Source: a virus. From it: DNA of 45,208 bases. The position numbers were made by a program, and so were the translations under genes. The stretch is taken from IMG/VR virus record IMGVR_UViG_3300044949_002857, positions 1 to 45,208 of that record; one strand, given 5' to 3'. The notes under the pieces were generated by a model. The model had not been told where the DNA came from, made no database searches, and saw nothing but the letters and a program-made list of their open reading frames with translations. How positions within the stretch are numbered: the first letter of the stretch is position 1; the number at the start of each line of letters is the position of its first letter. This document shows positions 1-45,208 of this stretch, piece by piece.

Positions 1-510
1 TCATAGAGAAATATTCCCTTTATTTTCAATCCACCATTTTGCGGACGTGGGAATTTTCTTATTGTTTTTTAGTGCGATCGCAACATCATCTATTGCTCTA
101 ACTGCTATAGATTTAGCCCATTTAATCTGCTTTTCAGAGCCTTCAAACTTTAGCGACTCTACATAATTAAGAGCATCTTCTCTGTTGCTTTCTGAGACTG
201 GATCTTCTTCCTCGATCTCATAATCGCACGGAATACTATCTAAATTCTTTAAAACAGCACTGAAAATTATTTCATTTATAGGTACAGAAGAGAGAATAAA
301 ACTCTCTTCTCTGATTACCTCTAGAACTAAATCTTCAGCAATAGATTGATAGGTTTCACCTGGCTCTAACTGGAACTCAGAATTGCTCACTAAATATTCC
401 ACTACCTTTCTAACGGCTTTCTGGCATTCTGGATTTCTAAAATCCACACGAATCATTTGAAGCCCAGAAGTGTCAAATTTATTTAAAAGCCTTCTTTGTT
501 TGATAGCCAT
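1..510 (-). CDS. Hypothetical protein, 169 aa
   Basis: Complete ORF reading leftwards, with its stop at the window edge. The ATG is preceded by an AAAGGT ribosome-binding site about 10 nt upstream. The C-terminal part contains GSEKQIKWAKSI followed by a lysine-rich stretch and KWWIENKG. A similar 'SEKQI.WA' block occurs, from memory, in small phage and plasmid proteins of unknown function. No catalytic motif, signal peptide or membrane segment is visible, and the middle is acidic. It is transcribed divergently from the csf operon across a 530-bp gap. Function unknown; the reading frame itself is secure. Confidence 0.75.
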   Translation of the reverse strand: MAIKQRRLLNKFDTSGLQMIRVDFRNPECQKAVRKVVEYLVSNSEFQLEPGETYQSIAEDLVLEVIREESFILSSVPINEIIFSAVLKNLDSIPCDYEIEEEDPVSESNREDALNYVESLKFEGSEKQIKWAKSIAVRAIDDVAIALKNNKKIPTSAKWWIENKGNISL

Positions 511-659
511 GATACAATACCTTTAAACGATGTTTTACTTAGAGGCTTGGGCTTGCTCCCCTTGCCTCTATATTTATATCATTACACAATATTTTATCCT
601 TGTCAATAGCAAAGTGTCCGTATTTTAAATATTTTGTACTGAACTTTTGAAGTTGTAAA

Positions 660-770
660 TTGTACAACATAAAAAGAAGTAAACGACGTAACCGACATCA
701 ACTAAAACAGCAACTAAGAAAATTAGATGCGATCGCACTTAAACAAATCCATAGCAGCTTGGGGGGATAA
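660..770 (+). pseudogene. Truncated paralogue of the 97-aa Cys-rich gene at 12016-12309
   Basis: Translating 672-770 gives a basic segment (SKRRNRHQLKQQLRKLDAIA) followed by KQI and SSLGG, then TAA. This matches the N-terminus of the protein at 12016-12309 (RQARRHRHLLKKQLRELDAIA, KKQI, ASSWGG). The copy stops exactly where the paralogue begins its cysteine motifs (NRCPGCG), so the metal-binding half is missing. Only a TTG at 660 could start it. It is most simply a decayed duplicate; a short basic peptide is possible but unsupported. Confidence 0.55.
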
Positions 771-977
771 ACCCGACATATCTAAGCTTTTAAGTAGATA
801 GCCCAACGGGAAATACTGCTTTCTTGTTCTGATAAACCCACCAAAAAACAAAGTCCTTTAATTAAAGAAGCGATCGCGCTTATTCAAAAAGGATTGTCAA
901 TTTTAATAGAATTAATTTAGTTTTTAAAGCGCTCTTGACAGGGCGTTTTTTGTTGTTTAAAAACTTAATTTAATTGT
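771..977. other. Intergenic stretch with a possible ORF remnant
   Basis: Together with the flanking bases this is the 530-bp gap between the leftmost gene and the csf operon. The plus frame ending at the TAG near 920 reads KKQSPLIKEAIALIQKGLSI without a good start codon, so it may be the tail of a decayed gene. The rest is AT-rich and contains HIP1-like GCGATCGC sites. No RNA gene is seen. Confidence 0.35.
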
Positions 978-1007
978 TGATTAATTGTTAATCAATGTGT
1001 TATACTA
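978..1007 (+). promoter_or_regulatory. Promoter and palindromic operator of the csf operon
   Basis: TTGATT at 978-983 and TATACT at 1002-1007 are separated by 18 bp, a plausible sigma-70-type promoter 37 bp before the first csf-operon gene. A perfect inverted repeat, TTGATTAA-TTG-TTAATCAA (978-996), covers the -35 box and half of the spacer, where a dimeric repressor would block RNA polymerase. The sequence elements are seen directly; the regulatory role is inferred. Confidence 0.55.
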
Positions 1008-1043
1008 AATCAAGATTAAATTACTTTAGTTTGGGAAAGTAAA

Positions 1044-1562
1044 GTGACAACCAATCATTACGGAATGCCACAGACACGAGACAAGTGTTATGGCGTGGCT
1101 GCTTGTTTAAGTTATTGGGTTTTTAAATGCCGTGACAGGAAACGTAGTCCAGCCATGGGAACTAAAACCTGGACATATTTGGAATCTTCTATCAAGAATT
1201 GTGCAGAAATATCCACAAATTTAGAAGATTATCTACAAAATCTTTGTGATAAATTGATATCGCAATTAAGACCTGTAGAGCTAACCAAAATTATTCAACC
1301 AACTCAGAGAATACTGAGAATTAATGAAGATGCAACTGAAATCAAGGAACTACCAATAGATCGAAGTTTGGTTTTTATGGGGTGGCTTGACTTGCTTGCC
1401 GATATTGAACCCCACGGATTTAGTGAGTGGGACGTAATGGAATTGTTAAGAACAAAAACAGGAGTTATTCAAGTAATTTGTCGTCTGCGATTTGAAGAAG
1501 ATAGAAGTGTGGGGCTTGATGAACCAGAAGAATTTATTGAGGTAGAGGTGACAAATGTTTGA
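1044..1562 (+). CDS. Putative type IV-B small subunit (Cas11-like), 172 aa
   Basis: First gene of the csf operon. It starts with GTG, preceded by GGGAAAG; an ATG seven codons later is an alternative start. Its 3' end overlaps csf2 by 8 nt (ATGTTTGA). I cannot recognise the family from sequence alone: no metal-binding or nuclease motif is visible and the predicted character is mostly helical and acidic. The assignment rests on context. Type IV-B operons normally encode a small helical Cas11 subunit beside Csf2/Cas7, and this is the only gene left for that role. The 172 aa length suits a small subunit. It would line the belly of the crRNP filament. An unrelated accessory protein is the alternative. 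Confidence 0.5.
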   Translation: MTTNHYGMPQTRDKCYGVAACLSYWVFKCRDRKRSPAMGTKTWTYLESSIKNCAEISTNLEDYLQNLCDKLISQLRPVELTKIIQPTQRILRINEDATEIKELPIDRSLVFMGWLDLLADIEPHGFSEWDVMELLRTKTGVIQVICRLRFEEDRSVGLDEPEEFIEVEVTNV

Positions 1563-2688
1563 TAATTATAATATTTTTGACAGAGAGAAATTAACCCTGC
1601 ATTGCTTAATCACGCTACAGACACCATTGAGCCATATAGGCGAAGTGTCTGGCAATGTTAGCAATCTGAAAACTACTAAGTTATTGGACTTTGAAGGTAA
1701 TCCTAGAAGTGTTTTTGTCTATTCTGGTAATGCAATCAGAAACGGTATTTTGCGCCGGGTAGGAGTGGCAGCAGCACTCACGGAATTAGGAATTAAGGTA
1801 AATCCAGATACTCACCATACAATGTTTGCTGGCGGGCGAATTGATGGGGGGACAGCTTCGGATATGGAACTGGATAAAAAGATCCGGGTCTTTATGCCTT
1901 GGCTATCAGTATTGGGAACAGCCAAACCCATAGGTGTTTTTGGGACTAAAGAAGCCCAGATGGTAGCTGGTAGAAGTAATATTGGCAGTGGTTATTTAGT
2001 CTGCTATGAGTCAGCAGAATACGTTTACAACCAACTCCCAGCAGTTTTACCACCGGAAATACAGCCAACTATGGCCTTATTAATTGAAGCTAAAACCAGA
2101 CTTTCTTCCGACCCTTTTGTATCCACAAAATCAGAAGACTTAACTAACTGGAATCAAGCAAAATCAGAATGTTTGCCACTGATCAAAAAAGCAATGAAAA
2201 CATGGACTGAATACTTAACAATTGATCAGACAACTCGCAGAGATAGCACTTTAGATCCCAACTTACTCAAATTTCTACCATCAGAAGTACAAGCACAATT
2301 AACAGGTGATGGTAAAACTAAAGAAAAAACTAAATCAGATCAGATGATTGCGTCTGACAGGCTGATCATGCCCGGTGCTAAACTTTATTCTCGATGGGAT
2401 CTAACTTGTACTCAAATAGAAGAGGGATGGATATTTGATACTTTACTCAAGTTTTCAGAATCACCTTATATTGGTGGTAAAGGCAATCGTGGCAATGGCA
2501 GGGTTCATCTTGATTTCTGGTTTCAGTCTGACCATGAACGGGGGTTATTGTGTTCTCTGAAAGATGGAATTATGGGAGATAGGTTTCTTAATTCCCATCA
2601 AAAATATCGGGAATATATCAATCAGTATCAGCAGTTTTTAAGTGAAGCAAAAACATCCAAGGAATTAAGGAAGTTGTTAGGTGAATAA
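1555..2688 (+). CDS. csf2: Type IV CRISPR-associated Cas7-like backbone protein Csf2
   Basis: 377-aa RAMP-type protein. Near the N-terminus a beta-strand segment (LITLQTPLSHIGEVSGNVSN) is followed by RSVFVYSGNAIRNGILRR, the usual Cas7/Csf2 layout in which the substrate-facing loop precedes a conserved G-N-x-[LI]-R-x-x-[LI]-R-R helix. The C-terminus carries the glycine-rich SPYIGGKGNRGNGRVHLDFW, a typical RAMP glycine loop. In type IV complexes Csf2 polymerises along the crRNA to form the filament. It overlaps its neighbours by 8 nt on both sides, so translation is probably coupled. No residues suggest target cleavage. Family assignment is from recalled motifs plus the perfect context of csf3 and csf1. 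Confidence 0.85.
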   Translation: MFDNYNIFDREKLTLHCLITLQTPLSHIGEVSGNVSNLKTTKLLDFEGNPRSVFVYSGNAIRNGILRRVGVAAALTELGIKVNPDTHHTMFAGGRIDGGTASDMELDKKIRVFMPWLSVLGTAKPIGVFGTKEAQMVAGRSNIGSGYLVCYESAEYVYNQLPAVLPPEIQPTMALLIEAKTRLSSDPFVSTKSEDLTNWNQAKSECLPLIKKAMKTWTEYLTIDQTTRRDSTLDPNLLKFLPSEVQAQLTGDGKTKEKTKSDQMIASDRLIMPGAKLYSRWDLTCTQIEEGWIFDTLLKFSESPYIGGKGNRGNGRVHLDFWFQSDHERGLLCSLKDGIMGDRFLNSHQKYREYINQYQQFLSEAKTSKELRKLLGE

Positions 2689-3367
2689 TTTAAAAGTCAC
2701 TGCATATTTGTCTACACCGATTGGTGTCTATGACAATTGGAGTCCTTCTTTGGAGGGACTTCTTACCTATAGATTACTAGAAGAAAATAATCTATTGTCT
2801 CCCAATCCCACCGCAGAGCAAGTAGCAAAGGTTCAGAATTTTTTAGTAAATGAATTACCGCTTAAACAGAATACAATAATGAATGATAAGTATTTCTGTG
2901 TAAGTTCACCTTGCTATGTGGTTCAAGGTGAGGCTACTGATAAATATCGGAAAAGATGGGACAATCACGAAAATAATCTGAACTGGGGAAAAAGAAAGCC
3001 TAAATTCTTGACGGGTGAAGGTGCAGAAAAGTCCTATGATTTACCGCTATACACTCGTTTAACAAATAGTATTAGTTGGTTTGTAACAGGCGACAGAACC
3101 AAGATTGACGCTCTATTGTCACCTGTTACCCATATTCAGAAAAAACGAAGTTATGGCAATGGTGAAGTTAAGCAATGGCAACTAGAAATAGTTTATGACG
3201 ACTATCATTTGTGGCGAGATAATAAACTAATGCGTCCTATGCCCGTGAAGTTAATATCACAAAAAATAGATAATCCTCAAATGATTTGGGGATGGAAAAG
3301 CCCGTCTTGGTTAGCAGAAAATAAAGAACTTTGTTATATGCCAAAGGACAATGTGATTTATGCTTAG
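2681..3367 (+). CDS. csf3: Type IV CRISPR-associated Cas5-like protein Csf3
   Basis: 228 aa, GTG start overlapping the csf2 stop by 8 nt. The order of motifs fits Csf3: an N-terminal strand with W-x-P-S-L-E-G-L-L-x-Y (residues about 20-31), a central charged loop, then KKRSYGNGEVKQWQLE and RPMPVKL, ending in WGWKSPSW and a late cysteine. In Cas5-family proteins the N-terminal RAMP domain caps the 5' handle of the crRNA next to the Cas8-like subunit. There is no catalytic histidine set suggesting Cas6-like processing, so crRNA maturation must come from elsewhere. Next gene is the cysH-like PP-loop gene. Confidence 0.82.
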   Translation: MNNLKVTAYLSTPIGVYDNWSPSLEGLLTYRLLEENNLLSPNPTAEQVAKVQNFLVNELPLKQNTIMNDKYFCVSSPCYVVQGEATDKYRKRWDNHENNLNWGKRKPKFLTGEGAEKSYDLPLYTRLTNSISWFVTGDRTKIDALLSPVTHIQKKRSYGNGEVKQWQLEIVYDDYHLWRDNKLMRPMPVKLISQKIDNPQMIWGWKSPSWLAENKELCYMPKDNVIYA

Positions 3368-4106
3368 TAATGGCTCTGGGGTTCAATACCCTTGGTTGAA
3401 AAAGAAAATTACTAAAGCTATTAATTTCATTAATCAGTGGCTAGAACAATGCAACTATCAGGTTTATGCAAGTATTTCCGGTGGTAAAGATAGCTTAGTA
3501 ATGTCTCATTTGATCAGGAAAGTTTACCCTGATTGCCCGTTAGTTTGGGTAAATCAAGGGCTGTTAGCAGAATGGGATGATTGTATTGAATTATTGGAAT
3601 ACTTGAAAACTCAAAACTGGAACATTATTGAGCTTTGTCCAGTTCGTGATTTATGGCATTTATACATAGATCACGGAGTTCCGTTAGAGGGTACGATGGA
3701 TACAAAAGTAGATAAATTAATCAACCAAAAATTGATTTATGATCCATTGCAAGAATACCAAGAAATCAACAATATCAAAGGGTACGCATGGGGAATAAGG
3801 AAGCAAGAAAGCAAAAACAGAGCATTTTATCTTAACAAGTACGGTGAAGTTCATGAACTAAAAAATGGGTTAATTTGTTGCTCGCCTATTGCTCACTGGA
3901 CTACAGAAGAAATATGGCAGTACATAGATATGTACTCACTCAAATACCCAGCAATTTATGACATTAACAAAATGACAGTCAGGAATGGTTGCCCGATTGG
4001 AACTACAGGAGCAAACTGGGGTAGATTAGCTGAATTAAAAAGATATTACCCCAATATTTACAACCAATTTGTTGATAAATTCCCACAAATATCGAACTAT
4101 GTCTAA
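3360..4106 (+). CDS. CysH-like PP-loop ATPase embedded in the csf operon
   Basis: 248-aa PAPS-reductase-family (adenine nucleotide alpha hydrolase) protein. The PP-loop SGGKDS lies at residues 40-45, with downstream motifs WVNQG, WGIRKQES..R and an ENGLICCSPI-like stretch (KNGLICCSPIAHWTTEEIW). The C-terminal ECG-x-H catalytic motif of true PAPS reductases is absent; instead there is NGCPIG. It resembles DndC-like or CysH-like enzymes that adenylate a substrate. Surveys of type IV-B systems report a cysH-like gene as a conserved accessory of unknown role, which matches here. Overlaps of 8 nt with csf3 and csf1 show it is an integral part of the operon rather than a neighbour. Confidence 0.85.
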   Translation: MLSNGSGVQYPWLKKKITKAINFINQWLEQCNYQVYASISGGKDSLVMSHLIRKVYPDCPLVWVNQGLLAEWDDCIELLEYLKTQNWNIIELCPVRDLWHLYIDHGVPLEGTMDTKVDKLINQKLIYDPLQEYQEINNIKGYAWGIRKQESKNRAFYLNKYGEVHELKNGLICCSPIAHWTTEEIWQYIDMYSLKYPAIYDINKMTVRNGCPIGTTGANWGRLAELKRYYPNIYNQFVDKFPQISNYV

Positions 4107-4857
4107 TTGCTACCTTTGCGCTAAACCAGCATCAAATCCACTAGAATTATCCAATACTTTCACCATGCACTCATCGGCTAAGTGTCCAGACTCTAAGCTG
4201 CTGTGCGATCGCTGCTATTCTACAATTTCTGGTAATCAAAAGCAGTTATGGTATTGGAATGAAGGTAAAAATAAGTGGTCAAAACTGTGGGGACGATCTT
4301 TGTCCAGGGTGTACCAAGGCGATACTTTAATAGCACCAATAATTAAAGGCACTCACACTGAAGGCAAAGATACTTTCAGTGTGGTTAGAAACTTATTGAC
4401 GCGGGTAGAAATCAGGGAATATTTATTAAATCCTCCTGAGCCACCGTTCACTATCGCTATAGCAGAATCAGGACAAAAACACATTATCCCATGGGCATTA
4501 GAAGCGCGTAGCTGTAACTTTTTTCCAATTCAATTTGAGTTAGACACGGTTTATATTGACAACAGATTCAAGGAATCTTTGCAAGTATATGAACAACTAA
4601 TGGGATTAGGGTTTAGTAAGTCTGAAATTGATTCAGGAAACTACAGAAGCGATAGATTGATGAAAGTGTTTGATAAATTTTGGGAACTTGAGGAATCCAT
4701 AAAAGCCATTAGAGGGACTAGATTAATGGAATTAATAAATTACGTCGCTCAACTACAATCAAGTGCCGTCGTGGCGGAAATAAAGCCAATTCCTGTAATT
4801 CCTGTTTCTCCCACGAGTCCAGACAAATCAAATCCAGTTCAGTTATCGTTGTTTTAG
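4099..4857 (+). CDS. csf1: Type IV large subunit Csf1 (Cas8-like, zinc-finger)
   Basis: 252 aa from the ATG at 4099, which overlaps the cysH-like stop by 8 nt like the other junctions; a longer TTG start at 4069 is less likely. Four cysteines in two pairs, C4-x2-C7 and C36-x2-C39, form the Csf1-type zinc finger. The rest is mainly helical. In type IV complexes Csf1 is the large subunit next to Cas5/Csf3. The protein ends in a proline-rich tail and QLSLF, matching the bacterial sliding-clamp-binding consensus QL(S/D)LF, which I do not know from Csf1 proteins. Last gene of the operon. Confidence 0.82.
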   Translation: MSNCYLCAKPASNPLELSNTFTMHSSAKCPDSKLLCDRCYSTISGNQKQLWYWNEGKNKWSKLWGRSLSRVYQGDTLIAPIIKGTHTEGKDTFSVVRNLLTRVEIREYLLNPPEPPFTIAIAESGQKHIIPWALEARSCNFFPIQFELDTVYIDNRFKESLQVYEQLMGLGFSKSEIDSGNYRSDRLMKVFDKFWELEESIKAIRGTRLMELINYVAQLQSSAVVAEIKPIPVIPVSPTSPDKSNPVQLSLF

Positions 4858-4873
4858 CAAAAACCCTTATAAT

Positions 4874-5023
4874 TCCGATCCGTTAAAAATAACGCTGGAG
4901 TCTTTAAAATCAACGCTGGAGTCAGCAAAGATAACGCTGGAGTCCTTAAAATTAACATTGGAGTCGTTAATTTTAAGGTTTCATCTATATTATTAAACAA
5001 TCTTAATTAACAATCTTAATTAA
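4874..5023 (+). repeat. Four 21-bp iteron-like repeats with adjacent AT-rich repeat
   Basis: The 12-bp core AACGCTGGAGTC occurs at 4891, 4912 and 4933, with a variant AACATTGGAGTC at 4954, exactly 21 bp apart. A run of AT-rich DNA follows, with a 13-bp tandem direct repeat (CAATCTTAATTAA at 4998 and 5011). The block is homologous to the coding DNA at 23022-23120 inside the O-like replication gene, sharing the flank TCCGATCCGTTAAAAA. Read in that frame it encodes TLESLK-type heptads ending in TAA near 5000. It could be a second origin or decoy array, or a remnant of another replication gene. Confidence 0.75.
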
Positions 5024-5050
5024 GAGTCTCTAGTTTAAGTACAAATAAAA

Positions 5051-5077
5051 ATGCTCACCAAGGTGCATGGTGAGCAT
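5051..5077. terminator. Hairpin between convergent csf operon and methyltransferase
   Basis: Perfect 9-bp stem ATGCTCACC/GGTGAGCAT with a 9-nt loop, lying between two convergent genes. A-rich sequence before it and AT-rich sequence after it allow it to act in both directions. Confidence 0.6.
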
Positions 5078-5121
5078 AATATGTTGAAACCTACTCAATG
5101 CAAGTATAGCAAATTTAACCC

Positions 5122-6111
5122 TTAAATTGCATTTTTAATAGCCTGACAAATTCGTTGCATAAGCAATGGGGGAATGGAATTTCCAATTCCCCTAACATCA
5201 ACCGCAGACTTACCCGACCATTTATAAGAATCAGGAAAAGATTGTATTCGTGCTAACGCATGGGTGCTTAAACTCTTGCAAGTATCACCACAGACAATAT
5301 CAATTATTTTAGAGCGATTGCCATTGTGTCCATCGTCACCTAACACTGCACGAATAGTCCAACATGGTTCTAATGGTGTTTTGACCTTGGGTTTGCCACG
5401 GTATCCAATTCGTTCTACTAGTACCATTGAGTCGCCATAGGGTGCTACAGCGTCCTTCTGTCGGGGTGTTATCTGTGATTCAGTGAAGTGGGGAATCAGA
5501 TCACAAATCGCTTCATGCCACCCAATCCAGTTTTTCCTAAATAGATTAATTTGCCCATTAATTGCTTTTCCATACTCAGGAATAATGCAAGGAAAGTCAA
5601 ACCCATCAGATACGGCAATACTTAAAAACCGTTTTCGGGATTGAGGTACACCGTAATCAGCAGCATTGTAAATACCTTTGCCAATCCGATATCCTTTGTC
5701 TATTAAAAATGCTTCAAAGTCCAGATAAACCTTTGATTTAGAATAACCGGGGACGTTTTCTAAAACTATAAATTCAGGTTCATATAAGCTGTAAAATTCA
5801 TGGGTTGCACTCAATATATTAGCACGAACGCTATCTTTATTGGTAGCCACATTAACCACTGAAAAGTCTTGACAAGGTGGTGAAGTTTGGTGAACTAAAA
5901 TATCGCCATTCCGGTCTTTTTTGGTGGGAATATTTAAATTCCTGAAGTTAACTTTGGCAATATCTTCTATTAATACATCCCCACAATTAGTTTGATAAAG
6001 TTCTGCTATTCTAGGATCAAACTCAATAGCAGATATTGGTTTTAATAAAGCAGACATTGCACCTATAGTTGAGCCACCGCATCCTGAAAAATGAGTAGAG
6101 TAATAAATCAT
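5122..6111 (-). CDS. DNA (cytosine-5)-methyltransferase
   Basis: 329 aa. Motif I is the variant HFSGCGGSTIGAM at residues 7-19, motif IV is SPPCQDFS with catalytic Cys80, motif VI is ENVP at 119-122, and motif VIII is QSRKR at about 157-161. The C-terminal GIGNSIPP is the usual motif X. It transfers methyl from SAM to C5 of cytosine at a specific site. The region between motifs VIII and IX, which sets the target, is short, so specificity cannot be read. No cognate endonuclease is adjacent, so it is probably a solitary phage enzyme protecting against host restriction. It overlaps the upstream small gene by 4 nt (ATGA). Confidence 0.93.
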   Translation of the reverse strand: MIYYSTHFSGCGGSTIGAMSALLKPISAIEFDPRIAELYQTNCGDVLIEDIAKVNFRNLNIPTKKDRNGDILVHQTSPPCQDFSVVNVATNKDSVRANILSATHEFYSLYEPEFIVLENVPGYSKSKVYLDFEAFLIDKGYRIGKGIYNAADYGVPQSRKRFLSIAVSDGFDFPCIIPEYGKAINGQINLFRKNWIGWHEAICDLIPHFTESQITPRQKDAVAPYGDSMVLVERIGYRGKPKVKTPLEPCWTIRAVLGDDGHNGNRSKIIDIVCGDTCKSLSTHALARIQSFPDSYKWSGKSAVDVRGIGNSIPPLLMQRICQAIKNAI

Positions 6112-6371
6112 TTATGTTTCACCTGTATTGCACCTTGAATTATCAAAAATCTCCAATCAATATTGTCCCTAATTCTGTTAGAATTACGCTTACACATAAA
6201 CCAACTTTGAGATAATGTTCCACGCCAAAATATTGTATCTAAAATCATAACAAAATACTCTATGCCCAGAAGTTTTAAATAAAACCCACCGGGCTTTAAG
6301 TTAACCACAAAGATGGTTTGTCCACCTTTTTCTATTACAAAACCTATGTCTTTAGTTCTTTGAATTTTCAT
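6108..6371 (-). CDS. Hypothetical protein, 87 aa
   Basis: Small basic protein overlapping the methyltransferase start by 4 nt, so probably co-translated with it. It contains VIEKGGQTIFVVNLKPGG, then hydrophobic and aromatic residues, but no clear membrane segment or catalytic motif. There is no good Shine-Dalgarno sequence before the ATG. Not recognised; the tight coupling suggests a role with the methyltransferase or simply operon packing. Confidence 0.6.
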   Translation of the reverse strand: MKIQRTKDIGFVIEKGGQTIFVVNLKPGGFYLKLLGIEYFVMILDTIFWRGTLSQSWFMCKRNSNRIRDNIDWRFLIIQGAIQVKHK

Positions 6372-6392
6372 GTTTTTAGATCAATAAGTAAG

Positions 6393-6638
6393 CTATAAAA
6401 CATCATAACAAAATAAATTCCACATCCAAGTTTTGCCATTTTTAACAATTTCTTGGGGTCTATCAATTACTGTATCAAAATTTCTGCCACGACAGTTTTT
6501 ATTGCTTCTCCAGGTTTGCACCATTCTTTGTTCCGAACATTCTCTATCCAAGGATTTCATGCGTCCCCAGCAGCCATCAGCATCCTTAAAATAGCTACCA
6601 CAAATACCAAACATTCGCCCATTTTTTAATGTTATCAT
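6393..6638 (-). CDS. Hypothetical Cys/Trp-rich protein, 81 aa
   Basis: Short protein with four cysteines (GICGSYF, DRECSE, KNCRGRN, LFCYDVL) and several tryptophans, upstream of and in line with the methyltransferase pair. The cysteines are too scattered for a standard zinc ribbon. It lies 21 nt from the next gene, so it is likely in the same transcript. Not recognised. Confidence 0.55.
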   Translation of the reverse strand: MITLKNGRMFGICGSYFKDADGCWGRMKSLDRECSEQRMVQTWRSNKNCRGRNFDTVIDRPQEIVKNGKTWMWNLFCYDVL

Positions 6639-6673
6639 TTTGCCACTGTACTACTATTGTTAAAAACAACAAA

Positions 6674-6690
6674 ACCGCTAGGTGAGCGGT
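6674..6690 (-). terminator. Rho-independent terminator after the AIPR-like gene
   Basis: Stem ACCGCT/AGCGGT with a 5-nt loop. On the minus strand it is followed directly by TTTTGTTGTTTTT, a good U-tract. It lies about 50 bp beyond the stop of the 6740-7903 gene and would separate it from the methyltransferase group. Confidence 0.65.
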
Positions 6691-6739
6691 AATGTTGCGG
6701 CAGTTCTACGACGACCCCTAGACTGTGTCTATTTAGATT

Positions 6740-7903
6740 TTAGCACATACTTAGTTGGGTTTCATTGTTTGCAAGTGAAGCGCAAATATCGTACATCTCA
6801 GCCCATACGTAATCATCTTTTGCAATTGACGACAAAGGCTGTCCTGCGTATTTTGCTTGCATAGATATTTGAAAATATCTAGTTAACATTTTTTTGATCA
6901 AACTTATCTTGGTTTTCTCGCTTACTTGCAATCTGTAGTCCCCTGTTTCAGTTTTTTCTACAAAAACTCTAAAACCAGAAATTATCGGGAAAACCAAAGA
7001 TTGCTGAGTTATCACACAGGTAAGTATTTCATGGTTAGGCAACTTGGTATATTTCCTAGCGTCGTTTCCACTTTTTGTAAACCTTGTTCCTGTAGCACTA
7101 GAATGATGCTGTTCTTCTAGCCTTTTGAATATTTTAGACTGAATATCTATAGCGTCGTGAACTAACGAAAAAAGTTTTTTTGGTACTAAGTCTCGACGTA
7201 TAGAATTAGCGGCGTGTATTGAAAGCTTTGGATGCTTCTTTTTGCTGGTATTGGACGGAGAATAACTTGGATCTAGTGCCAAAATAAGACTGCAAATCCT
7301 GGCAATTGTACAGCACCCATCAACATTTGTTGTCTGCACTCCAAATTGTCCTTCGTGATAAATAATTCTGTACTTTTCAAGCTGCGGCTTCATCCAGTCA
7401 TAGTCACCGCTATAATTTGCTAAACTCATTTTTGAGACGGCTTTACTGGTATTTAATGCGATCGCCTTTTCTTTTAATTCAATTTCATCAAAACCTGAAT
7501 AGATTATGATGTTTACAAAAACTTGAGAAATATCTATCTCTTTAAAATTAGCAGCCACGCAAAAAGCTAATAGCCGATGACCACCATCTAACAATCCATC
7601 GGAATCTTTAAACGTCAATCTAATCAAACTTGCAGTAATTTTTGAGCAATCAGCAGCAAGATGAAGTGGTGAACTAATAACCGAAACACCCTTTTTTAAG
7701 GACTCAATTATTGACTCGGTAACAGAGTTTTTTGTCGGTCTTCTTACGTTGGCAGTTAGCGGGATTTTCCATAAAAGATGAGATTCGCTTTTACCGTTAG
7801 CTTCAACTAAATCCTTAAGAGTAGTTGATACATGATACTCTTTTCCCTGTTGAACTGGAAATTCATTTAACGACCGGATGTTTAAACTAATAGCGTGTGC
7901 CAT
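6740..7903 (-). CDS. AIPR / DGQHR-like protein
   Basis: 387 aa. The N-terminal half contains LLDGGHRLLAF followed by a strand (VFVNIIIYSGFDEIELKEKA) and ALNTSKAVSKMSLANYSGDY. This arrangement, a D-G-x-H-R loop and then a conserved N-T-S or N-x-Q, is that of AIPR (abortive infection phage resistance) and DndB/DGQHR-type proteins. Their biochemical role is poorly defined; some members regulate or act with DNA-modification systems. The C-terminal half is helical and lysine-rich. It sits behind a 32-bp perfect palindrome and next to a methyltransferase group, so it could be a counter-defence or superinfection-exclusion protein. Family call moderate, function uncertain. Confidence 0.65.
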   Translation of the reverse strand: MAHAISLNIRSLNEFPVQQGKEYHVSTTLKDLVEANGKSESHLLWKIPLTANVRRPTKNSVTESIIESLKKGVSVISSPLHLAADCSKITASLIRLTFKDSDGLLDGGHRLLAFCVAANFKEIDISQVFVNIIIYSGFDEIELKEKAIALNTSKAVSKMSLANYSGDYDWMKPQLEKYRIIYHEGQFGVQTTNVDGCCTIARICSLILALDPSYSPSNTSKKKHPKLSIHAANSIRRDLVPKKLFSLVHDAIDIQSKIFKRLEEQHHSSATGTRFTKSGNDARKYTKLPNHEILTCVITQQSLVFPIISGFRVFVEKTETGDYRLQVSEKTKISLIKKMLTRYFQISMQAKYAGQPLSSIAKDDYVWAEMYDICASLANNETQLSMC

Positions 7904-7926
7904 AATTGGATGGTGGTTTAATTGAT

Positions 7927-7958
7927 TTCACATCAATAAAATATTTTATTGATGTGAA
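7927..7958. promoter_or_regulatory. 32-bp perfect palindrome upstream of the AIPR-like gene
   Basis: Arms TTCACATCAATAAAAT and ATTTTATTGATGTGAA meet with no spacer, centred 40 bp before the start codon. On the minus strand TATTAT/TATAAG-like -10 sequences lie just upstream of it, so it would be in the 5' leader at or near the transcription start. It can serve as an operator for a dimeric regulator or as an RNA hairpin. Confidence 0.7.
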
Positions 7959-8018
7959 TTTACTTATAATAATATCATAAATTAATTTATTTGTTAAAAA
8001 AATAAACGGTTTTTAAAA

Positions 8019-8044
8019 TACCCACTAATACGCTTTAGTGGGTA
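8019..8044 (-). terminator. Terminator hairpin after the 8058-8684 gene
   Basis: Perfect 10-bp stem TACCCACTAA/TTAGTGGGTA with a 6-nt loop, followed on the minus strand by TTTTAAAAACC. The same hairpin recurs at 9677-9702, and a related one at 25141-25164. Confidence 0.7.
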
Positions 8045-8057
8045 CAAAAGATTCAAG

Positions 8058-8684
8058 CTAAATCTTTTTCAGTGCATCCCAAGGGTCAATCCCGCATTCC
8101 ATATAGGTCGTTAATCGAGTTTGACAACGTTCTAATTTGTTTAACGTCTCAAAGTCCGTAAAGTCTCGCTGACCGTTCTCTAATCCAATTTTAGCTTGCA
8201 TGAAGGAAACAAATCGGGCATATTCCCAAGGTTCTTTAAATCCGTATTGTTGAAGCTGATTAGTCAATGGGCGGAAATCATGCCTGGTGTTGAATCTTGC
8301 AGTCAACCAACGCTGTCTTTCTTCTGCTTCATGCTTGACCCCAAAGGCATCGCAAAACAACTGATAAAGCGACTGGTTCACCAATATCCGGGTCATGATC
8401 TGGGCTTTCTGATTCCCTTTAAAAGCCAACTCAGCAATCAAGTTTCCAAATACTTCTAGTGGAATAGCATTTATACCTTTAGGGTTAAGTGATGTCTTGA
8501 GTTTGGCGAACTGGAAACTCTTGTCTAGTAAGCTTTTGATGTCTCTTGATGCTTGGTTTTTGTCGAACTGAAAACAGCTACTTAATTGAGGAACACCTAC
8601 GTAATATTCCCCACTTTCGGACATTAATCCTTCAAGAGAAAGATTTTTGCCAAACTTGACTTCTGTTATAATTGCAGTTATCAT
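8058..8684 (-). CDS. Antirepressor-like DNA-binding protein, 208 aa
   Basis: The N-terminal half (residues about 25-60, ESGEYYVGVPQLSSCF..QASRDIKSLL) looks like the helix-turn-helix-bearing part of Bro/KilA-type phage antirepressors. The C-terminal half has ERQRWLTARFNTRHDFRP followed by L..YGFKEPWEYA, similar in layout to the C-terminal part of the KilA-N protein at 9718-10461. It is transcribed from one side of a divergent promoter whose other side drives a DNA methyltransferase. The role is probably transcriptional, as an antirepressor or a regulator of the methyltransferase. Exact family not certain. Confidence 0.6.
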   Translation of the reverse strand: MITAIITEVKFGKNLSLEGLMSESGEYYVGVPQLSSCFQFDKNQASRDIKSLLDKSFQFAKLKTSLNPKGINAIPLEVFGNLIAELAFKGNQKAQIMTRILVNQSLYQLFCDAFGVKHEAEERQRWLTARFNTRHDFRPLTNQLQQYGFKEPWEYARFVSFMQAKIGLENGQRDFTDFETLNKLERCQTRLTTYMECGIDPWDALKKI

Positions 8685-8706
8685 GGTGATATATCTTGAT
8701 ATGAAA

Positions 8707-8740
8707 TACCATAAGCAGCGCTGAAACTTTGCTTATGGTA
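8707..8740 (-). promoter_or_regulatory. Leader hairpin upstream of the 8058-8684 gene
   Basis: 11-bp perfect stem TACCATAAGCA/TGCTTATGGTA with a 12-nt loop, between the divergent promoter and the minus-strand gene. It may be an operator dyad or a 5'-UTR hairpin. Confidence 0.5.
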
Positions 8741-8792
8741 TTTTAATTATAACACTTAATCGCAAATATAACTACAGTTGTTGATATAATAA
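8737..8792. promoter_or_regulatory. Duplicated divergent promoter, copy 1
   Basis: 56 bp with two outward-facing -10 boxes: TATAAT on plus at 8785-8790, driving the methyltransferase at 8819, and TATAAT on minus (ATTATA at 8746-8751), driving the 8058-8684 gene. The block is repeated nearly identically at 10537-10592, with the first 33 bp identical. Confidence 0.65.
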
Positions 8793-8818
8793 AAGAATAT
8801 TTTTATTAAGTACAGGGC

Positions 8819-9673
8819 ATGATTAATCAAGTAATTCATGGTGATTGTTTTGAAGTTTTGAAAACTATTCCTGATGGTTCTATTGACGCTGTAATCACAG
8901 ATCCGCCTTACATGACAACTGATTTAAACTTTGATAAAACAGGCTTTGATGTTGACTTATTCTTAAAATTATTATTACCAAAACTTAAAAGTGATGGACA
9001 ATTAGCTGCATTTGGGAGTATTGAATTACTTGCTAAGTTTAGCGGTATTTATCCTATTAGATGGTCAGGAATGTGGTTAAAACCGAGAGGAGTGATGAGA
9101 ACTCATACAGCCAAGAAACCTATGAGCAAAAGCGAACCTTACTGTATATTTGCTCACCCAAAACATAAAGTATCAAACCTTGTTTATAACAAAATATTAT
9201 TGCCAGGAGAGCCTTATGAAAAAAAACAAAAAAATACTGGCTATATTAGAGACGGCAAAAATCAAATAGATAGAGCAAATACTTCTGCATGGACTAAGGA
9301 CGGGTATATCTCAAAAAACCTGGGTACAAGACAACAAACAGATGTTATTGAATCTCCGTTCAAAGGCTGCATGAAACATCATGAACGAACCATTCACCCC
9401 ACACAAAAGCCTGTAGCACTGATATCTACATTGGTTCAGTGGATAACCAACCCCGGCGATACAGTCCTTGACCCTTTTGCTGGTAGTGGTACAACAGCAC
9501 TAGCCTGTAAAGAACTCAACAGAAACTATATCTGCATTGAGAAGGAACGGGAATATATTGACATTATTCATCAACGCCTAAACACACCCATAGCTGAAAG
9601 GGGATTAACTGTAGAGGAACAGGTAGAGATTGAGAAAACTAAGTCACCTTATCAACAGTTGTCATTGTTTTAG
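8819..9673 (+). CDS. DNA N6-adenine or N4-cytosine methyltransferase (DPPY type)
   Basis: 284 aa. Catalytic motif DPPY at residues 28-31 precedes the SAM-binding motif DPFAGSGT at 218-225, the beta-class order, with the target-recognition region between them. HPTQKP before motif I is typical of this family. The motif DPPY fits N6-adenine or N4-cytosine methylation; specificity cannot be read. No partner nuclease is near. The protein ends in QLSLF, a sliding-clamp-binding-like peptide identical to the Csf1 end. It is expressed from a divergent promoter shared with an antirepressor-like gene. Confidence 0.92.
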   Translation: MINQVIHGDCFEVLKTIPDGSIDAVITDPPYMTTDLNFDKTGFDVDLFLKLLLPKLKSDGQLAAFGSIELLAKFSGIYPIRWSGMWLKPRGVMRTHTAKKPMSKSEPYCIFAHPKHKVSNLVYNKILLPGEPYEKKQKNTGYIRDGKNQIDRANTSAWTKDGYISKNLGTRQQTDVIESPFKGCMKHHERTIHPTQKPVALISTLVQWITNPGDTVLDPFAGSGTTALACKELNRNYICIEKEREYIDIIHQRLNTPIAERGLTVEEQVEIEKTKSPYQQLSLF

Positions 9674-9676
9674 AAA

Positions 9677-9702
9677 TACCCACTAAAGCGTGTTAGTGGG
9701 TA
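9677..9702 (+). terminator. Terminator hairpin after the DPPY methyltransferase
   Basis: Same 10-bp stem TACCCACTAA/TTAGTGGGTA as at 8019-8044 with a different 6-nt loop, a few bases after the stop codon. It lies between convergent genes, so it may act in both directions. Confidence 0.65.
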
Positions 9703-9717
9703 GTGGTAATTTACGGA

Positions 9718-10461
9718 CTATTCAAACACTCTATTAACCCTTCTTCCTGATTCAGAGCATATATTACGGCATTGATTAAAACCATTAGCTGCATTATCAT
9801 CTATCTTTTCAGATGCGATCGCTTCTGCTAATCCCACAGCCATTAATTCAACCCTGGAAAGTCCATCTCTGAGTTTGGTAATCCCACGACTTTGCTTGAC
9901 CTCTTTGGCTGTTCCCCCAAGCAAGGGTTTGTAAATCTCATTGGTGCAGATTGCATATTCGTGGGGTGCAGTAACACCATGTTCTTTCAGTGTGTCAGTA
10001 AATTGCACCCTGGTTTCTAGTCCTTCTATGCGCTGCTGAATCCACTCTTCAGTATGTCCTTGTTTTTGCCATCCCTTTTTAGCACGTTCCCTACCGCGCT
10101 TATATGCTAACTCTGGGTTTACCTCCTCTTCTATGCGCTCTTTAACCCAATCATAAAACTGAGATTTGAGAGAAGGGGACAAATATCCGGCATAATCAAT
10201 GGCCAATTTCCAGTGAGCTAGTGTTTTACCGTTGCGTCCTCTTGTAACTTTAAAAACATCTGATAATCTGATATTATCTTTTAGTCTTTTGCTGTCAAGG
10301 ATTTGATTGATTAGCATATCCGTACTGGGAAGTAATCGCCACTTAGCAGGGGTTTGGCTTTCGGGTCTTCCTGCCATTTCCCATAACTTAGTAAGATTAA
10401 TAAAATCCTGATCAATTTCTACAGAAATCCCATTGTGGATAAAAGCTGATATATTAGACAT
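9718..10461 (-). CDS. KilA-N domain protein (phage antirepressor family)
   Basis: 247 aa from the ATG at 10461; a GTG at 10521 would add 20 residues of unlikely sequence. The KilA-N DNA-binding domain is evident: DFINLTKLWEMAGR, then KTRGRNG-like VTRGRNGKTLAHWKLAIDYA and YLSPSLKSQFYDWVKERI. The C-terminal part (RIEGLETRVQFTDTLKEHGV, then an EY-x-I-x-TNEIYK-type segment) is the usual companion region. These proteins act as antirepressors or DNA-binding regulators in many phages. It reads from the second copy of the divergent promoter at 10537. Confidence 0.85.
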   Translation of the reverse strand: MSNISAFIHNGISVEIDQDFINLTKLWEMAGRPESQTPAKWRLLPSTDMLINQILDSKRLKDNIRLSDVFKVTRGRNGKTLAHWKLAIDYAGYLSPSLKSQFYDWVKERIEEEVNPELAYKRGRERAKKGWQKQGHTEEWIQQRIEGLETRVQFTDTLKEHGVTAPHEYAICTNEIYKPLLGGTAKEVKQSRGITKLRDGLSRVELMAVGLAEAIASEKIDDNAANGFNQCRNICSESGRRVNRVFE

Positions 10462-10507
10462 GATTAGCCTACTTTGTCTAGGTTGGTTGCCAGTGATATC
10501 GCCGTTG

Positions 10508-10592
10508 GGAATGCTGACCACATTCTTAACGGTGCTGGTATTTTAATTATAACACTTAATCGCAAATATGACTACACTTATTGATATAATAA
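10508..10592. promoter_or_regulatory. Duplicated divergent promoter, copy 2, with GGAATG dyad
   Basis: 10537-10592 repeats the promoter at 8737-8792, again with TATAAT facing both ways. Between it and the KilA-N start lies GGAATG-N7-CATTCT (10508-10526), nearly the dyad seen complete at 11151-11169. No intact gene lies on its plus side. Confidence 0.6.
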
Positions 10593-10614
10593 TCATGTAC
10601 TTTTATTGATAGCC

Positions 10615-10650
10615 ATGGGTAATCAAAGGACTACAATCCAGGCTGATTAA
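10615..10650 (+). pseudogene. Possible remnant of a second methyltransferase start
   Basis: An ATG at the same distance from promoter copy 2 as the methyltransferase ATG is from copy 1 begins MGNQRTTIQAD and stops at once. It loosely matches MINQVIHGD at 8819. This suggests that the antirepressor-promoter-methyltransferase unit was duplicated and the methyltransferase then lost. The match is short and could be chance. From 10651 to 10747 I see nothing further. Confidence 0.3.
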
Positions 10651-10747
10651 TAACTGAAGATTTAGGTGGTTTTATTCCCCAGTAGATGCTTTTAAATAAT
10701 TGACAAAAAAATTCTTCTGCATATTGTTAAGTGATTTTTGTGGCTAG

Positions 10748-11137
10748 TCAATCTTCAATAAATGATAGATAAAACTCGCCTGAGAACTTCCATCCATCAA
10801 TCCTGGAATAGGTATTGCCATAGGAAAAGATATCTTTTTTGAATATTTTAATAAAGCATTTACCATGTTTTTCCTCTTGGTAATCTTCAATAAAAACACC
10901 ATTTAAACCAGCAATTGAAGGGCAAAATCTGACATAAGGAGGAGACATGACAACTGCTAGTTTGGGAGTAGTCAGGGGAGGGCTGGCGCATTTGTAAGTT
11001 ATTACTCCATACTCAGCTAATATATTAATAGCTGTCTCACCCCCAATCAGCCCTACATCTTTTGCCTTTTGTAATGCGTAGTCCCAGTCAATCAAAACAG
11101 CTACATTGGTGTTTTTGAATGGATTTAAAGTTTTCAT
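10748..11137 (-). CDS. Hypothetical protein, 129 aa
   Basis: Soluble-looking protein of unknown family. Visible features are LIDWDYALQKAKDVGLIGG near the N-terminus and MSPPYVRFCPSIAG in the middle; the PPY triplet is not in a methyltransferase context. A clear GGAATG-N7-CATTCC dyad lies just upstream of its start, a likely operator. Reading frame and start (ATG, 11137) are convincing; function is unknown. Confidence 0.6.
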   Translation of the reverse strand: MKTLNPFKNTNVAVLIDWDYALQKAKDVGLIGGETAINILAEYGVITYKCASPPLTTPKLAVVMSPPYVRFCPSIAGLNGVFIEDYQEEKHGKCFIKIFKKDIFSYGNTYSRIDGWKFSGEFYLSFIED

Positions 11138-11150
11138 AGTTTTAGTTTTG

Positions 11151-11169
11151 GGAATGTTGATACCATTCC
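11151..11169. promoter_or_regulatory. GGAATG-N7-CATTCC operator-like dyad
   Basis: Perfect 6-bp inverted repeat with a 7-bp spacer, 14 bp upstream of the minus-strand start at 11137. A near copy is at 10508-10526, and a weaker one (GGAA..TATTCT) lies near 11277, before the next plus-strand gene. Confidence 0.45.
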
Positions 11170-11326
11170 TGATGTGCGCTGGTTATCATTGTAGCACACA
11201 GATAGAAAATATGGCTAGATTCTGTTACAATAGATTTGGATGACTTGATTTAGTAGTTAGCGGTCAGGGTCGTTGGGAACAACTGGGATATTCTTGACGA
11301 CACTGATTTTATTAAGCAGGTTTTTT

Positions 11327-12004
11327 ATGACAAAAGCCACTCAAGGTCAAGCACAAAGCATTTTTTATTCTACCAACACTCATATATTTGTTGGTAATTC
11401 ACTGATGGTTGTGTTGACAGTTTTGTTGGTATACTTAATATATTTATGCCACAGTAAAATTATTCCATCGTTGCAATCGTTGGATAATAAAGCTTTTAGA
11501 AAAAATAATAACAGGCCACGATTATCCCCAGCAGAAGAAGCAAAGGTTAAGGGATACATGAGAGAGATAAGAGATTTTACACAATTTAATCGCGTATCTC
11601 TCTATTTCTTGGATTTACCTTATTTATCCGAAGAATCTGTACAAGCGGAATCTTACACTTTGTGGATAGAAGCATCTAAAAGTATTCCTATGCGAAAAGA
11701 TACTAAATTATCTTTTGCTTATATAAGTGAAGAGCTTAATCGTGCAATACCAGCAAGAGTTAAGTACAGATACTACCAGTACGCTAAAAATGGCTTGGTG
11801 TGTCAGCAATGGTTAACAGATCGCAAAACAGCAAGTTATACATTCTATATAATTCACAAATTCTCGTTTTTGCTATTAGAAAGAACCTCTGGCAACATTT
11901 TGAATAATCTTTTAAGACACAAAGAAAAAGATGATTACCTTAATCTTTGTGAATCTATTGAGTCTATTATTGCTCCCAAACTCAATCCTATTGGTAGGCT
12001 GTAG
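11327..12004 (+). CDS. Membrane-anchored hypothetical protein, 225 aa
   Basis: I chose the ATG at 11327 (MTKATQG), which has AGG upstream; a TTG at 11273 would add 18 hydrophobic residues. A single strong membrane helix (SLMVVLTVLLVYLIYLC) lies at about residues 31-47, followed by a charged C-terminal domain rich in Lys, Arg and Tyr that should be cytoplasmic. No enzymatic motif is recognised. It could be an exclusion or membrane-modifying protein, but this is only suggested by the topology. Confidence 0.6.
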   Translation: MTKATQGQAQSIFYSTNTHIFVGNSLMVVLTVLLVYLIYLCHSKIIPSLQSLDNKAFRKNNNRPRLSPAEEAKVKGYMREIRDFTQFNRVSLYFLDLPYLSEESVQAESYTLWIEASKSIPMRKDTKLSFAYISEELNRAIPARVKYRYYQYAKNGLVCQQWLTDRKTASYTFYIIHKFSFLLLERTSGNILNNLLRHKEKDDYLNLCESIESIIAPKLNPIGRL

Positions 12005-12015
12005 TCATCTGATAA

Positions 12016-12309
12016 TCAACACCAATTTCTTTCTCCTGGGCATTTCTTGACGTTTTTACAAGGTAGTTTATAACCTGATATATGCCCAGCCCATCTACTA
12101 TTTTCATCTGCCCAAGTGCAACTAATATCAGCATTCAGCAGGTAGTGTGGTCTGATAGTTATACCACACCCTGGGCAACGATTTCCGCCCCAAGAACTAG
12201 CAGCAAGATTGTAGTTATTATTAATTTGTTTTTTAGCGATCGCGTCCAATTCCCTAAGCTGCTTTTTAAGTAAATGGCGATGTCTGCGGGCTTGTCTTTT
12301 TGTTTTCAT
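12016..12309 (-). CDS. Small Cys-rich (zinc-ribbon-like) protein, 97 aa
   Basis: The ATG at 12309 overlaps the upstream gene's TAA (TAATG), favouring this start over one ten codons earlier. The first 25 residues are very basic (KTKRQARRHRHLLKKQLREL) and suit nucleic-acid binding. Six cysteines follow: C45-x2-C48 in NRCPGCG, C64, C84, C90 and C97 at the very end, a likely zinc-binding arrangement. A truncated paralogue lacking the cysteine half lies at 660-770. Last gene of the nblA operon. Function unknown. Confidence 0.6.
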   Translation of the reverse strand: MKTKRQARRHRHLLKKQLRELDAIAKKQINNNYNLAASSWGGNRCPGCGITIRPHYLLNADISCTWADENSRWAGHISGYKLPCKNVKKCPGERNWC

Positions 12310-12620
12310 TACACATTGCGATCCAATGACATTACACAATTAAAGCTAGTAGTCAATGTTGCTTTAATGGATCTATCCAAAGATTTGAGATAAGCATACA
12401 TCAAGAAACAAGCAGCGTTAAAGTTCATTCTTGACTCACTAGGAATTGAATAAACAATTTGGCCATTAATTGTCACCAAGCCACGGTAAACGTCGTTTGA
12501 GCCGCAAATCAGAACACAATGGCGTGCTGTTTGCAACGCAAAATTAACTTGATTGCCATCAACCTTAAAATTGTCCTGGGTGCAGACAAAGTACCTAGAC
12601 GCTGTTTCTAACAAGTCCAT
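12309..12620 (-). CDS. Hypothetical protein, 103 aa
   Basis: Located between nblA (2 nt away) and the Cys-rich gene (1-nt overlap) in a tight minus-strand operon. It has an alternating strand-like pattern (RYFVCTQDNFKVDGNQVNFA, GLVTINGQIVYSI) and a later helix (NAACFLMYAYLKSL). No family recognised. Its place next to nblA hints at a role in host takeover, but nothing in the sequence proves that. Confidence 0.55.
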   Translation of the reverse strand: MDLLETASRYFVCTQDNFKVDGNQVNFALQTARHCVLICGSNDVYRGLVTINGQIVYSIPSESRMNFNAACFLMYAYLKSLDRSIKATLTTSFNCVMSLDRNV

Positions 12621-12622
12621 GC

Positions 12623-12823
12623 TTATTCCTCTTGCTTAAATGGCTCATCAAACCCCCACTGATGAGCTAAAAGTTTTTCGTAGCTTAATCTTTGGATCTC
12701 GTGATGCCTAAACAGATTAATCAAAACCTGTTGAGTTTGTTCATGGGACATCTGCCTAACCTGTTGCTCAAATGCAACTATCTTAAATTGTGAAGCAAGT
12801 GGTAATTCTTCAAATTGGCTCAT
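12623..12823 (-). CDS. nblA: NblA-family phycobilisome degradation protein
   Basis: 66 aa from the ATG at 12823, which gives the usual NblA length; an upstream ATG at 12844 would add seven residues. The core L-x-S-Q-F-x-I-x-x-F-E-Q-Q-V-R-Q-M-S, then EQTQQVLINLF, then YEKLLAHQWGF follows the NblA family closely. NblA binds phycobiliproteins and recruits Clp protease, causing bleaching. Several freshwater cyanophages carry it, presumably to strip the antenna during infection. It overlaps the preceding 69-aa gene by 14 nt and is followed by two small genes in the same operon. Confidence 0.88.
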   Translation of the reverse strand: MSQFEELPLASQFKIVAFEQQVRQMSHEQTQQVLINLFRHHEIQRLSYEKLLAHQWGFDEPFKQEE

Positions 12824-13019
12824 AATAAGATCCCAGACATACATCTAAAACTTCACCCAACACTTCATCAAAAATTTCCTCTACAGTCGCACCCTGTTGA
12901 AGTTTACAACCCCAATAATCAACGACAGAATCTAAGTCCTGTGGCGACCAAAGATCAAGGGACGCGAGCTTTTTTCTTAACAGATCCTTTTGCCAATTAA
13001 ACCAAAAATTATCAATCAT
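12810..13019 (-). CDS. Hypothetical protein upstream of nblA, 69 aa
   Basis: Start at MIDNFWFNW (13019), preceded by GGGAAT; a longer start at 13073 is less likely. Acidic and aromatic, with a helix-like centre (DLDSVVDYWGCKL) and EEIFDEVLGEVLD. It overlaps the nblA start by 14 nt, so translation of nblA may be coupled to it. Not recognised. Confidence 0.55.
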   Translation of the reverse strand: MIDNFWFNWQKDLLRKKLASLDLWSPQDLDSVVDYWGCKLQQGATVEEIFDEVLGEVLDVCLGSYYEPI

Positions 13020-13096
13020 ATTTAATTCCCAAACTATTAAACATATTATTACAAATTTCTGATAAAATAGCAAGTGAATTTTACGCAGGTGTCATC

Positions 13097-13642
13097 ATGA
13101 AATACGTTAATCACATTAATGCAATCTCTAAAGAAATAAGGTTTAAGCCGTTAAATACGATTGAAATAAAGATAATTGAATCATTGTGTTTAGGCGGAAC
13201 GTACCTGGAGATAGCTACGGAAATAAACTACGACCACGGGTACATCGGACAATTAGCCCGTCAGATTTACGGATTGATTGGACAAAAACACAAGGTAAAA
13301 ATCAAAAGAGATAACTTTGTAGCTGTATTAGATTCAGTCATGGGAGGGGAATTAGAGGATGATTTCTATGGCTGTCATGGGATTAATCCTAAAAGTATTT
13401 TTAATGCCAATGTTCTTGAATTTAAGCAAAGCGAGATATTAATTAACGTGACTACTTTTTGGAAATTTGACGCTAAAAATGAATGCTTAGTTTTAAAGAC
13501 TAAACACCCAATAGTCTTAAAGTTAAGTGACTTAAAAACCAACCCATTTAACACGATTTTAAATGCAACTAGACAAGAGCAAATGTCAGGAGATGCGCTA
13601 CTAGAATTGTTTAAAATCTTGGATAATTATTTCGATAAATAA
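13097..13642 (+). CDS. HTH regulator with vMAP-like N-terminal domain, 181 aa
   Basis: The N-terminal 80 residues (LNTIEIKIIESLCLGGTYLE, IATEINYDHGYIGQLARQIYG, then KHKVKIKRDNFVAVL) match the helix-turn-helix domain found at the N-terminus of cyanobacterial vMAP-type proteins (vWA-MoxR associated): an 'EIA.ELGY...YIRQ...LW..LS' pattern followed by KKNF. The C-terminal half has no recognised effector motif. AGGTG lies before the ATG, and a TGATAAAAT extended -10 sits upstream. Probably a DNA-binding regulator. Confidence 0.65.
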   Translation: MKYVNHINAISKEIRFKPLNTIEIKIIESLCLGGTYLEIATEINYDHGYIGQLARQIYGLIGQKHKVKIKRDNFVAVLDSVMGGELEDDFYGCHGINPKSIFNANVLEFKQSEILINVTTFWKFDAKNECLVLKTKHPIVLKLSDLKTNPFNTILNATRQEQMSGDALLELFKILDNYFDK

Positions 13643-13697
13643 CCTATTTATTGATAAAATGATAATGTTTTAAAAAACCTACATCACGGCATTTACT

Positions 13698-14249
13698 ATG
13701 AGGATAAGTGAGCTTCCAATAGAGACACTACAGATTATTTTGAAAGGGAGAACCTGCGATTTGGTTGATAGACTAAATCTCCCAAGACACACAATTGATT
13801 ACATCAGAAGAACAATTAAGAAGGGGATAGCAAGGGTAGATTATTCAAAGCTAGACATAAATGCTACCCCTCAAAAAATAACAAACAAGGTCATTGAGGC
13901 TCGACCTTGGAGCAGAGAATCAGATAATTTTCTGTTAGAAAAATCAGGCTTAAAAGACTTAAAACACATAGCTCATTTTCTGAGAAGAAGCCTGGAAGAC
14001 GTAGAGGCGCGGATGCAATACTTAATAAAAATAGAACAGGAAAAGCATCCAATTGAACAAATACTTGCTAATCACCCCAACCTATTGCCAGGGCAGATTG
14101 AACAGGCTCGAAGCATATACAAGTACAGTCCAGCGGGCGTGGCGGAATATTGCAAGGTAGTGAGTGCTTATAAAAGTCGCCGGGCTGAACTAAATAAAAC
14201 TTTTTCCAAGGAAAGTTGGGAACAATTACGAAAGAAATTACAAAGGTAG
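13698..14249 (+). CDS. Probable DNA-binding protein, 183 aa
   Basis: The N-terminus has a helix-turn-helix-like pattern (LKGRTCDLVDRLNLPRHTID, then YIRRTIKKGI), and the middle has a Myb/SANT-like trihelical segment (RPWSRESDNFLLEKSGLKDL, then HIAHFLRRSLEDVEARM). The C-terminus is basic. It follows the 13097 gene in the same orientation behind a similar TGATAAAAT promoter element. Exact function unknown; a regulator or phage packaging or recombination accessory is possible. Confidence 0.55.
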   Translation: MRISELPIETLQIILKGRTCDLVDRLNLPRHTIDYIRRTIKKGIARVDYSKLDINATPQKITNKVIEARPWSRESDNFLLEKSGLKDLKHIAHFLRRSLEDVEARMQYLIKIEQEKHPIEQILANHPNLLPGQIEQARSIYKYSPAGVAEYCKVVSAYKSRRAELNKTFSKESWEQLRKKLQR

Positions 14250-14480
14250 TGACGAGTCAAAAGCCTTATCCTGACTAGGTTTTAGCGGTAGTGACGGGAA
14301 ATGCTAACCTACATCCCTATATATAGGATCATTTTCCTTCCTTGGGGTGTTGGTGGGGGGGGGACGGGAATGGGAAGGGATGTGACTCTAAAAATCCTTT
14401 CTTTTACGCAATAAGACCTTAGTTCTCCCGTCACTATCCTTAAAACCCTTACAGAGAAAGACTTTTGACCCGTCACCGCT
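14246..14480. repeat. Fold-back element with about 55-bp imperfect inverted arms
   Basis: The left arm (14246-14301) and right arm (14426-14479) are imperfect inverted copies: GTGACGAGTCAAAAG pairs with CTTTTGACCCGTCAC, and TAGTGACGGG with CCCGTCACTA. Inside is a second nested pair (CTACATCCCT against AGGGATGTGA) and a run of ten G-rich bases. The left arm overlaps the end of the preceding gene. It could be a non-autonomous (MITE-like) element, a structured RNA or a replication site. There is no convincing protein in the 380-bp gap. Confidence 0.6.
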
Positions 14481-14573
14481 TCTAACATTTGACCTGCCAC
14501 AGTTGAGTGAAGGATGACTCAAAAATATTTTTAAGCAAGTTTAGTGTATATATAAAATTATTTATTTTCGGTG

Positions 14574-14602
14574 TTGACGGTTGTTTCTTTATGCTTTATT
14601 AT
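14574..14602 (+). promoter_or_regulatory. Sigma-70-type promoter for the 14632 gene
   Basis: TTGACG at 14574-14579 and TATTAT at 14597-14602 with the ideal 17-bp spacer, 30 bp before the start codon. Confidence 0.6.
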
Positions 14603-14631
14603 AGAAATACAACGCAACGGGTAAACACAAA

Positions 14632-15150
14632 ATGACTAAGCTAACATTTGGAAAACACAAAAATGAAGATATTGCTAACGTTCCCACAGAGTATCTAGAG
14701 TGGGGAAAGTCAAAGCTAGACTCTCCTAAGTGGAGAGAAGCTTTTGCTTCAGAGATCAAAAGAAGGCGGGATGAAGAAAAAGAGAAAAAAGCTTACATTA
14801 AGGCTAATATTAATACACAAGAGGTTTTAAACCTCTTATACGAAGAGGCGGAAAAAGAACTCTTCCTTGGCGATGATGAAGATGAAGTTATGAGAATAAC
14901 ATCCAAGGATGTACAGCGTTTATTCACGGAAAAAGTTAACCGCGTAAAAGCGGAAATAGAACTGGAAAAATTAGATGCTCAGTTTTGCTCCAAATGGGGC
15001 ATTACGGAAAAGCAGTTAAATCTAATACATGACTTATCCTTTCATGATGAGTTGACCCCCAACAGATTTTCTACCACTGAAAAATATGAGTCTGCTTGCG
15101 AGTATCTACAGGCACGGGAAGACCTGCTAGGAATTATGTGGAGTTTGTAA
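14632..15150 (+). CDS. DUF3820-like N-terminus hypothetical protein, 172 aa
   Basis: The start MTKLTFGKHKNEDIANVPTE, then YLEWG, is the characteristic 'FGKYKGK...VP..YL.W' module (DUF3820-like) seen in small nucleic-acid-associated proteins and at ends of exonucleases. The remainder is charged and probably helical (EIKRRRDEEKEKKAYIKANI). A good promoter lies 30 bp upstream and a hairpin sits across its stop codon. The biochemical role is unknown. Confidence 0.6.
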   Translation: MTKLTFGKHKNEDIANVPTEYLEWGKSKLDSPKWREAFASEIKRRRDEEKEKKAYIKANINTQEVLNLLYEEAEKELFLGDDEDEVMRITSKDVQRLFTEKVNRVKAEIELEKLDAQFCSKWGITEKQLNLIHDLSFHDELTPNRFSTTEKYESACEYLQAREDLLGIMWSL

Positions 15151-15166
15151 AAAGTTCCACATAATT
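15132..15166 (+). terminator. Hairpin spanning the end of the 14632 gene
   Basis: Perfect 11-bp stem AATTATGTGGA/TCCACATAATT with a 13-nt loop containing the stop codon. It may terminate or protect the transcript; there is no strong U-tract. Confidence 0.4.
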
Positions 15167-15239
15167 TAATTACTAGCAAATAAGCCAGTTCCTAGCTGGT
15201 TTATGACACAGAAATCAGCTAAAAAATGGATAGACAACC

Positions 15240-15743
15240 GTGCAATTTAAGTCGTTAACATATAAAGCAGTTCATGCCTACACAAGTTACAACAAGCTTT
15301 CAATTACAGAAGCAGATAGGATAGCTTCTGTAAATTTCAATGATATCCCTGATGTCATTGAGACAGACTTAGGCAATATCTATATTGCCGATGATGTCTA
15401 TATAATAGACGCTTGCGAAAACCCAGGAAAGACCTGGAATCACAACAAAAAAAGTGATTGGTACACGCACGTACCAACCGGGGTTAAAGTAAAAAAAGAG
15501 AGTAAAAAGTCCCCTAACTACAACAAACCCAACGGAGAAGGGGTTTGTGAGACAACCCTAACGGTCAAAATTCCGTTACCCTCCAAGAGAGGGCAGAACC
15601 CCAACTCTCATCATAATCGGACCAAGACGGGAAATATCTCCCGTAGCATCAGATTATCCGCAGAGGAATGGGAACTCCTGGGACTACTGGGAAATGGCAG
15701 TCACTCCCAGGGAATCAGAAACATCTTAAATTCCCGCAACTAA
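15240..15743 (+). CDS. Protein with C-terminal ribbon-helix-helix-like segment, 167 aa
   Basis: GTG start at 15240. The first half has no recognised motif (ETDLGNIYIADDVYIIDACE). A basic, disordered linker follows, and then the C-terminal NISRSIRLSAEEWELLGLLG, then SQGIRNIL, which fits a ribbon-helix-helix or plasmid-copy-control type DNA-binding domain. A strong terminator follows, and after that a non-coding region with repeated TCAATCGTGCCG sites. That context is like a DNA-binding protein next to its own sites, for partition, copy control or autoregulation. Confidence 0.6.
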   Translation: MQFKSLTYKAVHAYTSYNKLSITEADRIASVNFNDIPDVIETDLGNIYIADDVYIIDACENPGKTWNHNKKSDWYTHVPTGVKVKKESKKSPNYNKPNGEGVCETTLTVKIPLPSKRGQNPNSHHNRTKTGNISRSIRLSAEEWELLGLLGNGSHSQGIRNILNSRN

Positions 15744-15746
15744 CTC

Positions 15747-15780
15747 AAAACCCTGTAAGTCAATTACAGGGTTTTATTTT
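15747..15780 (+). terminator. Strong rho-independent terminator
   Basis: 12-bp perfect stem AAAACCCTGTAA/TTACAGGGTTTT with a 5-nt loop, ending in TTTTATTTT, just after the 15240-15743 gene. Confidence 0.85.
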
Positions 15781-15788
15781 GTCCTTAA

Positions 15789-15980
15789 TCAATCGTGCCG
15801 TTGACAAGTTTTTAACGCAAATGCGTTGTTTCAGCCGCGTTTCTAGCAGTGTCAATCGTGCCGAATAATGATTCTACCATTATCAATCGTGCCGTTTGTT
15901 CCTGGGGATTTTAAGAAGGGTAGCGTGAACCTATTGCTGTACAAGGGTTTTAGCCAGTGACAAGTGAACGGCACGATTGA
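15789..15980. repeat. Three direct and one inverted copy of TCAATCGTGCCG
   Basis: Direct copies at 15789, 15852 and 15883, and an inverted copy (CGGCACGATTGA) at 15969-15980. A small palindrome (AACGCA-AA-TGCGTT) sits between the first two. The whole 15776-16030 stretch has no credible gene. The four sites are identical over 12 bp, which in a small region strongly suggests protein-binding sites. Confidence 0.7.
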
Positions 15981-16036
15981 ATCATGAAATCAAAAGTGCC
16001 TGTTTTTGGGGTTTTTGAGTTCTTATTCCCATAAAA

Positions 16037-16069
16037 AACGCGATCGCTCAACAGAAAAGCGATCGCGTT
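16037..16069 (-). terminator. HIP1-containing hairpin
   Basis: 12-bp perfect stem AACGCGATCGCT/AGCGATCGCGTT with a 9-nt loop. On the minus strand it is followed by TTTTTAT. Probable terminator of minus-strand transcription coming from the 16212-16877 gene. The stem is built from two HIP1 sites. Confidence 0.6.
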
Positions 16070-16178
16070 AAAGGTGTTTTCAGAAGGTACTACTAGTATA
16101 GCAAATTAGTTCAGTGGTTGCCCAGTCAGTTCTTTGTGGTATGCTATATATGAGGTGAACGCTGACTTCATGTCATGT

Positions 16179-16205
16179 GCTTAAACAACTTTTGTTTGTT
16201 TAAGC
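16179..16205 (-). terminator. Hairpin just after the 16212 methyltransferase
   Basis: 10-bp stem GCTTAAACAA/TTGTTTAAGC with a 7-nt loop, 7 bp beyond the stop codon on the minus strand. From here to 16070 nothing else is seen. Confidence 0.5.
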
Positions 16206-16211
16206 CTAGCC

Positions 16212-16877
16212 TCATGGCTTATGAATTAATGTTGACGCTGAACAATCTTTCCCTAATTTAATATCAAAGATAGCGTCGTAGCATTGCCGACCGCTGTTCA
16301 TGACTGGTTTTCCGTTCTTAAACTGCGGAACACCTTGGATTGTTTTTTGGCACTTACTCATAGGAATACCTTCCTTAAGGTAATCCACTCTATCCGCGAT
16401 CGGATAGATGTGACGAATATGTGCGTTCAAAGATTCCCAAGCTTTAGCTCTTCCTTGAGAGCAATTCCAATCCAGTGGCATTAGAAATAGTAGTCGGGAA
16501 TTGGGGCTATTATTAAGTAGTTCCAAGGATTTAGCAACTGCTTCAACACACAGAGAAAAAGGCGGGTTAGTGATGATAAGGTCGCATCCCCATATAGAGA
16601 CATCCTTAAAAAAATCACCATTTACCCATGTAGCTGACTTGGCTTTTTCTTTCCCTTGCAAGAATCGGGAATACTTGATTTCTATACATTCTATTGAGCG
16701 ATCGCTCGGTAGGTATTTAGCTATCTGCCCAGAACCAGCAAAGGGTTCTAGTATTTGTTTGTCCGTGGGTAAGACCAGTCTAGACATAGCGACAGCAAGC
16801 CAGTCAGGTGTCTCATAGTCGTCGTTTGTGAAGTCACTCGTGGTGACTTGTTCTTGAAAAAGTGCTAATTGGTTCAT
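16212..16877 (-). CDS. Class I SAM-dependent (NPPF) DNA methyltransferase-like protein
   Basis: 221 aa. SAM-binding motif I (ILEPFAGSGQIAKYL) lies at about residues 42-56, and the catalytic NPPF is at 104-107, the I-before-IV order of the gamma-type adenine methyltransferases. A target-recognition domain is small or absent; after NPPF the protein reads LLFLMPLDWNCSQGR, typical of small phage N6-adenine enzymes. Near the C-terminus is a cysteine-containing SGRQCYDAIF. The N-terminus, MNQLALFQEQ, contains a clamp-motif-like QLALF. No nuclease partner is near. Confidence 0.8.
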   Translation of the reverse strand: MNQLALFQEQVTTSDFTNDDYETPDWLAVAMSRLVLPTDKQILEPFAGSGQIAKYLPSDRSIECIEIKYSRFLQGKEKAKSATWVNGDFFKDVSIWGCDLIITNPPFSLCVEAVAKSLELLNNSPNSRLLFLMPLDWNCSQGRAKAWESLNAHIRHIYPIADRVDYLKEGIPMSKCQKTIQGVPQFKNGKPVMNSGRQCYDAIFDIKLGKDCSASTLIHKP

Positions 16878-16988
16878 AGTAAAAAAAGCAGTTTAATGAC
16901 GTGCTTAGGTCAAAAGTTATTTATTAAAGTCCACTCAAAAAACTCAATCTTGAGTGTTACAGGCTGCCTAAGCAGCTTGTATTCAAAG

Positions 16989-17008
16989 GCGGATCATGAG
17001 AGATCCGC
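16989..17008 (-). terminator. Hairpin downstream of the 17017 gene
   Basis: 7-bp stem GCGGATC/GATCCGC with a 6-nt loop a few bases after the stop codon, followed by CTTTG on the minus strand. Weak U-tract. A further 7-bp dyad CACTCAA/TTGAGTG lies near 16932. Confidence 0.4.
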
Positions 17009-17016
17009 GTTTTCAA

Positions 17017-17247
17017 CTAAAAAACATCAACTACAGGATTACCCCTGCCCCAGCGGGCTGACCAGGAAAGCCCCGACCAAGTAGTGACACGGGTAATTTT
17101 CCCGTTCTCTACTTTAATACTTGCTTGCTCTGTGGGTATTTCCCCAAAGTGAAATACGTCACTCTCAGGAAACTCAGTCCCTATCAAGGTACGAAGTGCT
17201 TCAGCACTCTTCCAGTTAGCAATTATGAATTGTTTAATATCGTCCAT
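17017..17247 (-). CDS. Hypothetical protein downstream of ribozyme B, 76 aa
   Basis: Start at MDDIKQF (17247), preceded by a strong AGGAGA site; longer starts run through the hammerhead element and are unlikely. The sequence has an N-terminal helix (DDIKQFIIANWKSAEALRTL) and a strand pair near the end (ASIKVENGKITRVTTW). Not recognised. It is the last gene of the 19-17 kb minus-strand operon, and its 5' leader would be created by cleavage at ribozyme B. Confidence 0.6.
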   Translation of the reverse strand: MDDIKQFIIANWKSAEALRTLIGTEFPESDVFHFGEIPTEQASIKVENGKITRVTTWSGLSWSARWGRGNPVVDVF

Positions 17248-17283
17248 GTCTGTCTCCTGTGGGGTGTAATGTAAATTTGGCTT

Positions 17284-17339
17284 CCCACTACTACCAAGGG
17301 GTAGTTTCGGACGGTAGCCAGCCGTCCTCGTCAGGTGGG
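17284..17339 (-). ncRNA. Type I hammerhead ribozyme, copy B
   Basis: Minus-strand RNA: stem I CCCAC/GUGGG; core CUGACGA; stem II GGACGG/CCGUCC with a 7-nt loop; GAAA; stem III ACUACC/GGUAGU with loop CCUU; then A17. All invariant core positions (C3 U4 G5 A6 G8 A9, G12 A13 A14, A15.1-U16.1, H17) are present. The cleavage triplet is GUA, predicting a cut between 17289 and 17288. It starts 2 nt after the stop codon of the 17342-17578 gene. After cleavage, GUGGG could re-pair with a conserved CCCCAC downstream. Confidence 0.85.
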
Positions 17340-17341
17340 GA

Positions 17342-17578
17342 TTAAAAGTGTTTAACACCCCTTCTTTTTCTGACTTTTTCTACATCGCTGTAGAAAGACT
17401 CTCTAGCATCAAAACTAACACGATTACTGCGGGCAAAAGCCGCAGCTTTTGCAGGACAGTTGAAGAAGTGAAAAGAACAACAGCGTTCCTTGTTTGCGTC
17501 AAGGTACTCAATTTGGATCTCCCAAAATTTTTGCTCTGGAGTTTTGTCCAAGTAGCTCGGTCTTTCTAATGCTTTCAT
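17342..17578 (-). CDS. Hypothetical protein bracketed by two hammerheads, 78 aa
   Basis: Start ATG at 17578 after a GGGAGA site. The protein is charged and contains KFWEIQIEYLDANKERCCSF, then NCPAKAAAFARSNRV, and ends in KVRKRRGVKHF. Three cysteines, no membrane segment, no recognised family. It has its own upstream promoter (17610-17638) and lies between ribozyme A and ribozyme B. Cleavage at both would release a 417-nt RNA that holds exactly this ORF. That arrangement is the reason to study it; its function cannot be inferred. Confidence 0.6.
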   Translation of the reverse strand: MKALERPSYLDKTPEQKFWEIQIEYLDANKERCCSFHFFNCPAKAAAFARSNRVSFDARESFYSDVEKVRKRRGVKHF

Positions 17579-17609
17579 GATTGTCTCCCTGTTGTTCTTT
17601 GATATTTCT

Positions 17610-17638
17610 ATCTTATTCTATAAAGAAACAATTGTCAA
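17610..17638 (-). promoter_or_regulatory. Promoter of the 17342-17578 gene
   Basis: On the minus strand TTGACA (17638-17633) and TAAGAT (17615-17610) are 17 bp apart, about 30 bp before the start codon. A transcript starting here would include only ribozyme B. Confidence 0.6.
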
Positions 17639-17700
17639 TACTGAAATTAGAATTATTTTATTTGACAAGTGTTTTTATTATAGTGGGGTAAATTTGGCTT

Positions 17701-17757
17701 CCCACTACTACCAGGGTGGTAGTTTCGTCCGGTAGCCAGCCGTCCTCGTCAGGCGGG
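17701..17757 (-). ncRNA. Type I hammerhead ribozyme, copy A
   Basis: Second copy of the element. Stem I CCCGC/GUGGG (one G-U in place of A-U in copy B), the same CUGACGA core, stem II GGACGG/CCGGAC, GAAA, stem III ACUACC/GGUAGU with loop ACCCU, then A17. The two middle stem II positions are G-A and A-G, which can form tandem sheared pairs. The predicted cut is between 17706 and 17705. It begins directly after the stop codon of the 17759-18988 gene. Sequence outside the core is also conserved with copy B (for example AAGCCAAATTTAC), so the pair arose by duplication. Confidence 0.78.
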
Positions 17758-17758
17758 G

Positions 17759-18988
17759 TTAGGCTGTTTGCAGCCACTTCTCGAAAGACTTGATTGGGAA
17801 GCCTTTCTTCTGTTGAAGAATTTTGTACTCTTGATATTGCTCTTTTTGAGCAGCAAGCAGTTCACCTACTCGCTTGCGTTCAGCTAACAGGCTGTTTATG
17901 TGGTTCATGACTACATCCCGGTTTGAACCCAAAGATTTAGATTCGCGGGTACGTTCAGCCAACCCACGAGTACGGTCTTCGCATTGCTGCCACGCTGTTC
18001 CGTCTTGGCTATCCCACCAGAAAGAGTAGATGTAATCATCGCCAACCCAGAAACGATTAACACTACCCTTGGAATCAACTTCTTTTTGAAACCAATCAGG
18101 CATGGGTGTAGCCAGTTTAGCAGCTTCTTCAGCTGCTATTTTTGCCAGTCTATCCTGCTCCCAACGAGCGCGGATAGACTCTATCTTGAATACTAAGTCT
18201 GCAAAAGAAAGATTTTCGCGCTTACAATAGTCGCGCACATACCCTTGCATTGATGCAAGGATTTGTTCTTCAGTGTTAATCCGAAGAAGATCAACCTTTT
18301 CTTCACACCACAGAGTACGCCCATCTGCATGGGCGTACTCCCAGACGGTATAGTAGGTTTTATCTGAGTAGATGTCCCCTGAAAAACTTAGGGACTGATT
18401 GTAAGTTGATTTAGTTTTTTCCTTTCCTGTGGGAACAAAGGTTTCCCCCCAGTATTTTCTGGGGAGGTTATGGCAGTAGATGTCTACTGCCGCTTCAAGT
18501 GACTTTTGATTAAACATAGCGCACGGTGCGGCGCTATGATGATACTTATGCCAGTCGTCTAAACAGGTCAAACCTGCTTGGATTTCTTTTAGCAGAGGAT
18601 CAGTGGTTAGTGTTTCCTGGACTTCATCCCAGGAGACACATTGCCACAGTCTGTCAGAATCGCTATCAATATCGCCATAGATAGCGACTTCTAAGTCGTA
18701 CCAATCCAAATCTTCTGGATTGGTGTCTACTTGAATAATGTCTATTAATCCAGAGGTGTTTAGAACTCCATTTAAGATTACAGCTAATTTTTTTTGAATT
18801 TCAGGATGAAGTTCTGTAACGTTAATTTTAAACATTTTTGTCTCCTCTTGTACCTGTTCCTGTTCCTCTAATTGAGCGTCAATACTGATTAACTCATCTA
18901 CCCAGCGGTAGATGTTTTGCTGACCTCTCCCGACGCGGGAGATCAAATTTACTAGCACTTCTCTTCTTTTTAGCAAGTCCATGTCCAT
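17759..18988 (-). CDS. Large hypothetical protein upstream of ribozyme A, 409 aa
   Basis: Start MDMDLLKRRE after a strong GGGAGGG site. The N-terminal 60 residues and the C-terminal 60 (LAERKRVGELLAAQKEQYQE, then KILQQKKG) look coiled-coil-like. The middle contains acidic strand segments and a late aromatic stretch (VGDDYIYSFWWDSQDG). I see no nuclease, ATPase or membrane motif. Expressed from the promoter overlapping the stop of the small RHH-like gene, and its own stop codon abuts the hammerhead. Function unknown. Confidence 0.65.
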   Translation of the reverse strand: MDMDLLKRREVLVNLISRVGRGQQNIYRWVDELISIDAQLEEQEQVQEETKMFKINVTELHPEIQKKLAVILNGVLNTSGLIDIIQVDTNPEDLDWYDLEVAIYGDIDSDSDRLWQCVSWDEVQETLTTDPLLKEIQAGLTCLDDWHKYHHSAAPCAMFNQKSLEAAVDIYCHNLPRKYWGETFVPTGKEKTKSTYNQSLSFSGDIYSDKTYYTVWEYAHADGRTLWCEEKVDLLRINTEEQILASMQGYVRDYCKRENLSFADLVFKIESIRARWEQDRLAKIAAEEAAKLATPMPDWFQKEVDSKGSVNRFWVGDDYIYSFWWDSQDGTAWQQCEDRTRGLAERTRESKSLGSNRDVVMNHINSLLAERKRVGELLAAQKEQYQEYKILQQKKGFPIKSFEKWLQTA

Positions 18989-19020
18989 AACCCTCCCGCG
19001 TCGTCTGTTTCTATATTTCC

Positions 19021-19049
19021 ATTATGTATGGATAGAATTATTTTGTCAA
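19021..19049 (-). promoter_or_regulatory. Promoter overlapping the stop codon of the RHH-like gene
   Basis: On the minus strand TTGACA (19049-19044) and CATAAT (19026-19021) are 17 bp apart. The TGA inside TTGACA is the stop codon of the 19046-19252 gene. An identical arrangement is found at 25476-25504. Confidence 0.65.
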
Positions 19050-19252
19050 GTCTTTTCCAAAACTTTTTTTTCGCTTTCCAGAAAAGCAGCCATACCCCTT
19101 GCTACGTCTGGGTTTCGGGCGAGCCTCTCAATTAGCTCACCAAAGGCTATACATAAATGGTCGGCATAGCATTGATATACACATTTAGCTGTCGGGGTAA
19201 GCCTAAGCGTAAGTTTTGCCTTGTTTTTAGCGTAGTCTGATTGTCGTGCCAT
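19046..19252 (-). CDS. Small RHH-like protein, 68 aa, paralogue of 25273-25479
   Basis: Basic N-terminus, then KLTLRLTPTAKCVYQCYADH (a strand and helix compatible with a ribbon-helix-helix fold), and RLARNPDVARGMAAFLE. The protein at 25273-25479 is also 68 aa and shares the second half (ARNPDV.RG.A.F.E), followed in both by a lysine-rich end. Both genes carry a promoter across their stop codon, so the protein may bind there and control the next gene. Confidence 0.65.
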   Translation of the reverse strand: MARQSDYAKNKAKLTLRLTPTAKCVYQCYADHLCIAFGELIERLARNPDVARGMAAFLESEKKVLEKT

Positions 19253-19260
19253 AGTCTTCC

Positions 19261-19578
19261 TTAATTGTTGGTGTCCATCAATTCTATCATTACATTATCT
19301 TGCTTACTGCTCAAATATTCAGCATACTTGGCAGTTGTTAAAGAGATTAAGCGTTGCTGCTCTATGAGTGGTAGTCCCAAGACCAAATATTGATCCAACT
19401 CAAAACCAGGACGGCAGCCCAAAGCCAAGCATAACTCTATGTATTTCTCTAATCCTGGAGATACCTTACCTGACTGCCATTCACTAAGCGTGCCTTGAGA
19501 CACGCCGGATAACTTTGCGGCTTTATTTGTGCTTTGAGCGCGTTTGCATATACTAGTAATCAATGCGCCTAAGTTCAT
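19261..19578 (-). CDS. XRE-family helix-turn-helix protein, 105 aa
   Basis: A clear Cro/CI-type HTH: KRAQSTNKAAKLSGVSQGTL, then SEWQSGKVSPGLEKYIELC at about residues 12-50. The rest (YLVLGLPLIEQQRLISLTTA) may mediate dimerisation. It overlaps the upstream tandem-XRE gene by 4 nt. Together with that gene it faces the plus-strand early genes across the switch region at 20187-20296, so it could be part of the lysogeny control circuit. Confidence 0.8.
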   Translation of the reverse strand: MNLGALITSICKRAQSTNKAAKLSGVSQGTLSEWQSGKVSPGLEKYIELCLALGCRPGFELDQYLVLGLPLIEQQRLISLTTAKYAEYLSSKQDNVMIELMDTNN

Positions 19579-20186
19579 AACAACCTGATGTAGAAATCAT
19601 CTCCACTGGCAATATCTATGAAGTTGTAGATATCCAGTACGCTACCAGTATTGTCCTCAAAGAGTTCAGTATCAGCGATCGCTTCTAAGGTATTGAAACT
19701 AGGAATAACCCGACCACTTTCAATAGTCCAAATGGTTCTAGAAATCAAGGAAAAATCTTGAGAAGAACACATATCTGCTAATACTTGCTTAGTGATTCCC
19801 CTCTTTTCCCTAGTGGATTTAATCAATCCCCCTAGTCTGTACAACCCGTCCCTGACCCATCTTTTTCTTTGCTTGGGTACGGGAAAATCAGCGTAAGGTG
19901 TTTGGCTAATAATATCTATGCACTCATAAATGCCTAAGAGCCTACCTGAATCATCACGAAGTAAACCTGATGCTGCTATGGCTTCTATTAGGTTATACGC
20001 AGGACAAGTTTTCCCTTGTTCCATCTGCTTTAGCGCGGTGTAACTAACCGCAAAAAACTTGTCAGAACATATCTGCGAGAAGTACCGCAGACTCATTTTT
20101 GCATCCTGGCGAGAACGTTTGACCATTGCTCCCAGTTTGGCCATTCCCTCTTTTGTCCATTTTTTTCTGTACCCTGTTCTGTTCAT
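19575..20186 (-). CDS. Regulator with two XRE-type HTH repeats, 203 aa
   Basis: Two similar halves. Each has a K-x-W-x-x-x-G-[ML]-x-[KR]-L-G start, an HTH with A-D/Q-x-C-S-S/D and I-E/M-E-x-G-x, and ends in 'N-L/T-x-E-A-I-A ... D-x-G-x-x-L-x-I-Y-x-x-I-D-I' (residues about 8-95 and 107-195). A single chain with two such domains resembles a covalent dimer that would recognise a long dyad, and one with 8-bp arms lies in the adjacent intergenic region. The best candidate for the phage repressor. Confidence 0.78.
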   Translation of the reverse strand: MNRTGYRKKWTKEGMAKLGAMVKRSRQDAKMSLRYFSQICSDKFFAVSYTALKQMEQGKTCPAYNLIEAIAASGLLRDDSGRLLGIYECIDIISQTPYADFPVPKQRKRWVRDGLYRLGGLIKSTREKRGITKQVLADMCSSQDFSLISRTIWTIESGRVIPSFNTLEAIADTELFEDNTGSVLDIYNFIDIASGDDFYIRLL

Positions 20187-20296
20187 AATTTTTACCGTTC
20201 ACATATTCACACAAAAATATCATAAATTTTTGTAATTCTCTTATGTATCACAAGATATTATGGTATTATGATATCGTGATACACGAATAAGGAGAA
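20187..20296. promoter_or_regulatory. Divergent switch region with operator dyads
   Basis: Between the tandem-XRE gene (minus) and the early operon (plus). TGTATCAC (20244-20251) and GTGATACA (20276-20283) form an 8-bp inverted pair with a 24-bp spacer, inside which GATAT and ATATC form a second inner pair. AT-rich -10-like sequences (TATTATG) lie inside, so occupancy would control the plus promoter. A strong AAGGAGAA site precedes the plus-strand start. Confidence 0.6.
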
Positions 20297-20488
20297 ATGA
20301 ATTTAATAAAAATCAAAGCTAGAGACAAACGACAGATTAGGATTGACCCTAAGTTGCACCAAAGAATTAAGATTTTAGCCGCAGAACATCACACTGAAAT
20401 AGGTTTGTTGGCTGAAGAATTAATTCTTTTAGGCATAAAAAGTTTGAAAGATGAAAGTACAGGACATGATCAAAAATCATCGTGGTAG
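20297..20488 (+). CDS. Arc/MetJ-type ribbon-helix-helix protein, 63 aa
   Basis: RQIRIDPKLHQRIKILAAEH, then AEELILLGIKSL, is a compact RHH pattern (strand, helix, helix). AAGGAGAA precedes the ATG. As the first gene to the right of the switch region it could act as a Cro-like early regulator. Its 3' end overlaps the next gene by 38 nt. Confidence 0.7.
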   Translation: MNLIKIKARDKRQIRIDPKLHQRIKILAAEHHTEIGLLAEELILLGIKSLKDESTGHDQKSSW

Positions 20489-20828
20489 TGGTCGTTTAGA
20501 AGCTTACGCAATGGCTTTCTCAGAAGAGGTTAGTCAATGGTTTCAGGTTGGTTTAAAGTTCTTTGAAAGCGATCGCACTATAGCTAAGATTGAGTATCTT
20601 GATTCAGTAGTAGAGCCAACAATAGAGTTTGATTGTCAAGAGTTGCTTGAAGAATATCCATTGTCTGTTGCCAGCAATAACTACAACGGAAAAACCATTA
20701 TTATTCAATTTCCGTATATATGGATTATAAAGCCAAGTGATTCAATTTTTTGGAGTAGTGAAATGGGAAAAAAAGATGCTCAATTCATATTAAGAAAAAC
20801 AGGTCGCATTAAGTCAGTATCTAACTAA
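20451..20828 (+). CDS. Hypothetical protein, 125 aa
   Basis: Overlaps the RHH gene and is followed without a gap by the next gene, so it belongs to an early operon. The sequence has a strand-rich second half (TIIIQFPYIWIIKPSDSIFW) and a basic tail. No recognised motif. An internal ATG (MIKNH) five codons later is an alternative start. Confidence 0.55.
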   Translation: MKVQDMIKNHRGSGRLEAYAMAFSEEVSQWFQVGLKFFESDRTIAKIEYLDSVVEPTIEFDCQELLEEYPLSVASNNYNGKTIIIQFPYIWIIKPSDSIFWSSEMGKKDAQFILRKTGRIKSVSN

Positions 20829-21080
20829 ATGATACCACCATTAAGATTGCCACCAAAGGATTTTGCTGTACTACCGCGCCCAACTAATCCCCAACCTTGG
20901 GAACGGATATCAAAGCCAGCTTATTGGTTTGGAGACAGGCTAAGAACAAATCTAGGATGGGGGATATGTTCAGGGGTCAAGCGTATAAGTACAGGGGATT
21001 GGCTTTACTACATTGATCTAGACGACACCTTTTGTCCACATCCGTTTGCAGAATCAGAAATTAAGGAGAAATTAAAATGA
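20829..21080 (+). CDS. Hypothetical protein, 83 aa
   Basis: Starts immediately after the previous stop and overlaps the next start by 4 nt. Proline-rich N-terminus (IPPLRLPPKDFAVLPRPTNP) and a C-terminal strand section (GDWLYYIDLDDTFCPHPFAE). Small beta-rich early phage protein of unknown role. Confidence 0.55.
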   Translation: MIPPLRLPPKDFAVLPRPTNPQPWERISKPAYWFGDRLRTNLGWGICSGVKRISTGDWLYYIDLDDTFCPHPFAESEIKEKLK

Positions 21081-21601
21081 GACAAATTACCAAAATCAAA
21101 GCAAAAAGAAACGATGATACAGAAATGGTGGCAATTACTTACGCCATTTTTAATGAAGATGGTGAGGAGCAAAAAACCGTGACTGTACGTAGCAAAGAAG
21201 AAGCGTCGGACAGTTTTTATCAGGCACTAGACAGCCTAAGAAGCGTTTTGATAGATGCAGTGGGATTAGATGCTGATATTTGGAAAGAAGGATTAGTTAC
21301 TGATTTTGCAATCAAAGATAAAGAGGATTTGGTAAGTCTTGGCATTGGCGGAAAGTGTGAGATACAAGGCAGATTTGTCACTGTTTCCACTAAAGATGTA
21401 TTGATTGAGAAATCTGCTTATGAACACAAGATTGTGTCTGCGGTACTAGTTGAAGCTTCTGAATATTTAGATGGTGAACGCAATGGCTGGAAACAGTCCT
21501 CTTTATTCACAATGGAAAACCCAGGCAATAGTGATGAAGACGAAGATGAAGGCGGTGAAGCAGAAGAAGAAAAAGTGGCGGAACTAGCTATTGGTTTTTA
21601 A
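21077..21601 (+). CDS. Acidic-tailed early protein, 174 aa
   Basis: A strand-rich body (MVAITYAIFNEDGEEQKTVT and later GIGGKCEIQGRFVTVSTKDV) is followed by a strongly acidic tail (DEDEDEGGEAEEEK). A folded beta domain with an acidic C-terminus recalls single-strand-binding or DNA-mimic proteins, but I cannot assign it. Just before the tail is WKQSSLFTM, which loosely fits a clamp-binding motif (Q-x-x-L-F). A terminator follows. Confidence 0.6.
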   Translation: MRQITKIKAKRNDDTEMVAITYAIFNEDGEEQKTVTVRSKEEASDSFYQALDSLRSVLIDAVGLDADIWKEGLVTDFAIKDKEDLVSLGIGGKCEIQGRFVTVSTKDVLIEKSAYEHKIVSAVLVEASEYLDGERNGWKQSSLFTMENPGNSDEDEDEGGEAEEEKVAELAIGF

Positions 21602-21614
21602 TTTCTGCATAAAA

Positions 21615-21638
21615 AAACTCCGTTGTTTAACGGAGTTT
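21615..21638 (+). terminator. Terminator hairpin after the early operon
   Basis: 10-bp perfect stem AAACTCCGTT/AACGGAGTTT with a 4-nt loop, beginning about 14 bp after the stop codon. Confidence 0.7.
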
Positions 21639-21685
21639 AACGGGATAAACAAAAGGTGCTTACACTTATTATCTTATCAAAAAAA

Positions 21686-21892
21686 ATGGAACAAACAACA
21701 ATCAAAGAAAGTGATTACAAAGTAGGGGATAAAGTTGAGTACAAACACCCTAGCAATGGGTGGCTGAAAGGTATTTTTATTGGTTTCCATACCCCAGGAT
21801 TAGCCCCTCCGGGGTGTAGATGGAGTTTTATAGAGATTCGTATCAACGGGAAAATACACAAGGCTTATTCTTTAAATCAGATTAGAAAATGA
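21686..21892 (+). CDS. Hypothetical protein, 68 aa
   Basis: ATG at 21686 (MEQTTIKESDYKVGDKVEYK) preferred to a GTG at 21656, which lacks a ribosome-binding site. A small beta-barrel-like fold is suggested by VGDKVEY, GWLKGIFIGF and SFIEIRINGK. It overlaps the next gene by 4 nt. Not recognised. Confidence 0.5.
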   Translation: MEQTTIKESDYKVGDKVEYKHPSNGWLKGIFIGFHTPGLAPPGCRWSFIEIRINGKIHKAYSLNQIRK

Positions 21893-22116
21893 AAAGCTGT
21901 TTAAATTGTACCCTGTCAGGGTTTGTCATCGAGAAGCATGGCGAAATTTACACCTACGAAGGCGACTGCAACGATACTTATTTCCCTCTCACGGAAATAA
22001 TCAAAGTCCTAAAGTGTAAAAAAGATGATAAGCAAGAATTAAAAGATGAGCTAGAACCAATATTTGCAAAAGTCGGAAGCAAGTGCAGGTTTTACGATCC
22101 TGTATCCCAACAATAA
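21889..22116 (+). CDS. Small Cys-containing protein, 75 aa
   Basis: CLNC near the N-terminus, then GDC, LKC and SKC further on, a possible zinc site, with lysine/aspartate-rich DDKQELKDELEP between. Co-translated with the preceding gene (ATGA overlap). A terminator follows directly. Function unknown. Confidence 0.55.
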   Translation: MKSCLNCTLSGFVIEKHGEIYTYEGDCNDTYFPLTEIIKVLKCKKDDKQELKDELEPIFAKVGSKCRFYDPVSQQ

Positions 22117-22124
22117 AAGCTAGT

Positions 22125-22150
22125 AGCCACCTAAGCAGGTGGCTTTTGTT
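22125..22150 (+). terminator. Rho-independent terminator
   Basis: 8-bp stem AGCCACCT/AGGTGGCT with a 4-nt loop and a TTTGTTTG tail. Confidence 0.75.
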
Positions 22151-22246
22151 TGCTCATTTTTACTTAGTATATAAAAATCTTTTATGGTACTATTCCCAAG
22201 TTACTAGCGATTAAGTTATTATAGTTTTGTTGAAACTCAAAAAATT

Positions 22247-22435
22247 ATGGCAAACAAAAACGCTGTGCCACCTAAATCGGCACAATTTAAACCCGGATGG
22301 AAATCAGGTAAAACCAAAGCTATTAAAGTTCCAATAGCTTTGGAGAAGGAAATTAGAGCGATCGCTCTAATACTGGACGGAAACCCGGAAAGCTTCCAAA
22401 AAATACTAGAATTTGCCAAAACACTGGCAAAGTAG
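22247..22435 (+). CDS. Small basic protein, 62 aa
   Basis: Basic N-terminus (FKPGWKSGKTKAIKVPIALE) followed by one or two helices (KEIRAIALILDGNPESFQKI). Could be an RHH-like or DNA-associated protein. It sits alone between a terminator and the replication leader and so may regulate replication. Reading frame fair; function unknown. Confidence 0.5.
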   Translation: MANKNAVPPKSAQFKPGWKSGKTKAIKVPIALEKEIRAIALILDGNPESFQKILEFAKTLAK

Positions 22436-22521
22436 TATAATATATAAAAAGCCACCGCACTGTTGTCAGCAGCACGATGGCAGCCCCTACTCACGTCTTT
22501 ATAACTAGGAGCATCTTAATC

Positions 22522-22578
22522 ATGAATCATCTTTTGGTTTTTGTCAATAAACTGTTGCACGCCCGTGGAGGTGTGTAA
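22522..22578 (+). CDS. Leader peptide of the replication gene, 18 aa
   Basis: ATG at 22522 after AGGAG. It reads MNHLLVFVNKLLHARGGV and stops at TAA, whose last A is the first base of the replication gene's ATG (TAATG). The codons for ARGGV contain GGAGGTG, the Shine-Dalgarno of the replication gene, so a ribosome finishing the leader would sit on or expose that site. This is a classic translational-coupling arrangement seen in plasmid copy control. Confidence 0.55.
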   Translation: MNHLLVFVNKLLHARGGV

Positions 22579-23753
22579 TGGGAAAACACTTAATAAGACA
22601 CTACGGACGGTATATTTATCGTCATGAAGATTATCAGGCGATTTGTCAAGGGGATGACTGCGCCGCACAAGTTCTTAGTTTATTTGAGTTCTGGACCAGT
22701 TGCCGAATAGAAGAGATTCGGCGTGTACAAAGCTACAACGATCAAAACAAGAAAAATACTTCTCTTGTTTTGCAAGTACCAACGATGTGGTTGTACGAAA
22801 CCACTGAAGATATAAGCATAGGCATATTAAATGCCTATGGCGACTCGTCCATAAGGAAGTCAGTTAAAAAGCTTCTTGACTGGGGGTTTCTTGATTCAAG
22901 AAATTCTAAGCACAATTTTGATCGAACTAAAGAATACAGATTTAACACTGATGTGATTCAATCAGCACTAGATCAGTGGAACAATCAAAATCAAGATGTA
23001 AACGCTGAAAGCATTGATAAATCCGATCCGTTAAAAACAACGTTGGAGTCGGTGAAAAAAACGTTGGAGTCGGTGAAAAAAACGTCGGAGTCGGTGATTT
23101 TAGAGGATGATCTATATTCTTCTAACATTCAAATTAAACAATCAGATTTAACAGCAGGGGTGAAAAGACCAGAAGTAGAAAATCAACTTGTGGATTTAAA
23201 CCCAAACCACTCTAGAACTTTTGATTTAAAAGGAAGTCTTTCCCATAACCCGATAACCCCTCCAGAGGGTCAATTTGCGCCCGCCGCCCCGGCGCGTCTT
23301 GACAAAGCGAATATTACTGAACCATTTGGAAGGCCGCGCAAGACGGCTAAAGAAATAGCCTGGGAATGGCTACCAGATGGACCGTGGAAGAAAGAAGGGC
23401 AACTGGATAATGAGTTCTGGCAATGGCTCGCGTTGCAGTGGATGTCGCAGTTTGGCACTGATATCCATCAGGCGAGGGCTAACGTCTACAGCCACTTCAA
23501 AAAGGACACTAACAACCTAGAAATCCGATGGAAGGAATATTCCATCAAAACCAAAAAAGAGGTGGCTGTAACACCCCTTCCTGAAATTGTATTAACGTGG
23601 CTGCCTATGCAGCATCAGGTCGTATGGGAACAGTACATCAACTGCAAGAGCCTAGAAGAATTTTATAGCAAGCGCAGTTGGAATCAAGCGTATTTGGAGT
23701 ACGCATTAATCAATCAAGCCAACTTTGATTGGTCTAAACATTTATCTGCATAA
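22578..23753 (+). CDS. O-like replication initiation protein, 391 aa
   Basis: The N-terminal 150 residues resemble the winged-helix domain of phage/plasmid replication initiators (VLSLFEFWTS, then SIRKSVKKLLDWGFLDSRNS, then EYRFNTDVI). A central low-complexity region with heptads (DPLKTTLESVKKTLESVKKT) and a basic, proline-rich linker follow, then a C-terminal domain (EWLPDGPWKKEGQLDNEFWQ). It lies directly before dnaB, as lambda O lies before P, and contains 21-bp repeats in its own coding sequence, as lambda O contains the origin. It would bind iterons and load the helicase. Translation is probably coupled to the 18-aa leader. Confidence 0.75.
   Translation: MGKHLIRHYGRYIYRHEDYQAICQGDDCAAQVLSLFEFWTSCRIEEIRRVQSYNDQNKKNTSLVLQVPTMWLYETTEDISIGILNAYGDSSIRKSVKKLLDWGFLDSRNSKHNFDRTKEYRFNTDVIQSALDQWNNQNQDVNAESIDKSDPLKTTLESVKKTLESVKKTSESVILEDDLYSSNIQIKQSDLTAGVKRPEVENQLVDLNPNHSRTFDLKGSLSHNPITPPEGQFAPAAPARLDKANITEPFGRPRKTAKEIAWEWLPDGPWKKEGQLDNEFWQWLALQWMSQFGTDIHQARANVYSHFKKDTNNLEIRWKEYSIKTKKEVAVTPLPEIVLTWLPMQHQVVWEQYINCKSLEEFYSKRSWNQAYLEYALINQANFDWSKHLSA
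23022..23100 (+). repeat. Three 21-bp iteron-like repeats inside the replication gene
   Basis: AACGTTGGAGTC at 23039 and 23060 and AACGTCGGAGTC at 23081, exactly 21 bp apart, within coding sequence. AT-rich DNA follows (GATCTATATTCTTC). The preceding 16 bases (TCCGATCCGTTAAAAA) are identical to those before the four-copy array at 4874. Likely the phage replication origin. Confidence 0.75.
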
Positions 23754-23773
23754 CAATACCCAGGTCAACTACC

Positions 23774-25111
23774 ATGTTTACTCAAGAAACTTTAGTACCG
23801 CCTCAAAGCATTGAGGCTGAAGAAGCTATTTTAGGCGGAATCTTACTAGATCCCGAAGCGATCGCGCGAGTATCTGATCTCTTACCCTCTGAAGGGTTCT
23901 ATGTTGATGCACACGCAGTCATTTATAAGGCTGCTTTACACCTTCATGCTCAACACAAACCTACAGATTTATTGTCTATGGCTAATTACTTAGCCGATAA
24001 TGAACAACTAACAAGAGTTGGCGGTAGAAATAAATTAGCCACTTTAATAGACCGTACCGTTTCGGCTGTTAATATTGACGCTTTAGCAGGGTTGGTTGTG
24101 GAAAAATACCAGCGACGACAGCTAATTAAGACCCTTAATGAGTCATTAAGAATAGCATGGGATGCTTCTTTGTCTGTCCATGAAGCCGTTGAAGAGTGTC
24201 AACGGAAGATTCTGGACATAAGCACTACCGAAGCAAAGTCAGAATTAGTCCATATCAGCAGTGCCGTTACTTCTTTGTACACAGAGAAGTATGAAATCCA
24301 AAAAGGGGAACGACCCGCCCCTATCAAGACGGGATTTTATGATCTGGACAACCGATTAGGAGGGTTGCATAAAAAATTACTTTACATCTTGGCTGGGAGG
24401 CCAAGCATGGGTAAAACCGCTTGTGCTATGGCGATCGCCTGGCACGTTGCTAACTCTTTAAAGGAAAATGTTTTTGTATTTTCCCTGGAAACATCTAAGG
24501 AAGATTTAGCGGTTAGGTTAGCCGCTAAGATCACCCGAACCTGTCTGAACCAGTTCGTAAAAAACCAACTCACTCAAAACGAGTGGAATGAGTTTTTCAA
24601 TTTAACTCAGTCGCAAATATTGGCTGATTCAAGGCTGTTTGTTTGTGACAATTTCAGTATTTCTCCTATGGAAATGAGAAATACAATTAGGCAAAAAAGA
24701 GCCAGGACTGGGGACGTGGGACTGATTGTGGTTGATCACCTCACCCTGCTTGCTAGGAATGACAAGTCCAATGGCAGGGACTTTCGGATCAAAGTTGGCG
24801 ACACCAGCCGAATGCTCAAGGAATTAGCGGGAGAACTTAATTGTCCGGTGCTGGCTTTGTCTCAATTGAATCGAGCCACTGAAAGCCGGACAGACAAGAG
24901 GCCTACCATGGGTGACTTATCCGAAAGCGGGAACATTGAGCAAGATGCAGACGCTATCACGATGATCTATCGTGATGAATACTACAATAAAGAAACCACA
25001 GACGTAGGTGTAGCTGAATTGATTACCACAAAGGCACGTAACGCCGAAACGGGAACAGACAGGTTGCTGTTTGATGGCCAGTATTCAGAGTTTAAGAACT
25101 TAGCTTACTAG
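23774..25111 (+). CDS. dnaB: Replicative DNA helicase DnaB
   Basis: 445 aa, full length for the family. N-terminal domain with PPQSIEAEEAILGGILLDPE; Walker A GRPSMGKT at 208-215; a Walker B-like GLIVVDHLTLL near 320; then LSQLNRATESR and SGNIEQDADA, the arginine-finger region. It unwinds DNA at the fork as a hexamer. It sits 20 bp after the O-like gene, so the two form the replication module. No intein or other insertion is seen. Confidence 0.96.
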   Translation: MFTQETLVPPQSIEAEEAILGGILLDPEAIARVSDLLPSEGFYVDAHAVIYKAALHLHAQHKPTDLLSMANYLADNEQLTRVGGRNKLATLIDRTVSAVNIDALAGLVVEKYQRRQLIKTLNESLRIAWDASLSVHEAVEECQRKILDISTTEAKSELVHISSAVTSLYTEKYEIQKGERPAPIKTGFYDLDNRLGGLHKKLLYILAGRPSMGKTACAMAIAWHVANSLKENVFVFSLETSKEDLAVRLAAKITRTCLNQFVKNQLTQNEWNEFFNLTQSQILADSRLFVCDNFSISPMEMRNTIRQKRARTGDVGLIVVDHLTLLARNDKSNGRDFRIKVGDTSRMLKELAGELNCPVLALSQLNRATESRTDKRPTMGDLSESGNIEQDADAITMIYRDEYYNKETTDVGVAELITTKARNAETGTDRLLFDGQYSEFKNLAY

Positions 25112-25140
25112 TACATCAATAAAAGTAAATAATTACCAAT

Positions 25141-25164
25141 TACCCACTTTGGTATAAGTGGGTA
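25141..25164 (+). terminator. Terminator after dnaB
   Basis: 9-bp stem TACCCACTT/AAGTGGGTA with a 6-nt loop, then ATTTTATTTG. Related in sequence to the hairpins at 8019 and 9677. Confidence 0.75.
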
Positions 25165-25272
25165 ATTTTATTTGTACATCTATAAACATATTTTTATTCC
25201 TATAGGCATTTAACATTTGATTTTATCATGCTAGATTGATTGTATCCATACACAATCACAAAGCGAGAATTT

Positions 25273-25479
25273 ATGAGCGGAAAGCCAAAATACGGTGAGG
25301 TCAAGATTCCTAAGCAAATCATGATTACTAATGACGCTAAACAAATCTATCGTGCTTATGCACGCTCTATAGGCACTAACAACAATGACTTAATTGAGCA
25401 AATGGCGCGAAACCCTGATGTATTAAGGGGTTTAGCCGATTTTGTGGAAAACAGAAAAAAGTTTTCCAAAACCACTTGA
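25273..25479 (+). CDS. Small RHH-like protein, 68 aa, paralogue of 19046-19252
   Basis: Start at MSGKPKYG (25273), giving the same length as its paralogue; an upstream in-frame TTG start at 25240 is unlikely. Shared features are a basic N-terminus, TNDAKQIYRAYARSIGTNNN and QMARNPDVLRGLADFVE, and a KKF/KKV end. Its stop codon lies inside the TTGACA of the next promoter. Likely autoregulatory DNA-binding protein. Confidence 0.65.
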   Translation: MSGKPKYGEVKIPKQIMITNDAKQIYRAYARSIGTNNNDLIEQMARNPDVLRGLADFVENRKKFSKTT

Positions 25480-25504
25480 CACTTCCATCTTGTAATGATA
25501 TTAT
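25476..25504 (+). promoter_or_regulatory. Promoter overlapping the stop of the RHH-like gene
   Basis: TTGACA (25476-25481), 17-bp spacer, TATTAT (25499-25504). A leader of about 80 nt follows, with ACAAAAACG pairing to CGTTTTGTT (near 25515 and 25553), so the RNA may be structured. Confidence 0.65.
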
Positions 25505-25587
25505 AGATATATAAACAAAAACGACCGCCCCTCCGACCAAGAAGTAAGCAGCCGTTTTGTTAGTCCCATACACAGGAATAACTTATC

Positions 25588-26394
25588 ATGACACATCCAA
25601 AGTATTCTGTCAAGTTTTTACTCAAGAAAGGAATTAGCTACTGTAAGATGGTAGCTAAAGATTTAGGTGTCATCCCAGAGGGTGACAAAAGACAATCGTT
25701 CACCTGGGCTGATGCCATAGTCAGTCACCAGGCTAATTTACAGCCTGAAAAAGTTGAAAAACAGCAGGTTGTTATTGAATACATCAAAGGTTTGACAACC
25801 TGCGACTTGGCAGCGTATGTCGTCAAAGATTTGGATGGAAACATCATAAGAGACGATTTCCGCACTTACGCAGCCGCAGAGCGATGGGCTGCTAGTAGAT
25901 TTGAAGTCATAGACCGAGAGACTTTTGTCCAGCAAAAGATTATTGATCTTCTTGAAAATCAAATTCAAGAAACAAAAGAAAAGATAATAATTCATGAAAT
26001 AGACTTCGGTTACGCTGAAGTCCGCAGAGGACAAGACGTTGTGGCCACTATTAGCCATAACTTTGACAATGGTAGCTGGGAAGTCCAGTTAAAAGGGCGA
26101 TTTGAAAGCTTTTTGACTTACGCAGAGGCGGAAGCCTTTGCAATTAATTACATAGATGAGCGGGGTAGTGGTAGGGTTATGCCGCTAAAAAAAGAACCAA
26201 ATTATACCCTCGAAGATCAGCAGATCAGTGATCCGCTCGGTGAGCGCTACACCGTTCGCCTTAAAGGACATTTAGCCGGGAATATCTGGCTTGACATTAA
26301 TAAGGGATGGACATTGGGTAGTAGTCACTACTACCCAGAGCCTTTGGCGGCTGCCAAAGCACTAGCAAAACTAACAAGAAAGGAATTAGTGTGA
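25588..26394 (+). CDS. Hypothetical protein with SAP-like N-terminus, 268 aa
   Basis: The first 45 residues (LLKKGISYCKMVAKDLGVIP, then GDKRQSFTWADAIVSHQ) match the short SAP/HeH-like helical domain common in cyanobacterial proteins ('LG..P.GDKR....W..AI..HQ'), which usually binds DNA. The body contains three repeated strand blocks, each about 20 residues with G-S/N-W and a following 'a.A..FA' helix (for instance near YAEAEAFAINYI). Function unknown. It is followed by a 54-aa gene overlapping by 3 nt. Driven by the promoter at 25476. Confidence 0.6.
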   Translation: MTHPKYSVKFLLKKGISYCKMVAKDLGVIPEGDKRQSFTWADAIVSHQANLQPEKVEKQQVVIEYIKGLTTCDLAAYVVKDLDGNIIRDDFRTYAAAERWAASRFEVIDRETFVQQKIIDLLENQIQETKEKIIIHEIDFGYAEVRRGQDVVATISHNFDNGSWEVQLKGRFESFLTYAEAEAFAINYIDERGSGRVMPLKKEPNYTLEDQQISDPLGERYTVRLKGHLAGNIWLDINKGWTLGSSHYYPEPLAAAKALAKLTRKELV

Positions 26395-26558
26395 TGATAA
26401 CAAAAACGAGGGCTTATCAAGAAGCTCTGCAAAATGCAGGAATAAATGAAAATTTAGCCCGTAATGCAGCCGTCGTGCTACGCGTTGACGAGTTTGGAAA
26501 ACCCCGTACAGAGAGGGGTCAAAGGGTTATAGACAAACTACACAACAGTGCTAAATGA
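26394..26558 (+). CDS. Small protein overlapping the 25588 gene, 54 aa
   Basis: TGATG overlap with the previous stop indicates translational coupling. Reads as ITKTRAYQEALQNAGINENL and ARNAAVVLRVDEFGKPRTER, then a short basic tail. Helical, basic. No family recognised, but the frame is intact and tightly coupled. Confidence 0.5.
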   Translation: MITKTRAYQEALQNAGINENLARNAAVVLRVDEFGKPRTERGQRVIDKLHNSAK

Positions 26559-26574
26559 GATTATTCAACTTATG

Positions 26575-26597
26575 TGATGAGACTTTTGTTCTCATCA
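26575..26597 (+). terminator. Hairpin after the 26394 gene
   Basis: 8-bp stem TGATGAGA/TCTCATCA with a 7-nt loop, 16 bp after the stop; A-rich, not T-rich, sequence follows, so termination is plausible rather than certain. Confidence 0.5.
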
Positions 26598-26609
26598 TAA
26601 AAACAGTGA

Positions 26610-26644
26610 AACTACTGGGAATAGTGGTATACTATCCAGTAGTT
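26610..26644 (+). promoter_or_regulatory. Operator-like dyad around a -10 box
   Basis: AACTACTGG and CCAGTAGTT form a 9-bp inverted repeat enclosing a second one (ATAGT/ACTAT) and TATACT at 26628-26633, a good -10. A regulator bound here would cover the promoter of the 26786-27928 gene. The leader to the start codon is about 145 nt with no gene. Confidence 0.6.
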
Positions 26645-26785
26645 CTAAGCTCCAAAGAACCCTTTCTTTACGAGCAATATCAGAGGACAAAAGACTCTGA
26701 TTACCTTCCTTTTTAATCCGAAGGCTGGGTGCGATGCCTTTATATCCGCACACTTGAAACAATTAAAGGACTAATCAAGGAACAC

Positions 26786-27928
26786 ATGGCTACACTATTG
26801 GAACAATTCAAAGATCACACTATTGCATCAACTCAAATACCTTATTGTCAAATAATTTCCCCGCCCAACCTGGTTGCGGGCAAACTCTCTAAATGGGAGA
26901 ATTTAATAGGCGAAATAGGCTTTTTTATTAAAGCCACAGAAGCTGAAAAAGCTGGATTTATGCCAGATGATACTTGGCAGCCCTACGAAGCTTCCCTGGG
27001 GTCTGGGACTGAAGTTGGTTTTATCACGCAGTCTCCAAAGTTTGCCATTATTCATAAGTCAAACCGAGAAATTCAATATCGTCCATCAAAAGACGATAGA
27101 TACACCTTCGTAGGTTTGGCCTGGGAAAATGGCGCAGAAACGCCATTACTAGCAACCGCCAAAGCAGACAAAAACCACTATAAAGTGGTTGTTAGGCATC
27201 TTGTGCTTTTTTTAGGCAAAGATGATAAACCTCTGCACACCAGTCCAATTCAATACACTGCAAAAGGGGCGTTTGCTGCGTCTTTATATGCAGAAACAAA
27301 AGACCTTTATGAAAAGGTAGGCAAAACTTATTTTGCCAGACTTAAAATGGCTGGTAAGCCTTGTTCAGGTGGATTACTGTCGCCTTTCGCCTTGGCTTTT
27401 GTTAAAATTAATATGGAAATCGGATTCCAGCGCAACCATGAAAAAGAATCTCCGTTTTGCATACCTGTAGGGATAAAAATCCCTACAGTAGAGAACATTG
27501 GGATCTCGACGGAGTTTTACCGGAAAGCCGGAAATAGAAAAATTGTGTTTACTGGAGTCCCATTAGAGGACGTACTGTTGTCAATGTCCTCTGAAGCAGG
27601 AAAAGTAATAGCTCAGTGGTATTCTGAGCATCAATCATTTTCCAAGCCACGCAAAGAAATTCAAGTTTTTGAAGGCTGTGTTGAGTTTTCTCAAATATTA
27701 AAAAACGACTCAACAGGGGTTTTAGCCCTTTCCAAAGAAAACAAAAAATTTAATATTCCTGAAAATCTAGCCCACATTGCCATGGGCGGAAAGTGGGAAG
27801 TTATGGGGACCGTTGATGGTGATACAGTTATCGTCAAAACCGCAGAAGCGTTTGACGATGGTTACAGCCCTTTTGTTAAATCAGAATTTGCTGATGAATC
27901 AACGGCAGAAGATGATTACGGATTTTAG
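26786..27928 (+). CDS. DUF5895-like protein, 380 aa
   Basis: Start at MATLLEQF (26786) after AAGGA; the upstream GTG at 26729 would add 19 residues without support. The start with EQFKDHTIASTQIPYCQIIS resembles, from memory, a cyanobacterial family annotated DUF5895, often found on phages and plasmids. No catalytic motif. The protein is soluble, strand-rich with a conserved-looking centre (AKGAFAASLYAETKDLYEKV) and an acidic C-terminus. Its size, controlled promoter and position after replication genes suggest an abundant early protein, perhaps DNA-binding. Confidence 0.55.
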   Translation: MATLLEQFKDHTIASTQIPYCQIISPPNLVAGKLSKWENLIGEIGFFIKATEAEKAGFMPDDTWQPYEASLGSGTEVGFITQSPKFAIIHKSNREIQYRPSKDDRYTFVGLAWENGAETPLLATAKADKNHYKVVVRHLVLFLGKDDKPLHTSPIQYTAKGAFAASLYAETKDLYEKVGKTYFARLKMAGKPCSGGLLSPFALAFVKINMEIGFQRNHEKESPFCIPVGIKIPTVENIGISTEFYRKAGNRKIVFTGVPLEDVLLSMSSEAGKVIAQWYSEHQSFSKPRKEIQVFEGCVEFSQILKNDSTGVLALSKENKKFNIPENLAHIAMGGKWEVMGTVDGDTVIVKTAEAFDDGYSPFVKSEFADESTAEDDYGF

Positions 27929-27937
27929 TTAAATTTA

Positions 27938-27973
27938 AATCATGTGATTGCACCCCAACGCGATCGCATGATT
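27938..27973. repeat. HIP1-centred dyad element, copy 1
   Basis: AATCATGTGATTGC and GCGATCGCATGATT are inverted with an 8-bp spacer. Related elements lie at 28221-28302 and 29368-29464, each before a small ORF. Confidence 0.5.
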
Positions 27974-27999
27974 GGTAAAAAATGCAAGAAAGGAACAAG

Positions 28000-28212
28000 A
28001 TGAAAATATACCGACTTGACGAAAGCGTACCCAAGCCCGATTGGTGGCGCGAAGAAGACAACCTGAATGGGAGTAACCCAAAGAAAAAGATATGGGTTGA
28101 AGAAGCCGTCATGATTTTCGGGCAAATAGTTTACACCGAAAAATATAAATTGATATCCCGAAAAGAATGGAAGCGAAATGAAAAACATCGCCAACATAAA
28201 AACAGGTATTGA
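28000..28212 (+). CDS. Hypothetical protein, 70 aa
   Basis: ATG at 28000 after AAGGAAC. Charged, with KPDWWREEDNLNGSNPKKKI and an aromatic strand section, and a basic end (SRKEWKRNEKHRQHKNRY). First of three small ORFs, each preceded by a HIP1-dyad element. Not recognised. Confidence 0.5.
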   Translation: MKIYRLDESVPKPDWWREEDNLNGSNPKKKIWVEEAVMIFGQIVYTEKYKLISRKEWKRNEKHRQHKNRY

Positions 28213-28216
28213 ATAG
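28178..28216 (+). pseudogene. Short start-like fragment of the DUF5131 gene, unit 1
   Basis: In the frame overlapping the 28000 gene, MKNIANIKTGIE stops at TAG, where the intact DUF5131 protein has Trp (NTGIEW). The 17-bp stretch ACAGGTATTGAAT is shared with unit 2. Overlaps the end of the 28000-28212 gene. Confidence 0.4.
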
Positions 28217-28220
28217 GGAA

Positions 28221-28302
28221 ACAAAGCTTAAATTAATCATGCGATCGCGTGATTGGTAAAGAGGGAAAAACAGTGATCGCTCTTTTGTTGGGCGATCGCA
28301 CT
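28221..28302. repeat. HIP1-centred element, copy 2
   Basis: Contains the near-palindrome AATCATGCGATCGCGTGATT (28235-28254) and a segment GTAAAGAGGGAAAAACAGTG, then ATCGCTCTTTTGTTGGGCGA, matching copy 3 at 29368-29464. Confidence 0.6.
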
Positions 28303-28319
28303 ACCAGGAGAAAGCAAAA

Positions 28320-28586
28320 ATGATTGACATTGAAGAATTAATTTCATTTGACAATTACAAAACAGTGGGATATTACACTAGATCCCATGCAGACAAAAAC
28401 TTTTTCTTAGAAGCTTTACTGAAGGAAAATGATTTCAACAAAGAGCCGGAGGTAAGTGATGTCAAACATGAATACTGGAAAATTGATGAGGAAATAGACG
28501 ATGATTTAAAAGAATATTATTCTTTATCAGAGGAAGAAGATCCTCACTCATTCCCAATCACTGTGATTTATTTAGATCACCACTAG
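28320..28586 (+). CDS. Acidic hypothetical protein, 88 aa
   Basis: Start after AGGAG. Strongly acidic in the middle (DEEIDDDLKEYYSLSEEEDP), ending in two histidines. An acidic small phage protein could mimic DNA, but no motif supports it. Between HIP1 element 2 and the truncated DUF5131 start. Confidence 0.5.
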   Translation: MIDIEELISFDNYKTVGYYTRSHADKNFFLEALLKENDFNKEPEVSDVKHEYWKIDEEIDDDLKEYYSLSEEEDPHSFPITVIYLDHH

Positions 28587-28610
28587 TAAAACTGAAAAGC
28601 AGAGACAACT

Positions 28611-28640
28611 ATGGCTAGTACAAAAACAGGTATTGAATGA
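28611..28640 (+). pseudogene. Truncated start of the DUF5131 gene, unit 2
   Basis: MASTKTGIE then TGA. The first nine codons match the intact gene at 29700 (MASVNTGIE), whose next codon is TGG for Trp. The sequence diverges after this point. Confidence 0.6.
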
Positions 28641-28659
28641 ACAGGATTGGAGATTGAAC

Positions 28660-29022
28660 ATGAACATTGACTTAATAGAGCAAACCATTAAATCGAGTCT
28701 GAGTTTTTACAGCACGGTCTTGAGTCCTGAGTTCGCCTCAAATAGCCAAGACCCTAATCATTCAATAAAGTTAAACTTGGTTAGAGAAGCTTTAGCCCTA
28801 AAAGCTGAAGCTGAATCTGAAAATATTGCTTGGGAAACAGCAGTGTTGATGATGGATGTTTACAAGGCAAGAAAGACTTATTCCAGAAGCGATGAAGACG
28901 ATTTTTTATTCAGTCTTCTGATGCTGAAGATGGGAAACGAACTGGGAATAAGTGTGGTATTAAGTTTTGCCCCTAACGTTATTTCGATTGCCAAACTATA
29001 CAATAATAAGGAGTTGTACTAA
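28660..29022 (+). CDS. Hypothetical protein, 120 aa
   Basis: Start MNIDLIEQ at 28660 after GGAG; an earlier ATG at 28633 would add nine residues copied from the DUF5131-like junction. Helical, with LVREALALKAEAESENIAWE and later FLFSLLMLKMGNELGISVVL. Its stop overlaps the next start (TAATG). Not recognised; not obviously membrane-bound. Confidence 0.5.
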   Translation: MNIDLIEQTIKSSLSFYSTVLSPEFASNSQDPNHSIKLNLVREALALKAEAESENIAWETAVLMMDVYKARKTYSRSDEDDFLFSLLMLKMGNELGISVVLSFAPNVISIAKLYNNKELY

Positions 29023-29366
29023 TGTACAATTTACAGGACATTCCGCATTACGAACGCTCAGTGCTTTATCATATCATTAAAATAAGTTTAAATGAGCAAA
29101 TAGTATTAATGGATAAAGAGGCAACTTCAGAAAGATGGAATTTCATAAAACTCCATTATCAAGTTTTGGAGAAATTAACTGACATCACCTCTCCGTTAAT
29201 GGTTGTTCAAGAGGAACTGGATTTCATGGTATTTATCGGGCGAATACTGGTGAACACTAGCTCACCAGTATTAGAGCAAAATAGACGATTAGTGTCTATG
29301 TTTGTTACGAAATGGACTTCTCGTGACTGGCTTCAAAGCCAAGCGAAAAAAGCATTTAGTGTATAA
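29022..29366 (+). CDS. Hypothetical protein, 114 aa
   Basis: Translationally coupled to the previous gene by TAATG. All-helical appearance (YHIIKISLNEQIVLMDKEAT and later RRLVSMFVTKWTSRDWLQSQ). No motif recognised. The two proteins may act as a pair because of the coupling. Confidence 0.5.
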   Translation: MYNLQDIPHYERSVLYHIIKISLNEQIVLMDKEATSERWNFIKLHYQVLEKLTDITSPLMVVQEELDFMVFIGRILVNTSSPVLEQNRRLVSMFVTKWTSRDWLQSQAKKAFSV

Positions 29367-29367
29367 G

Positions 29368-29464
29368 AGACAAAACTTAAAATGATTATGCGATCGCACA
29401 ACGTGATCGCGTGATTAGTAAAGAGGAAAAAACAGTGATCGCTCTTTTGTTGGGCGATCGCGCT
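29368..29464. repeat. HIP1-centred element, copy 3
   Basis: Matches copy 2 over most of its length (TAAAGAGGAAAAAACAGTGA, then TCGCTCTTTTGTTGGGCGAT) and carries an extra HIP1-spaced insertion (GCGATCGCACAACGTGATCG). Confidence 0.6.
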
Positions 29465-29483
29465 CACAGCAACCAAGGAAAGA

Positions 29484-29678
29484 ATGCAGTATATTGGATA
29501 CCTTTTGATTGGCGATGAAAAAATAAAAGTTGTTGTTAAGCAAGGGAAGGCGTATCGCTCTTTAAAAATTAGACAATCTGGAGCAGACGGTGATTTTTTA
29601 GCTAATGAAAGTGATCAGTTTTCTAATTATCCCTCTCTGATCAGGGAGCTAAAAATGGGAAGGCAGATTTCAGTTTAA
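29484..29678 (+). CDS. Hypothetical protein, 64 aa
   Basis: Start after AAGGAAAG. Reads as a small beta-rich protein (GYLLIGDEKIKVVVKQGKAY) with a helical C-terminus (SLIRELKMGRQISV). Not recognised. Lies 21 nt before the DUF5131 gene and is probably co-transcribed. Confidence 0.5.
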   Translation: MQYIGYLLIGDEKIKVVVKQGKAYRSLKIRQSGADGDFLANESDQFSNYPSLIRELKMGRQISV

Positions 29679-29699
29679 AAATAAGTTAACAGAGGTAAT

Positions 29700-30458
29700 A
29701 TGGCTAGTGTAAATACAGGCATTGAATGGACAGATAAAACCTGGAATCCTACCACAGGTTGCGACAAAGTTAGCCCAGGTTGCTTACATTGTTACGCAGA
29801 GACTTTAACTAACCGATTCCCCAAATCTTTTCCTTATGGATTTGATTTAACGCTATATCCAGAAAGACTGAAAGAGCCTTTAAAATGGCGTACTCCCAGT
29901 AGAATCTTTGTTAATAGCATGAGTGACTTATTCCACAAAAAAGTACCCTTAGATTTTATTCAAGAGGTCTTTAAAGTCATTCAGGCTACCCCTCACCATG
30001 TCTATCAAATATTAACAAAAAGACCGGAGCGATTAGTTGAATTATCACCACATCTAGAGTTTCATAAAAATATCTGGTTAGGTGTATCAGTGGAAAATCA
30101 AAGTTATGTTTCTCGTATTGACTTACTGCGTCAAGTACCAGCAAATGTGCGGTTTCTGTCTTGTGAGCCATTGCTAGGTTCATTAAACCTTGACCTCACA
30201 GGCATTGATTGGGTCATTGTTGGTGGGGAATCTGGACAAAAACACCGTCCGATGAAAATTGAATGGGCTGAAAGTATCCGTGATCAATGTCAAAAAGCAA
30301 AAGTAGCATTTTTCTTTAAACAAGTTGGTGGTAAAACTCCTAAGTCTGGAGGTAGTCTTTTAAGCGGACAATTGTTACAGCAAATGCCCGCTGCTTGGGA
30401 AAAACACCAAGCTACTGCTTGGCTTAAACAGCCTAAGCAAGTTGCTTTGTTTAACTAG
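29700..30458 (+). CDS. DUF5131 / phage Gp37-Gp68 family protein
   Basis: 252 aa. Signature start NTGIEWTDKTWNPTTGCDKV, with cysteines C21, C28 and C31 (C-x6-C-x2-C) as expected for a radical-SAM-like iron-sulfur site. Later motifs are QILTKRPERL, SVENQ, LSCEPLLG and VGGESG, all typical of the family. The biological substrate is unknown; such genes are frequent on phages and mobile elements. It ends in QVALFN, a near-match to a clamp-binding peptide. Two truncated copies of its start lie upstream (28178, 28611). Confidence 0.85.
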   Translation: MASVNTGIEWTDKTWNPTTGCDKVSPGCLHCYAETLTNRFPKSFPYGFDLTLYPERLKEPLKWRTPSRIFVNSMSDLFHKKVPLDFIQEVFKVIQATPHHVYQILTKRPERLVELSPHLEFHKNIWLGVSVENQSYVSRIDLLRQVPANVRFLSCEPLLGSLNLDLTGIDWVIVGGESGQKHRPMKIEWAESIRDQCQKAKVAFFFKQVGGKTPKSGGSLLSGQLLQQMPAAWEKHQATAWLKQPKQVALFN

Positions 30459-30464
30459 TTCAAA

Positions 30465-30496
30465 AGGGTAGGTAGCCGCCAAGCAAAACCTACCCT
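30465..30496 (+). terminator. Hairpin between the DUF5131 gene and the small secreted peptide
   Basis: 9-bp stem AGGGTAGGT/ACCTACCCT with a 14-nt loop. No U-tract, so it may be an RNA-stabilising or attenuating hairpin in the leader of the next ORF. Confidence 0.4.
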
Positions 30497-30516
30497 ATAT
30501 CACACAGGAAGTGACC

Positions 30517-30645
30517 ATGAAAAAATACCAAATTCTATTGCTGTTAATAGCAACTTTAACAATTTTTAACATTGCCAGTCCTGTACCGGCAGCCCGTGAC
30601 GATCAGACGGGTGAGTGCATTAAAAAAGGTAAGTGTAAAGACTAA
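30517..30645 (+). CDS. Predicted secreted peptide, 42 aa
   Basis: Start after CAGGAAG. KKYQILLLLIATLTIFNIAS, then PVPAARDD, is a good signal peptide (basic start, hydrophobic core, A-x-A-like cleavage near PAA). The mature part would be only about 15 residues, with two cysteines (TGECIKKGKCKD) that could form a disulfide. Strong terminator follows. It may act on the envelope, for instance in exclusion or lysis, but the role is unproven. Confidence 0.55.
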   Translation: MKKYQILLLLIATLTIFNIASPVPAARDDQTGECIKKGKCKD

Positions 30646-30649
30646 TACA

Positions 30650-30677
30650 AAACCCGCTAGTAGTAGCGGGTTTTTTT
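30650..30677 (+). terminator. Strong rho-independent terminator
   Basis: 10-bp GC-rich stem AAACCCGCTA/TAGCGGGTTT with loop GTAG, followed by a run of T. It closes the plus-strand early region against the minus-strand tail cluster. Confidence 0.9.
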
Positions 30678-30686
30678 AATGATTAA

Positions 30687-31181
30687 TTACGGATTAGCGA
30701 TCGCACTAATTTGATGTATGCGTTTTACTAGTAGTCCGTTGTCTATTTCCGCTTGCTGTTTTTCCAGTTCTAATGCGTTTAGTTGCTCGCTCAATTGTTT
30801 TAGCTGTAGTAGGGATTGTCCATACTTGTCCTGAGTTTCAAGTAAGTCTGTCTGTAATTTTTCCTTCTCAGATTGCAGTTCATTAATCTGCGTTTGTAGT
30901 TGCAGATTGTGTTTGAAGCTGATGATTCCCCTTACTTCATCTAAGCTGCAATCATAATTAGGGACTACCCAAGATTCAATAGGAAGAAAAGCACCATCAC
31001 GAGATAAAGAGTAGTCCACCAAAAATACCCTGTCTTGAGGTGTGGGTGGCAATTCAATGGTAATTTGCCCTTCATTAATTTCATAGGTATTAATGCCCGC
31101 CGTTACCCCAAGAAATGGAATATTTGGCTTGAGTCTAACAAAGCCTCGCTGAATATCTAATGACCCTGATATTTTGACCAT
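30687..31181 (-). CDS. Tail-cluster protein with coiled coil, 164 aa
   Basis: The N-terminal 85 residues are strand-rich; the rest is a long coiled coil (LQTQINELQSEKEKLQTDLL onward) ending near the C-terminus. As the last gene of the tail cluster, next to the L-like gene, it may be a fibre or tail-tip stalk component. No recognised domain beyond the coiled coil. Confidence 0.6.
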   Translation of the reverse strand: MVKISGSLDIQRGFVRLKPNIPFLGVTAGINTYEINEGQITIELPPTPQDRVFLVDYSLSRDGAFLPIESWVVPNYDCSLDEVRGIISFKHNLQLQTQINELQSEKEKLQTDLLETQDKYGQSLLQLKQLSEQLNALELEKQQAEIDNGLLVKRIHQISAIANP

Positions 31182-31182
31182 C

Positions 31183-31815
31183 TTAACCTCTTATCCTTGC
31201 AACTGCGGGGAAACCACCAAATTTAAGTGTGTGTCCATGATACTGCTTACACATCTCTAAATCCTTGCGACAGGCTCTTTTGTCCGGTGTCGTTGTTTGT
31301 CCAAAGATATCAAAATGTACATTAGTGGGTGCTTGGCAATCACCATCACTCAAAGTGTACTGACATCTTTTAGAGTAAGTCCGGGCTGGTAGCTTTTTCC
31401 TTTCTAGGGAATAGGGAGAAAGGGCAAAGCTGAATTGATTTTGATACTCACCTGTATACTGAGATATCTCTAGTAGGAGCGGAAAAAACTGACTACTATC
31501 TGCTGTGGGTTGTCCGTCTAAAAACATTGGTAATGTTTGTTTAACAATGACTTCAGCCTTAATAACTTCGTGAGCATCAATAATGTCGCCTACTAATCCA
31601 GAAATATCGGATACAATCAAGGAAGTACGCGCCTCAACGCTTTCCCCACTTCTACCAAAGCTCCCTAGTTGACAGGGGTAGCCTTGGTAGAAAACACCGC
31701 CAAAGGATACCGAGCCATAATTGCAGATTTTAATATCAAAGTCATTGGTTTTGATTTGAATTAAATCAATTAAAACCTCAGAATCTAATGATTGGTTGGC
31801 TGCTATTAATGTCAT
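31183..31815 (-). CDS. Minor tail protein L-like (cysteine-rich)
   Basis: 210 aa. The C-terminus has the lambda gpL pattern: KRCQYTLSDGDC, then a gap, KRACRKDLEMC and HGHTLKFGGFP. In lambda, gpL has four conserved cysteines that hold an iron-sulfur cluster and sits at the tail tip. Overlaps the upstream 31812-32252 gene by 4 nt. In lambda L lies between M and K; here it lies after J, so the order is rearranged. Confidence 0.85.
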   Translation of the reverse strand: MTLIAANQSLDSEVLIDLIQIKTNDFDIKICNYGSVSFGGVFYQGYPCQLGSFGRSGESVEARTSLIVSDISGLVGDIIDAHEVIKAEVIVKQTLPMFLDGQPTADSSQFFPLLLEISQYTGEYQNQFSFALSPYSLERKKLPARTYSKRCQYTLSDGDCQAPTNVHFDIFGQTTTPDKRACRKDLEMCKQYHGHTLKFGGFPAVARIRG

Positions 31816-32252
31816 GATTGCGATTTTAAATCCTCAATCTCGTGGACATAAACAACATCAAAACCTGCTAATTCTACGTCACTTGTTTCTATAAAAGGTT
31901 GATAATTTGGGTCGGGTTCAGTGCGTTGCAATAAGGCAAAAATAGCATTAAAAGTTTCTTCTGAAATTAACTCACCTTCTTTCAAGATCGCAAGATTTGT
32001 TAATGCAAAATCAATTGATCTACTTTGGATTGATTCTACAAATCTTTCGTAGGTTTTTGTTTCTACAACTTTTATTGTATTCTCGTCAATCCCAATTTTA
32101 ATTATGTCTTCCAGTGTGGGAACTATTGGTATTTGCTCCTGTGGTTTAGGGTTGGGAATTAACTTTTTTTCATTCAATTTTCCAGTTAGTTCCCTGGCGG
32201 ATAATTCAGGAAATTGTGCAATTTGAGAAAGTAGCCATTGTTGTTTTGTCAT
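31812..32252 (-). CDS. Tail-cluster hypothetical protein, 146 aa
   Basis: Basic helical N-terminus (KQQWLLSQIAQFPELSAREL), a proline-rich turn, then strands and helices. No known domain recognised. Its ATGA overlap with the L-like gene and 12-bp distance from the LamG-like gene place it in the tail operon, perhaps as a tail-tip or chaperone protein. Confidence 0.55.
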   Translation of the reverse strand: MTKQQWLLSQIAQFPELSARELTGKLNEKKLIPNPKPQEQIPIVPTLEDIIKIGIDENTIKVVETKTYERFVESIQSRSIDFALTNLAILKEGELISEETFNAIFALLQRTEPDPNYQPFIETSDVELAGFDVVYVHEIEDLKSQS

Positions 32253-32264
32253 AGTTTTAAATTT

Positions 32265-33017
32265 TTAAATATATGGGGGTGAGAATTTAAAAGGATGGTT
32301 GTTTGCTAAGTTGTCGGCTGTACCCCACCTCCAAGCGAAGTAGCCCTCAATCTGCTGGCGGCTTGCAGTGGAGAGGGCAGACCTGATTAGCAAAAGTTCC
32401 GAAATGTTTGCGTCAAGAAATTGGGGGAACCAAGACCTCCTCCCAATTTCTATTGTGCTGTCAATATTAGTGTTTATGATGTTTGGAGTCGCCGTTGTTT
32501 GCTGCAACAAAGTCCCATTTCTGTGTGCTTGTCTAATTCCAGCATCAAAAGTGTAGTTCTGTATATCCGCGCTGGAAGTATAAGGGATATTAACTGGAGC
32601 AGTATTATTGATCCAAAAGGCTCCGCCCGACTCGATGCTAAATTGTGAACCGTTGTTACCGGCGGTATTGATTAGAGTCCCGGAAGTACCTCTTATGACG
32701 GTTGATACTGTCAAACCACTCAGTCCAGAAATTAAACCGCTCCACCCCGAAGAAGACAAAAAATCATCCAAACCATCAAACGATAGGGATGGCTTTCCGT
32801 TTAGTCCATCAGGTGTGTATGTCGGCTGATTTGCTTTGGTTGCTTGTGTTGCGTGCCTGTTATTTCCTGATATATCGCTCCACTGAGAAGCCGTTGTACC
32901 ATCAAGAATTACGCTACCTGACTCCATTGTGCTAAACCATGCAGCAATATTAATTCCTGGTATTTTGTCAGGAGTCAATAGCCTTCTCGTTATCACAATC
33001 AATTTACTATTTCTCAT
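32265..33017 (-). CDS. LamG/ConA-like fibre protein, 250 aa
   Basis: Start MRNSKLIVI at 33017, 1 nt after the upstream stop. The sequence ISGNNRHATQATKANQPTYT, then LNGKPSLSFDGLDDF, then an ARSALSTASRQQIEGYFAWR-like end (RSALSTASRQQIEGYFAWRW), is the classic concanavalin/LamG jelly-roll of phage fibres and surface proteins. It likely binds carbohydrate on the host envelope. Confidence 0.8.
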   Translation of the reverse strand: MRNSKLIVITRRLLTPDKIPGINIAAWFSTMESGSVILDGTTASQWSDISGNNRHATQATKANQPTYTPDGLNGKPSLSFDGLDDFLSSSGWSGLISGLSGLTVSTVIRGTSGTLINTAGNNGSQFSIESGGAFWINNTAPVNIPYTSSADIQNYTFDAGIRQAHRNGTLLQQTTATPNIINTNIDSTIEIGRRSWFPQFLDANISELLLIRSALSTASRQQIEGYFAWRWGTADNLANNHPFKFSPPYI

Positions 33018-33018
33018 A

Positions 33019-33873
33019 TTATGCCAAGAAAGAATTGATAGTGATTGTACCTGTTTCTGCACTGCTTGTGGGTGTAAATGCGTTTGGAGTTACTGCGTAT
33101 GCCCACAAAGAAGTGCTATTTGCGGCTAATTTAACCTGCCTGTTGATGTTTGATGCCATAGCAAAAAAGCTACCACCACCTCTCATCGTTGCAATTGATA
33201 AGGTAATTCCATCTTCAGTTAAGTGAAAGTCTCTATCAGCAGATGCACCATTAAAAACAAGATTGTCAGCGATCGCGGATGGAGGTGAAGCACTGTATAA
33301 ATAAATTACAAGGCTAGTCATCCCGCTGGGAGGCGTGGAAGTATTGAACATTATTTTTATATTATTAATAAAAATATTACCCCCACTAGAACCAACATTT
33401 GACAGTTCGATTATTGAGCCATATACGTCATTAGCTGTATAAGCAGTTGCTCCCGATGGTCTTTGAATAGTTGCGGTACTAGCAAATCCAGTTCCGTTGC
33501 TTAATGCCCTAGAGATAGCAGACAGCCATCCCAGGATACCTCCCCCACCCGCGGGCATGGTTGCATCAGTGATTTGAGTACCAAAACTAATTTGATTCGT
33601 TACGTCTACTGGTAATCTGTTATTTATCGGTGAAGGTAATCTGTCGGTAATTGTTTTCCAAATAGCTGATACCCACCCCAGGATACCTCCCCCACCCGCG
33701 GGCATGGTTGCATCGGTGATTTGAGTACCAAAGTCTACAGTAGTAGTACCACCTCCCCCTGTACCACCACCCTCTACTTGAACGATGGGAATATAAGGAG
33801 AATCAGGCGTACCTTCTCCTGTGGCCTTGACATATTCCGCCGTTCCTCTTACTCCTAAAATAGGCTGATTCAT
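33019..33873 (-). CDS. Fibre/decoration protein with internal duplication, 284 aa
   Basis: Glycine- and threonine-rich N-terminal region contains two copies of FGTQITDATMPAGGGGILGW (encoded around 33540-33600 and 33680-33735). The C-terminal domain from about residue 130 matches that of the 35383-35970 protein (TAYxxNxVYG...NxGxSGG...I.L.xS...S...LxLY). Probably trimeric fibre or tail decoration, the C-terminal domain being the shared module. Confidence 0.7.
   Translation of the reverse strand: MNQPILGVRGTAEYVKATGEGTPDSPYIPIVQVEGGGTGGGGTTTVDFGTQITDATMPAGGGGILGWVSAIWKTITDRLPSPINNRLPVDVTNQISFGTQITDATMPAGGGGILGWLSAISRALSNGTGFASTATIQRPSGATAYTANDVYGSIIELSNVGSSGGNIFINNIKIMFNTSTPPSGMTSLVIYLYSASPPSAIADNLVFNGASADRDFHLTEDGITLSIATMRGGGSFFAMASNINRQVKLAANSTSLWAYAVTPNAFTPTSSAETGTITINSFLA
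33526..33733 (-). repeat. Internal 60-bp duplication in the 33019 gene
   Basis: Two near-identical direct copies, 33526-33585 and 33672-33733, containing GGATACCTCCCCCACCCGCG, differing at a few bases. They encode the two ITDATMPAGGGGILGW repeats. Confidence 0.85.
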
Positions 33874-33920
33874 TGCTTTATTTTACAAGAATATTGGTTC
33901 AATGTTAGCACAAAATCATA

Positions 33921-34847
33921 TTAATTTGCTACTCTCATTAATATGTAATCTCCTGTTAGATCCTGTGCATTAGTGTTACCTAATCTACCAACTACAACAC
34001 AATGAATTACGCCATGGTTTTTGTATGCTGATGTGGCATTAGCCATATTTAAAGATACAATATCCCCTAATTGAGGGGCTGGTTCAGTGCCGTCAACTTT
34101 CCATTTAAAAACATTAGGAATATAGCCTAGCGGGACTGTATTTAAAGTTGGTCGCCTAAGATATAATTCAACCTCGCTTTGGGTGGCTGTACCGTTAATT
34201 TTTGTGTGAGCATAATTAGCGATCGCCCCTGTAGTTGCCACCAAAAGATTGTCTACTAAAGTTCCTGCTGAACACTGATTTTGGAGTAACGAATTAGAAA
34301 ATCCCTCAGATGCTCTGCCAGTATAAAAACAATAGGAATTAAGTGGAAAAGCAAAATCTGAATTACTCAAAACTCCATTACTAAAAAAGTAATAATTAAG
34401 TGCATTTTTAAATATAAAAATGCTAAAAGATGAATTGTTTGCAACCATCCAACAAATTATTTGAGAATTTGTTGACGGGTTCATCAGAGCCGTACTACCA
34501 TAAACCCTGGTTAAATTTTCGTGAAATATAACAGATGCTGCATCCGGCGGATCAAAGCCTATCGAACGCATAAGAAAAATAAATCTAGTTGTATTTGGGT
34601 TAACAATACCAGGCCAAGAATTGAAGCCAGGTGTGGTTATAGTTCCAGCAAGGGTTTCTTGAGTAATATTTGGCCTCCAATCAATTCTAAAAAAGAAGTT
34701 AGAAGCATCAAAAAAAGTCCCATTAGCTCTATCATTAGAACCCAGTGCTTGCCTGATACAAGTTAATATTTCAGCCCAGTTAATAGGCGTAGTCCCAAAT
34801 TTACTACCTATATAATAATTTCCAAAGGCATCATTAAAAATAGTCAT
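33921..34847 (-). CDS. Tail-cluster protein, 308 aa
   Basis: Beta-rich protein with many asparagines and threonines (for example NTTRFIFLMRSIGFDPPDAA) and a short-loop C-terminus (GRLGNTNAQDLTGDYILMRV). It overlaps the M-like gene by 4 nt. Most likely tail-tip or fibre structure, but no named domain is recognised. Confidence 0.55.
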   Translation of the reverse strand: MTIFNDAFGNYYIGSKFGTTPINWAEILTCIRQALGSNDRANGTFFDASNFFFRIDWRPNITQETLAGTITTPGFNSWPGIVNPNTTRFIFLMRSIGFDPPDAASVIFHENLTRVYGSTALMNPSTNSQIICWMVANNSSFSIFIFKNALNYYFFSNGVLSNSDFAFPLNSYCFYTGRASEGFSNSLLQNQCSAGTLVDNLLVATTGAIANYAHTKINGTATQSEVELYLRRPTLNTVPLGYIPNVFKWKVDGTEPAPQLGDIVSLNMANATSAYKNHGVIHCVVVGRLGNTNAQDLTGDYILMRVAN

Positions 34848-35377
34848 GATAAAGCCCCTTTGCTTTGCTCTTCAAAGCTTAATGATTGTATTAAGGTAAG
34901 TGTATTTTTGTTTTGTTCTTCAAAATTTAGTAAACTAACTTGCTGGGATATAAATATTTTTTGTTCTGTAAAGGTTGCGGTTATTTCCCATAAGTTAGCT
35001 CCTTGATTTGTGGCACTCCATTTATCACAGATAAAATCTTTATACCCAAAAGCATCACTAGGTCGCCATTGAAATCTAGCAAAACCCCCGTACTGTTTGA
35101 ATGTAGATACAATCTCATCTTTTAAGATTGTACTTAAATCGGGAATTGCTATTTCATAAGTTGCTCTCACAGAATCAGGGTTAATTACTGTTTGGCTGTA
35201 ATTGTCTCCTAATTTAGTAGTCTGCTGAAATATTGTTTTGCTACCAGAATAACTCCATTTTATAGGTGGTAAACTCAAGATAGGTGCATTGGAACTGGGT
35301 GGCGGAAAAAATGTTGTACCACTTATTGCACCCTTGCTTTGTTGCTCAAACTCTAGCGCGGCTATTGGATTAATCAT
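34844..35377 (-). CDS. Minor tail protein M-like, 177 aa
   Basis: The centre (GGFARFQWRPSDAFGYKDFI, then CDKWSATNQG and LWEITATFTE) matches gpM-type minor tail proteins that connect the tail tip. The two ends carry a related short repeat: LEFEQQSKGAIS at the N-terminus, LNFEEQNKNTLT and LSFEEQSKGALS at the C-terminus. Such terminal repeats are unusual for gpM. Confidence 0.75.
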   Translation of the reverse strand: MINPIAALEFEQQSKGAISGTTFFPPPSSNAPILSLPPIKWSYSGSKTIFQQTTKLGDNYSQTVINPDSVRATYEIAIPDLSTILKDEIVSTFKQYGGFARFQWRPSDAFGYKDFICDKWSATNQGANLWEITATFTEQKIFISQQVSLLNFEEQNKNTLTLIQSLSFEEQSKGALS

Positions 35378-35382
35378 GTTGA

Positions 35383-35970
35383 CTACTTAGCGTATAATCG
35401 AACTATAAAACTACTACTAGCATTATGACTAAAGGCAGATAAACTTACCAAGTATCCCCATAGAGACGTACTGGCATTGGACAACTTAAACATTGAATTA
35501 ATCAAGATTGTTTCAGTTACAACTGTTCCCCCGCCCCTGGCTAAGTTTGCAGTTAAGGCAATTCCATTTAATGTTAACAAGGATGCTCTGTTGTTGGTAG
35601 GAACACTAAATAATTCATTGTTAGCAAATGTGGTTGCAGGACTAGAATTGAATAAGTACAGCGCAAAATCGCTCATACCAGTGGGTAGGGTTGCTAAGTC
35701 AAAGACAATGCTCACACTAGTTAATTCAATGATCCCCCCACTATTTCCAATATTAGGAATTTGGAATAAGTTGCCATAAACTTTGTTAATATCATAAGCT
35801 GTTGTTGTGGCTGGTTTAGTGACAGTAACCTCAGAAAAATATTTAGGATTACTGACAACTAAGTTATTAGCAACTGTAAATGCTGGTATGTAAGGCGTGG
35901 CTAAACTGCCATCGCCATCTGCCTCTCTGTACTGTGTGTTTCCATTTGGACCAATATAAGGCTGTGCCAT
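35383..35970 (-). CDS. Tail decoration/fibre protein, 195 aa
   Basis: Shares with the 33019-33873 protein the start pattern (GTPDSPYIP or SLATPYIPA) and the C-terminal domain (YDINKVYGNLF, GNSGGIIELTSVSIV, SDFALYLFNSSP). It is a shorter paralogue lacking the ITDATMP repeats. It touches the J-like gene by 1 nt. Confidence 0.65.
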   Translation of the reverse strand: MAQPYIGPNGNTQYREADGDGSLATPYIPAFTVANNLVVSNPKYFSEVTVTKPATTTAYDINKVYGNLFQIPNIGNSGGIIELTSVSIVFDLATLPTGMSDFALYLFNSSPATTFANNELFSVPTNNRASLLTLNGIALTANLARGGGTVVTETILINSMFKLSNASTSLWGYLVSLSAFSHNASSSFIVRLYAK

Positions 35971-38456
35971 TAAAATTCTCCTGCAAAGAATGAGTTGTTT
36001 TTGTTATTAAAAGAAGAGACTAACTTAGCACCAAGATTATTAGCTTGAATAAAGATACTAACCTTGTTATTTGTGGTTACAGCCGCTATTCTGACAATAT
36101 AATCGCCAATGGTTAAATTGTCCCATCTAGCTGAAAGTTCCGCTGTTTCTAATATGCTATTCCATTCAGATCCTTCACTTTTTTTGTATTGTATTCTGTA
36201 GTTTTTGATGTAAGGTTCTTCTATCAATCTTACACTATTAATACTTCCTGTGACTGGACTTGGTGCGGAATTTGAAACAGTAAAACTAAATTGAGTATTA
36301 CTGATCTTTGTAATAATAAATCTGCTGTTGTAAGCTGATTGATCCGCTCCACTAATTTGAATTAAATCATTGGTTTGATAGTTGTGATTGGCTGTTGTGG
36401 TCGCGATCGCACTACCATTAAAAACAGTCAGACTGGAAACACTAAGCTTAGTTCCAAAATCTTCCCTATAAGGTCGTTGCCATGAAGCTAGTAAAGAATA
36501 AGTATCAATATTATTGATGCTAATTTTTATTAGCTCTACAGAAAAATTATTAGGTGGTGCAACTTCTGTCGGTAGTGGGTTTTGATTGATATCTTTGGGT
36601 ATCTTGATTCCTGTTTCTACTTGGGTAAAAAAATCTTCACTGTAGGTTTTTGCGGTTACTTCAAACAAGGATCTATTTTCAGAATCAGGTGCTACATCTG
36701 TGATCCTATATAGCTTTACCCTGCTAATTTCATCTACTATCTGCCATGGTGAGTGAACAATCGGTAATGTGGTCAATGGTGTACTGAGATTAATTTCCGT
36801 GAAAGTTCCTGCGGGGTTAGCGATCGCTCTCTCAATTACGGATTCATCAGGAAGGGTTAAATAAATCTTTTTTCCTGTATTTGCAGTCAGTGTGATAGGT
36901 GCGTCTAAAGTAATTTTATTGGCTGTGACCGCAGACACCAATCCCCCAACTCTGACTTTGTTCCTAGCGGTATCAGATACTTGAATCACATCACCGGGTT
37001 GAAAAAACATAGCCCGCGCCCTAATCTTGCAGGTCAAGGTAATGACGTTAGGTAAAGAGCTTAAAATAGTCCTGCGTCCTGATCTAATAGCAGCGGCTCG
37101 CCTAGTTTCTCCTAATAGTGCATATTCTTCCGTTTGATATCCATACCTATCAATAGAAGCTGGTTCTTCAACAATCTCTGGGACTAACTCCCAGTCCTCA
37201 ATAGTTGACTGATAAGATACCTTGGCTACAGTAGTTACAGTATTGAGTTCCCTGGTTTGATAAACAAATTTTCCTTCCTCTACATCTGCGTTAGTCAGTA
37301 TTTTTGGTAAGGCACTCATTGGGCGCTCCTGCCAAAAGCTGATTTGTGAGCCATTCCAATAAGGCTTTGCGTACATTGTGGAACAAACAGCCCGCACCAT
37401 TTCTAACACCGATTCCTGCCCGCCAGAACCCAGGATGGTGTTAAATAAAAACCTTCTTTCCGTTCCTCCGCCGCCGTCAGAAACAAATTGGTTGTTGTAC
37501 ACACTGCATTGATAGAGTGCAAATTTATCAATGTAAGATTCCGGTATACCTAATCTAAATCTGGGGTTAGTCAGTAAATAGTAAACAATCCAGGCGGGAT
37601 CTGCGGTTGCTTTAGTGGGTGTGTACAGCGTTCCATTCCAGCCGCCATTAAAGTCTGTCCCCCTGTCGGTTGCGTTGATGGTTGCATTGCTGGGTATTTT
37701 GCAATCCTTGATGCCTTTAACCTTTACCCAAACTTCTGGAGTTGACTGGAAGGTTTTAGCGGGGAATCCCAGTGCCAGTAGCGCAGTATTTGAGTATAAA
37801 ACCTGGTCTTCAGTTATTTCCGTGTAATCAGCCCATTTTACAACTACGGTTTCTTTATCTTCTCTGTCATCAGGGTTAGGCGGCTCTACTGGACCAGTTT
37901 TTTTGACTCTAACTTCAAAATAATCCTTGCTAGAATCAACAGGAAATATAAATTCAAAGGTCACAAAATCTGGATAGCGGACAATCATGCACTTAGAAAT
38001 TCGGTCAACAAAAACACCGTTAACTCCTTCCTTAATGGCAACGCTAAAACAAATATCTGTTTTTAATCTGTCACCACTTTTGTTAACAAATTCCGCTAAA
38101 AAACTAAGTCTAATTTTGATTTTGTTAATGTCAGCATTTGTAATGCTTCTGGTTATTCCAACTCCATCATTTTTGACGACTAAATTAACTGGGTTGACAT
38201 TGTACGTGCCACTAAAGTTAAAACTTCCATTCATTGAAGACATCCACGGCAGCACCGGATTTTTCCCCCCGTTGCTACTGTCTATGTTTACATCCTTAAA
38301 ATTGGGACTGCCGTTATTGTTAATATAGGGGGTTTTATCAAAATAGACATCCTTAGCTGATTCAATGCCTTCTATTTCACCTTCACAAATTCCTAACAAT
38401 AACTTAACAGTATCATCAGTAGTTCCGGTAATAGGATCAATAATTGGTTTAGACAT
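35970..38456 (-). CDS. Tail tip attachment protein J-like, 828 aa
   Basis: Starts KPIIDPITGTTDDTVKLLLG, then a GEGEIEGI-like ICEGEIEGIESAKDVYFD, characteristic of the gpJ family (central tail fibre hub). Later parts contain IRSGRRTILSSLPNVITLTC and PGDVIQVSDTARNKVRVGGL, common to gpJ, and C-terminal fibronectin-like strands with RLIEEPYIKNYRIQYKKSEG. It is shorter than lambda J, so the host-recognition tail may be carried by the separate fibre genes. Confidence 0.88.
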   Translation of the reverse strand: MSKPIIDPITGTTDDTVKLLLGICEGEIEGIESAKDVYFDKTPYINNNGSPNFKDVNIDSSNGGKNPVLPWMSSMNGSFNFSGTYNVNPVNLVVKNDGVGITRSITNADINKIKIRLSFLAEFVNKSGDRLKTDICFSVAIKEGVNGVFVDRISKCMIVRYPDFVTFEFIFPVDSSKDYFEVRVKKTGPVEPPNPDDREDKETVVVKWADYTEITEDQVLYSNTALLALGFPAKTFQSTPEVWVKVKGIKDCKIPSNATINATDRGTDFNGGWNGTLYTPTKATADPAWIVYYLLTNPRFRLGIPESYIDKFALYQCSVYNNQFVSDGGGGTERRFLFNTILGSGGQESVLEMVRAVCSTMYAKPYWNGSQISFWQERPMSALPKILTNADVEEGKFVYQTRELNTVTTVAKVSYQSTIEDWELVPEIVEEPASIDRYGYQTEEYALLGETRRAAAIRSGRRTILSSLPNVITLTCKIRARAMFFQPGDVIQVSDTARNKVRVGGLVSAVTANKITLDAPITLTANTGKKIYLTLPDESVIERAIANPAGTFTEINLSTPLTTLPIVHSPWQIVDEISRVKLYRITDVAPDSENRSLFEVTAKTYSEDFFTQVETGIKIPKDINQNPLPTEVAPPNNFSVELIKISINNIDTYSLLASWQRPYREDFGTKLSVSSLTVFNGSAIATTTANHNYQTNDLIQISGADQSAYNSRFIITKISNTQFSFTVSNSAPSPVTGSINSVRLIEEPYIKNYRIQYKKSEGSEWNSILETAELSARWDNLTIGDYIVRIAAVTTNNKVSIFIQANNLGAKLVSSFNNKNNSFFAGEF

Positions 38457-38461
38457 AATAT

Positions 38462-39433
38462 TTATGGATAAACTTGAGATTGTACCAAAATCGTTAGCTG
38501 CTTATAGTGCATTTTAGCTAGACTGATGAAATTTGAGTAATAATCTAATTCCTCTTCACTATAGCCATCTGGATTGCAATATAGCTTTGTATCACCAATA
38601 TTAAATGGACTCGTTGTAACAAATTTTGTGGGAAAATTTATGCCATCTTCCTGATAAGGATCATAGTAAGAAATAAATGGTTTGTTACCAGAAAACCGCA
38701 CTAGTTGTAATATTTCTCCAGTCGGAATAGTGGATTTTAACGTTGTAGTTTTCACAGTAAAGGTAACTACATGGCTTGGATCTGGATAATTTGTGCTATC
38801 TTCCTCATAATCTTCTATCAGCAAAACTGGACATTTGGCATAATCCGCGTAGTCCTGTTCTTTGGTTGCTGGATCGGAAAACGGAAAAGTTGGTGAACTA
38901 ATTTCCTGTGACAATACTTGAAAGTTTTTTACCAGTACGTCACCAAAAACCAGTGGTATAGGTGTTCCTTCTTTGGTATTGTAGCCTGATGCTTGAAAGA
39001 AGGTTGATCTAGCTTCTTCATTTTTCTTAGGATTGCCGTTAATCAAAGAACTAAGCAGCGATGTAGCACCGCTTAATATCAAAGATATGCCTAGCCCGGT
39101 TGCTGCTCCTGTAGCTACCAGTGCAATACCAATACCAATCATGGCGATACTGGTTAAGGTGCGTCCTGAACTTTCAATTACTGGGGTAATTTCTACTACG
39201 CATCCGGTAACAGGCAGTACAACAGATGGGGAATCTTCTATGATATAGCGTTCCCAATTGTTGCCCTTCACTACCATTGTGTAGTGCCACTCAGATCCTA
39301 ATACGTAGTGCCTAAAGTCAGGGAAATTACAGCACAGAAAATTAACAACCTCTTGGGGTGTATTTAGTTCCCCTTTTATTTCCGGTGCAAATTCAACACC
39401 TAAGATCCCATTTAACTTTATTGTTGTTAGCAT
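38462..39433 (-). CDS. Tail assembly protein I-like, 323 aa
   Basis: The N-terminal 90 residues (ITPVIESSGRTLTSIAMIGI) lead into a glycine/alanine-rich membrane-like helix pair (GIALVATGAATGLGISLILS), and then SGYNTKEGTPIPLVFGDVLV, matching the gpI family and its usual GxP-I-P-x-x-YG motif. The C-terminal half is longer than lambda I and includes a strand-rich domain. Start overlaps the K-like stop by 7 nt. Confidence 0.82.
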   Translation of the reverse strand: MLTTIKLNGILGVEFAPEIKGELNTPQEVVNFLCCNFPDFRHYVLGSEWHYTMVVKGNNWERYIIEDSPSVVLPVTGCVVEITPVIESSGRTLTSIAMIGIGIALVATGAATGLGISLILSGATSLLSSLINGNPKKNEEARSTFFQASGYNTKEGTPIPLVFGDVLVKNFQVLSQEISSPTFPFSDPATKEQDYADYAKCPVLLIEDYEEDSTNYPDPSHVVTFTVKTTTLKSTIPTGEILQLVRFSGNKPFISYYDPYQEDGINFPTKFVTTSPFNIGDTKLYCNPDGYSEEELDYYSNFISLAKMHYKQLTILVQSQVYP

Positions 39434-40203
39434 AAGCGTTTTAATCGGTAGTGAGCCACAGTTCTTTGCCTTAGATATCTTCCATAAGGTTCAATCTTGC
39501 TACAGGATTGTGGAGACATTGAGTGTAAGATTAGATTCTGTTCTGCATCAACTAATACTGCGGCGTGATTTGGTTCTGTTCCATCTCTAAGCGCGATCGC
39601 AAAGATGTCATGTTGCTTAATTTTCATGCCTGGTGGCATAAGCATTAATTCTCTATTAACATCAAGTGGACACTTATAGTTTTTACTGGGAAAATTGTCA
39701 GTATTAGTTCGAGTAAATTCCCCAAGGTCAACCCCAAGTACGCCTAAGCAATACCTTCTGACTATTGAGAAACAATCAGAACGTCCCCACTGAAAGGGTA
39801 TGTTTTGATAAAATTCTGTTTGTTTAGGATTAAGTTGTGTATATTTAAGCGGAAACGGGTTAGGGTTGTTAGGTTCGTAGTAGTCCCAAGCGTCTGAGTG
39901 TGGATGATACAAGATGATAGGTTTTTGAGTTTGGTGACTCATCTCAATATCAGTATGGGTGAAGTGATTGGGATGGGAATCTAAGTGAGTATGCCAAAAT
40001 GCCTTGACATTATCATAGCTAAATTTTGACAAGTCCCTATGATCTATCCTGCTATTATTTACCGGATCTGGATGCACGTTTTTCAGTGCAACAACACTGG
40101 TTTTTAGCAAGCCACCTAGCACCAATCCACAGGACTCAATTTGAATATCAGCCTGGGAATTAAGGATATTTTTAATTTGTTCTTTGATTAAATTATTAAT
40201 CAT
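39427..40203 (-). CDS. Tail assembly protein K-like, JAMM plus NlpC/P60 domains
   Basis: 258 aa with two domains. JAMM peptidase: E23-S-C-G, H71-x-H73 and D85 (WHTHLDSHPNHFTHTD). NlpC/P60: C144 in WGRSDCFSIVRR and H213 in EPNHAAVLVD. This exact pairing is the lambda gpK architecture; it probably cleaves peptidoglycan during tail tip assembly or entry. First gene of the left part of the tail operon, directly divergent from the portal gene. Confidence 0.9.
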   Translation of the reverse strand: MINNLIKEQIKNILNSQADIQIESCGLVLGGLLKTSVVALKNVHPDPVNNSRIDHRDLSKFSYDNVKAFWHTHLDSHPNHFTHTDIEMSHQTQKPIILYHPHSDAWDYYEPNNPNPFPLKYTQLNPKQTEFYQNIPFQWGRSDCFSIVRRYCLGVLGVDLGEFTRTNTDNFPSKNYKCPLDVNRELMLMPPGMKIKQHDIFAIALRDGTEPNHAAVLVDAEQNLILHSMSPQSCSKIEPYGRYLRQRTVAHYRLKRLC

Positions 40204-40274
40204 CTTTGATCGGAAAAAGTCGGATTTTACTTATTAGATATGATAGCATATCTAATATTAATTAATAAAAAAAT

Positions 40275-42185
40275 ATGCTAAACACAACATTATTATCACC
40301 CGCAGTTCAGGCACTTGTTTCCACTTGGATTGGGGTAATTAGACAATCTGATCAGAACCCAGTAGATAAATATGCAGAAATGCTTAAAGAGTCCCCTGTG
40401 GCTTCAGCAGCTAACGATCTGCGGACACTTTTGGGTGTTTCAATGATGGGAAAGTATCAGCACTTTGATGAGAATATTCAGGAATTTGTATTAACTTCCA
40501 TCAACAGAATGGATGGGAGTTGGTCAAACGTGATTGCTGAAATCCTAACCTTTGTTCCCTTTGGTAGGTCGTTCTCAGAAGTCAGTTATGCCATTAAAAA
40601 ACGCAAAGCTTATTTGGATAAAATCAGAACCATTGACCCTCGCTACTATTGGTTTGAAGGCTATTCTGGCAACATCAAGCAAGTCCACTATTTAAAAAAT
40701 GTTGATATTTATATTCCCTATGAGAATGGCATTCATTTAATTAATCAGCCATACCTAGCATTGGGTGGCGATCCCTATGGAGTAGCAACCTGTCGTAAAG
40801 CTTACCCCTTCTGGCAATTAACTAAAATCATCAATGCCTGTTTAGCAATCATTAGTGAAACCCAGGGTAAGATGCTGGTTGGTAAAACAGACACAGCAAA
40901 TAATTCGGCGGTTATGATTAACCCGGATACAGGTTCACCCTACTTAGATCCTGTGACGGGAGAGCCTAAGCTGTATAACCAAGGTTACGTAATGTCTAAA
41001 AATCTTGCTGAAAGCAGGACTAATGCTTTTGCAGTAATTGATATTGCCGATGAGATATTTGCGGTTGCCAACGAAACCAATGGTGATTTTTGGATTAATA
41101 TACTTAGTTACTTAGAGTCCATGATTATGCTATCGTGGCTAGTGCCTAAAACTGTTACAGGTATGGGCATGAGTGGTAGTGGTGACAGTAATCTCAACTC
41201 TGGTCACAGAAATATCTTAGAACTGGTAATCAAGTCACAGATGGAATTAGTGGGAGACACCTTAATTGAAAAGGTGATCCGTCCCATGATTGAATTTAAC
41301 TTTGGTGAGCAAAAAGACTACGGTATTTTCCCCGTCAAAACTCAAGACAATGAAGACGCGATCGCTCTTTTAAGTGTTGTCAATAATTGCGTGACCAGTG
41401 GTACTTTCAGCGGCGAGGATTTAGCAGTAGTTAACCGGATGAGGGAACTAGCAGGAATTGTTCCTTTAGAGTCACTAGAAACCAGTGTAGACACAGAGGA
41501 GAACGTAGCTGAAAAAAAGTATAGTTCCTGGGCAACTAAGTCTGCCCAGGAATCAAACAGCTTTTACTGGAATGCTAATAGCCAACAATACCACTATGCA
41601 AACGGCAATAAGAAAGGGCAATTTGTCAGAGAGAAGGATGTAGTCAGAATTACAAAGAAAGCCATAGAATACGAATTACAGGCAGGCAACAAAATCACTA
41701 AAGATTTGCTATCAGGTAAAATTAATGTCAGTACGTGGGAACAGAAGACAGCCCAATCCATCAGGAATTTAGCCATCTACCAATACTCATTAGGTATAGG
41801 TGGCATCAAACAAATGGATTGGCGAGACCATGCCGAAATAAGTGGTAAGGTAAACTTGCAATACCAATATCTGCGTGGTTTTTCCCGTGACATCATCCAG
41901 GGTAATCTGTCAGAAGCGCAGATACTAGCTAGGGTGCAGATGTACTACAACAAAACCAGACACTTCTATGAAGATGGCAGGCTAGAAGGTCACGCAAGAA
42001 ATGGGTTCTTGTGGGAAAGAAGGGTTTTAGCAGCTTTCCATAGTTGCGATGATTGTGTGCGTTATAGTGGTGTAGGTTGGGTAAAGATTGGAACGTTGCC
42101 CAACCCAGGAGAAAATTGTCAATGTCGGGCAAATTGCAAATGCGTCAAATACTACTCAAAATCACCAATTTTACCCAGTCTCTAG
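40275..42185 (+). CDS. Portal (DUF935/Mu gp29-like) with C-terminal head-morphogenesis segment
   Basis: 636 aa. The N-terminal 400 residues match the DUF935 portal family (SPVASAANDLRTLLGVSMMG, PFGRSFSEVSYAIKKRK, then the LVGKTDTANN and SYLESMIMLSWLVPKTVTGM regions). The C-terminal 220 residues carry a Mu gpF/SPP1 gp7-like stretch ending in a cysteine cluster (HSCDDCVRYS, ENCQCRANCKCVKY), as in minor head proteins. The plus orientation opposes all flanking tail genes. No membrane segment. Confidence 0.78.
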   Translation: MLNTTLLSPAVQALVSTWIGVIRQSDQNPVDKYAEMLKESPVASAANDLRTLLGVSMMGKYQHFDENIQEFVLTSINRMDGSWSNVIAEILTFVPFGRSFSEVSYAIKKRKAYLDKIRTIDPRYYWFEGYSGNIKQVHYLKNVDIYIPYENGIHLINQPYLALGGDPYGVATCRKAYPFWQLTKIINACLAIISETQGKMLVGKTDTANNSAVMINPDTGSPYLDPVTGEPKLYNQGYVMSKNLAESRTNAFAVIDIADEIFAVANETNGDFWINILSYLESMIMLSWLVPKTVTGMGMSGSGDSNLNSGHRNILELVIKSQMELVGDTLIEKVIRPMIEFNFGEQKDYGIFPVKTQDNEDAIALLSVVNNCVTSGTFSGEDLAVVNRMRELAGIVPLESLETSVDTEENVAEKKYSSWATKSAQESNSFYWNANSQQYHYANGNKKGQFVREKDVVRITKKAIEYELQAGNKITKDLLSGKINVSTWEQKTAQSIRNLAIYQYSLGIGGIKQMDWRDHAEISGKVNLQYQYLRGFSRDIIQGNLSEAQILARVQMYYNKTRHFYEDGRLEGHARNGFLWERRVLAAFHSCDDCVRYSGVGWVKIGTLPNPGENCQCRANCKCVKYYSKSPILPSL

Positions 42186-42187
42186 AT

Positions 42188-42367
42188 ATGAAAGAAGATT
42201 TAATACCATTAACACTAGGCTTATTCAGTGCATTGATTGTAGTTACGGTTCTTGTGACACCAAACACAAACGACAGTAAAGTCAACGGTGCATACAACGT
42301 GGCACTGGCATTAGGATCAGGAGCAGCAGGGATGGCAGCCCCCAGAGGAGGTAAGAAAAGTGACTAA
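42188..42367 (+). CDS. Small membrane protein, 59 aa
   Basis: Start MKEDLIPLTLGLFSALIVVT, with one hydrophobic helix (PLTLGLFSALIVVTVLVTP) and a glycine/alanine-rich second half (LALGSGAAGMAAPRGGKKSD). Start is 3 nt after the portal stop. Could be a holin-like or portal-associated protein; too short to assign. Overlaps the next ORF by 8 nt. Confidence 0.6.
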   Translation: MKEDLIPLTLGLFSALIVVTVLVTPNTNDSKVNGAYNVALALGSGAAGMAAPRGGKKSD

Positions 42368-42515
42368 CTTTAAACCTAATTTTGAAGAATTGCCACCTTT
42401 AGAGGAGCTAATAGAAACACTCAAGATTAATGAGAGCGTAGTTCAGGAAGTAATTACAGAGTTTGTTCAGAACCCCCCGATTCCTGAATTAGCAAATCTA
42501 CCCTTAGCGGAATAA
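42360..42515 (+). CDS. Small acidic protein, 51 aa
   Basis: GTG start with a strong GAGGAGGT site and an 8-nt overlap with the previous gene. Reads ELPPLEELIETLKINESVVQ and later NPPIPELANLPLAE. Acidic helix, no recognised family. Terminator follows, so this is the last gene of the plus-strand cassette. Confidence 0.55.
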   Translation: MTNFKPNFEELPPLEELIETLKINESVVQEVITEFVQNPPIPELANLPLAE

Positions 42516-42521
42516 ACACAG

Positions 42522-42546
42522 AAGCGGGATTTACCCGCTTTTTATT
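42522..42546. terminator. Terminator between portal cassette and tape measure
   Basis: 7-bp stem AAGCGGG/CCCGCTT with loop ATTTA, then TTTATT. Lies between convergent genes and partly abuts the tape-measure stop. Confidence 0.8.
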
Positions 42547-45208
42547 ACCGCTTATAAGGATTACCTCTACTGATAGAACCACCGGGTCTTAATTCCCTGC
42601 GAATACCATCGCTCACAAGTGCCTGTACAGTCTGTGACAACCTGTTAGAATCAACCTCTGAATCATTGCCACTTACGGATACACTGACAGGGACATTAAC
42701 GGTAGTAGTATTGCCAATCCTTGAGGCCATCTCACCTTTACCACCACCGACTATACCACCATCAGCAAAACCAGTAATACCAGATTGCAATCTATTCCAA
42801 ACAGCCGTTTCCCTGTGATTAAGAATACGCTCACCTTCAGAAGCTACTATCAAGTGGGGTGTCTTACCAGTGAGAGAGCGTTCTTTGTTCATTGCTCCCA
42901 CAATCCCCCCGTTAGCAAAATTCTGGATTTTACCCAGGGTATCTTTATCAATCATGCCACCCTTAGCAAATCCTGATAGAGTGGCTGTACCAAAATCACT
43001 GGCCACAAAAGTAGAAGGATCTACAAAATCCATGCCAGTGGGAACAAAAGAGTTAATACCTCCTAAGTTCATTAGCCCAAAAGACATATCACCTCCCATG
43101 CCGGCAAAATCAGAAATATCAGACGTATTCCCCTTGTCCTTACCTTCCCCGCCTTCCTTCTGTCTAGCGGTGTTTGCTGCATCTTGAAGTGCGTAGGCAG
43201 CTTTTTCTAATTCGTGAGCAGATTTAGACAATAGTTGAACAGACACGGCTGCTTGTTGTAGTTGCAATGCTGCTGCGCTTAACCCCTGGGTTGGTGGTTG
43301 TATCCAACTAAAGAGCGCATTAGTCATGTACTTGGATGCAATTTCAGCTAAACTATCAAGGATACTATTAGCTATTCCTTTCCAAAGCTTATCCAGTGAA
43401 TCAGCCCAACTATCTCCTTCTTTGTTCCAAATAAATTCTTTAAAGGCACTCTTAAAGCCACCTGTGAAAGACTTGAGAACTTGGCTAAACTCTGAATATT
43501 GAATCTTAATAGCTTCTGATTTTAATGCCATTTCCGCATCTAAATTTTCTCTAAGCGCGATCGCATTTTCATTGCTGATTTTCATATTTTCAACATCTTG
43601 TTCTAGTTGCATCTTCTTCTGTGCGTACTCATGGCTTAAATTAATTTGGGCTATCTGCTTATCAATTCTTTCCCCAGCCAGGTCAAGTCCTAGTGCCTTA
43701 GCAATATTACCTTTACTCTCTAATACAGTTTTAGCGGAATCAGATACTTTGATCCTAGTATCTAATTCTGTTTTTTGATTTTGTAGTTCACCCTTGCGAG
43801 TATCGCGCTCAGATTGTTTTCTAATTGCACCTAACTCAAGTCCACTGTTTACTTTGAGAGCATCTATGCGTTGTTGCCTTTGTTCTGCGGTGAGTTTAGT
43901 ATTGTTTTGGGTGTCAAGGATTTCTCTATTAAGTCTGTTTAATGCACTTTCCTGTTCCAGGGTAGCCCGCTTAGAAATATTAGCAACATCTACCATGCCA
44001 TCTGCGGCTGTGGCTGCAAACATCTTTGCCTGTAAATCTAAGTTTTTAATACCAACATCCTCAATCAAGATTTTGACATCTAAAGCATTTATTTCTCGTT
44101 CAATTTGTTTGGCTAAATTGTCAGTATTGTACTGCATATCAACTTTTTCCATCCCTAATTTATAGGTTGTTTCAATCGCCTTTCTTCTGCGCTCAAAGTC
44201 CTCTTTAGTCATTGATCCCCGCTTAGTTCTCTGTTGCTCTAGTAATTCATTCTCAGATTTTAGTTTTTGATTTTGTAAACTAGCGATCGCTACTACCCGC
44301 TCCATTGATGGTATCTGCAATATATCTTTATTTAATGGGAACGATTTTTCTTTTTGTTTAAGCAACTCTAATTGACTTTGCAGTACGCCTATATCAATAC
44401 CAAGATTGTCAGACATACGAGTGTTTTGTGATATTTTTTGCCTAAAAATAAAATCATCTTTAAGCCGTTGTAGGATCATAGGCTTGTTTTTTATCAGGGC
44501 ATTTAATTGGTTTTGGGCTGACTGGGCTTCTTTGGTATTGGAACTTTGCAAAGCACTATAGAGTTTTTGCAGTTCTTTCCCGTCCGTTTTTATGCCAAGT
44601 GATTGAAGTCGCTTAACCAAAGTGTTAATTTCTTCTCCAGACAGATTGGGCATTCGAGATGCGCGAACAATCTTTCTGAGACTATTACTTTCTTCATCTA
44701 TCCTGAGTGATTCCTCTGCGTATGCTAAATCAAATTTTTTCTGTTCAGTAGCAGCAGGGTCACTATCAAGAAGTATCTTCCTAGTAGTTAGTTCACGTCG
44801 TCGTCTACGTAGGTCTGTATCATCTTTTTTGTTTTCAGTCTCTATTCTTAATTTTCTCAGATCCGTTAGTGCTTTGATTATGGCAGCCCTCTCCTGTTCC
44901 TTTGAGAGTCTAATTTGTTCCTTTGTTAACTGTGTCTTTGTCTGTGCATTAGCAGTGGGTGCTTGAGGGATAAGTTGTTGTTGTGTTTTGGAATCAAGTT
45001 TTTCCCCTCTTATCTGTTTTTCTGTTAGTTTTCTAGCAGTGTCTTGAGGGGTTTCTGTTGGTTTTTCTTCTCTCTTTCGTGCTTCTTCTCTCTTTCGTGC
45101 TTCTTCTCTCTTTCGTGCTTCTTCTCTCTTTCGTGCTTCTTCTCTCTTTCGTGCTTCTTCTCTCTTTCGTGCTTCTTCTCTCTTTCGTGCTTCTTCTCTC
45201 TTTCGTGC
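42545..45208 (-). CDS. Tail tape measure protein, partial (5' end beyond the right edge)
   Basis: The minus-strand frame stays open from the stop at 42545 to the window edge (at least 888 codons); an internal ATG at 44653 is not the true start. The body is long helical coiled coil, rich in Lys, Glu and Gln. The C-terminus has features of lambda gpH-type tape measures: GITGFADGGIVGGGKGEMAS, IVASEGERILNHRETAVWNR and TVNVPVSVSVSG. At the upstream end is (ARKREE)n. Tail length correlates with this protein's length, and the chaperone genes usually upstream are outside the window. Confidence 0.85.
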   Translation of the reverse strand, partial: ARKREEARKREEARKREEARKREEARKREEARKREEARKREEARKREEKPTETPQDTARKLTEKQIRGEKLDSKTQQQLIPQAPTANAQTKTQLTKEQIRLSKEQERAAIIKALTDLRKLRIETENKKDDTDLRRRRRELTTRKILLDSDPAATEQKKFDLAYAEESLRIDEESNSLRKIVRASRMPNLSGEEINTLVKRLQSLGIKTDGKELQKLYSALQSSNTKEAQSAQNQLNALIKNKPMILQRLKDDFIFRQKISQNTRMSDNLGIDIGVLQSQLELLKQKEKSFPLNKDILQIPSMERVVAIASLQNQKLKSENELLEQQRTKRGSMTKEDFERRRKAIETTYKLGMEKVDMQYNTDNLAKQIEREINALDVKILIEDVGIKNLDLQAKMFAATAADGMVDVANISKRATLEQESALNRLNREILDTQNNTKLTAEQRQQRIDALKVNSGLELGAIRKQSERDTRKGELQNQKTELDTRIKVSDSAKTVLESKGNIAKALGLDLAGERIDKQIAQINLSHEYAQKKMQLEQDVENMKISNENAIALRENLDAEMALKSEAIKIQYSEFSQVLKSFTGGFKSAFKEFIWNKEGDSWADSLDKLWKGIANSILDSLAEIASKYMTNALFSWIQPPTQGLSAAALQLQQAAVSVQLLSKSAHELEKAAYALQDAANTARQKEGGEGKDKGNTSDISDFAGMGGDMSFGLMNLGGINSFVPTGMDFVDPSTFVASDFGTATLSGFAKGGMIDKDTLGKIQNFANGGIVGAMNKERSLTGKTPHLIVASEGERILNHRETAVWNRLQSGITGFADGGIVGGGKGEMASRIGNTTTVNVPVSVSVSGNDSEVDSNRLSQTVQALVSDGIRRELRPGGSISRGNPYKR
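45065..45208 (-). repeat. Eight perfect 18-bp tandem repeats in the tape measure gene
   Basis: Unit TTCTTCTCTCTTTCGTGC on the plus strand, copies at 45065, 45083, 45101, 45119, 45137, 45155, 45173 and 45191, all identical, running off the edge. Translates on the minus strand to repeated ARKREE, which would be a charged single alpha helix. Copy number beyond the edge is unknown. Confidence 0.95.

Follow-up and report, generated by a model that had tools for sequence, protein, structure and literature searches.

Two predicted type I hammerhead ribozymes directly behind stop codons of phage genes, and a conserved downstream arm complementary to stem I

Since 2011 it has been an open question what purpose rows of hammerhead ribozymes serve between the genes of phages and prophages (PMC3088659; PMC10085705). 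Perreault et al. (2011; PMC3088659) described clustered hammerheads of types I to III in phages and prophages, often several per prophage and flanking single genes, found loop-to-tail pseudoknots in about 40%, and reported cleavage of tandem arrays in vitro for three and in E. coli for one, an A. tumefaciens array. The cutting of long phage transcripts between genes was proposed in the same study. An enrichment of hammerhead and twister ribozymes close to genes of Mu-like phages, and close to one another, has also been noted, its biological reason being given as unknown (PMC10085705). The question is raised anew by a viral DNA of 45,208 nucleotides (IMG/VR record IMGVR_UViG_3300044949_002857; the whole stretch is hereafter called the window), in which a preliminary description, made from the letters alone, had placed two tandem type I hammerheads, each directly after a stop codon in a phage operon. 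Re-reading of the sequence bore out the coordinates given there, the letters of the core, both stop codons and the places where cuts are predicted (Table 1), and both elements do lie on the same strand as the genes.

Table 1. Positions of the two putative ribozymes, their sequence elements and the neighbouring genes in the window.
Feature	Position	Strand	Remark
Copy B, type I hammerhead ribozyme	17284-17339	minus	Predicted cut between 17289 and 17288; assigned by covariance model, fold and covariation
Copy B stem I, CCCAC / GUGGG	17339-17335 / 17288-17284	minus	
Copy B core CUGACGA	17334-17328		Followed by 6-bp stem II, GAA and 6-bp stem III; H17 = A17289
Copy B loop II UGGCU	17316-17320	minus	Pseudoknot 5' partner
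Copy B 3' flank AGCCA	17278-17282	minus	Pseudoknot 3' partner
Copy B downstream arm CCCAC	17259-17263	minus	Complementary to GUGGG 17288-17284; adjoins Shine-Dalgarno AGGAG 17258-17254
Copy A, type I hammerhead ribozyme, chimeric	17701-17757	minus	Tandem G-A mismatch in stem II
Copy A predicted cut	between 17706 and 17705	minus	
Copy A stem I, CCCGC / GUGGG	17757-17753 / 17705-17701	minus	H17 = A17706
Copy A loop II UGGCU	17734-17738	minus	Pseudoknot 5' partner
Copy A 3' flank AGCCA	17695-17699	minus	Pseudoknot 3' partner
Copy A downstream arm CCCAC	17683-17687	minus	
Stop codon TAA, 409-aa gene	17759-17761	minus	1 nt before copy A stem I
Stop codon TAA, 78-aa gene	17342-17344	minus	2 nt before copy B stem I
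409-aa protein gene	17759-18988	minus	Hammerhead after stop in most orthologous lineages
78-aa gene (MKALERP...)	17342-17578	minus	Between the two ribozymes; replaced in L006
76-aa gene	17017-17247	minus	3' of copy B
Promoter-like site TTGACA-17-TAAGAT	17610-17638	minus	3' of copy A, 5' of the 78-aa gene

The two copies are 418 nt apart, are 93% identical across 71 nt, and both carry the complete hammerhead core (C3 U4 G5 A6 N7 G8 A9, G12 A13 A14, A15.1-U16.1 and H17). A bare core is no evidence by itself, since the generic core pattern has 28 matches in the window, a number not clearly above that in shuffled sequence; stems and relatives are needed in addition. About 190 hammerhead-like elements were gathered by pattern scans of viral contigs and a phage collection and by a protein-based scan, and a covariance model was built from 22 relatives, with the window, L005, L006, L033 and L052 excluded. 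In the 45-kb window, this model has just two matches, copy B (85.0 bits, E = 2.9e-20) and copy A (71.8 bits, E = 8.4e-17; both E-values come from a rough calibration). Chance is thereby excluded, because a model lacking the window and its near relatives picks precisely these two sites, and the type I identity given in the preliminary description is borne out. The pattern read backwards had no match. Several coding-strand hammerheads between phage genes are a shared feature of the group: next to the two copies in the window, the model matches one to four elements in each of 16 related records, including two in the Aphanizomenon phage vB_AphaS-CL131. Judged by this comparison, both elements are putative natural type I hammerhead ribozymes in the mRNA of phage genes, and self-cleavage is predicted.

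A search with the Rfam model RF00163 (Hammerhead_1), proposed as a check in the preliminary description, had the opposite outcome, as neither copy matched at the gathering cut-off of 34 bits or at E <= 10. We attribute this silence to a limit of the library, because the cut-off turns away textbook phage hammerheads as well, with scores of 32.5 (the best in L040), 30.2 and 29.3 bits. The window copies share the core, the order of the stems and the open stem I with RF00163, and are set apart from it by a 5-bp stem I, a 6-bp stem II with a 7-nt loop, and a pseudoknot tail. The standard cut-off thus hides the phage hammerheads checked in this analysis, and hammerheads of phages are probably much under-annotated. 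Weak matches of the window to other Rfam entries (P14, Mu-gpT-DE, sR55) were discarded as chance.

Support for the fold comes from an alignment of 30 related elements (A3), from which the degenerate element L240_1885 was omitted. Over stems I to III and the pseudoknot, 95.3% of the cells are paired and 11 pairs have changed on both sides; the covariation score of 0.310 compares with 0.129 for shuffled and at most 0.087 for slid versions, and none of 500 shuffles was as good. Compensatory changes are strong in stems II and III, while the core does not vary throughout the alignment. The pseudoknot, predicted by comparison between loop II and the AGCCA immediately 3' of stem I, is paired in 81% of the cells and has two pairs changed on both sides, from G-C to A-U. 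Type I hammerheads are expected to have a tertiary contact between the stem I side and loop II, which this predicted pseudoknot fits. In L104, L251 and L254, inspection indicates that it is retained in a different register and with changed letters (UAGC or CAGC opposite GCUG), and in L250, L251 and L254, whose proteins are only 36-40% identical, stem II and its loop have a different sequence with the pairing kept.

The claim of three good stems stands for copy B, in which all three helices, with stem I open, are complete and the energy minimum (-22.5 kcal/mol) is the type I hammerhead fold itself. It fails for copy A, whose core, stem I (with one G-U pair) and stem III are intact, but whose stem II forms only four of six pairs and whose minimum-energy fold differs from the hammerhead. 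The 5'-GA/GA mismatch in this stem had been read as possibly meaningful sheared pairs, a reading that is contradicted by the origin of the two halves: the 5' half of copy A is 100% identical to L005 (stem II type GGACGG/CCGUCC), the 3' half is 97% identical to L052 and L011 (stem II type GUCCGG/CCGGAC), and since each of these types is self-consistent, the mismatch marks a recombination junction. Tandem G-A mismatches in a 5'-GGAC-3' setting moreover tend toward imino rather than sheared pairs. With its stem II broken, copy A may be slow or dead. The element length of 56-57 nt given previously is right for the hammerhead proper, but the repeat does not end at stem I; it continues through AGCCA into a second CCCAC.

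The position of the ribozymes relative to the genes is no coincidence of this window, as adjacency to a stop codon is a general trait of phage hammerheads. Among 160 of them, 52.5% begin 0-12 nt past the stop codon that closes an open frame of at least 50 codons, compared with 5.4% of random positions; the gap has a median of 4.5 nt on the 5' side and of 37.5 nt on the 3' side, where it is measured to a start codon preceded by a Shine-Dalgarno sequence. Crowding of genes alone is insufficient to account for this, because 15 of the 24 hammerheads with a 3' gap of at least 100 nt still lie -9 to 8 nt from a stop. A scan for the C-terminal motif of the 409-aa protein, which is blind to RNA, found 17 loci, and a hammerhead follows the stop directly in all lineages of this protein except L244 and L247/248/252, in which it comes after the next gene instead; in L249, the hammerhead lies within a few tens of nt past the end of the matched protein stretch. 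Some variations on this theme should be mentioned. The minus strand of the phage contig L040 carries five consecutive type I hammerheads between about 170 and 4150, with differing, A+T-rich stem I sequences, and in some of these the stem I 5' strand ends in the UAA stop codon itself (UAACUGAUGA). Among phage hammerheads, there is also a minority (e.g., L093, L145, L150) in which the longest upstream frame stops at the core UGA (U4 G5 A6), which would then double as a stop codon; the count is 23-30 cases, several of which are short open frames in G+C-rich DNA, and the frames may in part be spurious.

The second CCCAC, which repeats the letters of the stem I 5' strand, begins 20 nt past stem I in copy B and 13 nt past it in copy A. 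Among the elements of the clade, its distance 3' of stem I ranges from 11 to 20 nt, the spacer varies in length and sequence, and in most cases a Shine-Dalgarno-like purine stretch follows no more than about 3 nt 3' of the arm. CCCAC occurs within 40 nt in 14 of 15 dereplicated clade elements, where shuffles predict 0.4 and control windows gave 0-2, and it is found in all 30 elements of the A3 alignment; the degenerate L240_1885, with its broken stem II, has lost it. Because the arm is invariant in the clade apart from the degenerate copy of phage CL131, in which the 5' strand and the arm are altered together (GCCGC ... GCAGU ... ACCGC), its support there is conservation. Among phage hammerheads more widely, the arm often takes the form of a short hairpin, GNGG-GAAA/GAAG-CCNC, that overlaps the pseudoknot tail, and the arm base tracks stem I (U:A 45, U:G 7, C:A 4, C:G 12; Fisher p = 7.6e-6). 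This association persists after dereplication (p = 5e-4 at 80%, p = 0.003 at 72%) among elements that share ancestry, and in this wider set the arm base showed no association with the letter of loop II that would be required if only the pseudoknot were at work. Where stem I is other than GUGGG/GCGGG, the element's own flanks pair in 21 of 42 cases against 12.8 expected with permuted flanks (p = 0.004), and many GCGGG hammerheads are without a matching arm. Covariation of the arm outside the window clade is hence best described as partial, with shared ancestry not fully corrected for. A role of the arm in blocking the Shine-Dalgarno sequence was considered and rejected, as the latter lies outside the hairpin in both folds.

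The fold predictions place the arm in competition with the ribozyme. The 5' hairpin that GUGGG and the arm would form on the cut product has a mean energy of -6.7 kcal/mol, and in uncut RNA the pairing of GUGGG with stem I or with the arm differs by a mean of only 0.3 kcal/mol, with the pseudoknot not counted. At the predicted energy minimum of the full-length RNA, the arm is paired in place of stem I, which might make cutting inefficient.

The 409-aa protein has distant relatives at 24-93% identity and no match in Pfam, PHROG or GenBank phages, and its AlphaFold model (pLDDT 80, pTM 0.45) has no PDB fold match at E <= 0.001. Its orthologs keep an N-terminal DLxxRQQxLINLIxRVG and a C-terminal IKSFEKWLQT, with an unrelated middle in L058, L008 and L077; going by these sequences, the family appears modular, with no function assigned by similarity. 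Three DNA methyltransferase-like genes are present in the 45-kb record (5122-6111, 8819-9673 and 16212-16877), and no tRNA was found in the window. That the genes form a single operon is not certain, given the promoter-like site that separates copy A from the gene after it; such sites occur at about chance frequency in the window (four found, 3.2 expected in shuffled sequence). A portal-like protein weakly matches proteins of several phages, cyanophages included, and an Aphanizomenon phage carries the nearest annotated element; the source is a freshwater phage, for which a filamentous cyanobacterium is the likely host. The two hammerheads of phage CL131 (MG209611.1, 98441-98378 and 105233-105163; L279 and L007) are themselves unannotated and lie directly 3' of the stop codons of gp131 and gp142; the first is overlapped by the annotated 24-aa gp130 (98349-98423), an annotation that is doubtful. 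Another relative, the 86-kb contig IMGVR_UViG_3300042908_001045, has at each of its two ends (L250 and L254), on opposite strands, the terminal part of a 409-aa-like gene together with a hammerhead, which is either an inverted terminal duplication or an assembly artefact.

What, then, do these elements do? Comparison of the relatives shows the hammerhead fold, the pseudoknot, the adjacency to stop codons and the conserved arm, and from these we infer cleavage in cells, protection of the new 5' end and gating. We consider it probable that the hammerhead cuts the message and that GUGGG and the downstream CCCAC, a competitor of stem I beforehand, subsequently form a 5' hairpin on the downstream mRNA. 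Upon transcription of the CCCAC-core-GUGGG segment, stem I would close, the pseudoknot between loop II and AGCCA would lock it to stem II, and the RNA would cut itself 3' of A17289 (copy B) or A17706 (copy A). The upstream message would be left with its stop codon immediately followed by stem-loops II and III, and the downstream message would begin with 5'-OH-GUGGG and pair with the second CCCAC, which lies 11-20 nt 3' of it, to yield a 5'-terminal hairpin next to which the Shine-Dalgarno sequence stays free. Such a product hairpin would oppose religation, and thus make cutting hard to reverse, and would probably shield the new 5' end. Before cutting, the arm would compete with stem I, and the folding time or a ribosome at the stop codon may therefore matter. 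A coupling of cleavage to translation, as suggested in the preliminary description, is possible, and the downstream competitor arm offers a concrete mechanism for it.

In its strongest form, this coupling would make the element a ribosome-gated ribozyme attenuator with three strands (1, CCCAC; 2, GUGGG; 3, the downstream CCCAC), in which the 1-2 helix is active, the 2-3 helix leaves the RNA uncut, and the two are mutually exclusive. A terminating ribosome would cover strand 1, so that heavy translation would keep messages joined and messages without translation would be cut, each cut equipping the downstream gene with a 5' hairpin from the outset. The geometry for this, with exclusive helices and the ribosome's stop position above strand 1, is present in the sequence. 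The near isoenergetic 1-2 and 2-3 folds and the excess of stem I starts next to stop codons, also where ample space is free 3' of the hammerhead, fit it, as does the finding that downstream competitors influence ribozyme assembly in cells (PMC2817708). In that study, too, the ribozyme's own stem faces competition from a complementary strand downstream, in a 1-2 versus 2-3 choice, but the system is an engineered hairpin ribozyme in yeast, whereas the arrangement in phages is natural and conserved. We nevertheless regard the attenuator as rather unlikely, because the product hairpin alone would account for the arm too, the short intergenic gaps of phages explain the stop adjacency in part, and about half of the hammerheads are not so near a stop. 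Very unlikely, in our view, is the proposal that the hammerhead serves to form or stabilize the transcript 3' end, substituting for a terminator hairpin and protecting the upstream mRNA, the downstream product being irrelevant. The placement of stem-loops II and III directly behind the stop would suit this idea, as would the fact that no same-strand terminator-like site was found from copy A to the next gene; the conserved arm, and the gene with its Shine-Dalgarno sequence directly after the arm, would be left unexplained.

The elements could also mainly be DNA recombination joints through which phages exchange small genes, with ribozyme activity being secondary. Recombination has occurred at them: between window positions 17340-17591 and L006 positions 5919-6188, the 78-aa gene is swapped for an unrelated 83-aa gene, and the homology breaks at the Shine-Dalgarno sequence and resumes at the stop codon plus hammerhead, breakpoints that indicate an exchange of genes as hammerhead-bounded cassettes. 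The cassette of L006 has its own CCCCGC-AGGAG leader. Further traces are the chimeric copy A, the reciprocal stem II combination in L240_1885, and a recombination scar in L304 (the contig of L076), where a hammerhead that breaks off in stem III is joined to the first part of a 409-aa-like gene beside an intact copy. Yet compensatory changes in the stems require selection on RNA, and the repeats of L104, L251 and L254 are too diverged to recombine and have retained the fold. The covariation hence refutes recombination as the sole function, and we deem a mainly recombinational role most improbable; recombination stands as a consequence. The view that the elements are decayed, inactive hammerhead relics could draw on the two mismatches in stem II of copy A and on the missing Rfam match, but it is scarcely credible in the face of the invariant core in copy B and the 30 aligned elements, the orthologs at 36-40% protein identity and the compensatory stem changes.

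The presence of multiple hammerheads between phage genes, the pseudoknots and the idea of mRNA processing are all shared with the elements of PMC3088659, and neither the kind of element nor this idea is new. The main text of that study, however, makes no mention of stop codons, Shine-Dalgarno sequences or a downstream second stem I strand. Furthermore, the window clade is found in phage records; its specific pattern is absent from 84,980 genomes, and no clade members were found among plasmids. Compared with PMC10085705, the place of the ribozyme relative to the stop codon, the pseudoknot, the arm and the Shine-Dalgarno sequence is resolved here. The HDV-like theta ribozymes of gut phages (PMC10879173) are likewise self-cleaving RNAs in phage genomes, but belong to another ribozyme class and are linked to tRNAs, unlike the elements of the window. 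In retrozymes and circular RNA agents, paired ribozymes release a circular replicating RNA, whereas between copies A and B there is a protein gene and a promoter-like site, and nothing points to the RNA being replicated. Going by the open-access full texts searched, neither the downstream arm nor the stop adjacency measured here appears to have an earlier description.

The order that emerges (the stop codon, then the ribozyme and its pseudoknot tail, then a second strand of stem I, and finally the Shine-Dalgarno sequence with the next gene) bears directly on the question of what rows of hammerheads do in phages and prophages. It splits this question into parts that can each be tested, namely the fate of the new 5' end, the irreversibility that the arm may confer on cleavage, and a gating by translation.
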